A stretch of 55,744 nt of DNA from Rhizorhapis sp. SPR117 (lineage in GTDB: Bacteria > Pseudomonadota > Alphaproteobacteria > Sphingomonadales > Sphingomonadaceae): the NCBI RefSeq assembly GCF_021742065.1, contig NZ_JAKKIE010000027.1, positions 1-55,744 on the forward strand. Direction: 5' to 3'. The translations under genes were made by a program, and so were the position numbers. Shown one piece after another: positions 1-55,744 of this stretch. Every line of letters starts with the position of its first letter. Within the stretch, counting starts at the first letter, position 1. The notes under the pieces were generated by a model. It was given only the letters and a program-made list of their open reading frames with translations, was not told where the DNA came from and did no database searches.

Positions 1-25
1 GCCCGCAACGCGGGACATAAACCAG

Positions 26-63
26 CCGGGTCACTTCTCGATGAAAATACCGGGTCACTTCTC
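26..63. repeat. Short tandem direct repeat next to recombinase remnant
   Basis: The 14-mer CCGGGTCACTTCTC occurs at 26-39 and again at 50-63, a period of 24 bases. The second copy overlaps the start of the recombinase-like reading frame. It may be a residue of an insertion or duplication at the junction between a recombinase gene and its C-terminal part; the function is unknown. Confidence 0.6.
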
Positions 64-448
64 AGCGACAATCAACATGTTCATCCCGCTCACCATCCGC
101 AAGCGCAACGGGCGGCCGAAGATACTGCCCCCGGCCGATATGATACCGGCCAATGACGGCGGCGTGGACCCGCATGTGTTGAAGGCGATCGCCCGGGCGT
201 GGAGCTGGCGGCGTAAGCTGGAATCGGGGGCAGCGGCGACGATCCAGGATATCGCGCAAGCCGAGGACATCTCGGATCGCTATGTCGGGCGTATGCTGAG
301 GCTGGCCTATTTGGCGCCGGCCGTGCTGGAAAAGCTGCTGATCCAACGAGTGTGCCCGGCGGTGTCGATAAAGGATCTGGCGATGGCGGCCGAACTGCGT
401 TGGTCCGAGCAGGAAACAGCAGTGCTTGGCCAGAAGCCCCGCCAGTAA
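41..448 (+). CDS. Recombinase C-terminal-like protein (probable fragment)
   Basis: A 135-residue product. From about residue 15 on it resembles the C-terminal, non-catalytic part of large serine recombinases of sphingomonad mobile elements: a basic LTIRKRNGRPK segment, a region opening PHVLKAIARAWSWRR, then a helix-turn-helix-like stretch (IQDIAQAEDISDRYVGRML). The N-terminal resolvase catalytic domain with its nucleophilic serine is not present. Either the gene is a 5'-truncated remnant or the domain is encoded separately upstream of the window. The first codons lie inside a duplicated 14-mer, so the start is unreliable; ATG at 77 is an alternative. The family assignment is from memory of the sequence style, without a search. 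Confidence 0.6.
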   Translation: MKIPGHFSATINMFIPLTIRKRNGRPKILPPADMIPANDGGVDPHVLKAIARAWSWRRKLESGAAATIQDIAQAEDISDRYVGRMLRLAYLAPAVLEKLLIQRVCPAVSIKDLAMAAELRWSEQETAVLGQKPRQ

Positions 449-486
449 TCATCGCGTGCGCTGCTCTCTGGCGCTATCGTTGGTGC

Positions 487-1137
487 ATGAAGAATCGCAA
501 CCAGTCAAAGTCCCCTGACGAGAAGACCATCCGCGCCCTGCTCGATAAGCATGGCTGCCCTGTGCTGTTCCATGAGGTGCGCACGCGGTTCCTCGGCAAT
601 ATCGCGGCACCTGATATGACGGCCTCGCCACTGCGTATCGTCGAGGGTCTTTGGGGAGGCGAATTACCTGTCTTCGAAAGCACGGAAGAAGCGAACGAAC
701 TGATCGGCGCTCTCGTGCAGGGGCTGTGGAACGATCTGACAAAGCACCAGAAGCGCAGCCAGCCATTCCGGCTGACTCGGCTGAATGTCGAACCTACTGC
801 GGAAAATTTCGCGCGCTTTGCGCAAGTTCGCCGCCAGGAGCTCGAGGGCTTCATCGAGGGCCTGTGCAACGGCCAGGATCGCATCGATCTGCCCGAACGC
901 GCGCATCACGCACTCGGCCACCTCGGTGAATTGCGTGCCATGATGGTGGGGATCGAGGACCTTGTCGCTCGTGACGTCCAGGCTGAGAGCAGGACCCAAC
1001 TGGAAAACACCTTCAAGCACGTCCGCGAACTGACGCGAATTATGGAGGCCGAGATCCATGCCGCGGTGCTGCCCTGCACCCGTGCACGGCGGCACATGCT
1101 TGAAGGGCTCGCTACCGAAAAGCCGACGCTGCACTGA
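487..1137 (+). CDS. Conserved hypothetical protein of mobile island
   Basis: A 216-residue protein starting at ATG 487 (MKNRNQSKSPDEKT). The frame is open further upstream, but the upstream part overlaps the recombinase fragment and looks non-genic. I see no signal peptide, membrane segment or catalytic motif. The protein is charged and mostly helical in appearance, with a His-rich stretch (RAHHALGHLGELR) in the middle. It is followed after 7 bases by another unknown gene and then by a RecD2-like helicase, so a role in DNA metabolism of an integrated element is possible. No function is assigned. Confidence 0.6.
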   Translation: MKNRNQSKSPDEKTIRALLDKHGCPVLFHEVRTRFLGNIAAPDMTASPLRIVEGLWGGELPVFESTEEANELIGALVQGLWNDLTKHQKRSQPFRLTRLNVEPTAENFARFAQVRRQELEGFIEGLCNGQDRIDLPERAHHALGHLGELRAMMVGIEDLVARDVQAESRTQLENTFKHVRELTRIMEAEIHAAVLPCTRARRHMLEGLATEKPTLH

Positions 1138-1144
1138 TCCGCAT

Positions 1145-1582
1145 ATGCTTTCCGAAGACCGACTCCGCGAGAAACTTCGCAAGATTGAAGCCCTCTATTC
1201 GGGCGCCACAACTGCGGGTGAGAAGGCCGCAGCTGGTGCAGCGGCAGATCGCATACGTCGCCAGTTCAAGGCGGCGAGCAAGAAGGAGAGGGTCGAAGAG
1301 CTCAAGTTCTCCATCCCTGATCCATGGTCGCGCCAGCTCTTCATCGCGCTCTGCCGCAGGTATGGGCTCCGACCATTCCGCTATGCTCGCATGCACCGTC
1401 AAACGGTTATCATCAAAGCCCCGGTCAACTTCGTGAAGACGATGCTCTGGCCTGAATTTGAGGAATTGAGCGGCGCCCTGACCGCCCACCTGCTCGAGAT
1501 CACCGAGAAGATCATCCGTGAAGAGGTGCATGCATCGACAGAGGATGCCGAGGAAGTCGAGGAGCCCCGGCGCCTGCGATGA
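1145..1582 (+). CDS. Hypothetical protein coupled to RecD-like helicase
   Basis: A 145-residue protein from ATG 1145 (MLSEDRLREKLRKIEALYSG). The N-terminal helix followed by an Ala-rich segment (GEKAAAGAAADRIRRQF) vaguely recalls the DUF2786 fold seen in phage and mobile-element proteins; this is a weak resemblance. The C-terminus is acidic (EDAEEVEE). The stop TGA at 1580-1582 overlaps the ATG of the helicase at 1579 (ATGA), which implies translational coupling and a shared role. No catalytic motif is visible. Confidence 0.6.
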   Translation: MLSEDRLREKLRKIEALYSGATTAGEKAAAGAAADRIRRQFKAASKKERVEELKFSIPDPWSRQLFIALCRRYGLRPFRYARMHRQTVIIKAPVNFVKTMLWPEFEELSGALTAHLLEITEKIIREEVHASTEDAEEVEEPRRLR

Positions 1583-3765
1583 ACCAGCCTGCACAATCAC
1601 CCTCTGAAGTTCTTGTCGGCAATGTGGAACGGGTCACCTTTCACAGCGAGGAGAGCGGCTTCTGCGTCCTGCGGGTCAAGGCGCGCGGTCACCGCGATCT
1701 GGTAACAACTATCGGCCATGCCGCGATGATTTCGGCCGGAGAGTGGATCACCGCGACCGGCGAATGGACCAACGATCGCAATCATGGCCTGCAGTTCAAG
1801 GCACGGTTCCTGAAGACATCCGAGCCTTCCTCGGTCGAGGGCATCGAGAAATATCTCGGATCGGGCATGATCCGCGGGATTGGCCCCGCCTACGCCAAGC
1901 GACTCGTGCAGATGTTCGGCAAAGACGTGTTTGACGTCATCGAGGCCAACCCGGAACGGCTCAGGGAAGTAACCGGCATCGGCCCCATGCGCGCAGCGAA
2001 AATCACTTCTGCCTGGGCGGATCAGAAGGTGATCCGCGAAATCATGGTGTTTCTGCACAGCCATACCGTCGGCACGGCCCGCGCCGTGCGGATATTCAAG
2101 ACCTACGGGGTGGATGCCGTTCAGATCATGAGCGACAACCCTTACCGGCTGGCGCGCGATATCCGCGGCATCGGCTTTCGGACTGCTGACACCATCGCTG
2201 AGAAGCTGGGCATTGAGAAAACCGCCATGGTGCGGCTCTGCGCCGGGATTTCCTATGCGCTCACAGAGGCCATGGGCCAGGGGCATTGCGGCCTGCCTGT
2301 CGCCGAATTGAAGGACCTTGCTGAAAAGCTGCTGGAAGTCGATCGTGCCTTGATCACCACCGCGCTCGAATTGGAACTGGTGGGCGGCACAGTCATTGCC
2401 GACACAGTGGACGACAGGGAATGCATCTTCCTCGGCGGGCTTTATCATGCCGAGAAAAAGATCGCAGAGCGGCTGAACACCCTGCTGACAGGGGCGTTGC
2501 CGTGGCCCGCGATAGATCCTGACAAAGCCCTGCCATGGATTGAAAAGCGCACGGCGCTGACGCTTGCCCCCAGTCAACGGGAAGCTATCGCCCTTGCCCT
2601 GCGCTCCAAAATGACGGTGATTACTGGCGGGCCGGGTGTGGGTAAGACGACCATCGTCAATGCCATCCTGCGGATCCTCGCCGCTAAGGGGGTTCAGTTG
2701 CTCCTGTGTGCGCCCACAGGCCGCGCGGCCAAGAGGATGACCGAAGCCACCGGTATGGAGGCCAAGACGATACACCGCCTGCTGGAATTTGACCCCAAGG
2801 CGTTTGGGTTCAAGCGGGACCAGGAAAACCCGCTCGAATGTGATCTGCTTGTGGTCGACGAAAGCTCGATGGTCGACGTCATGCTGATGCAGTCGCTCGT
2901 CAATGCGATACCTGACACCGCCGCGTTGCTGATCGTTGGCGACATCGACCAGCTCCCATCAGTCGGGCCGGGCCAGGTGCTGGCCGACATCATTGGCTCT
3001 GGAACCGTGCCGGTTGTTCGGCTGACCGAAGTGTTCAGGCAGGCCGCGCAAAGCCGGATCATCACCACTGCCCACCAGATCAATCAGGGGCGCACCCCCA
3101 ATCTTGGGAAGGTAGAGGGTGAGACAGATTTCTATTTCATGCCAGCCGCAGATCCTGAGCAGGCAGTATCGCGCATCATAAATCTGGTCGGTAAGCACAT
3201 CCCGCGCCGATTTGGCTTCGACCCCATCCGTGACGTCCAGGTCCTTTGCCCGATGAACCGTGGCGGCGTCGGCGCGCGCTCACTCAACATTGAATTACAG
3301 GCCGCGCTCAATCCCGCACCTGCGACAAAGGTCGAGCGTTTTGGGTGGACCTTCGCACCCGGTGACAAGGTCATGCAAATCGAGAATGACTACGACAAGG
3401 AGGTCTACAACGGCGACATCGGCTACGTGCAGGAGGTCGACACCGACGAAGGCGAACTGACGGTCGACTTCGATGGACGTGCCGTCTCTTTCCAGTTCGG
3501 TGAACTCGATACGCTCGTGCCGGCCTACGCGGCAACCATCCACAAGAGCCAGGGATCCGAATACCCAGCCGTGGTCATCCCAGTCATGACCCAGCATTAC
3601 GCCATGCTTCAGAGGAATCTGCTCTACACGGGTGTCACGCGCGGCAAGAAGCTGGTGGTACTCGTCGGGCAAAGTAAGGCCGTCGCCATTGCGGTAAAGA
3701 ACGAGTCCGGGCGCCGCCGTTGGTCAAAGCTCAACGAGTGGCTCGCCGATGCCGGTGCATCGTAG
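1579..3765 (+). CDS. recD2: ATP-dependent RecD2-like DNA helicase
   Basis: A 728-residue SF1B helicase. Order: an N-terminal OB-like region (residues 10-80), tandem helix-hairpin-helix-type segments (about 85-215, GSGMIRGIGPAYAKRL and VTGIGPMRAAKI), then the motor core. Walker A is GGPGVGKTT with Lys356; the DEAD-box-equivalent motif II is VVDESS at 425-430; a Q-containing motif III is IVGDIDQLPSVGPGQ. The C-terminal UvrD-like domain has the ATIHKSQGSEY and YTGVTRGKK motifs. Length and layout fit the RecD2/YrrC family, which unwinds DNA 5'-3' without RecBC. It starts at an ATGA overlap with the previous gene. Its position in a recombinase-bearing island at a tRNA suggests that it belongs to the mobile element rather than to the core genome. 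Confidence 0.93.
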   Translation: MNQPAQSPSEVLVGNVERVTFHSEESGFCVLRVKARGHRDLVTTIGHAAMISAGEWITATGEWTNDRNHGLQFKARFLKTSEPSSVEGIEKYLGSGMIRGIGPAYAKRLVQMFGKDVFDVIEANPERLREVTGIGPMRAAKITSAWADQKVIREIMVFLHSHTVGTARAVRIFKTYGVDAVQIMSDNPYRLARDIRGIGFRTADTIAEKLGIEKTAMVRLCAGISYALTEAMGQGHCGLPVAELKDLAEKLLEVDRALITTALELELVGGTVIADTVDDRECIFLGGLYHAEKKIAERLNTLLTGALPWPAIDPDKALPWIEKRTALTLAPSQREAIALALRSKMTVITGGPGVGKTTIVNAILRILAAKGVQLLLCAPTGRAAKRMTEATGMEAKTIHRLLEFDPKAFGFKRDQENPLECDLLVVDESSMVDVMLMQSLVNAIPDTAALLIVGDIDQLPSVGPGQVLADIIGSGTVPVVRLTEVFRQAAQSRIITTAHQINQGRTPNLGKVEGETDFYFMPAADPEQAVSRIINLVGKHIPRRFGFDPIRDVQVLCPMNRGGVGARSLNIELQAALNPAPATKVERFGWTFAPGDKVMQIENDYDKEVYNGDIGYVQEVDTDEGELTVDFDGRAVSFQFGELDTLVPAYAATIHKSQGSEYPAVVIPVMTQHYAMLQRNLLYTGVTRGKKLVVLVGQSKAVAIAVKNESGRRRWSKLNEWLADAGAS

Positions 3766-3880
3766 AAACCCGAAACGCTACGCGGACCTCAGGTTTTCCG
3801 CCAACCCGCCTTACAAGTTAGGTGCCAAAAGGTACGATTGTAGATGATCGAAAAAGCCGCGGGAATCCGACGTTTTCGGC

Positions 3881-3973
3881 GACCGAACCTTTTCAGCAGG
3901 GGTTCGGGTGAAAAGAGACAAAAGCCGATAAGAGACCGATTTCGGCGTTTTCGGCAGTCTCTGAGGTTCGGTC
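3881..3973. repeat. Inverted repeats at island/tRNA border
   Basis: GACCGAACC at 3881-3889 is exactly repeated in inverse orientation as GGTTCGGTC at 3965-3973. A second inverse copy of its core, GGTTCGG, lies at 3901-3907. AGAGAC at 3931-3936 pairs with GTCTCT at 3957-3962. The 285 bases between the helicase and the tRNA contain no convincing gene. Such nested repeats next to a tRNA could be integrase arm sites or a structured RNA; this is inference. Confidence 0.4.
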
Positions 3974-4024
3974 GCGATCGGCAAAACCGCGCGGAAGCTG
4001 GGGATTTTCTGGCCTCGCGAGGCC

Positions 4025-4049
4025 CATCTCATTGATTCGCAATGAGATG
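4025..4049. other. Perfect 9-bp hairpin abutting tRNA 3' end
   Basis: CATCTCATT at 4025-4033 and AATGAGATG at 4041-4049 form a perfect stem with a 7-base loop, directly downstream of the tRNA-Ser CCA end on the minus strand. A 14-base palindrome (GGCCTCGCGAGGCC, 4011-4024) adjoins it. There is no T-tract, so it is not a classic terminator. It may help 3' processing or mark the element boundary. Confidence 0.5.
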
Positions 4050-4050
4050 T

Positions 4051-4141
4051 TGGCGGAGCGGGAGGGATTCGAACCCTCGATACGCTTTTGACGTATACTC
4101 ACTTTCCAGGCGAGCGCCTTCGACCACTCGGCCACCGCTCC
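4051..4141 (-). tRNA. tRNA-Ser (anticodon GGA)
   Basis: Read on the minus strand the gene begins GGAGCGG, has the class II D-arm start TGGCCGAGTGG, an anticodon loop CTGGAAA with anticodon GGA, a long variable arm typical of serine tRNAs, a T-arm GAGGGTTCGAATCCCTC, the closing acceptor strand CCGCTCC, discriminator G and an encoded CCA. The seven acceptor base pairs are perfect. The 3' end faces the island at 1-4050, the usual orientation for integration into a tRNA gene. Confidence 0.95.
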
Positions 4142-4163
4142 GCATGTCCTGGAAGGCACGCCC

Positions 4164-4191
4164 ACTATCGTGCCTGTCGGCTTTTCGCAAG
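4164..4191 (-). promoter_or_regulatory. Candidate promoter of tRNA-Ser
   Basis: On the minus strand CTTGCG (4186-4191) is followed after 16 bases by GATAGT (4164-4169), which would start transcription about 15 bases before the tRNA. The match to the sigma-70 consensus is moderate and only position supports it. Confidence 0.35.
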
Positions 4192-4342
4192 CGGACAGTT
4201 GCACTTGCCGTGGATTAGGTGGTCCGCACTCAAACTGGCGTTGCTGCAGAGGCTATATTATAGGTGACCGTAACATAATTATGAGGGGTGCAGGCCTTCT
4301 CGGAACGGCCGATCGCCTGAAATAATGGAGCAACGCAGTAGC

Positions 4343-4549
4343 ATGGCCAGAATTGGCGACAGGGTAGACGAGACAGGCACGCTGTTGCGCGATGGCGCCG
4401 GTTTTGTACTGAATCGCGATCGTGGCGGGTGCTGGCGGCTGAACCTGCATCGCGTGCCGGTCGATCATGTCGCCAAACATGTGCGGATTATTGGCGTCGT
4501 CGTGGATGAGGACATGGTCGATGTGGAAGGAGTCAGTGGGACGGGTTAG
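4343..4549 (+). CDS. DUF5818 domain protein
   Basis: A 68-residue product if started at ATG 4343, which has GGAG 11 bases upstream; an in-frame ATG at 4325 would add six residues. The sequence (RDGAGFVLNRDRGGCWRLNLHR, then VPVDHVAKHVRIIGVVVDEDMVDVEGV) matches the OB-like small domain I recognise as DUF5818, a short beta protein of sphingomonads with unknown role. The stop codon TAG lies on the first bases of a composite palindromic repeat. It stands alone between the tRNA and the convergent ugd gene. Confidence 0.75.
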   Translation: MARIGDRVDETGTLLRDGAGFVLNRDRGGCWRLNLHRVPVDHVAKHVRIIGVVVDEDMVDVEGVSGTG

Positions 4550-4651
4550 AGCGGGCAGCGTGAAATCTGAATCACGCCGCGCGCCCTAAGTTTTTGTTGT
4601 CGCATCGTATATTGCGGAAAACCGGTTCCCACTTTTCCGCACGATGCTCTA
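4547..4651. repeat. Composite palindromic alphaproteobacterial repeat
   Basis: The outer arms TAGAGC (4547-4552) and GCTCTA (4646-4651) enclose two hairpins. One is GCGTGA (4558-4563) with TCACGC (4572-4577). The other is GCATCGT (4602-4608) and GCGGAAAA (4614-4621) pairing with TTTTCCGC (4633-4640) and ACGATGC (4641-4647). The ACCGGTTCCCACTTTTCCGC segment is a familiar dispersed element in alphaproteobacteria. It lies between the convergent DUF5818 and ugd genes and may act as a bidirectional terminator. Confidence 0.75.
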
Positions 4652-4663
4652 GCCCAAACAGCT

Positions 4664-5965
4664 TTACCGCCCGACACCGTGATAGGCGAGGCCTGCCTTT
4701 TCGACATCGGCTCTGGGATAGATGTTGCGCAGGTCGATCAGCACGCTTTGGCCCAGCAATGACTTGACGCGAGCCAGATCCAGTGCGCGGAAGGCATCCC
4801 ATTCAGTGACGATGGCAAGGCCGTCGGCTCCCGTCATCGCTTCATAGGGGCCTTCGCAATAGGTCACATTTTCTATCACCAGCTTCGCCTGCTCCATGCC
4901 CTCAGGATCAAAGGCGCGCACCTTTGCGCCTGCGTCCTGCAATGTGCGTACAACCGCAATGGCAGGCGAATCGCGCATGTCGTCGGTATTCGGTTTGAAG
5001 GTCAGGCCGAGCACTGCAATCGTCTTGCCGCGCACATCGCCGCCCATGGCGGCAATCACCTTGCGCCCCATGGCGCGCTTGCGGTTGTCGTTGACGGCGA
5101 CCACGGCTTCGACGATCCGTTGCGGCGCATCGAAATCCTGGCTGGTTTTCAAGAGCGCCAATGTGTCCTTGGGAAAGCAGCTGCCGCCATATCCGGGGCC
5201 TGCGTGGAGGAATTTCGAACCGATGCGGTTGTCGAAACCGATACCCCGCGCCACGTCCTGTACATCGGCGCCCACCTTTTCACACAGGTCGGCAATTTCA
5301 TTGATGAAGGTGATCTTGGTCGCCAGAAAGGCATTGGCGGCATATTTGGTCAGTTCCGCGCCGCGACGGGTCATTACCACCAAAGGCGACTTGTTGAGAT
5401 AGAGCGGACGGTAGATCGCGCGCATCACGTCCACCGCGCGTTCCTCATCCGATCCGATAACGATTCGGTCGGGCCGCTTGAAATCGTCGATTGCCGCGCC
5501 TTCGCGCAGGAATTCGGGATTGGAGGCCACCGCGATGTCAGCCGATGGATTGGCTTCGCGGATGATCCGTTCCACCTCATCGCCCGTACCCACCGGCACT
5601 GTCGATTTAGTGACGATGACGGTAAAGCCGGTGACGGAGCGGGCAATTTCTTCGGCTGCGGCATGAACATAGCGCAGGTCCGCATGACCATCGCCGCGGC
5701 GAGAGGGTGTTCCGACCGCGATGAATACAGCGTCGGCGTCCTTGACCCCTTCGGCAAGGTCGGTCGTGAATTTCAGGCGTCCGGCCGCCACATTGGTTGC
5801 CACCAGATGATCAAGACCCGGCTCGTATATCGGCATCCGTCCGTCCCGGAGGGATGCGATTTTTGCCTCATCCTTGTCCACGCATATGACGTCATGGCCA
5901 AAATCGGCAAAGCAGGCCCCGGACACCAGGCCGACATAGCCCGAACCAATCATCGTCAAACGCAT
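4664..5965 (-). CDS. ugd: UDP-glucose 6-dehydrogenase
   Basis: A 433-residue cytosolic enzyme oxidising UDP-glucose twice to UDP-glucuronate with NAD. The N-terminal Rossmann motif GSGYVGLVSGACFA starts at residue 7; TKSTVPVGT is near 119; the catalytic motif GGSCFPKD places the nucleophile at Cys263. The C-terminal UDP-binding domain contains LTFKPNTDDMRDSP. Length is standard for the family. The product is the precursor for glucuronic acid in acidic exopolysaccharides, which fits the large EPS locus downstream and its Alg14/Alg13-like transferase at 29742-30755. It is transcribed alone, leftward, from the 5966-6198 gap, where I see no clear promoter consensus. Confidence 0.96.
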   Translation of the reverse strand: MRLTMIGSGYVGLVSGACFADFGHDVICVDKDEAKIASLRDGRMPIYEPGLDHLVATNVAAGRLKFTTDLAEGVKDADAVFIAVGTPSRRGDGHADLRYVHAAAEEIARSVTGFTVIVTKSTVPVGTGDEVERIIREANPSADIAVASNPEFLREGAAIDDFKRPDRIVIGSDEERAVDVMRAIYRPLYLNKSPLVVMTRRGAELTKYAANAFLATKITFINEIADLCEKVGADVQDVARGIGFDNRIGSKFLHAGPGYGGSCFPKDTLALLKTSQDFDAPQRIVEAVVAVNDNRKRAMGRKVIAAMGGDVRGKTIAVLGLTFKPNTDDMRDSPAIAVVRTLQDAGAKVRAFDPEGMEQAKLVIENVTYCEGPYEAMTGADGLAIVTEWDAFRALDLARVKSLLGQSVLIDLRNIYPRADVEKAGLAYHGVGR

Positions 5966-6198
5966 TGAAGATCACCCCTTTGGAAATTTTCGGTCCAACG
6001 CGATTCCGTACACGTTGTTCCCGCTCGGGTCATGCCGTTCATATGAATAGCCCTATTTTGCAAGGTTAAATCGGACCCATCGATCAATTGGACAAGGCGC
6101 AGCAACCTTATGTTCCATGCTGCGTCCAGCCACGAACGGCGAAACGGTCTGTGGTTCGGTCCAGATGCGGATGGAGGGGGCAGGGCTGTATCGGCGGA

Positions 6199-6741
6199 TT
6201 ATATGGCGGCGGCCATGCGGTTTGGCGTGTGGGCGACGGGCAGGGCGCCTTCATGTTCAAGTAACCAGGCCTTGCGCTCTATGCCCCCGCCATAGCCGGT
6301 CAGCTTGCCATTGGCGCCGATCACCCGATGGCAGGGAACAACGATGCCCACCGGATTTGCGCCATTCGCAAGTCCGACGGCGCGGACGGCGTTCGGTTTG
6401 CCGATATGCGCGGCAAGCTCTGCATAGCTTTGCGTCGTTCCGGCGGGGATGTCACCCAGGGCCGCCCATACCTGACGCTGGAAAAGCGAGCCGTTGGTTT
6501 GCCAGACGATGGCTGACAGTGCCTGCAAATCGCCGTCGAAATAGGCGTCCAGAGCATCCCTGATCACTGTTGGCGCAGGGAGCGGCAGGGTTTCGGACGT
6601 TCCGTAATGGCGTTGCAGCAATTGCCGCATGCGCGGTTCATGATCGGCAAAGTCAAGCGCCCGCAAGCATCGCCTCTCATCCGTTACCAGCAAGATTGTC
6701 CCTATTGGGCTCTCATAATGGTCAAGGAAAAGAGTGGTCAT
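6199..6741 (-). CDS. ogt: Methylated-DNA--protein-cysteine methyltransferase
   Basis: A 180-residue suicide repair protein that removes O6-alkyl groups from guanine in DNA. The active-site motif IVVPCHRV holds the acceptor Cys137, followed by GKLTGYGGG. A helix-turn-helix-like stretch (SYAELAAHIGKPNAVRAVG) precedes it and the N-terminal ribonuclease-H-like domain is complete. The frame is open 40 codons upstream to 6861, but the canonical N-terminus (MTTLFLDHYESPIGTILL) begins at 6741. It follows the TetR-family gene by 116 bases on the same strand. Confidence 0.93.
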   Translation of the reverse strand: MTTLFLDHYESPIGTILLVTDERRCLRALDFADHEPRMRQLLQRHYGTSETLPLPAPTVIRDALDAYFDGDLQALSAIVWQTNGSLFQRQVWAALGDIPAGTTQSYAELAAHIGKPNAVRAVGLANGANPVGIVVPCHRVIGANGKLTGYGGGIERKAWLLEHEGALPVAHTPNRMAAAI

Positions 6742-6857
6742 GGCCGGGAACCTTCCATCTGCCACCTTTGCTGGCAGCCCACCGACCATACAACAAGCCT
6801 TGGGCAATTGCCACGTTGGGGTGGCTGATCCTATGGAAATCACGACGAAATGCCCAA

Positions 6858-7490
6858 TCAACCGCCTCCGATCGTGGAGTCCCGTTGCGCGGCTGCAATC
6901 GATTCGCGAACGCGGGCGAGGGCGGTTTCCATGGGCTGCGTTTCACCCATCAATGCAAAGGTGCCATTGAGGGCAAAGGTGCAATGGCCATGGACTGTTG
7001 CAATCAGTGAGCGGGCAAGGGCGGTCGCACGGTCCTTTGCGTGGCCGGGCAGGACGGCGGCTACCTCTCGCACGACGATCCCGGTCAGTTCACCCCGCTG
7101 GAGCGCGAATTCTTCGGGCATCTCCACACCGGGCGGCAAATGATGGTCGTAGATCGCCATCCAGATATGGGTGTTTTCCCGTGCGAAGCTGAAATACCCC
7201 TCCACAAGCGCACGGATGCGATCGCCCTCCACGCCATCCAGCCGCGCATTGAGATGATCGGCCCATAGCCGGAAACTATATGTGTTGATCGCCAGGATCA
7301 GCCGGTCGTAATTATCGAAGACGTTATAGAGGGTTCCGATCGAATAGCCGATCCGTTTTGCCACTTCCCGCGCCGAAAAACGGGCAAAGCCGTTTTCGGC
7401 CATGTGTGCGTGGCCTTCGGCTATGATCAGCCTTTCCAGTTCGGCCCGGCTATGGTCGGATCGTCTGCCCATGTCGGGCGCAGTAAGCAT
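6858..7490 (-). CDS. TetR/AcrR-family transcriptional regulator
   Basis: A 210-residue repressor-type protein; the start could also be the Met at 7472, giving MGRRSDHSRAEL. The N-terminal helix-turn-helix lies around residues 30-60 (FSAREVAKRIGYSIGTLYNVF). The C-terminal all-helical ligand domain resembles the WHG type (IWMAIYDHHLPPGV, HGHCTFALNG). It is divergent from a DUF2339 membrane-protein gene. The intergenic region carries two direct repeats that are the best candidates for its operator. The ligand is unknown. Confidence 0.9.
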   Translation of the reverse strand: MLTAPDMGRRSDHSRAELERLIIAEGHAHMAENGFARFSAREVAKRIGYSIGTLYNVFDNYDRLILAINTYSFRLWADHLNARLDGVEGDRIRALVEGYFSFARENTHIWMAIYDHHLPPGVEMPEEFALQRGELTGIVVREVAAVLPGHAKDRATALARSLIATVHGHCTFALNGTFALMGETQPMETALARVRESIAAAQRDSTIGGG

Positions 7491-7528
7491 TTAATTGAAC
7501 AGTGTCTATTATTTTAATTGAACAGTGA
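7491..7528. promoter_or_regulatory. Paired TTTAATTGAACAGTG boxes (candidate operator)
   Basis: The 15-mer TTTAATTGAACAGTG occurs at 7491-7505 and 7514-7528, a spacing of 23 bases or about two helical turns. Both copies lie in the AT-rich gap between the divergent TetR-family and DUF2339 genes. The boxes include TTGAAC, which could serve as -35 elements. Autoregulation by the TetR protein is the likeliest reading. Confidence 0.55.
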
Positions 7529-7571
7529 TCATTTATGGGGTAGGCACAGGCATCCCAGTGGAGGCGAATCG

Positions 7572-10505
7572 ATGTTTGGCGCTCTTGTTATGATCGTGAT
7601 GACGGTGGTGATCGCTGAAATGTGGCGGCGGCTGAACGTTGTGCAATTTCGGCTGGATCAGTTGGAAGGGCGATCGCTGATCGATAGCCCACCAGTCGTT
7701 GATATGCCATTGCAAGCTCAAGCTGATGCCCGACCTGGCCCATGGAATGCCGGGTCCACAGTACAAGCTGAGCCAGCCCCTGTGTCCGAAGCGCTCTTTG
7801 TTCCAGAGTCTGCGCCTGAAGCCGAACCTCAACTTGAACCCGAAACTGTGCCGTCGTCACAGATTGCTCCTGCTTCCAAAGGTCTGTCGTTCAGTTTTGA
7901 GGATCTGTTCGGGCGTCGTTTGCCAATCTGGGCCGGGGGCATCACGCTGGCCATTGCGGGTGTTCTGATCGTCAAATATTCGATTGATGCGGGTCTGCTT
8001 TCGCCGTTGGTCCGGGTGGTTTTCGGCCTGCTGTTCGGTGCCGGGTTGATTGGTGGAGCGGAGTTCGCCCGGATCAGGCAGGACCGGGTCCGCGACCCGC
8101 GGGTGCAGCAAGCGCTGGCCGGGGCGGGAATTGCGACGCTGTATTCGTCTATTCTCATCGCGACCAATGTCTATGCGTTGGTGGGGCCGGTGACGGCTTT
8201 TGCGGCTATGGTCGCGGTGACCGCGATTGCGATGGGCCTGTCACTACGGTTCGGTGCGCCTTCTGCCTTGCTTGGGTTGGTCGGTGGCCTTGCCGCGCCT
8301 GCGCTGGTGGGGTCGGGTGAACCCGATATTCCGTTGCTGTCGACTTATCTGGCGCTGGCGGTCGGCGGCCTGTGCGCCTTGTCGCGGACGCAGCGTTGGA
8401 TGTGGCTGGGTGTTAGCGCGTTGATCGGCGGCTTCGGCTGGGGCGCGATTCTGTTGCTGACAGGCGCGCTGGATGCCGTTTCCTCCCTGTCCATCGGCCT
8501 TTATGTCCTGTTGCTTGGCATTGCCTTTCCGATGCTGGCCTTTGCGGGCAAGGCGTCGGCCATCCTGCGCGTGGTGGGCAGCGTGGCCGCCGCCGCGCAA
8601 ATGGCTGTGCTGGTTGCGACCGGCGGATTTGCGATGTTGCATTGGGGTCTGTTTGCGCTGATCTCTATCGCCATTATCTGGCTGTCGTGGCGCGAAGAGG
8701 CCTTTGCGCGGCTGCCTGCCATCGGTCTTGGCATAGCTTTGCTGCTGCTTGGCGGCTGGCCCAGTCCGGCCTTGAGCCATTTTGTCATCGTCATGGGCGC
8801 CATGGGCCTGATCTACGGCGCACCGGCACTGTGGCGCCTGTGGCGTGCAGGGGGCGGCTTGATCGAAGCGGGCCAGATCACCGCCATTGCTCTGGCTGGA
8901 CTGATCCTGTCGATGGTGCATTTCTATCGGGGCGACGGCACGGCCGATGTGGCCTTTGGCGGATTGTCGTTTGCATTGGCGCTGCTTCCGGCTGTCGGCG
9001 CAATGCTGGGCTGGAACCATATTGCCCGTTCGGCGGATGCCCGGTTTGCTATGCTTGCCACGGCGTCCGCGCTGTTGCTGGCTTGCGCGGCAGCCTTTTT
9101 GCTACCGGGCTGGATCGTGCCGCCGACGATCGGCGTGATTGGTGTCGCCCTGTTGCACCTGAGCAGGGTTGGCGGCGACAGGCGGATCGAATGGAGCGCA
9201 TGGGCATTCGTGGCGGGCGGGCTGTTCCTGTTGAGTATGGACCATCATGCAGCAGACGGAATGTCCCGCCTGTTGGGTGAGGACCAGCGCGTCAATATCG
9301 CCATCGGCCTTGTCCAATGGGCGGGGTTTGCTCTGACATTTGCCCTGTTCGCGTGGCGCGCCTGTTTTGCCGAGGGGCGAACAATCGCCCAGGCTGCTTC
9401 GGCGCTGCTTGCCTATGGTGCCTTGGCTCAGGTCGTTCCGGTTTCGGTGCTGCCGCTGGTCCCGGCGATTGGTCTGATCGGCCTTGCCCAATGGAGCCGC
9501 CGCCTTGCGCCCGATCGTCTGCTGCCCGGCATGGGGGCGCTGTTGGGCCTGTCGCTGGCATGGGCCGCTGTGCCTGTGCTGCAATGGTTTGAACAGGGGT
9601 CGCTGTCCCTGATTGGCGATCCGGTGCTGGTCACCAACCTGCCTGTGGTCAGGGATATGCTGATGCGGTTGTTGTTGCCGTCGCTGGCAATGGGCGTGGC
9701 GATCTGGCTGGGCCGGGAGCATGTTCGCGCTGGTGCTCGCCGGTTTGCGACCATTGTGCCGGTGGCGCTGGGCGGTGTAGCGTTGCACATCGCCTTCAAG
9801 CAGCTTTTTGCCCTGTCGTCCTACCCCGATTTCATCCGCCTTGGCTTTGCCGAACGGACGGTGTGGGAGGCGCTGTTGCTGGCCGGCAGTGCTGCTGCCT
9901 GGCATTTTGCTTCGCGTCTGCCATCGTTGCACATCGCCGCGCTTGGCTTTGGCGGTGCGGCGCTGGCGCATCTGGGGTGGTACACGGTCCTGCTTCACAA
10001 TCCGCTGTTTGTTGAGCAGGCGGTGGGCAGTGCACCTGTCTTCAACCTGTTGCTGCCTGCATATGGACTGCCGCTGCTCTGGCTCTGGCTGGCGCGCCGT
10101 CATGCGCCAGTGCTTTCCCAACGGCACGACCATATGCGATCCGTAGTCCAGATGGTGCTGATCACGCTGTTCTGCCTTTCGGCTCTGCGGCAGGGGCTTC
10201 ACGGGTCCATCCTGACCACAGGCGGCGTCAGCGATGCGGAGGATATTTTCCGGTCGATCATCGCCATCCTGCTCGCCATCGGCTTCCTGCTGTGGGGCAT
10301 TGCGCGGTCGTCGCGTGACTGGCGGATCGCATCGCTGGTGCTGATGATCGGCGCTGTGGGCAAGGTGTTCCTGTTCGATGCATCGGGCCTGGACGGGTTG
10401 CTCCGGATCGGTTCTTTCGTCGCTTTGGGTTTCAGCCTGATCGGCATCGGCTGGTTGTACAGCCGTCATTTGCAACAGGATAAACCGTTAACTTCAGCGG
10501 GATGA
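7572..10505 (+). CDS. DUF2339 polytopic membrane protein
   Basis: A 977-residue integral membrane protein. ATG 7572 is chosen because GTGGAGG lies about 8 bases upstream; in-frame starts upstream overlap the repeat boxes. An N-terminal membrane helix is followed by a short helical segment (MWRRLNVVQFRLDQLEG) and a Pro/Glu-rich linker (to about residue 110). After that come some two dozen hydrophobic segments, beginning at the DUF2339 signature FEDLFGRRLPIWAGGITLAIAG. The family is of unknown function. It is divergent from a TetR gene and may be its target. A 7-bp hairpin (10513-10539) follows the stop, without a T-run. Confidence 0.9.
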   Translation: MFGALVMIVMTVVIAEMWRRLNVVQFRLDQLEGRSLIDSPPVVDMPLQAQADARPGPWNAGSTVQAEPAPVSEALFVPESAPEAEPQLEPETVPSSQIAPASKGLSFSFEDLFGRRLPIWAGGITLAIAGVLIVKYSIDAGLLSPLVRVVFGLLFGAGLIGGAEFARIRQDRVRDPRVQQALAGAGIATLYSSILIATNVYALVGPVTAFAAMVAVTAIAMGLSLRFGAPSALLGLVGGLAAPALVGSGEPDIPLLSTYLALAVGGLCALSRTQRWMWLGVSALIGGFGWGAILLLTGALDAVSSLSIGLYVLLLGIAFPMLAFAGKASAILRVVGSVAAAAQMAVLVATGGFAMLHWGLFALISIAIIWLSWREEAFARLPAIGLGIALLLLGGWPSPALSHFVIVMGAMGLIYGAPALWRLWRAGGGLIEAGQITAIALAGLILSMVHFYRGDGTADVAFGGLSFALALLPAVGAMLGWNHIARSADARFAMLATASALLLACAAAFLLPGWIVPPTIGVIGVALLHLSRVGGDRRIEWSAWAFVAGGLFLLSMDHHAADGMSRLLGEDQRVNIAIGLVQWAGFALTFALFAWRACFAEGRTIAQAASALLAYGALAQVVPVSVLPLVPAIGLIGLAQWSRRLAPDRLLPGMGALLGLSLAWAAVPVLQWFEQGSLSLIGDPVLVTNLPVVRDMLMRLLLPSLAMGVAIWLGREHVRAGARRFATIVPVALGGVALHIAFKQLFALSSYPDFIRLGFAERTVWEALLLAGSAAAWHFASRLPSLHIAALGFGGAALAHLGWYTVLLHNPLFVEQAVGSAPVFNLLLPAYGLPLLWLWLARRHAPVLSQRHDHMRSVVQMVLITLFCLSALRQGLHGSILTTGGVSDAEDIFRSIIAILLAIGFLLWGIARSSRDWRIASLVLMIGAVGKVFLFDASGLDGLLRIGSFVALGFSLIGIGWLYSRHLQQDKPLTSAG

Positions 10506-10647
10506 CGAATAGCGGGTATGGGCTCTGCACATATACCCGTCATTTACGATCAAACGATCTCGCTATGGACGCAACACGACTGGACACCCTCCGCAGCTCC
10601 GTACATTTCCTCTTCAACTACAGGAATGCGGCGGGAATATCGGTTCG

Positions 10648-12267
10648 ATGGACAAGGCCAACGAAAGGTCGGGTGCGCTTGCATCCTATCGGCGGGCAGG
10701 GCCTGAAAAGGGGCACTGGGCCGTCCTGTCGATCCTGCTGTTGGTGGGGCTGGTCTATGGCTTTTATTTCGGCCTGCTTGCCCCCTATGTTGTCCTGCCT
10801 TTCCTGGTGCCGGTGGCGGCGCTTGCGGGGTTGGTGATATGGGCATTGCCCGAGATGCGTGGTGCGCCGGTTGGCCTGTTGTCTGGGTTGTTGATTGCAT
10901 TTCTGATCGCGCTGCCGCTTTGGCCCAATTATCTCGCCATTGGCCTGCCGGGAATGCCGTGGATCACCGTGCTGCGCATCATCAGCGGCCCCATGATCCT
11001 GTTGCTGTTCGTCTGCCTTTCGATCTCACCGGAATTTCGAAGCCGGATGCGCGAGAGTATCATGGCGAGCGCGCCGGTATGGGCAATGCTGGTCATGTTC
11101 GTGGCCATCCAGTTTCTGTCGCTGGGCCTGTCGGTCGTGCATGGCGGCGGACTGGGGGAATCCATCGAAGCCTTCATTGTGGCGCAGATCAACTGGACCG
11201 CGATCTTTTTCATGAGCGCCTATGTGTTCCTGCGGCCCGGACGGGCGCAGTTTCTGGTGATGGCCATGCTGTTGGCGGCGGTGGTGCTGGCCCTGATCGG
11301 CGTGCAGGAATGGCGGCATGGAACCGTGCCATGGGCCGGGCATATTCCGTCTTTCCTGAAGATTGAGGACCCGATCGTACAAAATGTTCTGAACGGCAGT
11401 GCGCGGGCCGCCACCGGCGTTCATCGCGTTCAGGCGACCTATACGACCAGCCTGGGCTTTGCGGAGTTTCTGGCGCTGATGACGCCCTTTATCCTGCATT
11501 TCGTGGTGCAGGGGCGGCAGTTATGGCTTCGTCTGGCCGCTGCGCTTTTTCTGCCGCTTTCATTCTGGGTCATCATGCTGACCGATTCACGGCTTGGCAT
11601 CGTCGGCTATTTTCTGTCCTTTCTGTTTTATCTCTTCATCCATGGCCTGATGAAATGGCGCAGCGAGCGGCGGGGGATGATCGGTCCGGCCATTGTCATT
11701 GCCTATCCGTTGCTGTTCACCGGCTTCATTTTCGCGACCTTCTTCGTTCCGCGCCTTAGCCGCATGGTATGGGGCGGGGGCGCGGCAAGTTACAGCACGC
11801 AGGCGCGGATTGAACAATATGACAAGGGCTTCGACCTCATTCTGCACAATCCGCTGGGGTACGGCATCGGACGCGGGGGTATTACGCTGGGCTATGTCAA
11901 TCAGGCCGGGGTGGGGACCATCGACAGCTATTATCTGTTGATCCTGCTGGAATATGGGATTGTCGGGTTCCTGATATTCTATGGCCTGTTTCTGGTCGGA
12001 ATATGGAAGGCGGGCAGGGCCTTGTTCGATATGCGCCCCGCCGACCAGGGTGTCGAATGGGAATTGAGCTTGCTCATCCCGCTGACGATTGCGCTGGGCA
12101 ACTGGATCGTCATCAAATCGATCTTTGCGCAGGCCGATAATGGTCCGCTGGTCTTTGCGATGCTGGGGATGGCGACGGCGCTGATCTGGCGCGTCCGCAA
12201 TCAGTCGACCCAATCGGGAGTGCCGCGGCGGCCTGCCAGTCCGTCTCGCCAACCGGCAAGGCCATAG
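10648..12267 (+). CDS. O-antigen ligase/Wzy-like polysaccharide polymerase
   Basis: A 539-residue inner-membrane protein with about a dozen hydrophobic segments. A large periplasmic stretch (VHRVQATYTTSLGFAE through LTDSRLGIVGYF, then YDKGFDLILHNPLGYGIGRG) matches the Wzy_C/O-antigen ligase family, which joins lipid-linked repeat units or ligates them to an acceptor. The arginine in TDSRLG and the HNP motif are the expected loop residues. It is the first gene of the EPS region. Its last 67 bases overlap the 3' end of the convergent GT2 gene. Polymerase versus ligase cannot be told from sequence. Confidence 0.85.
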   Translation: MDKANERSGALASYRRAGPEKGHWAVLSILLLVGLVYGFYFGLLAPYVVLPFLVPVAALAGLVIWALPEMRGAPVGLLSGLLIAFLIALPLWPNYLAIGLPGMPWITVLRIISGPMILLLFVCLSISPEFRSRMRESIMASAPVWAMLVMFVAIQFLSLGLSVVHGGGLGESIEAFIVAQINWTAIFFMSAYVFLRPGRAQFLVMAMLLAAVVLALIGVQEWRHGTVPWAGHIPSFLKIEDPIVQNVLNGSARAATGVHRVQATYTTSLGFAEFLALMTPFILHFVVQGRQLWLRLAAALFLPLSFWVIMLTDSRLGIVGYFLSFLFYLFIHGLMKWRSERRGMIGPAIVIAYPLLFTGFIFATFFVPRLSRMVWGGGAASYSTQARIEQYDKGFDLILHNPLGYGIGRGGITLGYVNQAGVGTIDSYYLLILLEYGIVGFLIFYGLFLVGIWKAGRALFDMRPADQGVEWELSLLIPLTIALGNWIVIKSIFAQADNGPLVFAMLGMATALIWRVRNQSTQSGVPRRPASPSRQPARP

Positions 12268-13127
12268 GCAAATTGCCTGACCGCGCCGCGCCTCAAAAAC
12301 CGTAGCGCCAACAGGATCAGCGCGGCGAGGGCTGCGACCGGCAGGCGATAAGGATAACAATCGCGTGTCACCAGCATCTTGTTGCGCTCGTCCAGATAGA
12401 TGGGCAGGCGCGGACGGGTGCGAACGGACTGGCCGGAACCAGTGCTGGCTCCCTGATTGTGAAGAACGCGTGCGTCGGGTGCAAAGCCGAGCTTCATGCC
12501 CTTCCTGCGCGCACGCAGGCACCATTCAACCTCTTCGCAATAAAGAAAATAATCCTCTCGCATGGGGCCAGCCGTGTCGAGGAATGCGCGGCTGATAAGT
12601 AGCGATGCGCCAGTGATATAATTGATTGCCGCTTCGACGGCGGCTGGATCGACGGGTTCATCAAGCTGGCGGCCATGACCGATGGATACGGCGCGGGCAA
12701 GCCAGGGTCGCCAGCGTCCGCCATCCGACTGGACGCGTCCGTCGGGAAAATACTGGATGCCGCCGACGGCCTGACAATCGCCCTTTGCCAATCGTGCGAC
12801 GAGGGCGGTGAGCGCACCTGGATGGGGTAAAGTGTCGGGGTTGAGTATCCACCATGCGTCCGCGCGTGGCGTTTCGCCTATGCCGATATTGACGCCGCCT
12901 GCATAGCCGACATTGCCGGGCGCTTTGATCGCGCGGACGGGTTGGCCACCGTCCATGGTGTGGGGCAGGGCGGCGGTCAGTGCTGCAAAGGCCTGATCGC
13001 CTCCATTTTCGCAGATCACAACTTCAAAATCGCCGTATGTGGACCGTCCGATTGCGGTCAGGCAATGTTGGATGTCCGCCAGATTTCGAAAGCCGACAAT
13101 GACGATGGCGACCTGCATCGCATTCAT
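12201..13127 (-). CDS. GT2 family glycosyltransferase (rhamnosyltransferase-like)
   Basis: A 308-residue cytosolic, membrane-associated transferase of the GT-A fold. The nucleotide-sugar site is VVICENGG, the metal-binding segment is WWILNPDT, and the acceptor-side region YFLYCEEVEWCLRARRKG is typical of rhamnosyltransferase-like GT2 enzymes. It ends with a hydrophobic helix (about 260-285) and a basic tail. It is last in a minus-strand operon of five genes and starts 4 bases inside the preceding GT2. It overlaps the convergent polymerase gene by 67 bases. The sugar donor is unknown. Confidence 0.88.
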   Translation of the reverse strand: MNAMQVAIVIVGFRNLADIQHCLTAIGRSTYGDFEVVICENGGDQAFAALTAALPHTMDGGQPVRAIKAPGNVGYAGGVNIGIGETPRADAWWILNPDTLPHPGALTALVARLAKGDCQAVGGIQYFPDGRVQSDGGRWRPWLARAVSIGHGRQLDEPVDPAAVEAAINYITGASLLISRAFLDTAGPMREDYFLYCEEVEWCLRARRKGMKLGFAPDARVLHNQGASTGSGQSVRTRPRLPIYLDERNKMLVTRDCYPYRLPVAALAALILLALRFLRRGAVRQFAYGLAGWRDGLAGRRGTPDWVD

Positions 13128-14005
13128 CCTTTAACGTCTGTCAGCAACAGGCGCCAGGCATCGGCAAAGCGCCACAGGCGTTGACGGATCAACATGGCCA
13201 GCGCCGACAATCGCTCGGCGGGGCGGCGGAGTTTCGATGTCGTGACAATTTTCAGACCATGCGGCAGGATCGAAAGCGGCAGGGCAAAACTGCGGACCAG
13301 CCAGAGCAGGCGGCCATATTTTTCGGTCAGGACGATATAGGAATAGCTTTCCTGATTGATCCTGCGGAACTTGCCTTTCAGTTCCTGCCAGTCATGCCGC
13401 GCCGGATGGGCGACCTCCGCCATTGCGGCATAGCCAAGCGAATAGCCTTTGGCGATGGCGCGGTGGCACCAGTCCTTGTCTTCCGACAATAGAGTCCGAA
13501 AGGGACCAATGGTTTCGAAATCGGCACGGCGGCAAAACAGGTTGGCGGTGACAGTAAAGCCTTTCGTCCGCACGTAATTTTCATTGTCGAAGGCGAAGAC
13601 GGTTTCAAAGGCTTCGGCACCCGTCATGGGTCCGTCATGGCTGATACACACCGTCATCTTGCCGCCGACAACATCATGGCTGTCGAGCGCGGCGACACCG
13701 TCGGCTAACCATTGCGGATGGGGCAGGCAGTCGCAATCGGTAAAGGCCAATATATCGCCTCGCGCCTGCGCCACGCCGCCATTGCGTGCCGGGCCAGCGC
13801 CTTTTTCCGGCACGATGACAAGGCGCGCACGGTCCCCGATGATGGCGGAAAGAGCGACTTCCCCCTGTGGCGAGCCGTTGTCGGCGACGATGATTTCATA
13901 GGCGGTCCGGCCTATGCTTTGTTCTTCAAGCGCGCAGAGGCAGCGGTCCAGTCGCTCCAGATCGTTGTAATGCGGAATGATCACGCTGATGCGCGTGGAA
14001 GTCAT
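13124..14005 (-). CDS. GT2 family glycosyltransferase
   Basis: A 293-residue GT-A enzyme starting at MTSTRISVIIPHYNDL; the open frame extends further upstream but overlaps the acetyltransferase gene. Motifs are IIVADNGSP for nucleotide binding and DILAFTDCDCLPHPQW containing the DXD-like metal site. LLSEDKDWCHRAIAKG is probably the catalytic acidic loop. The C-terminal third is basic and amphipathic, suggesting membrane association. It overlaps both neighbours by 4 bases, so all three minus-strand genes are translationally coupled. It probably adds one sugar to the lipid-linked EPS unit. Confidence 0.9.
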   Translation of the reverse strand: MTSTRISVIIPHYNDLERLDRCLCALEEQSIGRTAYEIIVADNGSPQGEVALSAIIGDRARLVIVPEKGAGPARNGGVAQARGDILAFTDCDCLPHPQWLADGVAALDSHDVVGGKMTVCISHDGPMTGAEAFETVFAFDNENYVRTKGFTVTANLFCRRADFETIGPFRTLLSEDKDWCHRAIAKGYSLGYAAMAEVAHPARHDWQELKGKFRRINQESYSYIVLTEKYGRLLWLVRSFALPLSILPHGLKIVTTSKLRRPAERLSALAMLIRQRLWRFADAWRLLLTDVKG

Positions 14006-14628
14006 CGGGACCGCGCCGCCTGCCACGATGCAAGCCTTGCCACATCGGGATGAAACACCGTGTCGGGCCGATCCCGTACAAGGGCGCGCAGTTCCACAAG
14101 GTCCAGTTCCCACCACCGGCTCGCCTCGATCGCTTCGGCAAGATCGGCGGGGAAACGGTCGCGCAGTTTCCTTGCCGGATTGCCCGCGACAATGGCATAG
14201 CGATCCACATTGCGGGTAACGACCGCGCCCGCGCCAATGATCGCGCCTCGCCCGATATATTTGCAGCCGGGCAGGATCAGCGCGTTGTGGCCGATCCAGA
14301 CGTCATCTTCGATCACCAGCGGTTCGTCATAATATATGTCGGCATCGACCACGCCGAATTGCTTTTCATAGAGCGCCGGATGGGTGGTGAGCGCGTCGGT
14401 GGGGTGGTTGATGGGGGCAGAGCGCACGCTGTTGGCGATGGAGCAATAGCGCCCGACCCTGATCGGGCCGGGCATCCGCCACTGATCGAAACAGCCATAG
14501 GAATACAGGCCGACATCGACCCGGTGACGGTCGCGGAACCATGCGCGCAGGGGCGCACTGGTAAACTGGTCGCGCCGCCAGAGCCGGATTTTCGCTTTTT
14601 CGATAAGGGCGGCAATCAGGCCTGTCAT
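14002..14628 (-). CDS. CatB-like hexapeptide-repeat acetyltransferase
   Basis: A 208-residue left-handed beta-helix acyltransferase. The putative catalytic histidine is in SAPINHPTD. The hexapeptide part is VIEDDVWIGHNALILPGCKYIGRGAIIGAGAVVT, then the classical end AIVAGNPARK. The family uses acetyl-CoA to O-acetylate sugars or antibiotics. In an EPS operon a sugar O-acetyltransferase is likeliest. It overlaps the following GT2 gene by 4 bases. Confidence 0.88.
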   Translation of the reverse strand: MTGLIAALIEKAKIRLWRRDQFTSAPLRAWFRDRHRVDVGLYSYGCFDQWRMPGPIRVGRYCSIANSVRSAPINHPTDALTTHPALYEKQFGVVDADIYYDEPLVIEDDVWIGHNALILPGCKYIGRGAIIGAGAVVTRNVDRYAIVAGNPARKLRDRFPADLAEAIEASRWWELDLVELRALVRDRPDTVFHPDVARLASWQAARSR

Positions 14629-14711
14629 GCGTTCATTGTCCGTTCGGCGGGTTGGTTGGGGGGGTTATGTCAGATTTGCCGGGAAGGGCAAATATGGGTG
14701 GCGGACGTTTC

Positions 14712-16028
14712 TCAATTCTCCCGGAAAGCTCGCGCGAATTGATCCTGCAACGGCTTGGTGAGATAGGACAGCAGCGACCGCCCGCCGGTCTGGATATAAA
14801 CCTCCGCAGGCATGCCGGGGACGAGTTGCAGGCCGCCCAGCCTTTGCAGTTCCGTTTCGGGCACGTCGATGCGGACAGCGTAATAGCCTTGGCCGGTTCT
14901 TGGATCATCGAAACGCTCCGCTGATATCAGGCTCACCACGCCCTGAAGCTGTGGCGTCGTTTGCCGGTTGAAGGCGGCAAAGGCGATCCTTGCTGGCTGC
15001 CCGGTGTGAATCTGGTCAATGTCGGCGGGCGAGATTTTTGCCTCCACGGTCATCGGGCCGGTGTCGGGCACAATCCGCAATATGGTTTGGGCGGGGGGGA
15101 CCACGCCGCCGATGGTGGTATAGGCGAGCGCATCGACAATGCCGTCCGCGGGTGCGCGCACGACGCTGCGGTCGAACGTGTCACCCGCGCTTGCGGTGCG
15201 TACCTGCTGATCGGCAAGGCGCTGTTCGACCTCGGCCAGTTGGGTTGCGGCCTGACTGCGGCTGTCCTGCACGATCTGGATGGATTGCTGGCGGATTTCG
15301 GCGATGCGTGCGCGGGTTTGGGCAATGTCGGCCTGAAGTGCGGCGACATTGCCTTCCAGGCTGACCGCCGTGCGTTCCAGTTCGTTCAGGCGGTTGATCG
15401 TCACCAGCTTGCGTTCCCACAAATTCCTGACGCCCTTGCGTTCGGGTTCGATCAGTGCGGATTGCTTCTGGTTGGCGGCGATTTGCGCCTGATAGCTGGC
15501 GATCTGTTGTTGGAGCTGACGGACGCGCTCGGCCAGTTGCGCCTGTTGCCCCGACAGTGCGGCGCGGCGGAGTTGGAACAGCCGCTGCTCGCCCGCCATT
15601 GCCTGCCGTGCCGATGGATCGGCATGCAGGGTAAGGCCAGCGGGAAAGTGGATAAGCGACAGGCCATCGCGTTCCGCCTGCAATCGCGCCTGCTGGGCAA
15701 GCAACTGGTCCAGGTTCATTGCCGACATCGATGCGCTGACGCCTGCGACTCTGGTGTCGAAACGGATCAGGGGGGCATCCGCCTTTACCCGGTCGCCATC
15801 CTGCACCAATATGGCGGCAATGACGCCGCCTGTGGGATGGGCAACGCTTTTAACCTTCGATGCGACCGCGACCTGACCTGCACCTGCGACCGCGCCGGTG
15901 ATCGTGACCAGTGTTGCGGCCGCAAGCAGGCAGAGCAGCAACGCTCCAACAACCATCATGCCAAGGCGCAAATGCTGATCGAGCGATTGCCGTGGATCGG
16001 GAAGCTCGCCCGGAAGAGCCGTGGTCAT
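14712..16028 (-). CDS. HlyD-family periplasmic adaptor of type I secretion
   Basis: A 438-residue membrane-fusion protein. A single N-terminal membrane helix lies at about residues 25-48 (MMVVGALLLCLLAAATLVTI). A biotinyl-lipoyl half motif follows (GVIAAILVQDGDRVKADAPLIRFD), then long coiled coils rich in Gln and Arg (about 110-290), and the second lipoyl half and beta-barrel (VVRAPADGIVDALAYTTIGG). This is the PrsE/HlyD layout linking an ABC exporter to TolC. No ABC transporter or TolC gene lies nearby. A plausible cargo is the RTX beta-helix protein at 18227-20209. It is second in the operon, overlapping the methyltransferase by 4 bases. Confidence 0.93.
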   Translation of the reverse strand: MTTALPGELPDPRQSLDQHLRLGMMVVGALLLCLLAAATLVTITGAVAGAGQVAVASKVKSVAHPTGGVIAAILVQDGDRVKADAPLIRFDTRVAGVSASMSAMNLDQLLAQQARLQAERDGLSLIHFPAGLTLHADPSARQAMAGEQRLFQLRRAALSGQQAQLAERVRQLQQQIASYQAQIAANQKQSALIEPERKGVRNLWERKLVTINRLNELERTAVSLEGNVAALQADIAQTRARIAEIRQQSIQIVQDSRSQAATQLAEVEQRLADQQVRTASAGDTFDRSVVRAPADGIVDALAYTTIGGVVPPAQTILRIVPDTGPMTVEAKISPADIDQIHTGQPARIAFAAFNRQTTPQLQGVVSLISAERFDDPRTGQGYYAVRIDVPETELQRLGGLQLVPGMPAEVYIQTGGRSLLSYLTKPLQDQFARAFREN

Positions 16029-16711
16029 GACGGTCCCAGAATCGCGATCATCGATTTGGGCAGGCCGTAAAATCGTTCGAAACCGTGCCGACTATCAGGA
16101 AACAGCAATTCCATTTGCGCCCGGTCGATCAGCTTTGCGCCCTCCACAATGTCATGCGCCTTGTCCAGCGTGCCGATCCGCCCGACATGGGCGAGCGGCA
16201 GCCGCATCAACAATTTGGCGCGCATGGGCCGGGGCAGCCAGTGATAGAAGGGCAGCCGGTAAAAATGGGGATCGACCGGAAACCAGAAATAGGGCGTCTG
16301 CACATAATGCCAGGGCGCGAGGCGGCGCGTCTCCCGCGCGAAATTCTTCATATTTGTCCAGGTGAGGACATGTTCGATCACACTGTTGGAATGGGCAATG
16401 TCGAAACTATTGTCGGGAAAATCATGCAGGTCGCAGGCATTGCCGACAGCGAAGCTGAACAGATCCTCGTTCCGGCTGCCCCGGTCCAGTTCGGTGGCAT
16501 GCAGGTTGGTGATGGTGACATGCGCATTGTTGGCGCGCAGAAAGTCCAGGCCGACGCGCTGCCAATATTCGGGGGTGCCGCCCATATCGATGATCCGCAC
16601 TGCGCCTTTTTGGCCATGAACGGCGGCAATGAGCGCCCGCAATTGCACATCCCGCCGCGCGCGCAACCGGGATGACAAAGAAGTCTGGTCGGCAGTATCG
16701 GCAAGGCTCAT
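16025..16711 (-). CDS. Class I SAM-dependent methyltransferase
   Basis: A 228-residue Rossmann methyltransferase. Motif I is RIIDMGGTPEYW near residue 39, the acidic end of strand 2 is ITNLHATELD, and the post-motif is FDIAHSNSVIEHVLTW. The Trp/Tyr/His-rich stretch PYFWFPVDPHFYRLPFYHWLPRPMR recalls methyltransferases in EPS and LPS loci. It probably methylates a sugar or a terminal cap residue. It is first of the minus-strand operon and divergent from an acyltransferase; the 168-base gap presumably holds both promoters. Confidence 0.87.
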   Translation of the reverse strand: MSLADTADQTSLSSRLRARRDVQLRALIAAVHGQKGAVRIIDMGGTPEYWQRVGLDFLRANNAHVTITNLHATELDRGSRNEDLFSFAVGNACDLHDFPDNSFDIAHSNSVIEHVLTWTNMKNFARETRRLAPWHYVQTPYFWFPVDPHFYRLPFYHWLPRPMRAKLLMRLPLAHVGRIGTLDKAHDIVEGAKLIDRAQMELLFPDSRHGFERFYGLPKSMIAILGPS

Positions 16712-16879
16712 AGGTTCCCCTGTTCCATTGGGCTGACTTTGCGCTGGATCAGCTTTATAGAATGCTCCATCGGCAGGCTGGAGGGAAATTGTTCCGTTCC
16801 GGTTGAAGTGGAACAGCTCTTTTGAAATTTTGGCGATAGGGTGGTTTCAGCGAACGCCCCAGGGAATAGATGCCACACC

Positions 16880-17974
16880 ATGAAATTCGATGACGGGCTG
16901 CTTCGGCCGAATGCCAATAATCTGACGCTGGTGCGGCTGGTGCTGGCCTCTTCGGTTATTTACACCCATTGTTACTGGATGCTGACGGGGCGCTCGGGTG
17001 AGGACGATCTGAGCTTTCTGCTCGGCGCGCCGGTTTCGGTTTATGCGGTCGACGGGTTTTTCTTTCTGAGCGGCTTTCTGGTCTATGCGAGCTTGGGGCG
17101 GAGCGCAGGCGTGGGTAATTTCATGCTGGCGCGGCTGACGCGGCTTTGGCCCGCGCTGGCTTTGTCGGTTGGGCTGACGGTGGCGGCGGGCTATATCTTC
17201 ACGGTTGACCGGCCCGGCTATTTTGGCGGAGCAACGCTGAAATTCATCACCAATAACCTTAGCTTTATCGCGCCTGCCTATCATCTGACGGGCATCGCCT
17301 GCGATGGGCGGCCATGCACGATGAATGGCAGCCTGTGGACATTGCCCTGGGAAGCGCGGTGTTATCTGTTGCTGGCCGCTCTGGCGCTGATCGGCCTTGC
17401 GCGGGAAAGGATGATGGTCTGGCTGGTGCTGCCTGCGACGCTTGTCGGCGCAGTTTTATGGGACATTGCGGCGGTGCGGGAACGGGTTGGCAGGCTGATC
17501 GGGCAGGATGCGCTTTATTATCCCGACATGGCCGACCGGCTGTGGCCGCTTTTCGCGCTGGGGGCCGCCGCCTATATTTTCCGGGAGAAGATTCGCCTGT
17601 CGTGGGTGGCGCTTGGGCTGTTGTTCATTGCCAACATCGCGGCGCATCAATGGGGGATCGGGCTGCATGTGCGGGCGGCCTTTGTCGGTTATGCGCTGTT
17701 GTGTTTCGGTTTTCTGAGCGCACGTGGCGGATCGGTTTCGGGGACATGGCCCGATTACAGCTATGGCATGTATATCTTTGCCTTTCCGGTGATGATTGCG
17801 CTTGGGCAATGGCGGGACTGGGACTCCTATTTCGGCCTTGCCGCCGTAACCGCGCTGTTGACGCTGCCGGTCGCGGCCTTTTCCTGGCATATCGTCGAAA
17901 AACCGTCGCTCGACTGGTTCAGACAGTTTCGTAAACGGCGCGCCGCCGGGGCGATGATTGAAAGCAATGCCTGA
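16880..17974 (+). CDS. Acyltransferase-3 family membrane protein
   Basis: A 364-residue integral membrane protein from ATG 16880 (MKFDDGLLRPNANNLTLVRL). The family motif is the N-terminal R-x10-H arrangement (LVRLVLASSVIYTHCY), then FFFLSGFLVYASL and RLTRLWPAL. About ten membrane helices follow, ending in YGMYIFAFPV and HIVEKPSLDWF. These proteins move acyl groups (commonly acetyl) across the inner membrane onto sugars. It is the first of three such domains in the locus. The substrate is unknown. Confidence 0.9.
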   Translation: MKFDDGLLRPNANNLTLVRLVLASSVIYTHCYWMLTGRSGEDDLSFLLGAPVSVYAVDGFFFLSGFLVYASLGRSAGVGNFMLARLTRLWPALALSVGLTVAAGYIFTVDRPGYFGGATLKFITNNLSFIAPAYHLTGIACDGRPCTMNGSLWTLPWEARCYLLLAALALIGLARERMMVWLVLPATLVGAVLWDIAAVRERVGRLIGQDALYYPDMADRLWPLFALGAAAYIFREKIRLSWVALGLLFIANIAAHQWGIGLHVRAAFVGYALLCFGFLSARGGSVSGTWPDYSYGMYIFAFPVMIALGQWRDWDSYFGLAAVTALLTLPVAAFSWHIVEKPSLDWFRQFRKRRAAGAMIESNA

Positions 17975-18226
17975 ACCGCCTTTCGGCGATCTTGTTCGAT
18001 GACTTCTGGTCCCCGACATTTCCTTGTTCTGCTGATGTTTTTCGTCCTCGCGGCGAAGCTGTTTTTCGCCGCTAACAGCGGAAGTGCGTGGGGTTTTTGC
18101 GATTTGTTAAGAGGTGAGGTTAAGAGCGTCCTAACATGTGACCCGTATTCCGGAGACAGCTTTGCGATTGGTCTGAAAGCGGATGAACCTGCATCCGTTG
18201 GGATCGTGAAGCCCGGGAGACACCCC

Positions 18227-20209
18227 ATGGCACTCATCACGGTTTCATCATCAGCCGCGCTGGTGAACGCAGTCAAGAACGCTGCCGACGGCGACGTCAT
18301 TCAACTGGAAGGCGGAAATTACGGCAAGGTTTCGTTGAGCGGCATCCATTTCGCCAACGGCATCGCTATCACGTCGGCCGATGCGGATCATCCGGCAGTT
18401 CTGACCGGGTTGAAGGTCACGGGCAGTTCGGGGCTGGATTTCGATCATATCGAATTCGCGCTCGACCCGGCGGATAAATATTTTCCGATCACGGTCGGTT
18501 CCTCTTCGGATGTGCATTTTTCCAATCTCTACGTGCACGGCCTGATCGACGGGGACCCGTCCATCGAAGCCATGGCCATGATGATCCGCAACAGTTCCGA
18601 TGTCAGCGTGACCGATTCAAAGTTTCAGGAACTGCATCACGCCGTCAATTTCCTCGACAGCGATCACATCACCATTTCGGGCAACAGCTTTCAGACGATC
18701 CGCAGTGATGGCGTTCGCGGGGGCGGGACCAGCGATCTGGTGATTTCCGACAATTATTTCACCGATTTCCATCCGGTCGGCGCCGATCATCCCGACGCCA
18801 TCCAGCTATGGACGACGAATACGACCGAATCCACCCGCAACGTCACCATTACCGGCAATGTTATCGAACGTGGCGATGGCGGCATTATCCAGGGTATTTT
18901 CCTGCGTGACCAGAGCGGCGGCAATGTGCCCTATGAACATGTGACGATCAGCGACAATATCGTACTGGGCGGCATGTATAACGGGATTTCGGTCGGTAAT
19001 ACGAACGGGCTGATCATGACCGGCAACACTGTTGGCGCTTATGCCGATCAGAAGAGCTGGCTGCGGATCGAAAACAGCACGGCGGTTGAATTGACCGGCA
19101 ATGCGGCATCGGCGTTCATCCTGAACAATGATGCCTTTATCGCCAATCACGGCAACAGCACGACCGGCGCGATCAGCGGCACCGGAGAAGCCGCGTTGAA
19201 AGCATGGCTCGACACGCATCCCAACCTGCTCGACGACCTGCCCCATGACCTGATCGAATATCATTACCCCGCATATGATGCCGGCAAGGTTGTTGCGGAC
19301 ATGGCAGCGGCCTGCGATCAAAATGTCATCGGGACTGACGGTGCGGACAGACTATATGTCGATAGCGCGGGCGCGACACACATCATGGGCGGCGCGGGAA
19401 ATGACGTGCTGAACGGCGGTGCGGCGTCTTGTCTTCGTGCCAACCTGCTTGAAGGCGGCATGGGCGATGATATCTACGTCATCAACAACGCGCTCGATCA
19501 TGTGGTTGAGGCTGCGGGCGCAGGAATCGACGAGGTACAGTCGCGGGTGGACTTCACGCTGGGCGAGAATGTTGAAAATCTGCGTCTGCAAGGCAGTGCG
19601 GTTTCGGGAACGGGTAACGGGCTCGCCAATGTCATTCGTGGAAATGATGCGGCTAATGTCCTGAAGGGTCTTGGTGGCGACGATCTCATCTATGGCGGCG
19701 GCGGAAATGACAGCATCGATGGCGGGACCGGGAATGACCGGCTCTATGGCGATGCTGGCAAGGACGTCATCCACAGCGGCGCCGGTGATGACCTGATCTA
19801 CGGCGGGGATGGCGACGATATCCTCTATGGCGATGCGGGCAACGACCTGATCGAAGGCGGCATGGGCAGCGACCGTTTATATGGCGGAGCGGGGGTCGAC
19901 CAGTTTTCCTATCGGCCCGAACATCTGCTTTCGGCGGGTGCGGGCATGGACATTATCGCTGATTTTTCATCCGCACAGGGCGACAAGATCCTGTTGGCCA
20001 TGCTGGATGCTGATAGCCACACAGCGGCCAATGATAAATTCAGCTTCATCGGCACGGACCAGTTTACAGGCGAAGCAGGGCAATTGCGCTATGCCCTTGC
20101 GGGTGGCGATGCTTATGTCTGCGGCGATGTGAACGGTGATGGTATGGCAGACTTCACCATTTGCGTTGCAGGCGTTACCTCGCTCGGGTCAGGTGACTTC
20201 AGCCTGTAA
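18227..20209 (+). CDS. RTX protein with right-handed beta-helix domain
   Basis: A 660-residue protein beginning MALITVSSSAALVNAVKNAADG (ATG 18227, GGGAGA upstream). The in-frame extension to 17999 does not fit family N-termini. Residues 1-310 form a right-handed parallel beta-helix with many N-x-[FI]-T-x-F/GN coils and a HPDAIQLW segment, as in polysaccharide lyases and AlgE-type epimerases. The C-terminal part has glycine-rich calcium-binding nonapeptides (GGAGNDVLNGG, GGDGDDILYGDAGND and others) and no N-terminal signal peptide, which fits type I secretion. It probably trims or epimerises the secreted polymer. The catalytic class is not determined. Confidence 0.88.
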   Translation: MALITVSSSAALVNAVKNAADGDVIQLEGGNYGKVSLSGIHFANGIAITSADADHPAVLTGLKVTGSSGLDFDHIEFALDPADKYFPITVGSSSDVHFSNLYVHGLIDGDPSIEAMAMMIRNSSDVSVTDSKFQELHHAVNFLDSDHITISGNSFQTIRSDGVRGGGTSDLVISDNYFTDFHPVGADHPDAIQLWTTNTTESTRNVTITGNVIERGDGGIIQGIFLRDQSGGNVPYEHVTISDNIVLGGMYNGISVGNTNGLIMTGNTVGAYADQKSWLRIENSTAVELTGNAASAFILNNDAFIANHGNSTTGAISGTGEAALKAWLDTHPNLLDDLPHDLIEYHYPAYDAGKVVADMAAACDQNVIGTDGADRLYVDSAGATHIMGGAGNDVLNGGAASCLRANLLEGGMGDDIYVINNALDHVVEAAGAGIDEVQSRVDFTLGENVENLRLQGSAVSGTGNGLANVIRGNDAANVLKGLGGDDLIYGGGGNDSIDGGTGNDRLYGDAGKDVIHSGAGDDLIYGGDGDDILYGDAGNDLIEGGMGSDRLYGGAGVDQFSYRPEHLLSAGAGMDIIADFSSAQGDKILLAMLDADSHTAANDKFSFIGTDQFTGEAGQLRYALAGGDAYVCGDVNGDGMADFTICVAGVTSLGSGDFSL

Positions 20210-20498
20210 GGCGAAAACAGACATATCCATTCCGGTTGGAACTCCGCAACATCGGTGGGGAGCCATGGGGTCCGCGTTTCGGCGCGGGCCTCTTTCTTTT
20301 CGTCGCAAATGACAGATGGCCGCGCGACCGAATGGGCCTTTGTAGCTTGTATGCGGCAGGGCGTTCGGTCGCGTTCGCGCTTGCAACAGACATGGGCTTA
20401 TATTAGCGCAAGCGACCAGGCCCGCGATTTGGCGCAGGTGCAGTTCCTGATATGGGGTCGCCAGTAACAAAAGCCATGTCTGGGTCGGGGAGTAGTTC

Positions 20499-21917
20499 GT
20501 GAATTTACACTCTGCGGAACTGAGGGTTGCAGACAGTTACGATCCGCACGCGATAGCAGGCGGTAAACGCGAAGCCGTGATGCGCGCGGATGAGCGCATT
20601 CGCCTGTACCTCTATGCCGCGCTGTTCGTGACCGATCTGGTTGCTGTGTTTCTGGGCTTTGTCGGCGGCAATTACCTGCGGCATGGCACACATCTGAACA
20701 TGGCGAATATGGCCGCTTCAGTGGCGCTTCTGCCCGTTTTCGCGGGTATTGCGATCAACAGCAACGCCTATGCCATCGAAACGCTGCGCGACACCATGCT
20801 GGGCGCGTCGCGCGCCATATTGTCGCTGCTGTTCGCGGCAGGCGCGCTAATTTTCTTCACTTTCTACATGAAGGCGACGCTGGAGCTGTCGCGCGCCGCA
20901 TTCGGTGTAGGTGTGGGATTGAGCATCGCGACGATCTATCTTGGCCGGTCGATCTTCGTGCGTATCGTCCTGCGCAATTTCCGCGAAAGCCTGATCAACG
21001 AGATCATCATTGTCGATGACGTTCCCTTTGCCTCCAACGACCGTTTCAGCGTGGTCTATGAGGCTGCCTATCTGGGTATTTCGCCTGATGTTCAAAATCC
21101 GCTGATGCTGGACAAGCTTGGGCGGTTGATGCACAGCGCGGACCGGGTTGTCGTGGTCTGTTCGCCCGCGCGGCGCGAACAATGGACGCTGATCCTGCAA
21201 AGTGCGGGGGTGCATGGTGAATTGCAGGCCCCGGAAATGCGCCAGATCGGTGCAAGTGAAATTGGCTGGTTCGAAGGCGGTCCGACATTCAAGGTATCAG
21301 CAGGCGCGCTGAGCGTGCGTCACCGGCTGATGAAACGCCTGCTCGATTTGTTCATTACCGTCCCCGTTCTGGTGGCCCTGTCGCCGCTGATGCTGTTGAC
21401 CGCGATCGCCATCAAGCTGGAAAGCCGCGGTCCGGTATTTTTCAAGCAGGAACGGCTGGGGCGCGGTAACCGGCTGTTTCTGGTGTATAAATTTCGCAGT
21501 ATGCGTGTGGAGAAATGCGATGAGAATGGTCATCGCTCCACCGCCCGCGATGACGACCGGATCACGCGGGTCGGTCAGTTCATCCGTCGCACCAGCATCG
21601 ATGAACTGCCGCAGTTATGGAATGTGCTGCGTGGAGAGATGAGCCTGGTCGGCCCGCGCCCACATGCGCTGGGTTCGCGGGCGGGCGGTGCGCTGTTCTG
21701 GGACGTGGATCGCCGCTATTGGTATCGTCATGCGACAAAGCCGGGGCTAACCGGCCTTGCGCAGGTGCGCGGCTATCGTGGATCGACCGATCATCATAGC
21801 GACCTGACCAATCGGCTCGATGCCGATCTGGAATATCTGTCTGGATGGACGCTGTGGCGTGACATTTCCATCATCGCGCTGACGGCGCGCGTCATCATGC
21901 ACCGAAATGCATATTGA
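20499..21917 (+). CDS. Polyprenyl-phosphate glycosyl-1-phosphate transferase (EPS initiation)
   Basis: A 472-residue inner-membrane enzyme of the WbaP/WcaJ type that starts EPS repeat units by placing hexose-1-phosphate on undecaprenyl phosphate. It has an N-terminal group of about four membrane helices (residues 35-150), a CoA-binding-like middle region, and a C-terminal bacterial sugar transferase domain from about 280. That domain contains KRLLDLFITVPVL, FFKQERLGRGNR, YKFRSMRVEK, RRTSIDELPQLWNVLRGEMS and GPRPH. The start is GTG 20499 with GGGGAG upstream; ATG 20580 is an alternative. The 289-base gap before it contains nothing I can name. Confidence 0.93.
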   Translation: MNLHSAELRVADSYDPHAIAGGKREAVMRADERIRLYLYAALFVTDLVAVFLGFVGGNYLRHGTHLNMANMAASVALLPVFAGIAINSNAYAIETLRDTMLGASRAILSLLFAAGALIFFTFYMKATLELSRAAFGVGVGLSIATIYLGRSIFVRIVLRNFRESLINEIIIVDDVPFASNDRFSVVYEAAYLGISPDVQNPLMLDKLGRLMHSADRVVVVCSPARREQWTLILQSAGVHGELQAPEMRQIGASEIGWFEGGPTFKVSAGALSVRHRLMKRLLDLFITVPVLVALSPLMLLTAIAIKLESRGPVFFKQERLGRGNRLFLVYKFRSMRVEKCDENGHRSTARDDDRITRVGQFIRRTSIDELPQLWNVLRGEMSLVGPRPHALGSRAGGALFWDVDRRYWYRHATKPGLTGLAQVRGYRGSTDHHSDLTNRLDADLEYLSGWTLWRDISIIALTARVIMHRNAY

Positions 21918-21991
21918 TGGCCTTGCAATTCTGACCTGATTGACGGCTTTTTATTGGCACAGCGCAGACAGTGTCATGAGGGTCAGGTTCA

Positions 21992-22243
21992 GTGAGCAGT
22001 TTCTATGATTGGATATCCATCGCGATTTTCGCCGCGTTGATCGTGCTGTTCCTGCAGCGATCGACCGACGAAGGGCCAGAGATCGACAGCATCTGGCACT
22101 ATCTGCCGCCCAGCATCGGCTGCGCAGTGGCAAATTACTTCGGCAATGAAGGACGCGATGCCTTGGCCATCGCCGTGCTGGGCGCGACGCTCGCCTATGT
22201 CTGGGTGGTGTTGAAACCCCTGTATCGGACGCCAAAGGGGTGA
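21992..22243 (+). CDS. Small membrane protein, XrtV sorting accessory type
   Basis: An 83-residue protein from GTG 21992 (GAGGG upstream). Helix 1 is ISIAIFAALIVLFL; a middle loop reads IWHYLPPSIGCAVANYFGNEG; helix 2 is ALAIAVLGATLAYVWVVL. It resembles the small protein that genome annotation pairs with exosortase V in sphingomonads. That identification is from memory and moderate. It lies between the initiating transferase and the ATPase, about 16 kb upstream of the exosortase gene. Confidence 0.7.
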   Translation: MSSFYDWISIAIFAALIVLFLQRSTDEGPEIDSIWHYLPPSIGCAVANYFGNEGRDALAIAVLGATLAYVWVVLKPLYRTPKG

Positions 22244-22305
22244 GGTGAGGGAAGTCGTGCCCGCTTTGGGCGGGAAAAGGCATAGCCAATAAGGAGGCAT
22301 TGAAT

Positions 22306-23379
22306 TTGTACTGGTTCAAATTCCTCAAAGGGAAGAAACCCGGACGCGATCACGATTTTGTCGAGGTCATCCCGGATGACGCTGTCTCGCCGTTTCGGGC
22401 ATCCTCTCATCTGCGCCACAAGCGGATCAGCCACTTGCCACGGTTTCGGGGAAGCGCCCGCGATCAGCTTCACGAAAGCGGAGGAGGGCAATTTGCGGGC
22501 ATGCGGCAGAAATTCCGACATGCCTTCACGCCATCCCAGCCGGTGATCCACAAGGACCGCTTCGCCGGTCGCGCCGATGCGCTGGGCAAGCTGATCAGGG
22601 GGATAGAGGACCAGCGGCTGCACCCGATCCTTTACGGCGACCGGGGTATCGGCAAGACGTCGTTGCTGCATATCCTGGCCGATACCGCGCGGGAGGCGGG
22701 CTATGCCGTGCTTTACCATAGCTGCGATGCGGATACGCATTTCGACGAAATGTTCCGTTCGGTGCTGGCGCAGATTCCGCAGCTTTATCATGGCGGCGTA
22801 ACACCGACCCATGATCCCGTCGAAACCGGCGCCAGCCTGTTGGATATGGCGCCGCCAACGGCCACGCTTTCGCCACGCCACGTCACCGATCTGCTGGCTT
22901 CGGTCGTGGGGATAAGGGTCATCGTCCTGCTGGACGAATTCGACCGCGCCACGTCCAGCCAGTTTCGCCGGAGCGTGGCCGAACTGATCAAGAACCTGTC
23001 CGACCGATCCGCGCGGGTGCAATTGGTGGTGGCGGGCGTTGCGGCCAATTTTACCGAGTTGATCGAACATATCCCCTCCATCCGCCGCAATATCCTGAAT
23101 TTGGAACTGCCGCGCATGACCGATGCCGAAATAGACGAAATGATGCAGATTGGCGCGCAGGCAAGCGGACTTGGCTTTGATGAAACGGCGTGCATGCATA
23201 TTCGGACTATTGCCGATGGATCGCCCTATATCGCTGCGCTGTTGGCTCATCATGCCGGACTTGCCGCCATTGAGGAAGAGGTCGCTATGGTATCGCCCGG
23301 CCATGTGGCAATAGCGATTGAGGCGGCGTCTGATGAACTGGGGTCACATATCCGCAAACGCAATCTGGCGCAGGTCTGA
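22306..23379 (+). CDS. AAA-type ATPase of the EPS locus
   Basis: A 357-residue P-loop ATPase. The start is probably TTG 22306, 8 bases after AAGGAGG; TTG 22300 lies too close to that site. Motifs: Walker A GDRGIGKTS (about residue 110), Walker B VIVLLDEFD (about 205), then a sensor-like VVAGVAANFTEL and a C-terminal helical lid. The fold resembles the ORC/Cdc6-like or STAND-like ATPases of the AAA_16 group. The N-terminal 80 residues are basic and unrelated to anything I recognise. There are no membrane helices. It is probably an accessory of EPS assembly or sorting in the same transcript; the exact role is unknown. Confidence 0.8.
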   Translation: MYWFKFLKGKKPGRDHDFVEVIPDDAVSPFRASSHLRHKRISHLPRFRGSARDQLHESGGGQFAGMRQKFRHAFTPSQPVIHKDRFAGRADALGKLIRGIEDQRLHPILYGDRGIGKTSLLHILADTAREAGYAVLYHSCDADTHFDEMFRSVLAQIPQLYHGGVTPTHDPVETGASLLDMAPPTATLSPRHVTDLLASVVGIRVIVLLDEFDRATSSQFRRSVAELIKNLSDRSARVQLVVAGVAANFTELIEHIPSIRRNILNLELPRMTDAEIDEMMQIGAQASGLGFDETACMHIRTIADGSPYIAALLAHHAGLAAIEEEVAMVSPGHVAIAIEAASDELGSHIRKRNLAQV

Positions 23380-23449
23380 ATAGCGTCATCTTGTATTGGA
23401 AAGACGGCTGTGCAAAGGCGCGGCCTTTCGGGAAAGTGCGAGTGCCGGG

Positions 23450-26032
23450 ATGACCTTCGCCAGCAGGCTGGAAGAATTCGACCGCGATATTGCGCTCATC
23501 GGCGACGATGGGGCAGTGCTTTCCTATGCCGATCTGGCGGCCCGCGCGGACGCATTCGCGGTGGAGCATCTGGCCTCACCTGGGACGGGCAAGCGGCTGG
23601 TGCTGCTGCAGATGCGCAACGATATAGTCAGTGTGGTCCGCTATCTGGGTGCGTTGCGGGCCGGATATGCGGTCCTGCTGACAGGCGATGATTTTACCGG
23701 CAAGGGCGAGCGATTGATCGAACGCTATCGCCCGGACATATGTATTTCCGCCTCTGGCAGCATAGCGCAGATGGCTGGCGCAGAACCTGTGCACCCCGAT
23801 CTGGCGCTGTGCCTGTCCACATCGGGATCGACGGGAACGACCAAGCTGGTGCGGTTGTCGGCAGAGGCCATCGATGCGAATGCGCAATCGATCGCGGACT
23901 ATCTGGACCTGCAACCGGGCGAACGGGCGATCACGACATTGCCGCTGCATTACAGCTATGGCCTGTCGGTGTTGCATTCGCATCTGACGTGCGGAGCCGC
24001 CGTCATCGTGACGGAACGGAGCCTGACAGATCCCGACTTCTGGGCGCTTTTTCAGCGTGAGGGCGCGACCGGCCTTGCCGGGGTGCCGCATAGTTTCGAA
24101 CTGCTCGATACGCTGGGTTTTGCCGATATGGAACTGCCCAGCTTGCGCACGGTGATGCAGGCGGGCGGGCGGCTGTCGCCTGATGCGGTGCGGCGCTATG
24201 GAGCATGGGCGCTTGGCAGCGGCCGCCGCATGTTCGTCATGTACGGCCAGACCGAGGCCGCGCCGCGCATGGCCTATCTGCCGCCAGAGCGATTGCTGGA
24301 GCATGCGGATTGCATCGGTGTGCCGGTGCCGGGCGGGACATTTGCGCTGCTGGGTGAAGACGGGCGGACGCTTGTTGGCGACGGCGTGACTGGTGAGCTT
24401 GTTTATCGCGGTCCCAATGTGATGATGGGCTATGCCTTCGACCGGGGGGATTTGGCCAAGGGGCGGGAGGTCGAAGCACTGGCGACGGGTGATCTGGCGG
24501 AACGGCGTGGCGATCTTTATCGCATTGTCGGTCGCAAGAGCCGTTTCTGCAAGCCGTTTGGCTTGCGGATCGGCCTGGACGATGTGGAGGCCGCGTTGGC
24601 GCGCAAGGGCGTGACGGCAGTGGTCGCCGGCAATGACGATGTGATAGCCGTCGCCTGTCAGGGCAAGATGGATGGCGAAGCGATAGGGCAGGAACTGGCG
24701 CGGGAATTCGAACTGCCTGCGGCGCTATTCGATGTTGCTGTGATGTCGGCATTGCCGAGGCTTTCGTCGGGTAAAACCGATTATCACAGGGTTTTGCAAG
24801 CGGCATTGGCGCGGCGGCAGGCACGCATCCCTGTGGTTGAGGGCGAGAGTATTGCCGGGACATTTGGCGCGCTGCTTAACCGGCCAGAGGTTGCTGCCAG
24901 CGACAGTTTCGTGACTTTGGAGGGAGACAGCCTGTCCTATGTCGCGGTGGCGAGTGCGCTGGAGCAGCGATTGGGGTATTTGCCCGAAGGATGGGAAAAT
25001 CTGACCGTGGCGCAAATCGATGCGCTGGCGCCCCGCACAGCAGCGACGAGACAGGGGCTGAAGCCCTATGATTCGGAAATGCTGCTTCGAGGGCTGGCTA
25101 TCACGGGCGTAGTCGCCAATCATGCGAGCGTGGATACGGCTTGGCATGTGGCGGGCGGGGCGGATGTGTTGATGCTGCTTGTCGGTTTCAATCTGGCGCG
25201 GTTCAATTTCGGCAGGCTGATCGGTGGCCAGTCGTTCGATGTCCTGCTGTCCGTCATCAGGCGGATCATATTGCCCTATTGCCTTATCCTGTGGGCTTAT
25301 GCCCTGTTTTACAAAGGCATTTCGGTCAGTTCCTTCCTGCTGGTCAGCAATTTCGAGGGGCGGTTTCAATCGTTCCTGACGCCCTATTGGTTCATGGAGG
25401 CGCTGTTCCAGTGCATGATCGTTCTGGCGCTGTTGTTCCGTCTGACAGCGGTTCGACAGGCAGCCGCATCCGATCCTTATATTTTCGGGCTATGGTTTTT
25501 GGGCGCTACGGTGGCGTTGAAGGCCGCAGCGTTTGCGATTTTCCATCATGACCGCCTGCAGAACATGACGCCGGATGCGGTATTGCCGCTTATCGCGTGC
25601 GGATGGCTGATTTTCTTTGCAAGGACGCCGGGGCGCAAGGTGCTGGCGCTGGTAGTCGCGCTCGGCTTTACGGCATTGCATGTTGCGGTTCCGGCGATGG
25701 GTGGCTGGGATTATGCGAGTGTCGGGCAATATCGGCTGATCTGGCTGCTGGCGGCAATCATCGCCCTGCTTTATGTGCCACGCATTTCCCTGCCGCCCCT
25801 GCTGGCCAAGGGGGTCAGTGCCGTTGCCGCCGCCAGTTTCACGATCTATCTGGTGCACGTCCTGCCAGTGCATGTGATGAAATTTCAGCTGCACGTGGAT
25901 GATGCGCCGCTGATCGTTGCGGTAGCAATGGCGGCGGGAATGGCGGTTCACGCGATACGGCCACGCCGCCTGATTGGCAGGATGGCGGAGCGGATCAATA
26001 TGCGCAAAGCCGCCATGGCGACGATCGATTGA
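23450..26032 (+). CDS. Adenylation-carrier-acyltransferase fusion (ANL-PCP-AT3)
   Basis: An 860-residue three-part protein. Residues 1-460 are an adenylate-forming enzyme with core motif LSTSGSTGTTKLV (about 122-134), FVMYGQTEAAPRM, a GELVYRGPNVMMGY region, and the C-terminal catalytic lysine in RLSSGKTDY (Lys442). Residues 465-530 form an acyl/peptidyl carrier domain with the phosphopantetheine motif GDSLS (Ser494). Residues 545-845 are an acyltransferase-3 membrane domain with about ten helices. The arrangement implies activation of a carboxylic acid by ATP, loading on the built-in carrier and transfer across the membrane, analogous to DltA-DltC-DltB but in one chain. Start ATG 23450 is the domain-consistent one; its ribosome site is weak. 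Confidence 0.88.
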   Translation: MTFASRLEEFDRDIALIGDDGAVLSYADLAARADAFAVEHLASPGTGKRLVLLQMRNDIVSVVRYLGALRAGYAVLLTGDDFTGKGERLIERYRPDICISASGSIAQMAGAEPVHPDLALCLSTSGSTGTTKLVRLSAEAIDANAQSIADYLDLQPGERAITTLPLHYSYGLSVLHSHLTCGAAVIVTERSLTDPDFWALFQREGATGLAGVPHSFELLDTLGFADMELPSLRTVMQAGGRLSPDAVRRYGAWALGSGRRMFVMYGQTEAAPRMAYLPPERLLEHADCIGVPVPGGTFALLGEDGRTLVGDGVTGELVYRGPNVMMGYAFDRGDLAKGREVEALATGDLAERRGDLYRIVGRKSRFCKPFGLRIGLDDVEAALARKGVTAVVAGNDDVIAVACQGKMDGEAIGQELAREFELPAALFDVAVMSALPRLSSGKTDYHRVLQAALARRQARIPVVEGESIAGTFGALLNRPEVAASDSFVTLEGDSLSYVAVASALEQRLGYLPEGWENLTVAQIDALAPRTAATRQGLKPYDSEMLLRGLAITGVVANHASVDTAWHVAGGADVLMLLVGFNLARFNFGRLIGGQSFDVLLSVIRRIILPYCLILWAYALFYKGISVSSFLLVSNFEGRFQSFLTPYWFMEALFQCMIVLALLFRLTAVRQAAASDPYIFGLWFLGATVALKAAAFAIFHHDRLQNMTPDAVLPLIACGWLIFFARTPGRKVLALVVALGFTALHVAVPAMGGWDYASVGQYRLIWLLAAIIALLYVPRISLPPLLAKGVSAVAAASFTIYLVHVLPVHVMKFQLHVDDAPLIVAVAMAAGMAVHAIRPRRLIGRMAERINMRKAAMATID

Positions 26033-27111
26033 TGCGTTCCGGCTTCCTTGGTTTGAAAAGCGAAAGCGATCGTTTGCTGCGCCTTGATTCGCTGCGGTTT
26101 CTGGCTGCCGTTATGGTGGTGGTCTATCATTTTCGGAACCAGTGGACGTTCGCGTCGGGGCCGGGGTGGAAAATGACGCAGTTCGGCAACATGACCTTTG
26201 CGGTCGATCTGTTCTTCATCATTTCAGGGATCGTCATAACTTTCGTCTATGAAGACAGGCTGGATTATCGGTCCTTTCTGAAACGGCGATTCGCGCGGTT
26301 GGCGCCGCTGCACTACGCTACGTTCCTGTTCTATTTTCTGGCCGGATTTCTGGCGTTGCGGGCAGGATATGATTTCTGGGAACTGTGGAAATATCGGCCC
26401 GAATGCGCGCTGCCGCACTTGCTGTTTCTGAATGCCCACGGCCTTTGCGACAGCCATAGTTTCAATCATGTAAGCTGGTCCATCGGCGCGGAGATGACGG
26501 TTTATCTGTTGTTCCCGCTGTTGCTCAGGCTGATGGGCGTGCATCGCGCGCTGCCCGGCCTTGTGGCGCTGGGGTGCATCATGGTGCTGGGCATGGCGGA
26601 ACCGTGGTTGCCCGGCGATCTGCCCTGGCACAGGCTGAGCCATGATCTGGGCATTGTGCGTGCCATTCCGGCTTTCCTGTTCGGGATGAGCCTGTGGGCC
26701 TATCGGCGCGAGTTGGGGCGGTTGCCCTTTGCAGATGCTTTTCTGGTCGGGTTGATGCTGTCGTTCGCAGGCGCTGTACTGACAGAGGCGGGGCGCGGAA
26801 CGATGGTCGCGCTGACCTATGCCATTGCGGCGGTGGCGCTGGCAGCGGATCAGGGCGGCAAGAAGCGGAGTTTGCCCACGCTGATCGCGCCCTTGGGGAT
26901 GCTGACCTATGGCATCTATATGCTGCACCCGCTGGTGCGGACTGTCGGATTTCCGGTGCTGACCGCGAGCGGGCTTGACGGGAATGCGGCGATTGCGATC
27001 TGCGGCCTGTTGGTCCTGCCGCTGGCCTATATGTCCTATTTCTGGTTCGAAAATCCGGCGCGGCGCTGGTTGTCCCATATTCGCTTGCGTCCCACCCCCG
27101 TTACGGCCTGA
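26032..27111 (+). CDS. Acyltransferase-3 family membrane protein
   Basis: A 359-residue integral membrane protein whose ATG overlaps the stop of the fusion gene (TGATG), so the two are coupled. The signature is RLDSLRFLAAVMVVVYHFR with the R-x10-H pair, followed by VDLFFIISGIVITFVYED and RRFARLAPLHYATF. The ending APLGMLTYGIYMLHPLVR and FWFENPARRW is typical of OafA/ExoZ-type O-acyltransferases. It may receive the same acyl group as its upstream partner or use acetyl-CoA. Confidence 0.9.
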   Translation: MRSGFLGLKSESDRLLRLDSLRFLAAVMVVVYHFRNQWTFASGPGWKMTQFGNMTFAVDLFFIISGIVITFVYEDRLDYRSFLKRRFARLAPLHYATFLFYFLAGFLALRAGYDFWELWKYRPECALPHLLFLNAHGLCDSHSFNHVSWSIGAEMTVYLLFPLLLRLMGVHRALPGLVALGCIMVLGMAEPWLPGDLPWHRLSHDLGIVRAIPAFLFGMSLWAYRRELGRLPFADAFLVGLMLSFAGAVLTEAGRGTMVALTYAIAAVALAADQGGKKRSLPTLIAPLGMLTYGIYMLHPLVRTVGFPVLTASGLDGNAAIAICGLLVLPLAYMSYFWFENPARRWLSHIRLRPTPVTA

Positions 27112-27169
27112 TCTTCCCTTGCGCCGCGCGATGTTCTAGCAGGCGACTGCTGAAGCATCAGGGGAATAT

Positions 27170-28270
27170 ATGCAGGCTGGTACGCGCGCATTGCAGGTCG
27201 GGGTAATTGTGCCTGTATTCAACGAAGCGGATAATGTCGCTCCGTTACTGGAGCGGCTGGCCGAAGCGTTGCGCGATTATGTCTGGGAAGTGATTTTCGT
27301 CGATGACAGTTCTCCCGACGGATCGGCGGCGCGGGTGCGCGAATTCGCGCTGATGGACCCGCGCGTCCGGTGCGTGCAGCGGGTCGGACGGCGTGGATTA
27401 TCGTCGGCGGTGGTCGAGGGCATGTTGGCAAGCGCCGCGCCCATTCTGGCGGTGGTCGATGGCGATATGCAGCATGATGAAAGCGTGTTGCCCCGGATGA
27501 TCGCGAAAATCCTGTCGGATGAGGCCGATCTGGTCATCGGCACGCGCTATGCGGGCGAGGGGTCGATGGGTGATCTGGACGCCAAACGCGCATCCCTGTC
27601 GCGGGCGGCGACGTGGCTGACCAACACAGTGATCCGCACGCAGGTCAGCGATCCGATGAGCGGCTTTTTCGCGGTCAGCCGGAAAGCGTTCGAGGCGGCT
27701 TTGCCCAATCTTTCCAACGTCGGGTTCAAGATCATGCTCGACCTGCTGGCATCCGCGCCGCAACCGCTGAGGACCGCCGAAATCGCTTATACTTTCCGCC
27801 CGCGTGAGGCAGGGGAAAGCAAGCTGGACGCCAAGGTGGGACAGGAGTTTCTGGTCCTGCTGCTCGAAAAGATATTCGGGCATATCCTGCCGGTCCGGTT
27901 CCTGATGTTCGCTGCGGTCGGCAGTTTGGGCCTGCTGGTGCATCTGGCGGTGCTTGGCCTGACGCTGAACGTCGGCGGGCAGGATTTCCGTTATGCGCAA
28001 ACGTTGGCGGTTGTCGTGGCGATGACGTTCAACTTCATCGTCAACAATGCGCTTACCTATCGGGATATGCAGCTTCGGGGTTGGCAATTCATCCGCGGCC
28101 TTGCGACCTTTTATGCGGTTTGCGCCGTTGGTGCGATCGGCAATGTCGGCGTGGGCGAAATCGTCTACGACAGCAGCCGCATGTGGGTGCTGGCCGGGAT
28201 TGCGGGCGCGGCGATTGGCGTGGTGTGGAACTATGCCACATCATCGGTGCTGACCTGGAAACGGAAATGA
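27170..28270 (+). CDS. DPM1-like GT2 fused to GtrA flippase-like domain
   Basis: A 366-residue fusion. Residues 8-235 are a polyprenyl-phosphate sugar synthase (VGVIVPVFNEADNV, VIFVDDSSPDGS, VVDGDMQHDES with the metal site, DPMSGFFAVSR, FRPREAGESKL). Residues 240-366 are a GtrA domain with four membrane helices (VRFLMFAAVGSLGLLVHL, MTFNFIVNNALTYRD). It should make undecaprenyl-phosphate-sugar and help move it outward. The next gene, a GT-C enzyme, overlaps by ATGA and is the natural user. Confidence 0.92.
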   Translation: MQAGTRALQVGVIVPVFNEADNVAPLLERLAEALRDYVWEVIFVDDSSPDGSAARVREFALMDPRVRCVQRVGRRGLSSAVVEGMLASAAPILAVVDGDMQHDESVLPRMIAKILSDEADLVIGTRYAGEGSMGDLDAKRASLSRAATWLTNTVIRTQVSDPMSGFFAVSRKAFEAALPNLSNVGFKIMLDLLASAPQPLRTAEIAYTFRPREAGESKLDAKVGQEFLVLLLEKIFGHILPVRFLMFAAVGSLGLLVHLAVLGLTLNVGGQDFRYAQTLAVVVAMTFNFIVNNALTYRDMQLRGWQFIRGLATFYAVCAVGAIGNVGVGEIVYDSSRMWVLAGIAGAAIGVVWNYATSSVLTWKRK

Positions 28271-29778
28271 TCGCCCCGACCGGGCGTTTGCGAACTATCC
28301 TGATTTTCCTGATGGCGGCGTTGATCGCCATGGCGGTGCGCGGGGCCGGGATCGGTGACATCGTCGCGCATGGGGATGAGCAGTTTTACCTGCTGGTGGG
28401 CGACCGGATGCTGCACTGGGGGGCGATACCCTATGTCGACATATGGGATCGCAAGCCGATTGGCCTGTTCCTGCTCTATGCCGGGATCAGGATGCTCGGC
28501 GGTGATGGGATCGTGCAGTATCAGCTTGTGGCGATGCTGGCGGTCGCGCTGACCAGTGGTATCATGGCGGTGTGGATTGCGCGCTTTTCCGGATGGCCGG
28601 GGGCGGTCGCCGGGGTGATGCTGTATAACGGCCTGCTGGTCAGTCATCTGGGCTTTGGCGGGCAGGCGGAGGTTTTCCTTAACCTGCTGATCGTGGCGGC
28701 TGGTTGGGTGGCGCATGGGTTGCTGTTGTCCTCGCCCTCATTCCGGCGGCTGGCCGTGGTGGGCGGCGGCGCGATGTTGCTGTGCGGACTGGCGATGCAG
28801 GTGAAACCGACGGCGTTGCTGCCGGGCATCTTTATTGGGCTGGCGTTGGTTTGGCGGGCATGGCGGGCAAGGCTTGATTGGCGGAAAATTGCCGGATTGG
28901 GTGTGCTGTGGATCGGTATGGCGCTGTTGCCGACGCTGTTGGTCATCCTTACCTATTCGGGGCTTGGGCAGATCGACGCATGGCTGTTCGCCAATGTGCT
29001 TTCGATATTCGACAAGGCGCCTGACCAGCCGGGCGCGGTGGCGCGGCGGATTGCCGACACCATGCGTGAATTCGGGCGGCCTTTCGCCATTGTCAGCATC
29101 GTGGCGGCGGGGCAGTGCGTCGTCCGGCGCGACCTGTCATTATCGCGGTCGAGCCTGTTCCTGCTGGGATGGTTGGTGTCGGGCATCGCGGCCTTTGCCG
29201 TGCTGAGCGCAGCCTATCCGCATTATGCTTTGGTGATGGCGCCCATGGGTTGCCTGATCGCGGGCTATGCCGCGCGGCGCAACCTGGTCGGGTATCTGAT
29301 GCTGGGTTATTGCCTGTATGTGTCGCTGAACAACATGGATATGTATGAGCAGCGGTTGCGGGACAATGCGGTTGCTGCCCCGCAGATACGGGATATGGCC
29401 AGAGCGATTGCGCCGCATGTGGGCAAGGACCGGTGCCTTTATGTCTATCATGGGCCGGTTGTGCTCTATACGCTGACGAAGGCGTGTATTCCGACAAGCT
29501 TTGCCTTTCCCAACCATCTGTCTATCAGCACCGAGGCGTCGGGGCTGGGCGTTGATACTGTTGCAGAGGTGCAGCGGATTCTGGCCGCGCGCCCCTCCGT
29601 CATCGTCGATGGTGCGTTCGGGTTTCATCGGCCCAACGTGAAAACGCAGCATCTGGTTCATGCGGCGCTGTTGCGGGATTATCGCCCGGTTGCGGTGGTG
29701 AAGGATGGCAAAGGCAGGACGACCGCGACGGCCTATGTCCTTCAGGCGGCCAGGGGCGCGAGCACGCGGTTCAAATAG
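28267..29778 (+). CDS. GT-C membrane glycosyltransferase (ArnT/GT39-like)
   Basis: A 503-residue protein from ATG 28267, which overlaps the stop of the GT2-GtrA gene. The first periplasmic loop has DEQFYLLVGDRMLHWGAIPYVDIWDRKPIG, with the acidic residues expected for GT-C catalysis. About ten membrane helices follow, then a C-terminal soluble part (from about 385) with GKDRCLYVYHGPVVLY. It would take a sugar from the lipid carrier made by the preceding enzyme and attach it in the periplasm. It overlaps the convergent glycosyltransferase gene by 37 bases. Confidence 0.85.
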   Translation: MIAPTGRLRTILIFLMAALIAMAVRGAGIGDIVAHGDEQFYLLVGDRMLHWGAIPYVDIWDRKPIGLFLLYAGIRMLGGDGIVQYQLVAMLAVALTSGIMAVWIARFSGWPGAVAGVMLYNGLLVSHLGFGGQAEVFLNLLIVAAGWVAHGLLLSSPSFRRLAVVGGGAMLLCGLAMQVKPTALLPGIFIGLALVWRAWRARLDWRKIAGLGVLWIGMALLPTLLVILTYSGLGQIDAWLFANVLSIFDKAPDQPGAVARRIADTMREFGRPFAIVSIVAAGQCVVRRDLSLSRSSLFLLGWLVSGIAAFAVLSAAYPHYALVMAPMGCLIAGYAARRNLVGYLMLGYCLYVSLNNMDMYEQRLRDNAVAAPQIRDMARAIAPHVGKDRCLYVYHGPVVLYTLTKACIPTSFAFPNHLSISTEASGLGVDTVAEVQRILAARPSVIVDGAFGFHRPNVKTQHLVHAALLRDYRPVAVVKDGKGRTTATAYVLQAARGASTRFK

Positions 29779-30755
29779 GCGATGAGTTCGGCCGGGTCCG
29801 TCGTTGCCATGCGGGGGGTGGCAGTGCGAGCCGCGACAAGCGCGCTTTGCAATTCTTTGGTTGTGTTGGCGGACCAGATCAGGCCACGGGCGACAAAGGC
29901 GTCGGTGATTTCGGCCTGATGATTGTCATAATGTTCGCCCCGTTCGAACAGACGGGGCATGGAGATGACCCGGCATCCGGCACGCAAGGCCGTTATCAGC
30001 GATCCGCTGCCGCCATGGCAGATGACGATGTCGGCATCGCGGAGCAATTGCTGCACCTTTTTAAAGGGCAATGTCTCCACAACTGTCACGCCCTCCATCG
30101 GGCGAGGCTTCCGCGCGCCGGAACCGATTTGCAGCACAATATGTTCGGGGATATCACCCGACGTCTTCAATTCCAGGACGGTATCGACCAGCCGGTCAAA
30201 GGGCAGGGTCGCACCCACCGTGGCAAACAGAAGGGGTTGCTTTTCCGGGCGGTCCCCATCGAGCAGTTTGAGAGGGTCGAATGTATGCGTGCGCGGCCAG
30301 TAACCGGCCAGCGCTTTTGACTGAACGATGCGGTGATGGGCGAGTGGTGCAGCGATCCGGGCAAAGAGGGAGGGCCGTTCGAACCGGGCAAAGGAATCGA
30401 TAAGGATGATCTGCGCGCCCATCAGCCGCGCCCAGAACATAGCGAAAAACATTGCGCCTGCGCCGGTGGTGATCAGAACCGTGGGACGCTCCCGCAGAAT
30501 GATGGCCGCCGACCGCACGCAATTGCGAAGGGCGTTCCAGGCCATGCGGAAGGGCGCGCCCAGCCGGGCCTGACCGACGGCGACATGGGGCACGAAGAGA
30601 CAGCGATGCTGTTCAGCCAGACTTTTGCCCAACGCGGTGTCCTCGGTAACGAAAAAAGCGTCGCGGTCGCGCCAGACCGGCTCCAGGTCGAGGAGTTGGC
30701 GAACATGCCCGCCGCCTGATCCAGCCAGGCAGATTTTAGAGGCGCCATGCATCAT
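29742..30755 (-). CDS. Alg14/Alg13-type glycosyltransferase (possible glucuronosyltransferase)
   Basis: A 337-residue GT-B enzyme. The N-terminal half starts KICLAGSGGGHVRQLLDL and contains ITTGAGAMFFAMFWARLMGAQ, as in the membrane-anchoring Alg14/PssD type. The C-terminal half starts PLLFATVGATLPFDRLVD and contains the donor-binding DADIVICHGGSGSLITALRAG, as in Alg13/PssE or MurG. One chain holding both halves is the arrangement of sphingan beta-1,4-glucuronosyltransferases such as SpsK/GelK. With ugd in the window, UDP-glucuronate is a reasonable donor, by inference. It is monocistronic, divergent from the export operon. The start may be either of two adjacent ATGs. Confidence 0.85.
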   Translation of the reverse strand: MMHGASKICLAGSGGGHVRQLLDLEPVWRDRDAFFVTEDTALGKSLAEQHRCLFVPHVAVGQARLGAPFRMAWNALRNCVRSAAIILRERPTVLITTGAGAMFFAMFWARLMGAQIILIDSFARFERPSLFARIAAPLAHHRIVQSKALAGYWPRTHTFDPLKLLDGDRPEKQPLLFATVGATLPFDRLVDTVLELKTSGDIPEHIVLQIGSGARKPRPMEGVTVVETLPFKKVQQLLRDADIVICHGGSGSLITALRAGCRVISMPRLFERGEHYDNHQAEITDAFVARGLIWSANTTKELQSALVAARTATPRMATTDPAELIAYLNRVLAPLAA

Positions 30756-30945
30756 TCGGTAACCTTCGCATCCTCGCCAAGCGTTGTTTCAATCCCTTCA
30801 CTTAGCACAACTATCGTCTCTGTCCTGCACCATTCTGGTCATCCATCCGGCGCGGAAGTCGCCAATCTGGCTGATGTCGTCGCTGCTTTTAGCACCAGCT
30901 TCGGCCATAGGGGGAAGTGTCGGAACGTAATTGGTCAGGATGGCG

Positions 30946-31815
30946 ATGAATAGAAACAGTTTGCGGTTTTGCGTGTCGAGCGTGACGGCGGCGCTTGCGA
31001 TGCTCAGCCTTTCTGCATGCGGACGGGATTCGGCGCATTCCACTCCAAAGGGCCAGGTGATTGCCACGGTCGATGGAATCGAGATCACCCAGCGTGATCT
31101 TGCCGCCGAAATGGACATGGTTGGCGGGGCTACGCAGGGGGCAGCATTGCAGCAGATCGTGATCCGCAAGATACTGGCCAGGGAAGCACGAGCGCGCGAA
31201 CTGGACGATAGCGCCGATTTCGGATTGCTGAAACTTCGTGGAGAGGAATCGGTGCTTGAAAGCCTGCTCCAACGAGCGATGACCCGCAACCTGCCCGATC
31301 CCGCGCCTGCCGATGCCCAGCGTTATGTGTCGGATCATCCCGACCTGTTCGGGCAGCGCAAGATTTTTGACGTCGAACAGATCCGTATCAATCAGGCGGC
31401 CGGTTCGGACCTTGTCGAAAAAGTAAAGCCGCTTGTAACGCTGGATGAGGTTCAGACGCTGCTGGATCGAGAGGGCGTAAAATATCAACGCGGCAGTGGC
31501 ACGCTGGACGCCCTTCAGGCTTCGCCCGATATGGTGAAGCAGATATTGGCGCTGCCGCCGGGGGAGATATTCATTCTGCCCATGGGTGGCGATATGTTGG
31601 TCAACCGGATCGATGCCGTGCGAACCGTGCCGGTAGGCGATGAGGCCGCCCGAAAATTCGCACTGGCTTACCTGAAGCAGAAGGGGGTTGCCGATACGCT
31701 GAAAAATCAGCTTGCGGAAATCATGAAGAAGAACAAGGACAAGATCCACTATCAGAAGGGCTATGGCCCGAAGGTGGCGGAGACAGGTGAGAAGACTGCC
31801 CGATCCGGCACCTGA
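30946..31815 (+). CDS. EpsD-family peptidyl-prolyl isomerase-like lipoprotein
   Basis: A 289-residue lipoprotein; ATG 30946 has AGGA six bases upstream. The signal sequence ends in the lipobox LSAC with Cys25. The mature part follows the SurA-N/rotamase layout seen in EPS loci with exosortase: VIATVDGIEITQRDLAAEM, a helical chaperone region, then a degenerate parvulin segment (FDVEQIRINQAAGSD to LPPGEIFILPMGGDMLVNRI). It is first of a nine-gene operon reaching EpsI. It probably helps folding or assembly of the export barrel in the periplasm. Confidence 0.82.
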   Translation: MNRNSLRFCVSSVTAALAMLSLSACGRDSAHSTPKGQVIATVDGIEITQRDLAAEMDMVGGATQGAALQQIVIRKILAREARARELDDSADFGLLKLRGEESVLESLLQRAMTRNLPDPAPADAQRYVSDHPDLFGQRKIFDVEQIRINQAAGSDLVEKVKPLVTLDEVQTLLDREGVKYQRGSGTLDALQASPDMVKQILALPPGEIFILPMGGDMLVNRIDAVRTVPVGDEAARKFALAYLKQKGVADTLKNQLAEIMKKNKDKIHYQKGYGPKVAETGEKTARSGT

Positions 31816-31829
31816 GTTTAAAGCGGGGT

Positions 31830-33020
31830 ATGGTGACCGGCAAGATATTGAAGATCGGCCTGCTCTGGCATAGCGGTAAATCCGGCAATCTGGGCGTCGG
31901 CGCGCTGACCCTCGCCAACATGGCGATTGCGCGGCAGGTGACGGAAGAGCTGGGATTCGAGCCACAATTCACCATCATCGGCGTGGCGGATCGGGGCAGG
32001 GCCTATATCGGGCCGTCCGACGCCAGCCTGTATGACGTCAACAGCCGCCAGTTGATCGATCCGCGAGAGACACTGGCTGTCATCGGCGCACAGCATTGCA
32101 TTTTGGACATCGGCGCCGGCGACAGTTTTGCCGATATTTACGGATTCAAGCGGTTCCTGTTCCTGTGGCTGAGCAAGATGATGGCGGTGGCGCGTGGCGT
32201 GCCATTGCTGTTGTCGCCCCAGACCATCGGGCCATTCACAAAACAGCCCTACAGGTGGATGGCGAAGCTGGCGATGGAGCGGGCGGACGCCGTGGTGGCG
32301 CGGGATCATCAGTCCTTTGACGTGCTGAAAACCATTGCGCCGCGTGCCCGTGCCGTTCAGTCGGTCGATGTCGCCTTTGCGTTGCCCTTCGTGGATCGGT
32401 CGGCAGAGCGCGGGGGCGCCAAGTTGCGCATTGGCTTGAACGTGTCGGGGCTGCTGCTGAACGAGGCCGAAAGCGGTCGCAACCGATTTGGGCTGGAGGC
32501 GGATTATGCGCGGCTGATGCGGGATTTTGCCGGGGCGATGGCGGCGCGGGAGGATGTGGAGCTGCACCTTGTTTCCCATGCGACATCCGATCGGGATTCA
32601 GGTGATGATGACGGGCAGGCGGCGGATCGGTTTGCAGCGGAATTTCCGGGGGCAATTCGAGTGCCGGACTTTGCCGGACCGCAGCAAGCGAAGAGTTATA
32701 TTTCCAGCCTCGATTTTCTGGTTGCGGGACGGATGCACGCCTGCATTGCAGCCTTTTCGTCGGGAACTCCGGTGGTGCCGATCGCTTACAGCCGCAAGTT
32801 CAGCGGGCTGTTCGGGACGCTGGGTTATGATTTCATGCTGCCGGTGACGGGCATGGGGACGGATGCGGCCCTGGCGTTTCTGATAGAGGGGTTGGAACGG
32901 CGAGAGGCCATGCGGGCGGCGATGGCGGCGGGGATGGAAAAGATAGAGGCATTGCTGGACAATTACCGCGCGGAACTGCGTGTGCAATTGGCGGTGGCGG
33001 GGGAGCTGGCGGCGTTATGA
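31830..33020 (+). CDS. Polysaccharide pyruvyl transferase family protein
   Basis: A 396-residue GT-B-like enzyme of the CsaB/WcaK group. Motifs: GLLWHSGKSGNLGVGALTLAN at the N-terminus, DIGAGDSFADIYG, LLLSPQTIGPF and the C-terminal DFLVAGRMHACIAAFSSGTPVVPIAYSRKFSGL. The family transfers the pyruvyl group of phosphoenolpyruvate onto sugars to form ketals; some members are glycosyltransferases. It starts 14 bases after EpsD and overlaps the next gene by 4 bases. Confidence 0.88.
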   Translation: MVTGKILKIGLLWHSGKSGNLGVGALTLANMAIARQVTEELGFEPQFTIIGVADRGRAYIGPSDASLYDVNSRQLIDPRETLAVIGAQHCILDIGAGDSFADIYGFKRFLFLWLSKMMAVARGVPLLLSPQTIGPFTKQPYRWMAKLAMERADAVVARDHQSFDVLKTIAPRARAVQSVDVAFALPFVDRSAERGGAKLRIGLNVSGLLLNEAESGRNRFGLEADYARLMRDFAGAMAAREDVELHLVSHATSDRDSGDDDGQAADRFAAEFPGAIRVPDFAGPQQAKSYISSLDFLVAGRMHACIAAFSSGTPVVPIAYSRKFSGLFGTLGYDFMLPVTGMGTDAALAFLIEGLERREAMRAAMAAGMEKIEALLDNYRAELRVQLAVAGELAAL

Positions 33021-34231
33021 CAGGATCGCCGACGGTCGAGCGGGTGATGCGCGATGATTTGTGCGCTGGATGCGGTTTGTGCGCGGCGGTGTCGGATGGC
33101 GCAATCGTGATGGCGGTGGAACGCCCCGGCTATAATCGGCCCCGGATTGTGGGTGAGCTTAGCGAGACGGCAGAGGCTGTCATTGCGCAATGCTGTCCCG
33201 GCAGCATGATAGCGCCGTGGCGGGACGACCTGCCGCCATCGCCCTATTGGGGGCCATCGGCGGCGATACTGACGGGGCATGCCTGTGACGAGGCCGTTCA
33301 CTATGCGGGATCGTCGGGCGGAGCATTGACGGCGTTGCTGCTGTTTGCGCTGGAAAGCGGAACGGTGGACCGGGTCGTTCAGATCAACGCAGACTCCGAA
33401 TTTCCGACACGCAACCGTATCGCGATTTCGCGCACGGCGGATGAAGTGATCGCGGCGGCGGGATCGCGTTATGCCGCATCCACGCCTCTTGCCTCCATTA
33501 TAGAGGAACTGGAAAAGGGCGGGCGGTTCGCCTTTGTGGGGAAGCCCTGCGATGTATCGGCGTTGCGGCAACTGGCGAAGGTGGACGCGCGGGTGGACGC
33601 CCATGTGCCGCTGAAACTGTCCTTTTTCTGCGGCGGGATTCCCAGCCATGCGGGGGCCGACCGTATCCTTGCTGAAATGGGATTGGAAGGCGCGGCATTG
33701 GCGGAATTCCGGTATCGCGGCAACGGCTGGCCGGGACTTGCGGTTGCGCGAACGACGGACGGGCGCAGTGCGCAAATGAGCTATGCACGAAGCTGGGGCG
33801 ATCATTTGTCCAAAGAGGTGCAGTTCCGTTGCAAAATATGTCCCGACGCGGTTGGCGGAGCGGCGGACATTGCCTGCGCGGATGCCTGGTATGGCGGCGA
33901 AAGCGGCTATCCGCAGTTTGAGGAACAGGACGGGCGCAGCCTGATCATGGTTCGCTCCACTCTGGCGCGAACCTTTCTGGACAAAGCGGTCGCTACCGGG
34001 CGAATGAGGGTGGAGACGCTCAGCGAGGAGGAGATCGTCCTGATGCAGCCCGCACAGGCCCGGCGTAAACGGTTGGTGAAGGCGCGCTTTGCCGCGATGC
34101 GGCTGGCGGGGCGCAGGCCGCCTGTGGCCAGGGGGTTGCTGATTGATGAAGCGTCCAGACTGGCGCGGCTGGGAGAGAAGTTGAGGAATTTTGCCGGGAC
34201 ATTCCGGCGGGTGATTTCGACGACTCCCTGA
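33017..34231 (+). CDS. FrhB-like iron-sulfur flavoprotein (F420 dehydrogenase beta family)
   Basis: A 404-residue protein. The N-terminal cluster is DLCAGCGLC (CxxCxxC), but the expected fourth cysteine is replaced (AAVS); a CCP follows near residue 60. The FrhB_FdhB N and C domains contain YAGSSGGALTALLLFAL, SRYAASTPLASIIEE and FVGKPCDVSALRQLA, then a second cysteine motif RCKICPDAVGGAADIACADAWYGG. Related proteins accompany pyruvyl transferases in many EPS loci, but their reaction is not known. Redox conversion of a sugar or of the ketal donor is a guess. Coupled by ATGA to the pyruvyl transferase. Confidence 0.82.
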   Translation: MTGSPTVERVMRDDLCAGCGLCAAVSDGAIVMAVERPGYNRPRIVGELSETAEAVIAQCCPGSMIAPWRDDLPPSPYWGPSAAILTGHACDEAVHYAGSSGGALTALLLFALESGTVDRVVQINADSEFPTRNRIAISRTADEVIAAAGSRYAASTPLASIIEELEKGGRFAFVGKPCDVSALRQLAKVDARVDAHVPLKLSFFCGGIPSHAGADRILAEMGLEGAALAEFRYRGNGWPGLAVARTTDGRSAQMSYARSWGDHLSKEVQFRCKICPDAVGGAADIACADAWYGGESGYPQFEEQDGRSLIMVRSTLARTFLDKAVATGRMRVETLSEEEIVLMQPAQARRKRLVKARFAAMRLAGRRPPVARGLLIDEASRLARLGEKLRNFAGTFRRVISTTP

Positions 34232-34258
34232 ATTTGCAGATGAATATGGGATTTTTGA

Positions 34259-35476
34259 ATGGCGATTTCGGGCCAGGGATGCCTGCGCGCTTCGCGGCTG
34301 GGCATCGTCGCCATGATATGTGGAATAGTGCCGCCCGTGCTGGCGCAGGAGGAACGGTCTTTGGACGTGCAGTTGAGCGGGACCGCGACCTATGACAGCA
34401 ATGCTGCGCGGTCGGGAAAGGCACAGGCTGCGGCGCGCGGGCTGGTGCAGGAAGAGGGGGAGTTCCGGCCTTCGGTCAGCGCAGCGCTGGTCCTGCCGTT
34501 CGACCAGCACGGTTTTTTCCTGGATGCGCAGGCAGGATATGAATTTCACACGCGCAACAAGCGGCTGGAAAGCGAGCGGATCGCTGTTGCCGGTGGCGTG
34601 CGTTTGCATATGGCGGGGTGCACCATTGATCCGGGCGTCAGCTACAGGCGGCGGCTGAGCGATGTTGAGGATGATTTTTCCAACACGGTCGGCAATGTCG
34701 AAGAGGTGACTGGAGCCAGCGGGACGCTGCGCTGCAAACGCGCGATAGGCTTTTCGCCGGTGGCGTCGGCTTCCTGGACGCGATCGCGCAACCGGCTTGC
34801 GGTGCGGCGGCGGTCGGATCTGAACAGCTTCACGGTTTCCGCAGGAATGGCCTATGCGCAGCCGTCGATTGGCAGGTTGTCGCTATTCGCAAGCCTGACG
34901 GATTCCCGATATCCCAACAGGCAATTTGATACCGGTGCGAGGCTGGTGACAGACGGCATTCGCAATATTGCCGCCACCGTGCAGTTGGAGCGGCGGATCG
35001 GCACAAAATTGCAGGGCAGCATTTCGGCGGGATATGTCATTGTCGATCCCGACCTGGCAAGCGTGCGATCTTTCAAGGGTGCAAGCTATGGCGCGGATAT
35101 TCGCTTCATGCCGGGGGGACGAGCCAGTTTCACATTGGCGGCGGCGCGAACGGTCGAGGCGTCCAACCGGCTGGATGTCAGCTATTACCGGCAGGACGAG
35201 GTGAAGCTGGGCATGCACTATGTTGTCAGCCCCCTGATCGGGGCTGATCTGCGCGCGTCGTGGCGGTCCCGGCATTTCGCGGCGACGCCCGCGATCACCG
35301 GGCTGACCCCGCCGCAGACGGACCGGAATTATGCGGCAGGCGGCGGCTTTTCCTATGCGATGAACCGGCGGATAAATGTGCGACTGGACGCCGATTATCA
35401 GCGCCGCAACGCCGCGATCGATCTGTTCGATTATGACGGCCTGCGCGTGGGGCTGTCCGTGAATTACGGGATGTGA
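34259..35476 (+). CDS. Outer-membrane beta-barrel protein (EpsL-like)
   Basis: A 405-residue protein with a signal peptide (LGIVAMICGIVPPVLAQ, cleavage near residue 30). The rest is a chain of amphipathic beta-strands ending in the outer-membrane consensus VGLSVNYGM. Alternating patterns such as GTATYDSNAARSG and FFLDAQAGYEFHTRN fit the BBP2_2/EpsL barrel that replaces or assists Wza in exosortase-linked EPS loci. It sits directly before the Wza-like gene. Confidence 0.85.
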   Translation: MAISGQGCLRASRLGIVAMICGIVPPVLAQEERSLDVQLSGTATYDSNAARSGKAQAAARGLVQEEGEFRPSVSAALVLPFDQHGFFLDAQAGYEFHTRNKRLESERIAVAGGVRLHMAGCTIDPGVSYRRRLSDVEDDFSNTVGNVEEVTGASGTLRCKRAIGFSPVASASWTRSRNRLAVRRRSDLNSFTVSAGMAYAQPSIGRLSLFASLTDSRYPNRQFDTGARLVTDGIRNIAATVQLERRIGTKLQGSISAGYVIVDPDLASVRSFKGASYGADIRFMPGGRASFTLAAARTVEASNRLDVSYYRQDEVKLGMHYVVSPLIGADLRASWRSRHFAATPAITGLTPPQTDRNYAAGGGFSYAMNRRINVRLDADYQRRNAAIDLFDYDGLRVGLSVNYGM

Positions 35477-35486
35477 GGGGCAGTTG

Positions 35487-36293
35487 ATGCGATTTTATCG
35501 ATGGATATGGGGTGTGATCCTTGGGCTATCGGCGGTGGGCATGCCGTTGGCAGCGCAGGATAATGATCCCCTGGCGGCTACCGGCGTAACCGACAGCGGT
35601 TATGTCATTGGCGTTGATGATGTCATTGAAGTCTCGCTGGTCGGCGTGCCCGACTATCGAACGCGGGTGAAGGTGCAGGCTGACGGCAGGGTGCAGCTTC
35701 CCTATGTTGAAAGTGTGTCGGCAGCGGACAAGACATCGCTTGCTCTCAGCCGGGAAATCGCGCGGCGGCTGGCGAGTGGCGGCTATTATGTAAAGCCGCA
35801 GGTCATCGTCGATATTGTGTCCTATGCCAGCCGCTATGTGACGGTGTTGGGCGCTGTCGCCAATCCGGGGCTGGTGCCGGTGGACCGGGATTATCGCCTG
35901 TCGGAGATACTGGCGCGTGTTGGCGGCACGCGGGCCGATGGCGCAGATCATGTGAAGCTGCGGCGCGAAACTGGCGCAGAAATGGTGCTGGACCTCACCA
36001 CGCTGGCTACCGGCGGCGAGAGCACCGATCCGCAGGTCGCGCCCGGTGACAAGATCTATGTTCCCGAGGCGGAGCAATTCTTCATTTATGGACAGGTCAA
36101 TGCGCCCGGCGTTTATCGCGTCGTGAGCGGGATGACCGTGCGGCAGGCGCTAGCGCGCGGTGGCGGGCTGACCCAGCTTGGCACCGAAAGACGTGTGAAG
36201 ATTTTCCGCAATGGGGCGGAGGTCAAGGGTGCGGGACTGGAAAGCGCGGTCACGCCCGAAGACGTGGTCGTCGTGGGCGAACGGTATTTCTGA
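35487..36293 (+). CDS. Wza-type polysaccharide export protein
   Basis: A 268-residue periplasmic/outer-membrane export protein; ATG 35487 is preceded by GAGGGG. The signal peptide ends in AVGMPLAAQ and lacks a lipobox cysteine. The Poly_export domain is YVIGVDDVIEVSLVGVPDYRTRVKVQADGRV, followed by two SLBB domains (VTVLGAVANPGLVPVDRDYRLSEILARVGG and FFIYGQVNAPGVYRVVSGMTVRQALARGGG). The absence of a long C-terminal helix suggests that the neighbouring barrel forms the outer-membrane pore. Confidence 0.93.
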   Translation: MRFYRWIWGVILGLSAVGMPLAAQDNDPLAATGVTDSGYVIGVDDVIEVSLVGVPDYRTRVKVQADGRVQLPYVESVSAADKTSLALSREIARRLASGGYYVKPQVIVDIVSYASRYVTVLGAVANPGLVPVDRDYRLSEILARVGGTRADGADHVKLRRETGAEMVLDLTTLATGGESTDPQVAPGDKIYVPEAEQFFIYGQVNAPGVYRVVSGMTVRQALARGGGLTQLGTERRVKIFRNGAEVKGAGLESAVTPEDVVVVGERYF

Positions 36294-36303
36294 GAGGCAC
36301 GAC

Positions 36304-37665
36304 ATGAGTATCCAGCAATTCTTCGCCATATTATGGGCGCGTCGGGCCTTTGTTTTCGTGACGCTGGCAGGTGCGTTGACGAGCGCGCTGTTTGTCGCGT
36401 TCCTGTTGCCGCCGCGTTATGAAGCGACATCGCGGGTCATGCTGAATTTCATCAAGCCCGATCCGGTGACGGGCGAAGTCATTTCATCCAGTTTCGCGCG
36501 CACCTATACCAAGACGCAAAGCGAACTGATCCGGGATTATCGGGTTGCGGGGCAGGTGGTGGACAGGTTGGGCATGGGTGGCGATCCCGTGCTACAGGCG
36601 CAATTTGCCAGACTGCCGCCAGAGCAACGCACAGACTTTCGTCGCTGGCTGGCGGATTCAATCATAGCGCGAACCAATGCCGATCTGGTGCCCGGCACCA
36701 ATATATTGGAGATTTCCTACCGTTCGACCAATGCGCAAATCGCAGGGATCGTCGCTGATGCGTTGCGGGAGGCCTATATCGATTCCAGCCTTGCCGACCG
36801 GCGTGAGGAGGCGCAGCGCAACGCCAACTGGTTCGAGCGTCAGGCCCAGGACATTCAGGCGAAACTGGAACAAGCGGAAAAGGCCAAGGCGGCGTTCGAA
36901 AAGAAGCACGACATCGTGTTGCAGGACGATAATAGCGACATCGACAGCATACGTCTGGCCGCGCTGGCCGGGGCGAGCGCGCCGGTTATTCCAGCTTTGT
37001 CGCCGGTCATGCCGGTTTCTTCGGCAGCGGTCGCGCAACTGGCGCAGGTCGATGCAGCCATTGCGCAGGCGCGCGAGCGGCTGGGCCCCAGTCATCCCCA
37101 GATGCAGGCGTTGCGCGAACAGCGCCAGATCATCGAGGCGCAGGTCGCACGTGACAGGGCCGCCGCCAGCGCGGTCAATGCCGCAGCGGCCCGAGCGGCG
37201 GGGGCGGGCGCCGCGACCATCCGCCGGGAAGTGGCGGAACAGCGATCAAAGGTGATTGGTCAGCGCGACCAGTTGGGAACGCTACGCAAGCTGAAGGATG
37301 GCGTTGACCTGCAACGGGCTCAACTGGGCAAGATCAACGAACGAGTTGGTGAATTACGGCAAGAGGCCGAGGCGGGGCAGAGCGGCCTGACGACGTTGGG
37401 CAATGCAGTCACGCCGTCTGCCCCCTATTTTCCCAACAAGCCGCTGATCCTGTTGGGCGCGGGGATATTTGGCATTGTCATTGGCGCATTGTCGGGACTG
37501 TTGCTGGAATTGCTGGGCCGAAAGGTGCGCAGCGAAGGCGATGTCATCAATGGGTTCGATATGCCGTTGCTCGCCGTGATGCCGGGGCCGGACGATGGCA
37601 TACAGCAGGGACTGATAGGACGGGTGCGGGAATTTCTGCTGCCACGATATGGGACTGTCAGGTGA
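36304..37665 (+). CDS. Wzz/Wzc N-type chain-length determinant
   Basis: A 453-residue inner-membrane co-polymerase. Membrane helix 1 (FVFVTLAGALTSALFVAFLL) starts near residue 16. The periplasmic part has long coiled coils (about 175-400, RREEAQRNANWFERQAQDIQAKLEQAEKA and others) and a proline-containing membrane helix near 410-432 (LILLGAGIFGIVIGALSGLL). It has no kinase domain; this is encoded by the next gene, as in split EpsF/EpsG pairs. Start ATG 36304 follows GAGAGG closely. Confidence 0.92.
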   Translation: MSIQQFFAILWARRAFVFVTLAGALTSALFVAFLLPPRYEATSRVMLNFIKPDPVTGEVISSSFARTYTKTQSELIRDYRVAGQVVDRLGMGGDPVLQAQFARLPPEQRTDFRRWLADSIIARTNADLVPGTNILEISYRSTNAQIAGIVADALREAYIDSSLADRREEAQRNANWFERQAQDIQAKLEQAEKAKAAFEKKHDIVLQDDNSDIDSIRLAALAGASAPVIPALSPVMPVSSAAVAQLAQVDAAIAQARERLGPSHPQMQALREQRQIIEAQVARDRAAASAVNAAAARAAGAGAATIRREVAEQRSKVIGQRDQLGTLRKLKDGVDLQRAQLGKINERVGELRQEAEAGQSGLTTLGNAVTPSAPYFPNKPLILLGAGIFGIVIGALSGLLLELLGRKVRSEGDVINGFDMPLLAVMPGPDDGIQQGLIGRVREFLLPRYGTVR

Positions 37666-38486
37666 TGGAACGTTTGCGCAAGGTGTCTCGATTTCGCTCG
37701 ACACGAACGGAACTGAGTCAAGCAGACGCCCTGACCCTGGATGGCGCTGACCGGATTGGAATGAATATGGACGATCAAGCCATCATGGACGGTGGAAGTG
37801 ACGCCCCCGGATTATTGGAGAATCCTCCCGAGCCGGGCGTCCAGCCGCAATTTCATCTGTCGAAGGGCATTATCCTCGCTGCGGACGGCGATGGACCGCG
37901 TGCCGAGGCGTTGCGGTCGTTGCGAACGCAATTGATGGAGCGGCACTTGAAGCGGGGACGGCGGGCGATTGCGGTTTGCGGACCAGGTGAAGGCGTGGGC
38001 ACCAGCTTCATGGCGGCCAATCTGGCTTTCGCCTTCGCACGGGCAGGGGTGAGGACATTGCTGATCGACACCAATTTGCGCTGCCCCGCCATCCATCAAT
38101 TCATCGTGCCGGGTCAGCCGGTGAGCGGCCTTGACCAATGCCTGTCGTTGCAGGGAGCAAGCTTTGCCGATGCGGTTCAGAATGATGTCATTACCAACCT
38201 GTCCGTCATCTATTCGGGCGGGCCTGCCACAGATGCGTTGGAGAAATTATCGGGTCCGCGGTTCCAGCCGTTGATGGACATGTGCATCCGCGATTTCGAT
38301 GTCTGCATTGTCGATACACCGCCCGCCAACCGCTATGCCGATGCGCTGCGGATTACCGCAGTGGCAGGCTATGGCCTGATCGTGTTGCGCAAGCATGTCA
38401 GCTTTGTGCAGGATGTGGACACATTGACCGCGCAAATCGGGGCGACCGGGGCGCGTGTCATCGGCGCCGTGCTGAACGCATATTGA
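37665..38486 (+). CDS. BY-kinase-like (EpsG-type) P-loop protein with altered Walker A
   Basis: A 273-residue cytosolic protein of the CpsD/CapB fold, coupled by TGATG to the chain-length protein. The P-loop region reads GPGEGVGTS (106-114): aligned to the MinD-type GVGKT, the nucleotide-binding lysine is a threonine. Walker A' is LLIDTNLRCP and Walker B is VCIVDTPPAN. There is no C-terminal tyrosine cluster; only the final residue is tyrosine. EpsG-type family members often have deviant P-loops, so kinase activity is doubtful and the protein may act as a structural partner of the Wzz-like protein. Confidence 0.85.
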   Translation: MERLRKVSRFRSTRTELSQADALTLDGADRIGMNMDDQAIMDGGSDAPGLLENPPEPGVQPQFHLSKGIILAADGDGPRAEALRSLRTQLMERHLKRGRRAIAVCGPGEGVGTSFMAANLAFAFARAGVRTLLIDTNLRCPAIHQFIVPGQPVSGLDQCLSLQGASFADAVQNDVITNLSVIYSGGPATDALEKLSGPRFQPLMDMCIRDFDVCIVDTPPANRYADALRITAVAGYGLIVLRKHVSFVQDVDTLTAQIGATGARVIGAVLNAY

Positions 38487-38488
38487 TC

Positions 38489-39361
38489 GTGGCGCAAATC
38501 GCCGCATCAGGGCCATGGCGCATGGCGCGTCCGGGAAGCGGATGGTTCATGCTTTTTGGATTGGCGGCGCTGGTTTTACCGACGCTGGTTTCACTGGCGC
38601 GGCTTGCATGGTCGACAGAGGCAGGCGCGCATGGGCCGATCGTGCTGGCGACCGGGCTTTGGCTGTTCTGGCGGCGCTGGCCGGAATTGATGGAGATGCG
38701 GCGACCCGGCAATAGCGCCCTGACGGTGGCGGCCTTTCTTGGCATGTTGCCCTTTTATATTTTCGGGCGCGCCTATGATTTTCTGTTCATCGAGGCTGGC
38801 GCATTGTTCGGGGCCTTGTGCGTGTTGTTCTATGGCCGTTTTGGCGGCGCGGCGATGTGTCGGCACTGGTTCCTTCTTGTGTATATGGCGTTTCTGGTTC
38901 AGCCGCCCGGCTGGGCCATGGATAGTCTGACCGCGCCCCTGAAAGCGTTCGTGTCGGCGGCATCGAGCGATTTCATGCGCGCACTGGGATTCCCCGTCTA
39001 TCGGGAAGGGGTGACGCTTTATATCTCGCAATATCAATTGCTGGTGGAGGACGCCTGTTCGGGGCTGAACAGTCTGGTCGGGCTGACGTCTATCAGTCTG
39101 TTCTACATCTATGTGTTGCGAGAGACGGGCTGGCGTTATTCGTTGCTGCTCACCGGCCTGATCGTGCCAGTGGCGGTGTTGGCCAATATCGTGCGGATCA
39201 GCATGCTGGTGCTTTTGACCTATTATTTCGGGGATTCGGTCGTGCAGGGGTTTCTGCATTTCGCGCCGGGATTTCTGCTGTTCGCCTTGTCGCTTGCTCT
39301 GATATTCGGGATCGATGCGGGCTTGGGCAGGCTGTTGGGTTTGCGGGAGCGGCGATTGTGA
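38489..39361 (+). CDS. xrtV: Exosortase (EpsH-type, probably class V)
   Basis: A 290-residue polytopic membrane protease/transpeptidase if started at GTG 38489; ATG 38522 is an equally possible start. The catalytic triad is visible: Cys190 in EDACSGLNSL, Arg236 in ANIVRI, His257 in QGFLHFAPGF. Eight or so membrane helices surround it. Exosortases cut PEP-CTERM-like sorting tails and hand the protein to an EPS-linked anchor. The class V call rests on the sphingomonad setting and the small accessory protein, not on a model match. No sorting-tail substrate is encoded in this window. Confidence 0.88.
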   Translation: MAQIAASGPWRMARPGSGWFMLFGLAALVLPTLVSLARLAWSTEAGAHGPIVLATGLWLFWRRWPELMEMRRPGNSALTVAAFLGMLPFYIFGRAYDFLFIEAGALFGALCVLFYGRFGGAAMCRHWFLLVYMAFLVQPPGWAMDSLTAPLKAFVSAASSDFMRALGFPVYREGVTLYISQYQLLVEDACSGLNSLVGLTSISLFYIYVLRETGWRYSLLLTGLIVPVAVLANIVRISMLVLLTYYFGDSVVQGFLHFAPGFLLFALSLALIFGIDAGLGRLLGLRERRL

Positions 39362-40032
39362 CCGGCACCCGGCGGGATATGCTGGTGGGCATGGCAGGCC
39401 TTGCCGCCGCTGGGCTGGCGTGGCGGTTGACACCCCGAGGGACGATAGATCGAATCAATGGGGCCAAGCTGGCCGATATTGTGCCGGAACGATTTGCCGC
39501 ATGGTCATCCAGTCCTTCGGACAGCCTGATCCAGCCGAAAACGGAGGGCACGCTTGCCGATCAGCTTTATTCCGACACTTTGACGCGCATCTATTCGCAT
39601 GAGCGAACGGGTGAAGCGGTCATGGTCCTGATGGCTTACGGCAATACGCAAAGCGACCTGTTGCAATTGCATCGGCCCGAAACCTGCTACCCCGCTTTTG
39701 GTTATGAAATCCGCCATAGTGCGGTGGCGCGGGTGGCCTATCGGGGTGGATCAGTGCCGGTCCGCGAACTGATTGCGGTGGGACCGGCGCGGACCGAATC
39801 CATCCTGTACTGGACACGCGTGGGGGACAGCCTGCCGGTCAACAGCCGGGAACAGCGGATCGACAAGCTGCGCACGGCCATGGCGGGCTATATTCCCGAT
39901 GGACTGCTTGCCCGTTTTTCGGTGTTGGGGGACGAAAGCGGCAGCTTTACAAGATTGTCGGATTTTGCGGGGGGATTGCTGAATGCCGTTCCTGACGGGC
40001 ATATGGCGGCGCTGGTGGGCAGGGGCCATTGA
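39358..40032 (+). CDS. epsI: EpsI-family exosortase-associated protein
   Basis: A 224-residue protein from GTG 39358, overlapping the exosortase stop (GTGA). The N-terminus TRRDMLVGMAGLAAAGLAW looks like a twin-arginine or uncleaved signal anchor. The periplasmic domain carries the EpsI/DUF3485 features: YSHERTGEAVMVLMAYGNTQ, the invariant LHRPETCYPAFGYEI with a cysteine, and ILYWTRVGD. In many species this domain is fused to exosortase; here it is separate. It closes the export/sorting operon. Confidence 0.9.
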   Translation: MTGTRRDMLVGMAGLAAAGLAWRLTPRGTIDRINGAKLADIVPERFAAWSSSPSDSLIQPKTEGTLADQLYSDTLTRIYSHERTGEAVMVLMAYGNTQSDLLQLHRPETCYPAFGYEIRHSAVARVAYRGGSVPVRELIAVGPARTESILYWTRVGDSLPVNSREQRIDKLRTAMAGYIPDGLLARFSVLGDESGSFTRLSDFAGGLLNAVPDGHMAALVGRGH

Positions 40033-40143
40033 TGCGCTTACTCGATTATCGATAGATACAGGCTATCAAAACACCGAATATTCTATTGGAAGCCTCGATC
40101 ACGGTCGCTAGTAAGAAGCCGACCGAGTTTCAGGAGACGACCG

Positions 40144-41256
40144 ATGAAGACCAGAGCCGCCATTGCTGTTGCGCCCAACAAACCGCTTGAGATTCACGAG
40201 GTCGATCTGTCGGGGCCGAAGGCCGGGGAGGTGCTGGTCGAAATCATGGCGACGGGCGTCTGTCATACCGATGCCTATACACTGGAGGGCAAGGACAGCG
40301 AAGGAATTTTCTCGTCGATCCTGGGGCATGAAGGCGCGGGCATCGTGCGCGAGGTGGGGCCAGGTGTTACGTCGGTGAAGGTCGGCGACCATGTGATCCC
40401 GCTCTACACGCCCGAATGCCGGGAATGCAAAACCTGCCTGTCACAGAAGTCGAACCTGTGCACGTCGATTCGATCGACGCAGGGGCAGGGCCTGATGCCG
40501 GACGGGACCAGCCGGTTTTCAATGGGCGGCGAGACGCTGTTTCACTATATGGGCTGTTCGACCTTTTCGAATTTTACCGTCATGCCCGAAATAGCGGTGG
40601 CGAAAATCCGCGAAGATGCGCCGTTCGACAAGGTTTGCTACATTGGGTGCGGCGTGACCACGGGCGTAGGAGCGGTGATCTGGACCGCTGGCGTGGAGCC
40701 GGGCAGCAATGTTGTCGTCTTTGGACTTGGCGGCATCGGTCTGAACGTCATTCAGGGTGCGCGGCTGGTCGGTGCGAACAAGATCATCGGCGTGGATGTG
40801 AATCCCGCCAAAAAGGCGATGGCCGAAAAGTTCGGCATGACGCATTTCATCAATCCCAAGGAAGTCGGCTTTGACAAGGTTGTGGCGGCAGTGGTCGATG
40901 CGACCGATGGCGGCGCAGATTATAGTTTCGATTGCACCGGCAATACCGACGTGATGCGGCAGGCACTGGAATGTTGCCACCGCGGCTGGGGCGAAAGCGT
41001 CATCATTGGCGTTGCCGAAGCGGGCAAGGAAATCTCCACCCGGCCGTTCCAGCTCGTCACCGGGCGCGTATGGAAGGGTTCGGCCTTTGGCGGCGCGCGT
41101 GGGCGCACGGATGTGCCCAAGATTGTCGACATGTATATGGATGGAAAGATCAATATCGACGATCTGATCACGCATACCATGCCATTGGATGACATCAACA
41201 AGGCGTTTGATCTGATGCATGCGGGGGAGAGTATTCGTAGCGTCGTGCTGTACTGA
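40144..41256 (+). CDS. frmA: S-(hydroxymethyl)glutathione dehydrogenase (class III ADH)
   Basis: A 370-residue cytosolic zinc enzyme that oxidises S-hydroxymethylglutathione (from formaldehyde) with NAD to S-formylglutathione, and can reduce S-nitrosoglutathione. Catalytic zinc ligands are Cys40, His62 and Cys169; structural zinc ligands are Cys92, Cys95, Cys98 and Cys106; the NAD motif is GLGGIGL. Length is canonical. CAGGAG lies 7 bases before the ATG. A GATAG/CTATC inverted repeat (40051-40067) upstream could be regulatory. It is first of a three-gene formaldehyde operon. Confidence 0.96.
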
Positions 41257-41287
41257 CTAACTACGTCCATTTCAGGAGAGAGAAAAT

Positions 41288-41665
41288 ATGTTCACGCACG
41301 TCATGGTCGGCGCCAATGATGTCGCCAAAGCCAAGAAATTCTATGATGCGGTGTTGGGGGCGCTCGCCATCCCGGCGGGCTTTGATGCCGGAGAGCGAGT
41401 GTTTTACCAAGCCAATGGCGGTGCATTCGGGGTTGGAAAGCCGATTAACGGCGATGCCGCATGCTTTGCCAACGGCGGTACAATCGGCTTTGCCGCGCCC
41501 GGCAAGGAAGCGGTCGATGCCTTCCATGCCGCTGGTCTTGTCCATGGCGGTACTTGCGAGGGTGTGCCGGGACTTCGTCCACAGGCTCCGGGCAAGGCTT
41601 ATGGTGCTTATTTACGTGATCCTGATGGCAACAAGCTCTGCGCTTTTTGCCAACTGTCGGAGTAA
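41288..41665 (+). CDS. VOC (glyoxalase/bleomycin-resistance fold) protein
   Basis: A 125-residue metalloenzyme-fold protein with two beta-alpha-beta-beta-beta units: MFTHVMVGANDVAKAKKFYDAVLGAL at the start and GKAYGAYLRDPDGNKLCAFCQ at the end. The preceding AGGAGAG gives a strong ribosome site. It lies between the two glutathione-dependent formaldehyde genes, so a glutathione conjugate is a likely ligand. Its precise reaction is unknown. Confidence 0.9.
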   Translation: MFTHVMVGANDVAKAKKFYDAVLGALAIPAGFDAGERVFYQANGGAFGVGKPINGDAACFANGGTIGFAAPGKEAVDAFHAAGLVHGGTCEGVPGLRPQAPGKAYGAYLRDPDGNKLCAFCQLSE

Positions 41666-41673
41666 GTTGTGGC

Positions 41674-42516
41674 ATGATGATTGAAACCCTTTCCAGCAAC
41701 AAGAGCTTTGGCGGCGTGCAGGGCGTGTACAAGCACGCCTCGCAAGAAACCGGCACGGACATGACCTTTGCAGTTTTCGTGCCGCCCCATGCGGAGGGCA
41801 CGATACTGCCGGTGGTGTGGTATCTGTCAGGCCTGACCTGCACCCATGCAAATGTGATGGAAAAGGGCGAATATCGGCGTGTTGCGGCGGAATTGGGTAT
41901 GATCGTCGTGTGTCCGGACACGTCTCCGCGGGGAGAAGGCGTCCCTGACGATCCAGAAGGTGCCTATGATTTCGGGCTAGGCGCGGGCTTTTATGTCAAT
42001 GCGACTGTAGAGCCGTTTGCGAAGAATTACCGGATGCTGGCGTATGTGACGCAGGAGCTGCCCGCCGCCATAGCGGAGAATTTCCCTGCCGACATGGCGC
42101 GCCAGTCGATTTTCGGCCATTCGATGGGCGGCCATGGGGCATTGACCATCGCCCTCAAGAATCCCGATCAGTACAAAAGCGTTTCGGCATTTTCGCCGAT
42201 CGTTTCGCCGCTCAACTGCCCTTGGGGCGAGAAGGCGCTGACGGGATATGTCGGGCCGGACAAGGCGGCGTGGCGGGATTATGATGCCTGTGCCTTGATC
42301 GAGGATGGCGCGCGCGTGCGGGACATATTGGTCGATCAGGGCGGTGCGGACAATTTTCTTGAAGAGCAGTTGAAGCCGCACTTGCTGGTAGAAGCGTGCC
42401 AGAAAGCCGGGATTCCCCTGACGCTGCGGATGCAGCCGGGATATGACCATAGCTATTATTTCATCTCCACCTTTATGGAAGACCATTTGCGCTGGCATGG
42501 CGAGCGCCTTGGATAA
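41674..42516 (+). CDS. fghA: S-formylglutathione hydrolase
   Basis: A 280-residue alpha/beta hydrolase (esterase D family) releasing formate and glutathione. The nucleophile elbow GHSMGGHG holds Ser150; the catalytic histidine is in GYDHSYYFI near the C-terminus, and LSGLTCTHAN is the family oxyanion region. It starts at ATG 41674 or the adjacent ATG 41677. It completes the formaldehyde pathway begun by the dehydrogenase upstream. Confidence 0.95.
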   Translation: MMIETLSSNKSFGGVQGVYKHASQETGTDMTFAVFVPPHAEGTILPVVWYLSGLTCTHANVMEKGEYRRVAAELGMIVVCPDTSPRGEGVPDDPEGAYDFGLGAGFYVNATVEPFAKNYRMLAYVTQELPAAIAENFPADMARQSIFGHSMGGHGALTIALKNPDQYKSVSAFSPIVSPLNCPWGEKALTGYVGPDKAAWRDYDACALIEDGARVRDILVDQGGADNFLEEQLKPHLLVEACQKAGIPLTLRMQPGYDHSYYFISTFMEDHLRWHGERLG

Positions 42517-42540
42517 TATAACCATATAGGTAAAAATACC

Positions 42541-42569
42541 TTGACAGCGTCACGCTGTTTCGGTACATA
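42541..42569 (+). promoter_or_regulatory. Strong sigma-70-like promoter with embedded palindrome
   Basis: TTGACA at 42541-42546, a 17-base spacer and TACATA at 42564-42569 form a near-consensus promoter preceded by AT-rich DNA. ACAGCGT at 42544-42550 and ACGCTGT at 42552-42558 make a perfect 7-bp inverted repeat around one central base, covering the -35 end and half of the spacer. That is a typical repressor operator position. Confidence 0.7.
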
Positions 42570-42575
42570 AGTAAC

Positions 42576-42643
42576 ACGCTGAAGAATTGTGAGTCGCAGA
42601 GGTGGTGCGGCTGAGAGGCTCGACTGGATGGTCGGGCCTTTTT
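42576..42643 (+). ncRNA. Candidate short leader RNA/attenuator before GTA-like genes
   Basis: Transcription from the promoter just upstream would begin near 42576 and meet an intrinsic terminator at 42617-42643, giving about 68 nt. No start codon with a credible ribosome site and useful frame is visible inside. It ends 35 bases before the g1 start. It could be an independent small RNA or the terminated form of the GTA operon leader. No known RNA family is recognised. Confidence 0.45.
42617..42643 (+). terminator. Intrinsic terminator upstream of g1
   Basis: GGCTCGAC (42617-42624) pairs with GTCGGGCC (42631-42638) over eight base pairs, one of them G-T, with a 6-base loop. TTTTT follows at 42639-42643. 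This is a regular rho-independent terminator placed between a strong promoter and the first GTA-like gene. Confidence 0.75.
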
Positions 42644-42677
42644 GCTGTGCGCTGTGTTTGCGGGATGGAGTGGGGAC

Positions 42678-43225
42678 ATGGCCGGGCGAAAGAAGGATGG
42701 AACAGACGAGCTGGTGCTGGCGCGCTGCTATGCCGGTGGCCGCGAGGGCAAGCCGCAGAAGCAGGTGGCGCGAAAAGGGGCATGCACCCAAAAGCAGAAG
42801 GCGATGTTTCTGGAGGTGCTGGAACAGACATCCAATGTCAGTGCCGCTTGCCGGGAAATCGGGAAAAGTTCGAGCACCATGTACGCGCTGCGTGAGCGCG
42901 ACCGGGCCTTTCATGATGCCTGGATGACGGCGCTGGAGCACGGCTTTGCCGCGTTGGAAATGGAGATGCTGCGGCGGGCGCGGTTCGGGCAGGATGTGAC
43001 GGAATATCGGCCCAAGAGGGCGGGACGGGCGAGGAGGTCGTCAAGCGCGTGCATAGTTACGACAATCGCCTGGGCTTGCAGCTATTGGCGCAGCATCTGG
43101 ATAAGGTCGCTGAATATCGTCTGTCGAAGGGGCGCGATGCCCCTGATGGGGCGCTGGCCCTTGCCGAGATCAAGGCGAGGTTGTTGACGATCAAGACCCG
43201 GACGGGCGAAGGCGGCGGCGGATGA
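42678..43225 (+). pseudogene. GTA g1-like / small terminase-like gene with frameshift
   Basis: The start is MAGRKKDGTDELVLARCYAGG. The middle (KQKAMFLEVLEQTSNVSAACREIGKSSSTMYALRERD, a helix-turn-helix-like segment) fits the g1/terminase small-subunit-like protein of sphingomonad GTA clusters. The frame breaks around 43011-43020 (CCCAAGAGGGCG). Read straight on, it runs to a stop at 43187 with an Arg-rich nonsense tail. One base missing there restores EEVVKRVHSYDNRLGLQLLA and a stop at 43223-43225 that overlaps the terminase ATG (ATGA), as expected for the intact gene. It is either a real single-base deletion or a sequencing error. Confidence 0.8.
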
Positions 43226-44529
43226 CGGCGTCGTCGGTTGCGGAGGCATTGTCCTGTTTGTCCGATGTCGAGATTCAGCAGATTTTAAGCGAGCTTGATC
43301 CGCGTCACCTGCCGGGATTGAGGCATGAGTGGAATTTCTGGGGGCGCGCGAGCCAGTTACCGCCGCGGGGCGATTGGCGGGTCTGGCTGATGATGGCTGG
43401 GCGCGGGTTCGGAAAGACGCGGGCGGGTGCCGAATGGGTGCGTTCGATTGCTGAAACGGACGGTGCGGCACGGATCGCATTGGTCGGAGCGAGCCTGCAT
43501 GAAGCGCGGTCCGTCATGGTGGAGGGAGAGAGCGGTTTGCTGGCCATCGCGCCGGAGGGCGAGCGGCCGATCTATGCGCCTTCGTTGCGGCGGTTGGTGT
43601 GGCGATCGGGCGCACAGGCGATGCTGTATGGCGCGGCGGAGGGTGAAAGTCTGCGCGGGCCGCAGCATAGCCATGGCTGGGCCGATGAAATCGCCAAATG
43701 GCCCGGTGGAAACGACGCCTGGGACAATTTGATGATGGGGATGCGATTGGGGTCACAGCCGCGCATCGTTGCGACGACTACACCGCGACCGGTGCCGTTG
43801 ATCCGGCGGCTGGTGCGCAAAGATGGGGTGATCGTGACGCGCGGGCGCACGGTTGAGAATATGGGAAACCTGCCAGGTACTTTTCTGGCCGCGATGGAGG
43901 CGAATTATAAAGGTACGCGATTGGGGCGGCAGGAACTGGACGGGGAACTGATCGAGGAATTGGACGGTGCGTTATGGCGGCGGGACTTGCTGGAGCGGCA
44001 ACGGGTGCGGATGGCGCCGCAGGTGGCGCGCATGGTCGTCGCGGTCGATCCGCCGGCCTCTGCCCATGGGGATGCATGCGGGATCGTCGCGGTGGCGCTG
44101 GGTACGGATGGGCGGGCGTATGTGATGGCCGACGCCACGGTGTCGGGCGTGGGGCCGGAAGGGTGGGCGCGGGCCGTGGCGCAGGCGGCGATGGTCCACA
44201 ATGCCGACCGGGCGGTGGCAGAGGCGAATAATGGCGGGGCGATGGTGGAAAGCGTGCTGCGCGCCGCCGACCTGACGCTGCCGCTGCGGCTGGTCCATGC
44301 ATCGCGGGGGAAAGTGGCGCGGGCCGAGCCGGTGGCGGCGCTGTACGAGGCCGGGCGGGCGTTCCATTGCGGCGCGTTTCCCGAGCTGGAGGACGAGATG
44401 TGCGGATTGCTGGTTGGTGGCGCTTATGAGGGGCCGGGCCGGTCGCCGGATCGCGCGGACGCACTGGTGTGGGCGATGACGGAATTGATGCTGGGTGTGC
44501 GTGGTGAGGTGCGGGTGCGGGGGATGTAG
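43222..44529 (+). CDS. GTA/phage terminase large subunit (g2-like)
   Basis: A 435-residue DNA-packaging ATPase/nuclease. Walker A is GRGFGKT (61-67) and Walker B is HGWADEIAKW with Asp155 and Glu156. The C-terminal RNase-H-like nuclease has VAVDPPASAHGDACGIV and VAEANNGGAMVE. It is the motor that fills the capsid head. The start overlaps the intact-frame end of the g1-like gene. Its length fits the GTA and HK97-type enzymes. Confidence 0.95.
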   Translation: MTASSVAEALSCLSDVEIQQILSELDPRHLPGLRHEWNFWGRASQLPPRGDWRVWLMMAGRGFGKTRAGAEWVRSIAETDGAARIALVGASLHEARSVMVEGESGLLAIAPEGERPIYAPSLRRLVWRSGAQAMLYGAAEGESLRGPQHSHGWADEIAKWPGGNDAWDNLMMGMRLGSQPRIVATTTPRPVPLIRRLVRKDGVIVTRGRTVENMGNLPGTFLAAMEANYKGTRLGRQELDGELIEELDGALWRRDLLERQRVRMAPQVARMVVAVDPPASAHGDACGIVAVALGTDGRAYVMADATVSGVGPEGWARAVAQAAMVHNADRAVAEANNGGAMVESVLRAADLTLPLRLVHASRGKVARAEPVAALYEAGRAFHCGAFPELEDEMCGLLVGGAYEGPGRSPDRADALVWAMTELMLGVRGEVRVRGM

Positions 44530-44551
44530 CCTGTGCGTTATCTGTAGGGTG

Positions 44552-44622
44552 GGAACCCCCTCTCCAATTACGACTAGGCCTTCGGCCAAGTCTCCATATC
44601 CTCCCCCCGCCGGGGGGAGGAA
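44552..44622. repeat. GTA-cluster palindromic repeat, copy 1
   Basis: A repeat unit reading CCCCCTCTCCAA, then CGACTAGGCC/GGCCAAGTCT, then a hairpin CCTCCCCCC-GCC-GGGGGGAGG-like at 44600-44620. It fills the gap between terminase and portal; its purine-rich end lies just before the portal ribosome site. Related copies are at 45813, 46701 and 51619. Confidence 0.8.
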
Positions 44623-44637
44623 GATAGGGAGCATTAC

Positions 44638-45774
44638 ATGAAATTGTTCGGAAAGAAGGCCGCTGAGGCGTCTCAGCGGCCGGTTTTGTCGCGTGGGTGG
44701 TTTGGGTGGCTGGGTGCGCCTTTGGGGGAGTGGCCGGCCAGTTATGAGGGGCAGGTGAAGGCGGCGGTGCTGGGTAATCCGGTGGCGCAGCGGGCGGTTC
44801 GGCTGGTGAGCGAGGCGGTGGGTGGCGCAGCTTTACTGGCAGAGGCGGGTGCGCAGGCGGACCGGGAGCGGGCGCTGGCGTTGATCGGTGCGCGGTCGGC
44901 GGGGCAGGGGCTGGTCGAAACGTTGGCAGTGCATTTGCTGTTGCATGGCAATGCCTATGTGCAGGTTGCATTGGGGGCGGATGGAGCGGTGGCCGAATTG
45001 TTCGCACTGCGCCCCGAACGGGTGAGTGTGGAGGCCGATGCGCGAGGGTGGCCAATGGCCTATCTGTACCGCGTTGGCGATACTGTGATGCGGCTGGTCA
45101 GCGAGGATGCGGCGGGGCGCACGGCGGTTATTCATATCAAGAATCTGCATCCGCTGGACGATCATTACGGGCTGGGCTGCGTGGGGGCTGCGGCTGGCGC
45201 GGTGGCGATCCATAATGCGGCGACGGTGTGGAACAAGGCGTTGCTGGACAATGCGGCGCGGCCTTCGGGGGCTTTGGTTTATGATCCGGGTGAGGCGGGG
45301 GCGGCTTTGTCAGGGGAGCAGTATGACCGGTTGAAGGCGGAGATGGAGGCGGCGTTTGCGGGCGCGGCCAATGCGGGGCGGCCCATGTTGCTGGAGGGCG
45401 GCCTGAAGTGGCAGGCGATGAGTTTGACGCCCGCCGACATGGACTTCGTGGGTTTGAAGGCAGCGGCGGCGCGGGAGATTGCATTGGCATTCGGGGTGCC
45501 GCCGATGCTGATGGGGCTGCCCGGCGACAATGCTTACGCCAATTATCGGGAGGCGAACAAGGCGCTGTGGCGGCAGACGATTTTGCCGCTGTCCGAGAAG
45601 ATATTGGGCGGGATTGGGCAGGGGCTTGGTGCGTGGATGCCGGGGGTCAGGCTGTCGGTGGATCTGAACAGGGTTTCGGCTTTGGCGGAGGAGCGTGGGA
45701 GCCTGTGGGACCGGGTGAGTGCTGCGGATTTTCTGACGCGGGATGAGAAGCGGGCGATTCTGGGCGTGGGGTGA
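44638..45774 (+). CDS. HK97-family portal protein (g3-like)
   Basis: A 378-residue portal that forms the ring through which DNA enters the capsid. Family features are ASYEGQVKAAVLGNPVAQRAVRLVSEAV-type N-terminal helices, LLLHGNAYVQVALGADG, GLGCVGAAAGAVAIHNAATVWNKALLDN, and the C-terminal GVPPMLMGLPGDNAYANYREANKALW. GGGAG lies about 8 bases upstream of the ATG, directly after a palindromic repeat. Confidence 0.93.
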   Translation: MKLFGKKAAEASQRPVLSRGWFGWLGAPLGEWPASYEGQVKAAVLGNPVAQRAVRLVSEAVGGAALLAEAGAQADRERALALIGARSAGQGLVETLAVHLLLHGNAYVQVALGADGAVAELFALRPERVSVEADARGWPMAYLYRVGDTVMRLVSEDAAGRTAVIHIKNLHPLDDHYGLGCVGAAAGAVAIHNAATVWNKALLDNAARPSGALVYDPGEAGAALSGEQYDRLKAEMEAAFAGAANAGRPMLLEGGLKWQAMSLTPADMDFVGLKAAAAREIALAFGVPPMLMGLPGDNAYANYREANKALWRQTILPLSEKILGGIGQGLGAWMPGVRLSVDLNRVSALAEERGSLWDRVSAADFLTRDEKRAILGVG

Positions 45775-45812
45775 GGAGGCGGCTTTATGCCGCACGCTTC
45801 CGTTGGAAGCGC

Positions 45813-45894
45813 TCCCCCCTCACCCAGCTATGACTAGGCGGCATAGCCGCCAAGTCTTCGCATCCCTCTCCCCTTCCGGGGCGAGGGCTTTTTG
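45813..45894. repeat. GTA-cluster palindromic repeat, copy 2 (terminator-like)
   Basis: CCCCCCTCACCCAGCTATGACTAGGC precursor-type unit with a GGCGGCATAGCCGCC segment, then the hairpin CCCTCTCCCC-TTCC-GGGGCGAGGG followed by CTTTTT. It has the form of an intrinsic terminator yet lies between portal and the next cluster gene, 14 bases before its ATG. Confidence 0.8.
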
Positions 45895-45907
45895 TGTGGA
45901 GTTTCCC

Positions 45908-46219
45908 ATGAACGATAGTGACATGCTGATCCGGCTGGTGGGGCAGGCGGAGGGTGAGGGCGCGGATCTGGTGATGATCCGCGCCCTTGTTGAAGAGGCG
46001 AGCGAGTTGGGGGCGGGGCGCGCCCTGGCGCGGCTGGGGTTAGCTGATGCGGGGGCGGAAAAGGATGTGCGGGAGTTGCGCGAGCTGCTCGGCGCATGGC
46101 GCGATGCGAAGACGGCGGCGCGCAACGCTGTGGTCGGGTGGATCGTGCGCGGGGTGTTGGCGCTGGTGCTGATGGCGGTGGCGGTCAAGGTTGGGGTATT
46201 TGCCATGGTTAGGGGGTGA
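45908..46219 (+). CDS. DUF6127 family small protein in GTA cluster
   Basis: A 103-residue protein from ATG 45908 (TGGAG upstream). The N-terminal 70 residues are helical and acidic (LIRLVGQAEGEGADLVMIRALVEEASELGAGRAL). It ends with one membrane helix (WIVRGVLALVLMAVAVKVGVFAMV). It fits the small DUF6127 protein found between portal and protease in sphingomonad clusters. Function unknown; the membrane helix is unusual for a structural gene. Confidence 0.72.
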   Translation: MNDSDMLIRLVGQAEGEGADLVMIRALVEEASELGAGRALARLGLADAGAEKDVRELRELLGAWRDAKTAARNAVVGWIVRGVLALVLMAVAVKVGVFAMVRG

Positions 46220-46221
46220 GG

Positions 46222-46680
46222 ATGGGTGACGAAAAAGCCTTGAGCGATGGCAGGCCCTCCCCCAGCCCCTCCCGCAAGCGGGAGGGGAGTGTGCGGTTCG
46301 CTGGCTATGCTGCGGTGTTCGACCGGGTGGATAGGGGCGGCGATGTGGTGCGGCGGGGGGCCTTTGTCGGGGTGATGGGAAAGGCTGTGCCCTTGTTGTG
46401 GCAGCATGCGCCGGACAAGCCGATCGGCGTGATCGAGCATGTAAGCGAGGACGCACGGGGGTTGCGGGTGATCGGGCGATTGTCGGGACGGACGGCGGCG
46501 GGACGGGAGGCGGCGGCGATGCTGAAGGACGGGGCGCTGGATGGCCTGTCCTTTGGCTATCGCGTGCGGGAGGCGGGCGATGGGCGGCCACGGGAATTGC
46601 GGGCGCTGGATCTGGTGGAGGTGAGTCTGGTGACTTTTCCGATGCAGCCGCTGGCGCGGGTGCATGCGGTGGAGGGGTAG
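46222..46680 (+). CDS. HK97-family prohead protease (g4-like)
   Basis: A 152-residue capsid-maturation serine protease. VRFAGYAAVFDRVDRGGDVVRRGAF opens the domain; the catalytic histidine is in LLWQHAPDKPIG (His62) and the serine in LDGLSFGYRV (Ser110); it ends DLVEVSLVTFPMQPLARV. ATG 46222 follows AGGGGGTGAGG. Residues 11-22 (RPSPSPSRKREG) are encoded by an inserted palindromic repeat, so the N-terminus is longer than usual. Confidence 0.9.
   Translation: MGDEKALSDGRPSPSPSRKREGSVRFAGYAAVFDRVDRGGDVVRRGAFVGVMGKAVPLLWQHAPDKPIGVIEHVSEDARGLRVIGRLSGRTAAGREAAAMLKDGALDGLSFGYRVREAGDGRPRELRALDLVEVSLVTFPMQPLARVHAVEG
46253..46290. repeat. Palindromic repeat inside the prohead protease gene
   Basis: CCCCTCCCGC (46266-46275) and GCGGGAGGGG (46278-46287) form a perfect 10-bp stem with a 2-base spacer, flanked by CCCTCCCCCAGC. 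It is translated in frame as part of the protease N-terminus, with no frameshift. Confidence 0.85.
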
Positions 46681-46700
46681 AGCGTTATCGAGGGGGCGCT

Positions 46701-46780
46701 GCCCCCTCACCCAACTGCGCCTGGGCAACACGTTGCCAAGGCTTCGTATCCCTCTCCCCGCTGGGGCGAGGGTTTTTTGT
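46701..46780. repeat. GTA-cluster palindromic repeat, copy 3 (terminator-like)
   Basis: CCCCCTCACCCAACTGCGCCTGGGC with a GGCAACACGTTGCC hairpin, then CCCTCTCCCC-GCT-GGGGCGAGGG and TTTTTT. It is again shaped like an intrinsic terminator, placed 18 bases before the major capsid ATG. Confidence 0.8.
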
Positions 46781-46797
46781 GTGTGCGGGAGACGTTT

Positions 46798-47925
46798 ATG
46801 TATGAAGTGAAGGCGGACGGTCTGGAAGACAGCTTTGATGCGGTTCTTCAGGCGGAGAAGATTGCAACGCTGGAAGCCGATATGGCGGCGCTGAAAGGGC
46901 AGGTGGTTGCGGCGCAGAGGCCTGCGCTTGATGGGGTGAAGGCGTTGGCGGACGATCCGCAGCGAGCGGCGTTTGTCGATCGTTATCTGCGCAAGGGACT
47001 GGAAGCCGGAGTGGAGCTGAAAAGCTTTTCCGGGGCGAGCGGGGGCGAGGGCGGCTATGCGGTGCCGCGCGAGATCGACGCGGTGATCGATGCGGCATTG
47101 AAGGGCATTTCGCCCATCCGCGCCATTGCCAATGTGGTGCAGACCGGATCGGCGGGATATCGCAAGCTGGTGACGAGCGGGGGTGCGCCTTCTGGTTGGG
47201 CCAGCGAAACGGGGGCACGGGCCGAGACGGGGACGCCGACATTCCATGAAATCGTGCCGCCATCGGGTGAGTTGTTCGCCAATCCGGCGGCTTCTCAGGC
47301 AATGCTCGACGATGCGCAGTTCGATGTCGAGGGCTGGCTTGCCAGTGAAATCGCCATGGAGTTCGCGCAGGCCGAAGGGGCGGCGTTCGTCAATGGTACC
47401 GGGACCAATCAGCCCAAGGGCTTTTTAACCGGCACGGTGACGAATGAGGCGGATGCCGTGCGGGCGTTCGGGTCGTTGCAATATGTGGCGTCGGGTGCGG
47501 CAGGGGCCTTTGCCGCGTCCAATCCGCAGGACAGGCTGATCGATCTGGTGCAGTCGTTGCGGGCGCCATACCGGCAGGGAGCGGCGTTCGTGATGAATTC
47601 GGCGACGTTGGCGCGCATTCGCAAGTTCAAGACGAGCGACGGGGCGTTCCTGTGGCAACCGGGTCTGGTGGCGGGTCAGCCGGACAGCCTGCTCGGTTAT
47701 CCGGTGGTGGAGGCAGAGGATATGCCCGATGTCGCCGCCGACAGTCTGTCGATTGCCTTTGGCAATTTCAGGGCTGGTTATGTGATTGCCGAGCGGTCCG
47801 CGACCAGCATCTTGCGTGACCCATTCACCAACAAGCCGTTCGTGCACTTCTATGCGGTCAAGCGCATTGGCGGGGCCGTGGCGAACAGCGAGGCGAGTAA
47901 ACTGATGAAGTTTGCTGCGAGCTAA
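46798..47925 (+). CDS. HK97-family major capsid protein (g5-like)
   Basis: A 375-residue capsid protein from ATG 46798 (GGGAG upstream). The N-terminal 60 residues form a coiled-coil delta domain normally removed by the prohead protease. The mature fold starts around KSFSGASGGEGGYAVPREIDAVIDAAL and includes PTFHEIVPPSGELFANPAASQAMLDDAQFD, ANPQDRLIDLVQSLRAPYRQGAAFVMN and GYPVVEAEDMPDVAADS. It packs about 4-5 kb heads in GTAs of this type. Confidence 0.95.
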   Translation: MYEVKADGLEDSFDAVLQAEKIATLEADMAALKGQVVAAQRPALDGVKALADDPQRAAFVDRYLRKGLEAGVELKSFSGASGGEGGYAVPREIDAVIDAALKGISPIRAIANVVQTGSAGYRKLVTSGGAPSGWASETGARAETGTPTFHEIVPPSGELFANPAASQAMLDDAQFDVEGWLASEIAMEFAQAEGAAFVNGTGTNQPKGFLTGTVTNEADAVRAFGSLQYVASGAAGAFAASNPQDRLIDLVQSLRAPYRQGAAFVMNSATLARIRKFKTSDGAFLWQPGLVAGQPDSLLGYPVVEAEDMPDVAADSLSIAFGNFRAGYVIAERSATSILRDPFTNKPFVHFYAVKRIGGAVANSEASKLMKFAAS

Positions 47926-47947
47926 GGGCGCATAACTGAATTTTCTT

Positions 47948-48038
47948 CGTCATTCCCGTGCAGACGGGAATCCATCTCCTTCGGCCTTGGGCAATTGAAG
48001 GTGGCGGGAGATGGATCCCCGCTTTCGCGGGGATGACG
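47948..48038. repeat. Long inverted repeat, family B copy 1
   Basis: The left half CGTCATTCCCGTGCAGACGG and onward to CCATCTCC mirrors the right half GGAGATGGATCCCCGC to GGGGATGACG. Each half is itself a hairpin. It is a well-known style of alphaproteobacterial palindromic repeat, filling the gap between capsid and connector genes. Confidence 0.8.
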
Positions 48039-48087
48039 AGGGAAACTGGGGCGAATCCATCAACATCTTTGAACGGGGGGAAGCGGC

Positions 48088-48618
48088 ATGCCGATTGGGG
48101 ATGCGGCGCTGGACGGCGCGCGCGCGGAGGTGAAGGCCTGGTTGCGGCTGGAGACTGAGAATGAGGACGCCATTGTCGATGCGCTGATACGCAGCGCCAT
48201 CGGTCATGGAGAGGGTTTCACCGGGCGGGCGCTGATCGTGCGGGAAGAGGTGCAGCGATTGCCCGCTTCGCGCGAATGGCAAAGGCTGACGATGACCCCG
48301 GTCAGCGCGATCACGAGCGTCATGGGGATACCGGCGGATGGCGCGGGTTTCCTGTTGCCGGTTGAACGTTACGCCGTGGATATTGACGGCAATGGTGACG
48401 GCTGGGTGCGGTTGATCGAGCCGGGCGCGGCGGGGCGGATTGATGTGACGCATATGGCCGGGATGGCGGCGGACTGGGCGAGCCTTCCCGATGCGATCCG
48501 GCAGGGCGCGGTACGGCTGGCCGCGCATATGTTTGCGCAGCGTGATGGCGATGGCGGCGCGCCGCCCGCTGCGGTCAGTGCGCTGTGGCAACCCTGGCGG
48601 CGGATGAGGATCGGATGA
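48088..48618 (+). CDS. Head-tail connector / adaptor protein (g6-like)
   Basis: A 176-residue protein. The helical N-terminus (GARAEVKAWLRLETENEDAIVDALIRSAIGHGEGFTGRAL) and the C-terminal LPDAIRQGAVRLAAHMFAQRDG are the typical ends of gp6-like connector proteins that extend the portal channel. GAACGGGGGGAAG precedes the ATG. It ends in an ATGA overlap with the next gene. Confidence 0.88.
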   Translation: MPIGDAALDGARAEVKAWLRLETENEDAIVDALIRSAIGHGEGFTGRALIVREEVQRLPASREWQRLTMTPVSAITSVMGIPADGAGFLLPVERYAVDIDGNGDGWVRLIEPGAAGRIDVTHMAGMAADWASLPDAIRQGAVRLAAHMFAQRDGDGGAPPAAVSALWQPWRRMRIG

Positions 48619-48959
48619 TGGTGCAGCGCGAGGTTGCGGGAAGGCTGGTCGAACGGGTGACGCTGGAGCGGCGGCAGGATGTGCGCGACGCGCTGGGCGG
48701 TAGTGATGCAAGCTGGAATGCGGAGGCGGAGTTGTGGGCTGCGGTGACGCCCGATCGGGGTGGAGCGGTGCAGGGTGACGATGCGCGTCGCGGGGAACGG
48801 CGCTGGGTGGTGACGGTACGGCGGCGTGACGGGCTGGGCCTTGATTGCCGGTTGCTTTGGGGCGCGCGGGTGTTGCGTGTGCGGTTCGTGGAAGATGATC
48901 CGCGCGTCGGCGATGTGGTGGTGTTGCGGTGTGAGGAAGAGGCATGTTCGAACGGTTGA
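48615..48959 (+). CDS. Head closure/stopper protein (g7-like)
   Basis: A 114-residue SPP1 gp16-type head closure protein with mainly beta structure: RLVERVTLERRQDVRDALGGSDASWN, a loop rich in charged residues, then VLRVRFVEDDPRVGDVVVLRCEEE. It starts at the first of two adjacent ATGs, overlapping the connector stop. Its end overlaps the next small gene by 16 bases. Confidence 0.82.
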   Translation: MMVQREVAGRLVERVTLERRQDVRDALGGSDASWNAEAELWAAVTPDRGGAVQGDDARRGERRWVVTVRRRDGLGLDCRLLWGARVLRVRFVEDDPRVGDVVVLRCEEEACSNG

Positions 48960-49168
48960 CCGCCCGTGCCGAGAGGCTGGCGGCGGTACGGCGCGAGCAG
49001 GTGGTGGCGCATTTGGCCGAGCGGGTTGCGGATGATTTGCCGCCGGACGTTTCGGTTGATGTTGGCGAGGATGGGCTGGTCCTGTCGGGCCGCAATTTGC
49101 TGCGGCGGATGCTGCACGATGCACGGCTGCGGACGGTTGGGTTTCTGGGGCAAGGGGATGGCGGATGA
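48944..49168 (+). CDS. Small hypothetical protein of GTA cluster
   Basis: A 74-residue protein (MFERLTARAERLAAVRREQV). The helical N-terminus is followed by a short beta hairpin (VSVDVGEDGLVLSGRNLLRR). It overlaps genes on both sides (16 and 4 bases), so it is surely translated within the operon. I do not recognise a family. Its position between stopper and tail-terminator genes suggests a minor head-tail joining role or an assembly factor. Confidence 0.65.
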   Translation: MFERLTARAERLAAVRREQVVAHLAERVADDLPPDVSVDVGEDGLVLSGRNLLRRMLHDARLRTVGFLGQGDGG

Positions 49169-49563
49169 GCGCGGCAGTGATGGCGGTGCAGGCAGCGGCA
49201 GTGGCGGCGATGAATGGTCATGCGCCGCTGGCCAGCGCGGTGAGTGGCGTATTTGACGGGCCGCCGCCTGATGCCTGTTTTCCCTATGTGGCGATGGCGG
49301 AAAGCCCCTGTGTGGATTGGAGCCACAAGAGCGGGCGCGGGCGGGAAATCAGGCTGGCTATCACTGTGTGGGACGATGGAGCGCGGGCTTCGCGGCTGCA
49401 TGGCGTGATGCGGGACGTAGAGGCGGCGATTGAGGAGATGCCGGTCGGCCTTGACGGTTGGCGAATGGTCAACCTGCGATTTTTGCGATCCCGTGTGGTG
49501 CGGGATGCCGATGGGCCGTGGGCGGGGCTGGTTGAGTATCGGGTGCGGGTGATGGAAGAGTAG
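49165..49563 (+). CDS. DUF3168 tail terminator protein (g8-like)
   Basis: A 132-residue protein of the DUF3168/gpU-like fold, which caps the tail tube at the head side. Features are AVQAAAVAAMNGHAPLASAVSGVFDGPPPDACFPYVAMAE at the start and VNLRFLRSRVVRDADGPWAGLVEYRVRV at the end. It overlaps the preceding gene by 4 bases. Confidence 0.88.
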   Translation: MSAAVMAVQAAAVAAMNGHAPLASAVSGVFDGPPPDACFPYVAMAESPCVDWSHKSGRGREIRLAITVWDDGARASRLHGVMRDVEAAIEEMPVGLDGWRMVNLRFLRSRVVRDADGPWAGLVEYRVRVMEE

Positions 49564-49592
49564 GGGCAGGGGGCAAAGCGCCGATCGTCGTT

Positions 49593-49687
49593 CGTCATCC
49601 CAGCGAAGGCTGGGATCCATGTCTCTATCCCTTCAAAACCGACGCTTGCGGATGAAGAGATGGATCCCAGCCTTCGCTGGGATGACG
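49593..49687. repeat. Near-perfect long inverted repeat, family B copy 2
   Basis: A 28-base arm starting CGTCATCCCAGCGAAGGCTG (49593-49620) is exactly mirrored at 49660-49687. A 39-base centre contains a further TCTCT/AGAGA pairing offset by one base. Each arm also contains its own hairpin (CCCAGCGAAGGCTGGG). It separates the tail terminator gene from a minus-strand gene. Confidence 0.9.
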
Positions 49688-49712
49688 AGCCCAAGGCTAT
49701 GGTCGTACCAGA

Positions 49713-50048
49713 TCAGCCCGGACGGGTGTTCGTTTCCAGATAGTCCCGATAGCTATTCTGAAACTTGTCGAGATAGTCCTCGACCTGGAACTGTGCGTCT
49801 TCCTGTGCATCGGCGTCGGACATTTTGTCGGCCTTGTCAGCCGCGATTACGGCGGCGCGGAAGGTTGCCTCCTGCTTTTCGCAGGCAGGTTGCAGCACTT
49901 TGTCGAAAGCGATCGGGTCCATTTTCTTGTCGAGGCTGGCGGCCACGAACTTGCGCAGGCAGGTCGCATAATCGTCGCGCGTTTTTACCATCATGTCGGC
50001 GGGCTGGGCAGCGGCCACAGCGAGGAAGCTCAGTAGAGGCAGAAGCAT
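49713..50048 (-). CDS. Secreted hypothetical protein on the opposite strand within GTA cluster
   Basis: A 111-residue product from ATG 50048 (GAGAGGG upstream); TTG 50066 is a less likely start. A signal peptide (MLLPLLSFLAVAAAQP) is followed by a helical, acidic mature part with two cysteines (Cys in YATCLRKF and in QPACEKQE), which could form a disulfide. It is the only minus-strand gene between g2 and g13. I do not recognise a family. Confidence 0.72.
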   Translation of the reverse strand: MLLPLLSFLAVAAAQPADMMVKTRDDYATCLRKFVAASLDKKMDPIAFDKVLQPACEKQEATFRAAVIAADKADKMSDADAQEDAQFQVEDYLDKFQNSYRDYLETNTRPG

Positions 50049-50097
50049 TGCAACAAACCCTCTCAACCTATTGTTTTTAGCTAAAGGAGAATGCCTG

Positions 50098-50505
50098 ATG
50101 AGCGCGGAAAAGGGAAGTGCTTTCCTGTTGAAAGTCGGCGATGGGGCGAACCCGATCGTCTATGCGACCGTGGCCGGTTTGCGCACGACGCAACTGGGCG
50201 TCAATGGTGAGGCGGTGAATGTCACCAGCAAGGACAGCGGCGGGTGGCGTGAGTTGTTATCGGGCGCGGGATTGCGGTCGGTGAGCGTGGCTGGTGCGGG
50301 CGTGTTTACCGGATCGGCCGCCGAGGTTCGCATTCGCAACAATGCGCTGGGCGGCGTCATTGATGATTACGAATTGAGCTTTGAAAGCGGCGAGCGGATG
50401 CGCGGGCGGTTTCTGGTGGCGCGGCTCGATTATGCCGGGGATTATAATGGCGAGCGCAGTTACACGATGAGCCTGGAAAGTTCCGGCGCCGTGGTGAGCG
50501 AATGA
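50098..50505 (+). CDS. TP901-1-type major tail tube protein (g9-like)
   Basis: A 135-residue tail protein from ATG 50098, preceded by AAAGGAG. GSAFLLKVGDGANPIVYATVAGLRTTQLGVNGEAVNVTSKDSGGWRELL is the standard opening of the TP901-1 family. It continues to YELSFESGERMRGRFLVARLDYAGDYNGERSYTMSLESSG. It polymerises into the tail tube. It overlaps the next gene by 4 bases. Confidence 0.93.
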   Translation: MSAEKGSAFLLKVGDGANPIVYATVAGLRTTQLGVNGEAVNVTSKDSGGWRELLSGAGLRSVSVAGAGVFTGSAAEVRIRNNALGGVIDDYELSFESGERMRGRFLVARLDYAGDYNGERSYTMSLESSGAVVSE

Positions 50506-50810
50506 TAGCCAATGCGGCGCGGGGGGAGGCTGCCCTGCGGGTGGCGGGAGAGCACTACGTGCTGCGCCCGAGCTTTGCAGCACTGGTAGCGGCAGAGGAG
50601 GAGCTTGGGCCGCTGTTTGCGCTGGTGGAGCGGGCGGCGGCGGGGGCAATGAAGCTGTCGGAAATGGCGGTGCTGTTCTGGCACGTCATTGACGCGCGGC
50701 CCGAAGCTGTGACGCGGGAAAGCGTGGGTGAAGCGGTGGTGGGCATGGGGCTGGCAGAGGTTACGCCTTTGCTGCGGGTCGTGCTGCGGCAGATTTTGAT
50801 GGGGCGGTGA
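50502..50810 (+). CDS. GTA family tail assembly chaperone (g10-like)
   Basis: A 102-residue protein of the gene-transfer-agent family (tail chaperone group). The opening ARGEAALRVAGEHYVLRPSFAALVAAEEELG and the helical end VGMGLAEVTPLLRVVLRQILMG are characteristic. It starts in an ATGA overlap with the tail tube gene and ends in a GTGA overlap with g10.1. Confidence 0.88.
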   Translation: MIANAARGEAALRVAGEHYVLRPSFAALVAAEEELGPLFALVERAAAGAMKLSEMAVLFWHVIDARPEAVTRESVGEAVVGMGLAEVTPLLRVVLRQILMGR

Positions 50811-51052
50811 GGGTGGCTTTACTGCCCCACCCCAACCCCTCCCCTGAAGGGGAGGGGCTTTTTGTTGTTTCGGCCACTCGCCTTTCCGCCATTTCCACGT
50901 TGATGTTCGGTTGGCGGCCCGCTGAATTCTGGGCGGCGACGCCGGTCGAACTGCATGGGATATTTGCAGAAATGGAGCGGGTGCAGGCGGGCGATGTGCC
51001 GCCCGATACTGTCGATTTGGCAAACCTTATGGAGATGTTTCCCGATGGATGA
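50807..51052 (+). CDS. Tail assembly chaperone (g10.1-like) with repeat-derived N-terminus
   Basis: An 81-residue product if started at GTG 50807, which overlaps the g10 stop. The part VSATRLSAISTLMFGWRPAEFWAATPVELHGIF matches the short phage tail chaperone family that normally begins close to this region. Residues 5-20 (LLPHPNPSPEGEGLFV) are encoded by an inserted palindromic repeat. ATG 50903 is in frame but would cut into the conserved part. It overlaps the tape-measure start by 8 bases. Confidence 0.8.
   Translation: MRVALLPHPNPSPEGEGLFVVSATRLSAISTLMFGWRPAEFWAATPVELHGIFAEMERVQAGDVPPDTVDLANLMEMFPDG
50836..50865. repeat. Palindromic repeat inside g10.1-like gene
   Basis: CCCCTCCCC (50836-50844) and GGGGAGGGG (50849-50857) form a 9-bp stem with a TGAA loop, followed by CTTTTTG. 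It would act as an intrinsic terminator if not translated over. It is read in frame as PNPSPEGEGLF. Confidence 0.85.
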
Positions 51053-51602
51053 GGAAATTGAGCGGCTGGTCGTGTCCGTGCGGGCCGATACGCAGACTTT
51101 TGCGCGCGATGTGGCGGTAATGCGCGGCACACTGGACGGGCCGCTGGCCGATGGTGCGGAGCGGGCGGGCGGTGTGATCGAAGGGGCGCTGAGCCGGGCG
51201 GTGCGGACGGGCAAGCTCGGCTTTGAGGATTTGCGGCGGGTGGCGGTGAGCGCGATGGCGGAAATTGCGCGGTCGGCGATCAGTAGCGGGATCGGAAGCA
51301 TCGCTGGTGGCGGTGGCGGATTACTGTCGGGTGCGACCGGGATATTGACGGCGGCGCTCGGCTTGCCGGGACGGGCGACGGGCGGGCCGGTGTCGCCGGG
51401 ACAGGCCTATATGGTCGGTGAGCGCGGCCCGGAACTGTTTGTGCCGACGACAAGTGGGCAGGTGATGGCAGGCGGCGCTTCGTCCGTCCGTGACGTGCGG
51501 GTGACGGTGAACGTCAATGCCGGGCAGACGGGTGCACCAGAGGCTTTGGCGAAAAGTTCGCGGCAGGTGGCGCGGGCGGTGCGGCGGGCTTTGGGGGAGT
51601 AG
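51045..51602 (+). CDS. Short tail tape-measure protein (g11-like)
   Basis: A 185-residue protein from ATG 51045. EIERLVVSVRADTQTFARDVAVMRGTL and LSRAVRTGKLGFEDLRRVAVSAMAEIARSA belong to the lambda-like tape-measure C-terminal type. A Gly-rich hydrophobic stretch (SSGIGSIAGGGGGLLSG) and the ending GRATGGPVSPGQAYMVGERGPELFVP follow. GTA tape measures are short, matching short tails. Confidence 0.88.
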   Translation: MDEEIERLVVSVRADTQTFARDVAVMRGTLDGPLADGAERAGGVIEGALSRAVRTGKLGFEDLRRVAVSAMAEIARSAISSGIGSIAGGGGGLLSGATGILTAALGLPGRATGGPVSPGQAYMVGERGPELFVPTTSGQVMAGGASSVRDVRVTVNVNAGQTGAPEALAKSSRQVARAVRRALGE

Positions 51603-51618
51603 CTTCCACCAAGGACGT

Positions 51619-51689
51619 CCCCCTCTCCAACTCCGACTAGGCAGCAGTCTGCCAAGTCTATGTATCCTCCCCCCGGCGGGGGGAGGGAA
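51619..51689. repeat. GTA-cluster palindromic repeat, copy 4
   Basis: CCCCCTCTCCAACTCCGACTAGGC with a GGCAGCAGTCTGCC hairpin, then CCTCCCCCC-GGC-GGGGGGAGG. It lies between the tape-measure and g12-like genes and, as in copy 1, its purine end sits just before a ribosome site. Confidence 0.8.
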
Positions 51690-51698
51690 AGGTTGAAT

Positions 51699-54017
51699 AT
51701 GACATATTGGCTGGCCGCTGACCGCAAGGGGCGGGAGAGCGGATTTGTGAAGCGTTTCTGCCCGAGCCTGTGGACCGTCAATTTCCCGCGTCCAATGGTG
51801 GCGTCAGTGGTGACGAGCGCGGCGGATGCGTTGCGGGTCGATGCGGTTTTCTATCGCAAGGACGATCTGGCGGGGTTGATATGGGAGAGTGAGGACCAGT
51901 GGGATCATCCCCTGCTGGCCTATGAGACGAACCGGGATTTCCGAAGGTGTACGCTGAAGTTCCGGTGGCGCAGTTCCGGGGTGAAGACGCTCAACGCGTT
52001 GAATGGGCCGACGCTGACCATCGAGGGGCGCGATGCGACAGGCACGGCGCGCAGTTGGTATGTGCGGTTGTGGAATTATGCCGATGGATCGCCCGAGGAT
52101 GCGGTGATTGCGCTGGACTTTGGCGATATGGACGGCGGGTTTCTGTTGCCGGGGGAGGCCGATCCCGTTTGGGCGGGCGATGTGGACCGCATGTTCATTT
52201 CGCTGGTGCCGCCCGATTATGACACCAGCGATGCGTTTCTGTCTGCACCGGCCCAGGGATGGGCGGAGCTGACGAAAATGGTATGCGACGGGTCGGGGTC
52301 GGTGATGGAGCGGGGCGATGTCATGGTGCCCGAACATGGGCTGTGCATGGCGACCGGCTATGACGATGCGTACAACCAGACGCCTGAGCGCGTGCTGCGC
52401 AGCATTTTGGCGCTCGGCTACCGTGGGGACATTAATCATTATGTCGGGATGAGCCATTATTTCCGGCTCGAACCGCTTTATGGCGGGCTGTATATCAGTC
52501 TGGCCGGGGGCGTGCTGAATGGACCATGCGCCGCCTGGCACGCGGATTTTGCGGCGCGGGCAAAGGCGTTGGGATATGGTTTGATCCTGTCGCTATCCTA
52601 TGAACTGCTCAATGAGCATTGCTGGAACGACTGGAGACAGCGGGCGGAGAATGGCGATCCGGCGCTGACCGGTTGGGATCCGCCTTCGACGCTGCTGTCA
52701 CCGGCACATGCGGGTGCAATGAGCTATTTGCAGCAGGTCGGGCGAGCCTTTGTGGCGATTGCGCGGGATGCGGGGCTGACCGTCAAGTTTCAGGTGGGCG
52801 AGCCGTGGTGGTGGATCATGAGCGATGGCCGTATCTGCCTGTATGACGATGCGGCGAAGGCGGCCTTTGGCGGCGTGCCTGTGTCGATTCCCGACATCCG
52901 GGCGCCGCTGAATCTGGCGCAGAAGGACTTGCTTGATGCGGCGGGCGTGCTGCTGGCCACATCGACGGCGGCGCTGGCGGCGGCTGCGCGGGTGGAAGCG
53001 CCCGGAGCGGTGACGCATCTGCTGGTCTACCTGCCCACGGTCCTTGACCCGCTGGCGCCTGAGGCACAGCGGGCCAACGTGCCGGAGGGCTGGGCCGCGC
53101 CGGCGTTCGATGTGCTGCAACTGGAAGATTATGACTGGGTGACGGAGGGGCGCTCTGCCCTGACGGGTGGGGCGGTGGCGGCGATGACCGCGCGGCTTGG
53201 CTACCCCATTGACGAGCAGCATTATTTTTCGGGCTTTGTGCTGAATGCCGAGGACAGCATGCAATGGGCGCGGATCGCCGAAGCGGCGGATGCGGCGCGG
53301 GTGCGCGGCACGGCGGGGGTCTTTATCTGGGCATTGCCGCAGATGTGCCGGGACGGCTTTACCTATTTTCGGATTTCGGAGGAGAGCGACGTGGACGCGT
53401 TTGACGATGTGCTGTTTCCGCTGGCGCTGGGGCGTGAGGCAAGCGTTGCCCCGGCCTTTTCCACGCAGATTGTTGAAAGCCAGGGAGGGCATGAACAGCG
53501 CAGCAGCGACTGGGCCGATGCGCGCATGCGCTATGATGCAGGGCCCGGCGTGCGGTCAGAGGCGGATATGGCGTTGCTGATCGCCTTTTTCCGGGCGCGG
53601 CGTGGGGCGGCCAAGGGGTTTCGTTTTACCGACCCGCTCGATGACCGCAGTTGCGATCTGGACAGGGCGCCGATCATGCTGGATCAGCGCCTGGGCATTG
53701 GTGATGGCGCGACCAGCCAGTTCCAGCTTTGCAAATATTATGGCGAGGATGAGGAGGCGCAGCAGCGGCGTATCACGCGGCCGGTAGCGGGCAGCATTTC
53801 GGTCGCAGTCGATGGCGTTGCCGCAAGCGGATGGTCGCATCTTGGCAAGGGCGTAATTGCTTTTGACACGGGGCCAGCGGCGGACGCTACCCTGAGAGCC
53901 GGGTTCAGGTTCGATGTGCCGGTGCGCTTTGCGCAGGACAGTCTGGAGGTAAGCCGGGCGACCTTCGCGGCGGGGGAAGCGCCGTCGGTGCCGCTGGTCG
54001 AAATTCGGGAGGGGTGA
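51699..54017 (+). CDS. g12-like tail protein (DUF2460) with large TIM-barrel-like N-terminal region
   Basis: A 772-residue protein from ATG 51699. Residues 1-150 are a beta-rich segment (MTYWLAADRKGRESGFVKRFCP). Residues 190-590 look like a (beta/alpha)8 glycosidase-type fold (ILALGYRGDINHYVGMSHYFRLE, YGLILSLSYELLNEHCW, VKFQVGEPWWW, DVLQLEDYDWV, FIWALPQM). The last 170 residues, from about PAFSTQIVESQGGHEQRSSDWADARMRYD, are the DUF2460 distal-tail domain of GTA g12. Classical g12 proteins are only about 200 residues long. Similar long versions in sphingomonads have been called non-contractile tail sheath proteins; I recall this name but cannot verify it. Confidence 0.82.
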   Translation: MTYWLAADRKGRESGFVKRFCPSLWTVNFPRPMVASVVTSAADALRVDAVFYRKDDLAGLIWESEDQWDHPLLAYETNRDFRRCTLKFRWRSSGVKTLNALNGPTLTIEGRDATGTARSWYVRLWNYADGSPEDAVIALDFGDMDGGFLLPGEADPVWAGDVDRMFISLVPPDYDTSDAFLSAPAQGWAELTKMVCDGSGSVMERGDVMVPEHGLCMATGYDDAYNQTPERVLRSILALGYRGDINHYVGMSHYFRLEPLYGGLYISLAGGVLNGPCAAWHADFAARAKALGYGLILSLSYELLNEHCWNDWRQRAENGDPALTGWDPPSTLLSPAHAGAMSYLQQVGRAFVAIARDAGLTVKFQVGEPWWWIMSDGRICLYDDAAKAAFGGVPVSIPDIRAPLNLAQKDLLDAAGVLLATSTAALAAAARVEAPGAVTHLLVYLPTVLDPLAPEAQRANVPEGWAAPAFDVLQLEDYDWVTEGRSALTGGAVAAMTARLGYPIDEQHYFSGFVLNAEDSMQWARIAEAADAARVRGTAGVFIWALPQMCRDGFTYFRISEESDVDAFDDVLFPLALGREASVAPAFSTQIVESQGGHEQRSSDWADARMRYDAGPGVRSEADMALLIAFFRARRGAAKGFRFTDPLDDRSCDLDRAPIMLDQRLGIGDGATSQFQLCKYYGEDEEAQQRRITRPVAGSISVAVDGVAASGWSHLGKGVIAFDTGPAADATLRAGFRFDVPVRFAQDSLEVSRATFAAGEAPSVPLVEIREG

Positions 54018-54020
54018 GCG

Positions 54021-54833
54021 ATGGAGGCCTTGAATGCGGAACTGGTGGCGCTGGCCTTTTGCTGGCGGCTGGACAGGCGGGACGGGGTGAGTCTGGGGCT
54101 GACGTCGCATGACCGCGATCTGGTCGTGGGCGGCTTTGCCTATCGGGCCGCACCCGGGATGCTGCCATCGGCGGTCAGTGTCGGGGCGGGGCTGGACGTC
54201 GATAGCATGGACGTGAAGGGCGCACTGACCGCTGACGCGATTTGCGAAGCGGATCTGGCGGCGGGGCGATGGGATGGAGCGGCATTGCGGTTGTACCTGA
54301 CCGACTGGAGTGCGCCGGGGGAGATGTGGCTGGAATTGGCGCGGGGCGAACTGGGCGCGGTGGAGCGCTCTGGGGATAGTTTTGCCGCTGAATTACGGGG
54401 ACCGGTGGCGTTGCTGGACGGGCCGGTTGCACCAGAGACGTCGCCCGATTGTCGGGCCGCGCTGGGTGATCGGGATTGCCGCATCGACCTGTCGAAGCGT
54501 CGGGTGCGCGCGCGGGTTGCATCGGTCGATGGCGAGAGCGTGCTGGTGGAGGGCGGGGGTCTGGCGGCGGGGGCCTATGGCTTTGGCGGCTTGCGGTGGC
54601 TGGATGGCGCCAATGCAGGGGTGTCGCAAATGGTGGCTGGGTCCGATGCAACACACATAACCCTGACCGATGCGCCGCCCTTTGCTGTGGCGGCCGGGGC
54701 GCTGGTGGAATTGACGCAGGGTTGCGACAAGCGGCTGGACACCTGTTCGGCGCGGTTCGGCAATGCCGTCAACTTTCGAGGTGAACCGCATTTGCCGGGG
54801 AATGACCTGCTGACGCGCTATCCGGGTGGGTGA
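54021..54833 (+). CDS. DUF2163 / BR0599-family tail hub protein (g13-like)
   Basis: A 270-residue protein. The DUF2163 part (ALAFCWRLDRRDGVSLGLTSHDRDLVVGGFAYRAAPGMLPSAV) and the C-terminal phage BR0599 segment (SPDCRAALGDRDCRIDLSKRRVRARV and LTQGCDKRLDTCSARFGNAVNFRGEPHLPGNDLLTRYPGG) are intact. The conserved cysteines match the iron-sulfur hub described for RcGTA g13. It should be followed by g14 (NlpC/P60 peptidase) and g15, which are not in this window. Confidence 0.92.
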   Translation: MEALNAELVALAFCWRLDRRDGVSLGLTSHDRDLVVGGFAYRAAPGMLPSAVSVGAGLDVDSMDVKGALTADAICEADLAAGRWDGAALRLYLTDWSAPGEMWLELARGELGAVERSGDSFAAELRGPVALLDGPVAPETSPDCRAALGDRDCRIDLSKRRVRARVASVDGESVLVEGGGLAAGAYGFGGLRWLDGANAGVSQMVAGSDATHITLTDAPPFAVAAGALVELTQGCDKRLDTCSARFGNAVNFRGEPHLPGNDLLTRYPGG

Positions 54834-54845
54834 GGAAGCCCATAT

Positions 54846-54885
54846 CCCCTCTCCCCGACCCTCTCCCCTGAAGGAGAAGGGTAGA
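54846..54885. repeat. Palindromic repeat after g13-like gene
   Basis: CCCTCTCCCC... followed by ACCCTCTCC-CCTGA-A-GGAGAAGGGT (54858-54882), a hairpin of the same style as the repeats inside the cluster, with a mismatch. It is the last cluster-type repeat. The next 200 bases (54886-55089) are AT-richer and contain only a tandem CTGTGCAGGA (54931-54940, 54942-54951); no gene is seen there. Confidence 0.7.
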
Positions 54886-55089
54886 TTTCTAATATATTGA
54901 TAAACAATCAAGAAATTAAGCTGGTTTCACCTGTGCAGGAACTGTGCAGGAGATTCTGCCCAAATAGATCATTTTCTTGAGTCCATATTGGCCGAATTGC
55001 CGAGTCGCCGCAATGCAGTTGCCGCGACTCGCGTCGGTGCGGCATGAGCGACGGGCGCGAGAGAAAGAGGAAACGATAGGACGGACACC

Positions 55090-55305
55090 ATGCGGGCAAG
55101 GCGCAGACAGGACGAAGAACGCATGAAGGCGCGGGCGCGCCGGATCATGGGGCTGTGGTCGCGCGGGCTATCCGTGCCGGAGCATTCCCCGCGCGCGGTC
55201 GGGCGCAATGCCTCGACGCATTGCCGCCCGTGCTCCTGCTCTCTGTGCAGCGGCCATAAGGACGTGCCGCCGAAGCGCGAGCGCGGTTTCGAGTATCAGG
55301 GCTGA
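55090..55305 (+). CDS. Small basic CxCxxC protein
   Basis: A 71-residue product (MRARRRQDEERMKARARRIM). The C-terminal half has a cysteine-rich motif CRPCSCSLCSGH that could bind a metal such as zinc. Short proteins with a CSCxxC centre are frequent on alphaproteobacterial plasmids and integrative elements, with no known role. The upstream GAGGAAACGATAGG provides a possible ribosome site. It lies next to an ArdC-like gene. Confidence 0.55.
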   Translation: MRARRRQDEERMKARARRIMGLWSRGLSVPEHSPRAVGRNASTHCRPCSCSLCSGHKDVPPKRERGFEYQG

Positions 55306-55434
55306 AAGCCTCCTTTTTATCTCTGCCCGCTGGCGGGCTTTCCGGCGCGGCCCCAAAGGCCGCGCCGTCGACTCAGGGGTGGGTCGGGCGGGATAAGGAA
55401 TAGCCGCCGTCACGCATGACGGCGGCTCGGCAAA

Positions 55435-55453
55435 GCCGGAGGGTTCCTCCGGC
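55435..55453 (-). terminator. Hairpin terminator after ArdC-like gene
   Basis: On the minus strand GCCGGAGG pairs with CCTCCGGC just after the ArdC stop, followed by a short T-run (TTTG). A second hairpin (GCCGCCGTCA/TGACGGCGGC, 55404-55427) follows it and a third GCGCGGCC/GGCCGCGC (55347-55368) lies further on. Confidence 0.6.
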
Positions 55454-55459
55454 TTCTGT

Positions 55460-55744
55460 TCATGCGGCTTCCTTCACTTCTTCGGCCTTCGGCTGCAAAC
55501 CATGCAAATAGTCGGCGGCGCGCTGCGCGTGGGCGGCGGCGCTGAAGATGGCGCGTTTGTCTTCCTTCAACACTTTGAGCCAATGCCCGAGATAGGCGGC
55601 GTGTTCGTCGCGGGGCTCGGGGCTCAAGGCCAGGTCGGCGCAGAGAAAAGCCGCGCCAAGCTCTGCCACATATCCTGACAGTCCAGCCAAAAACGGCGGT
55701 TGGAAGGTGAAATCCATCGGTGCCTCCAGCACTGCCCAAAACCC
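55460..55744 (-). CDS. ArdC-like antirestriction/zincin protein, C-terminal part (partial)
   Basis: The open frame enters from the right edge and covers 94 codons. The C-terminal region YVAELGAAFLCADLALSPEPRDEHAAYLGHWLKVLKEDKRAIFSAAAHAQRAADYLHGLQ matches the end of the zincin-like metallopeptidase domain of ArdC/PrgD-type proteins, which protect incoming conjugative DNA. The catalytic HExxH would lie beyond the window. Residues before YVAELG deviate from the usual YAxEELVAELG, so a small rearrangement there is possible. It marks plasmid or integrative-element DNA. Confidence 0.7.
   Translation of the reverse strand, partial: GFWAVLEAPMDFTFQPPFLAGLSGYVAELGAAFLCADLALSPEPRDEHAAYLGHWLKVLKEDKRAIFSAAAHAQRAADYLHGLQPKAEEVKEAA

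What the first reader, a model, noticed from the sequence alone, without database searches (positions are those of the whole stretch)
23450..26032. Single-chain adenylation, carrier and membrane acyltransferase: a one-protein analogue of the Dlt pathway
Seen: an ANL adenylation core (STSGSTG, Lys442), a carrier domain with GDSLS (Ser494) and an acyltransferase-3 membrane domain in one frame, translationally coupled to a second acyltransferase-3 gene. Known: DltA/DltC/DltB activate and export D-alanine as separate proteins; acyltransferase-3 enzymes usually use acyl-CoA. Inference: this protein would activate an organic acid with ATP and deliver it from a tethered phosphopantetheine directly through its own membrane domain to the EPS. 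Glyceryl, lactyl, hydroxybutyryl or aminoacyl groups are candidates; acetate is less likely, since acetyl-CoA is available. It could explain unusual acyl decorations of sphingan-like polymers.
Basis: partly seen in the sequence, partly recalled or inferred. Interest (0 to 1): 0.75.

Follow-up and report, generated by a model that had tools for sequence, protein, structure and literature searches.

The report
Self-loading membrane acyltransferase
One protein in this bacterial polysaccharide gene cluster appears to charge a small organic acid onto its own carrier arm and pass it through its own membrane domain, a conserved but apparently undescribed shortcut that would do in one chain what the Dlt route does with several proteins.

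Summary
Window 23450-26032 encodes 860 aa: adenylation (A), carrier (T) and acyltransferase-3 (AT3) domains in one frame, overlapping a second AT3 gene (TGATG). The A-domain lysine, carrier serine and AT3 Arg-x10-His are invariant in 121 aligned proteins. The modelled carrier matches solved PCP/ACP chains, the AT3 part HGSNAT.

New evidence supports carrier feeding. The fused AT3s lack two side chains of the acyl-CoA site (TMH2-Phe and first Arg of RxxR: 0 of 121 each, against 55 of 56 standalone AT3s) but keep the catalytic ones. Carrier and AT3 recur as a unit: as adjacent genes, doubled (A-T-AT3-T-AT3), and behind an NRPS module. In Pseudoduganella the same A-T front end is fused to SGNH beside an MBOAT gene. 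The amine-binding Asp is Ser, so an amino acid is unlikely.

Acid and acceptor are unknown; no activity was tested; 4 of 28 ordinary AT3s also lack RxxR. I call it a new variant of a known kind: it works like Dlt, with AT3 in place of DltB, but is not a Dlt member.

The parts
23450..26032 (+). A-T-AT3 gene, 860 aa
   Evidence: Pfam order AMP-binding, PP-binding, Acyl_transf_3; ATG start
23450..24814 (+). adenylation domain, residues 1-455
   Evidence: PF00501; structural matches to MenE 37.3, DltA 3e7w 36.7, VinN 36.3 (Z)
23816..23836 (+). STSGSTG phosphate loop, residues 123-129
24155..24157 (+). Met236, pocket position equivalent to GrsA 299; Thr in the other 120 of 121 rows
24773..24775 (+). 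catalytic Lys442
   Evidence: 121 of 121
24827..25045 (+). carrier domain, residues 460-532
24929..24931 (+). Ser494, predicted phosphopantetheine site
   Evidence: 121 of 121; first residue of predicted helix 494-508
25067..25957 (+). AT3 membrane domain, residues 540-836
25088..25123 (+). Arg547-x10-His558, AT3 TMH1 motif
   Evidence: 121 of 121
26032..27111 (+). second, standalone AT3 (359 aa) overlapping the first gene; keeps DxxR-x10-H and RxxR
   Evidence: Pfam 5.8e-31 (read from 26029); TGATG; motifs
22300..23379 (+). AAA/STAND-type ATPase upstream, conserved next door in L098
20499..21917 (+). EPS-initiating polyprenyl-phosphate sugar transferase (context)
   Evidence: TIGR03025 304.9 bits over the 295.55 cut-off
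29742..30755 (-). WelK-type glucuronosyltransferase (context: sphingan-like cluster)
   Evidence: NF046028 525 bits over the 400 cut-off

Best explanation
The protein is a self-loading transmembrane acyltransferase. Its cytoplasmic A domain adenylates a small organic acid without an amino group (inferred from the pocket) and loads it onto the phosphopantetheine of its own carrier domain (inferred from invariant Lys442 and Ser494). The carrier arm, not acyl-CoA, then enters the AT3 pore, where Arg547/His558 and the TMH9 tyrosine meet the thioester, and the acyl group is handed to an acceptor on the far side. In this window the acceptor is most likely the sphingan-like EPS or its lipid-linked repeat (inferred from synteny). 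The overlapping second AT3 keeps the usual acyl-CoA motifs and probably adds a second group, such as acetyl, from CoA. Shown: domain order, residue conservation, predicted folds, altered donor-site residues, recurring carrier+AT3 unit. Inferred: chemistry, direction, acid, acceptor.
For: Domains; invariant catalytic residues; carrier and AT3 folds. Fused AT3s lack TMH2-Phe (0 of 121; standalone 55 of 56, one gap) and the first TMH3 Arg (0 of 121; standalone 55 of 56, one gap), yet keep TMH1-Arg and TMH1-His (121 of 121), the second TMH3 Arg (117 of 121) and TMH9-Tyr (120 of 121). RxxR before Pro is found in none of 20 fused copies from loci (two near-identical pairs among them), and not in the two split AT3s or the second AT3s of P0016 and P0020; 24 of 28 standalone AT3 matches read from six genomes have it. 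Carrier+AT3 recurs as adjacent genes (L109, L110), as A-T-AT3-T-AT3 (P0016, P0020) and as C-A-T-AT3 (L099). The same A-T front end is fused to SGNH beside an MBOAT gene ending FIYFQF in L003. Ser at the Asp235 position. The second AT3 is adjacent in the window, L098, L102 and L009/L115, and 10 of its 51 hits share the longest-contig length with a fused hit: 9, one with the partial P0122 (0.3 expected).
Against: No activity, acyl product or topology was measured. Fused and control AT3s separate as clades, so the residue losses may be a single event and the counts are not independent. RxxR is also missing from 4 of 28 standalone AT3s, so its loss does not by itself prove a non-CoA donor. Three more diverged fused forms (L107, L009, L115 538) keep the TMH2-Phe and have Lys at the first Arg. 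Of the loci looked at, only L098 besides the window shows an EPS gene row. The review passages read argue that AT3 donors are acyl-CoA rather than ACP (PMC9558356). The carrier scores just under the Pfam cut-off. Foldseek alone gave no match below E 0.001 for the carrier-AT3 model.
Confidence: 0.65

Rival explanations
1. Same loading and membrane transfer, but the acceptor is not the EPS: a lipid, peptidoglycan, LPS, a glycoprotein or a small molecule.
For: Full-length relatives lie beside gatA/gatB (L099 by Pfam; L103, L105, L117 by clustering), a ketopantoate hydroxymethyltransferase gene (L102), or inside an iron/siderophore-type transport gene row in Kibdelosporangium (L130).
Against: The window and L098 keep the gene inside a long conserved EPS gene row, with a WelK-type transferase in the window.
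Confidence: 0.2
2. The A-T part only makes the acyl donor in the cytoplasm and the AT3 domain acts on the lipid-linked repeat before or during flipping, without carrying the acyl group across the membrane.
For: PrmO, an OafA-family enzyme of another Sphingomonas EPS, is proposed by its authors to acylate a lipid-linked intermediate (PMC11340318, passages).
Against: The predicted AT3 domain matches HGSNAT and GWT1, transmembrane acyl-transfer folds.
Confidence: 0.15
3. The A domain is an acyl-CoA ligase, the carrier is idle, and the AT3 domain takes free acyl-CoA as other AT3s do.
For: The A domain resembles acyl-CoA ligases in sequence and structure; the second TMH3 Arg is kept in 117 of 121; 4 of 28 ordinary AT3s lack RxxR as well.
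Against: Ser494 is invariant (121 of 121; 45 of 45 rows); two acyl-CoA-site side chains are lost; the carrier is duplicated together with the AT3 in P0016 and P0020.
Confidence: 0.1
4. A true D-alanine or glycine system moved to an AT3.
For: Functional parallel with Dlt; structural match of the A domain to DltA. PMC11253843 (passages) notes that the Asp is not strictly required (McyG has Val).
Against: The Asp that binds the amino group is Ser or Cys in 121 of 121.
Confidence: 0.05

Closest known systems
Dlt pathway (DltA, DltC, DltB, DltX, DltD)
   Same: ATP-dependent loading of an acid onto a carrier phosphopantetheine, then hand-over to a multi-span membrane acyltransferase that uses the carrier instead of CoA (PMC12148441 and PMC3783018, passages).
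   Different: One chain; AT3 in place of the MBOAT DltB; no SGNH part in the chain or in the adjacent genes scanned; no Asp for the amino group.
AT3 / TmAT acyltransferases (OafB, OatA, HGSNAT)
   Same: PF01757, Arg-x10-His, TMH9-Tyr, predicted TmAT fold.
   Different: N-terminal A-T fusion; lacks TMH2-Phe and the first Arg of RxxR. Fusions named in the passages read are SGNH, racemase and NRF domains.
NRPS-like A-T didomains (EntE-EntB fusion, McyG A-PCP)
   Same: A followed by a carrier, same predicted folds.
   Different: Followed by a membrane acyltransferase rather than a condensation, reductase or thioesterase domain.
MBOAT-SGNH pairs (PatA/PatB)
   Same: A Pseudoduganella relative (L003) pairs the same A-T front end with SGNH and an adjacent MBOAT ending FIYFQF, which fits the published FXYXXF shuttle motif.
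   Different: The window uses AT3; PatA uses acetyl-CoA.
Sanxan acyltransferases SsX, SsY, SsZ, SsI
   Same: Membrane acyltransferases of a Sphingomonas EPS (PMC5399355, passages).
   Different: Sequences not compared here; the authors call the acyl-addition mechanism unclear.

Membership tests
Dlt pathway | separate DltA ligase, DltC carrier, DltB MBOAT and DltD SGNH proteins | tested here: not met
   A, T and AT3 in one chain; no MBOAT or SGNH called among the window genes scanned with Pfam; not every window gene was scanned
Dlt pathway | A domain with Asp for the amino group | tested here: not met
   Ser169 at that position
Dlt pathway | carrier thioester as donor to the membrane acyltransferase | not testable with these tools
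   supported only indirectly
AT3 (PF01757) / TmAT | curated Pfam score | tested here: met
   41.9 bits over 31
AT3 (PF01757) / TmAT | R-x10-H in TMH1 | tested here: met
   121 of 121
AT3 (PF01757) / TmAT | RxxR in TMH3 and Phe in TMH2 | tested here: not met
   0 of 121 each; 4 of 28 ordinary AT3s also lack RxxR, so it is not strictly defining
AT3 (PF01757) / TmAT | TmAT fold | tested here: met
ANL / NRPS-like A-T | phosphate loop, catalytic Lys, carrier Ser | tested here: met
ANL / NRPS-like A-T | carrier fold | tested here: met
Sphingan EPS cluster | characteristic glycosyltransferase WelK | tested here: met
   NF046028 525 bits
Sphingan EPS cluster | tetrasaccharide backbone and acyl groups of the polymer | not testable with these tools
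   no chemistry available

The most novel reading that the evidence does not exclude
There is a carrier-fed branch of the AT3 superfamily, spread over Alpha-, Gamma- and Actinobacteria, that no longer takes acyl-CoA. A portable adenylation-carrier module charges one conserved hydroxy- or other non-amino acid and is plugged either into AT3 or, in Pseudoduganella/Massilia, into MBOAT-SGNH machinery. That fills the empty cell of the grid MBOAT/AT3 by CoA/carrier. In this window it could be the missing enzyme for glyceryl-type groups on sphingan-like polymers, with the coupled second AT3 adding acetyl.
Probability: 0.55. Interest if true: 0.85.

Novelty: new variant of a known kind. Interest (0 to 1): 0.72.

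Why it matters
AT3 enzymes decorate O-antigens, peptidoglycan and antibiotics and are described as acyl-CoA-dependent (passages read). A branch fed by its own carrier would explain how acids without a ready CoA pool reach the outside of the cell, give a single-gene tool for adding chosen acyl groups to polysaccharides, and supply a natural contrast for locating the CoA-binding contacts of AT3/HGSNAT-type proteins. It also makes the unexplained non-acetyl decorations of sphingan-type gums testable by one gene deletion.

Tried and rejected
EPS specificity of the family: rejected; copies lie beside gatA/gatB, beside MBOAT or in an iron-transport row. Aminoacyl donor: judged unlikely from the pocket. 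Substrate from the pocket: the code S-Y-S-[ST]-T-A-M-[AP]-R-K is shared by 146 of 166 rows (45 of those rows are locus copies with duplicates), which suggests one common acid, but the structure-known A domains aligned are too distant to name it; no pocket superposition was done. A diacid from invariant Arg273: not pursued, because the alignments do not settle it. The SDR/LuxE/LuxC genes beside stand-alone A domains gave no clear product. The AT3 domain alone as protein query gave one significant relative among 7995 scored, P0122, a 204-aa partial. The BLAST hit list came from a query file that held many proteins run together; it served only to mark gene positions and the search was redone. Three strand picks were wrong (L133, L152, L153); one search replaces it. 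The FxxxxG count of 23 includes one spurious match (L141). In the tree three rows were dropped (P0135, L101, L116 piece) and only some of the fused P rows were used. Literature searches of the held PMC library for an A-T-AT3 fusion or a carrier-fed AT3 (open-licence papers only) listed none that I recognised as such; for most papers only listings were seen. Searches for the enzyme of glyceryl groups gave no gene. Passages of PMC554113 proved irrelevant. The carrier motif LP-x-x-W was thought to be AT3-specific, but the SGNH forms have it or VP-x-x-W too.

Full report
Observation. Window 23450-26032 reads as one 860-aa chain with AMP-binding, PP-binding and Acyl_transf_3 domains in that order. 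The start codon is ATG 23450, and the stop overlaps the start of a second AT3 gene as TGATG.

Conservation. A protein search scored 7996 candidates; 5416 were significant and only the best 120 are listed (41-95% identical; 119 of 120 with both PF00501 and PF01757). In the alignment of the query and these 120, Lys442, Ser494, Arg547 and His558 are invariant. This listing is ranked by similarity to the query, so it favours full-length forms. Copies from loci gave 45 rows, which stand for 24 distinct genes by my count, since several were fetched twice. Lys442, Ser494 and Arg547 are kept in 45 of 45, His558 in 40 of 45. The five exceptions are L003, L004 and L005 and the duplicates of two of them; L003 was scanned and has an SGNH domain in place of AT3.

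Donor-site test. Published work places acyl-CoA along TMH1-3 and TMH9: an Arg and His in TMH1, a Phe in TMH2, RxxR in TMH3 and a Tyr in TMH9; F313 and R345 of HGSNAT reorient on acetyl-CoA binding (PMC12423673, passages and part 1 of section 6; PMC9833829, passages). I compared 121 fused AT3 domains with 56 standalone AT3s (51 hits, two window genes and three locus genes; gaps counted as misses). TMH2-Phe: 0 of 121 against 55 of 56. First Arg of RxxR: 0 of 121 against 55 of 56. Second Arg: 117 of 121 against 55 of 56. TMH1-Arg: 121 of 121 against 54 of 56. TMH1-His: 121 of 121 against 55 of 56. TMH9-Tyr: 120 of 121 against 54 of 56. RxxR before Pro is in none of 20 fused copies from loci, nor in the AT3s of two split systems or the second AT3s of P0016 and P0020. 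Among those 20, L107 and L009 keep the Phe and have Lys at the first Arg, as does the diverged S. solaris gene L115 538. As a wider control, 24 of 28 standalone AT3 matches read from six genomes have RxxR (one of them, L150, is the L098 second AT3 already in the first control). One search listed 36 rows: two of the 30 with a locus are fused genes, and six had no locus and were not read, three of these being fused genes. So the loss is unusual but not unique to carrier-fused forms. Because fused and control sets separate as clades, the counts are not independent events.

Carrier and AT3 travel together. In L109 and L110 an A-T gene is followed by a separate AT3 gene. The Pfam support there is uneven: the L110 AT3 scores 20.4 bits (under the cut-off) and the L109 carrier is not called, but both carriers show the GDS...LPxxW motif. 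P0016 and P0020 (1212 and 1226 aa) read as A-T-AT3-T-AT3; Pfam finds two PP-binding and two AT3 stretches in P0016. L099 has, beside an A-T-AT3, a condensation-A-T protein whose C-terminal part aligns to the AT3 with Arg and His kept, though Pfam does not call it. In L003 (Pseudoduganella) the front end is fused, through one hydrophobic segment, to an SGNH domain, and the next gene is an MBOAT ending FIYFQF; L004 and L005 (Massilia) cluster with both genes. The ending fits the FXYXXF shuttle motif (PMC12148441, passages). That paper states that DltB takes its acyl group from a carrier while other MBOAT/SGNH pathways evidently use acyl-CoA. The L003 pair therefore looks like a Dlt-Pat hybrid, and the window's protein like its AT3 counterpart.

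Substrate. The position that holds Asp235 in amino-acid-activating A domains is Ser in 120 and Cys in 1 of 121. The ten-position code is nearly uniform, S-Y-S-[ST]-T-A-M-[AP]-R-K in 146 of 166 rows, which suggests one common acid across the family. The window itself has Met in place of Thr at the 299 position, unlike the other 120 of 121; whether this is natural or a sequence error cannot be told. The review used for pocket positions notes that hydroxy-acid and keto-acid A domains also lack the Asp (PMC11253843, passages). Glycerate is attractive because some sphingans carry glyceryl and acetyl groups (recalled), but nothing here tests it.

Neighbourhood and spread. The window cluster has a polyprenyl-phosphate sugar transferase and a WelK-type glucuronosyltransferase over their curated cut-offs, and a pyruvyl-transferase-like gene and EpsE/EpsF-like proteins below theirs. 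L098 (G085, 67% identical) keeps the same gene row, including the second AT3 and the ATPase. Both genomes held for that genus, G001 and G085, have the gene. In a draw of 397 genomes from the family of G001, 22 have a match at E 1e-70 or better (two candidates scored per genome). By frame length and later calls I read these as 14 full-length forms (one with an internal stop, one at a contig edge), 2 split, 1 broken into two pieces and 5 with the A domain alone or unresolved. In a class-level draw 8 of 385 match, G085 again among them. At 14 other full-length loci where at least one neighbour was scanned (L002, L003, L006, L007, L008, L010, L099, L100, L102, L104, L105, L106, L125, L130) no EPS gene was called, though the surroundings were not scanned whole. 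Among them are places beside gatA/gatB (L099; L103, L105, L117 by clustering) and inside an iron/siderophore-type transport row in Kibdelosporangium (L130). The second AT3 recurs beside the fusion in L098, L102 and L009/L115. Ten of its 51 homologues share the longest-contig length with a fused hit, nine and one with the partial P0122, against 0.3 expected; equal length is not proof of the same contig.

Verdict. The architecture is real, widespread and conserved. Its best reading is a self-loading, carrier-fed AT3. It works like Dlt but fails two defining features of Dlt and is not filed there. It is an AT3/TmAT member by fold and core motif, with a modified donor site. Acid, acceptor and direction are inferences.

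Noticed in passing
L003:9989-14155: A-T domains fused through one hydrophobic segment to an SGNH domain, followed by an MBOAT gene ending FIYFQF: looks like DltA+DltC+DltD in one chain plus a DltB/PatA-like partner. L004 and L005 share both genes by clustering.
   Followed up: partly
L099:4504-8679: NRPS-like protein (condensation, adenylation with Asp at the amine position, carrier) with an AT3-like C-terminus, directly beside an A-T-AT3 gene.
   Followed up: partly
P0016 and P0020 (proteins, no locus): A-T-AT3-T-AT3 proteins of 1212 and 1226 aa: two carrier+AT3 units in one chain.
   Followed up: partly
L130:5907-14776: A-T-AT3 gene in Kibdelosporangium inside a row of iron/siderophore-type transport genes; possibly acts on a siderophore.
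   Followed up: no
L011-L067 and L111, L112: Stand-alone A domains with a nearly identical pocket code (mostly His at one position) beside SDR, LuxE and LuxC genes where these were scanned, in L111/L112 within a Wzx-type cluster.
   Followed up: partly
window 24155-24157: Met at a specificity-pocket position that is Thr in the other 120 of 121 aligned proteins.
   Followed up: partly
window 22300-23379: AAA/STAND-type ATPase in the EPS cluster, conserved in L098; recalls the ATPase PrmE needed for promonan (PMC11340318, passages), not compared by sequence.
   Followed up: no
window 38549-39361: Exosortase (EpsH family) gene at the end of the EPS region.
   Followed up: no
window 43258-47925: Phage-type terminase, portal and capsid genes.
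   Followed up: no
window 17999-20209: Right-handed beta-helix protein with RTX repeats beside the EPS genes.
   Followed up: no
L099, L103, L105, L117: The fused gene lies beside gatA/gatB in four genomes, in both orientations (Pfam in L099 and L105, clustering in the others).
   Followed up: no
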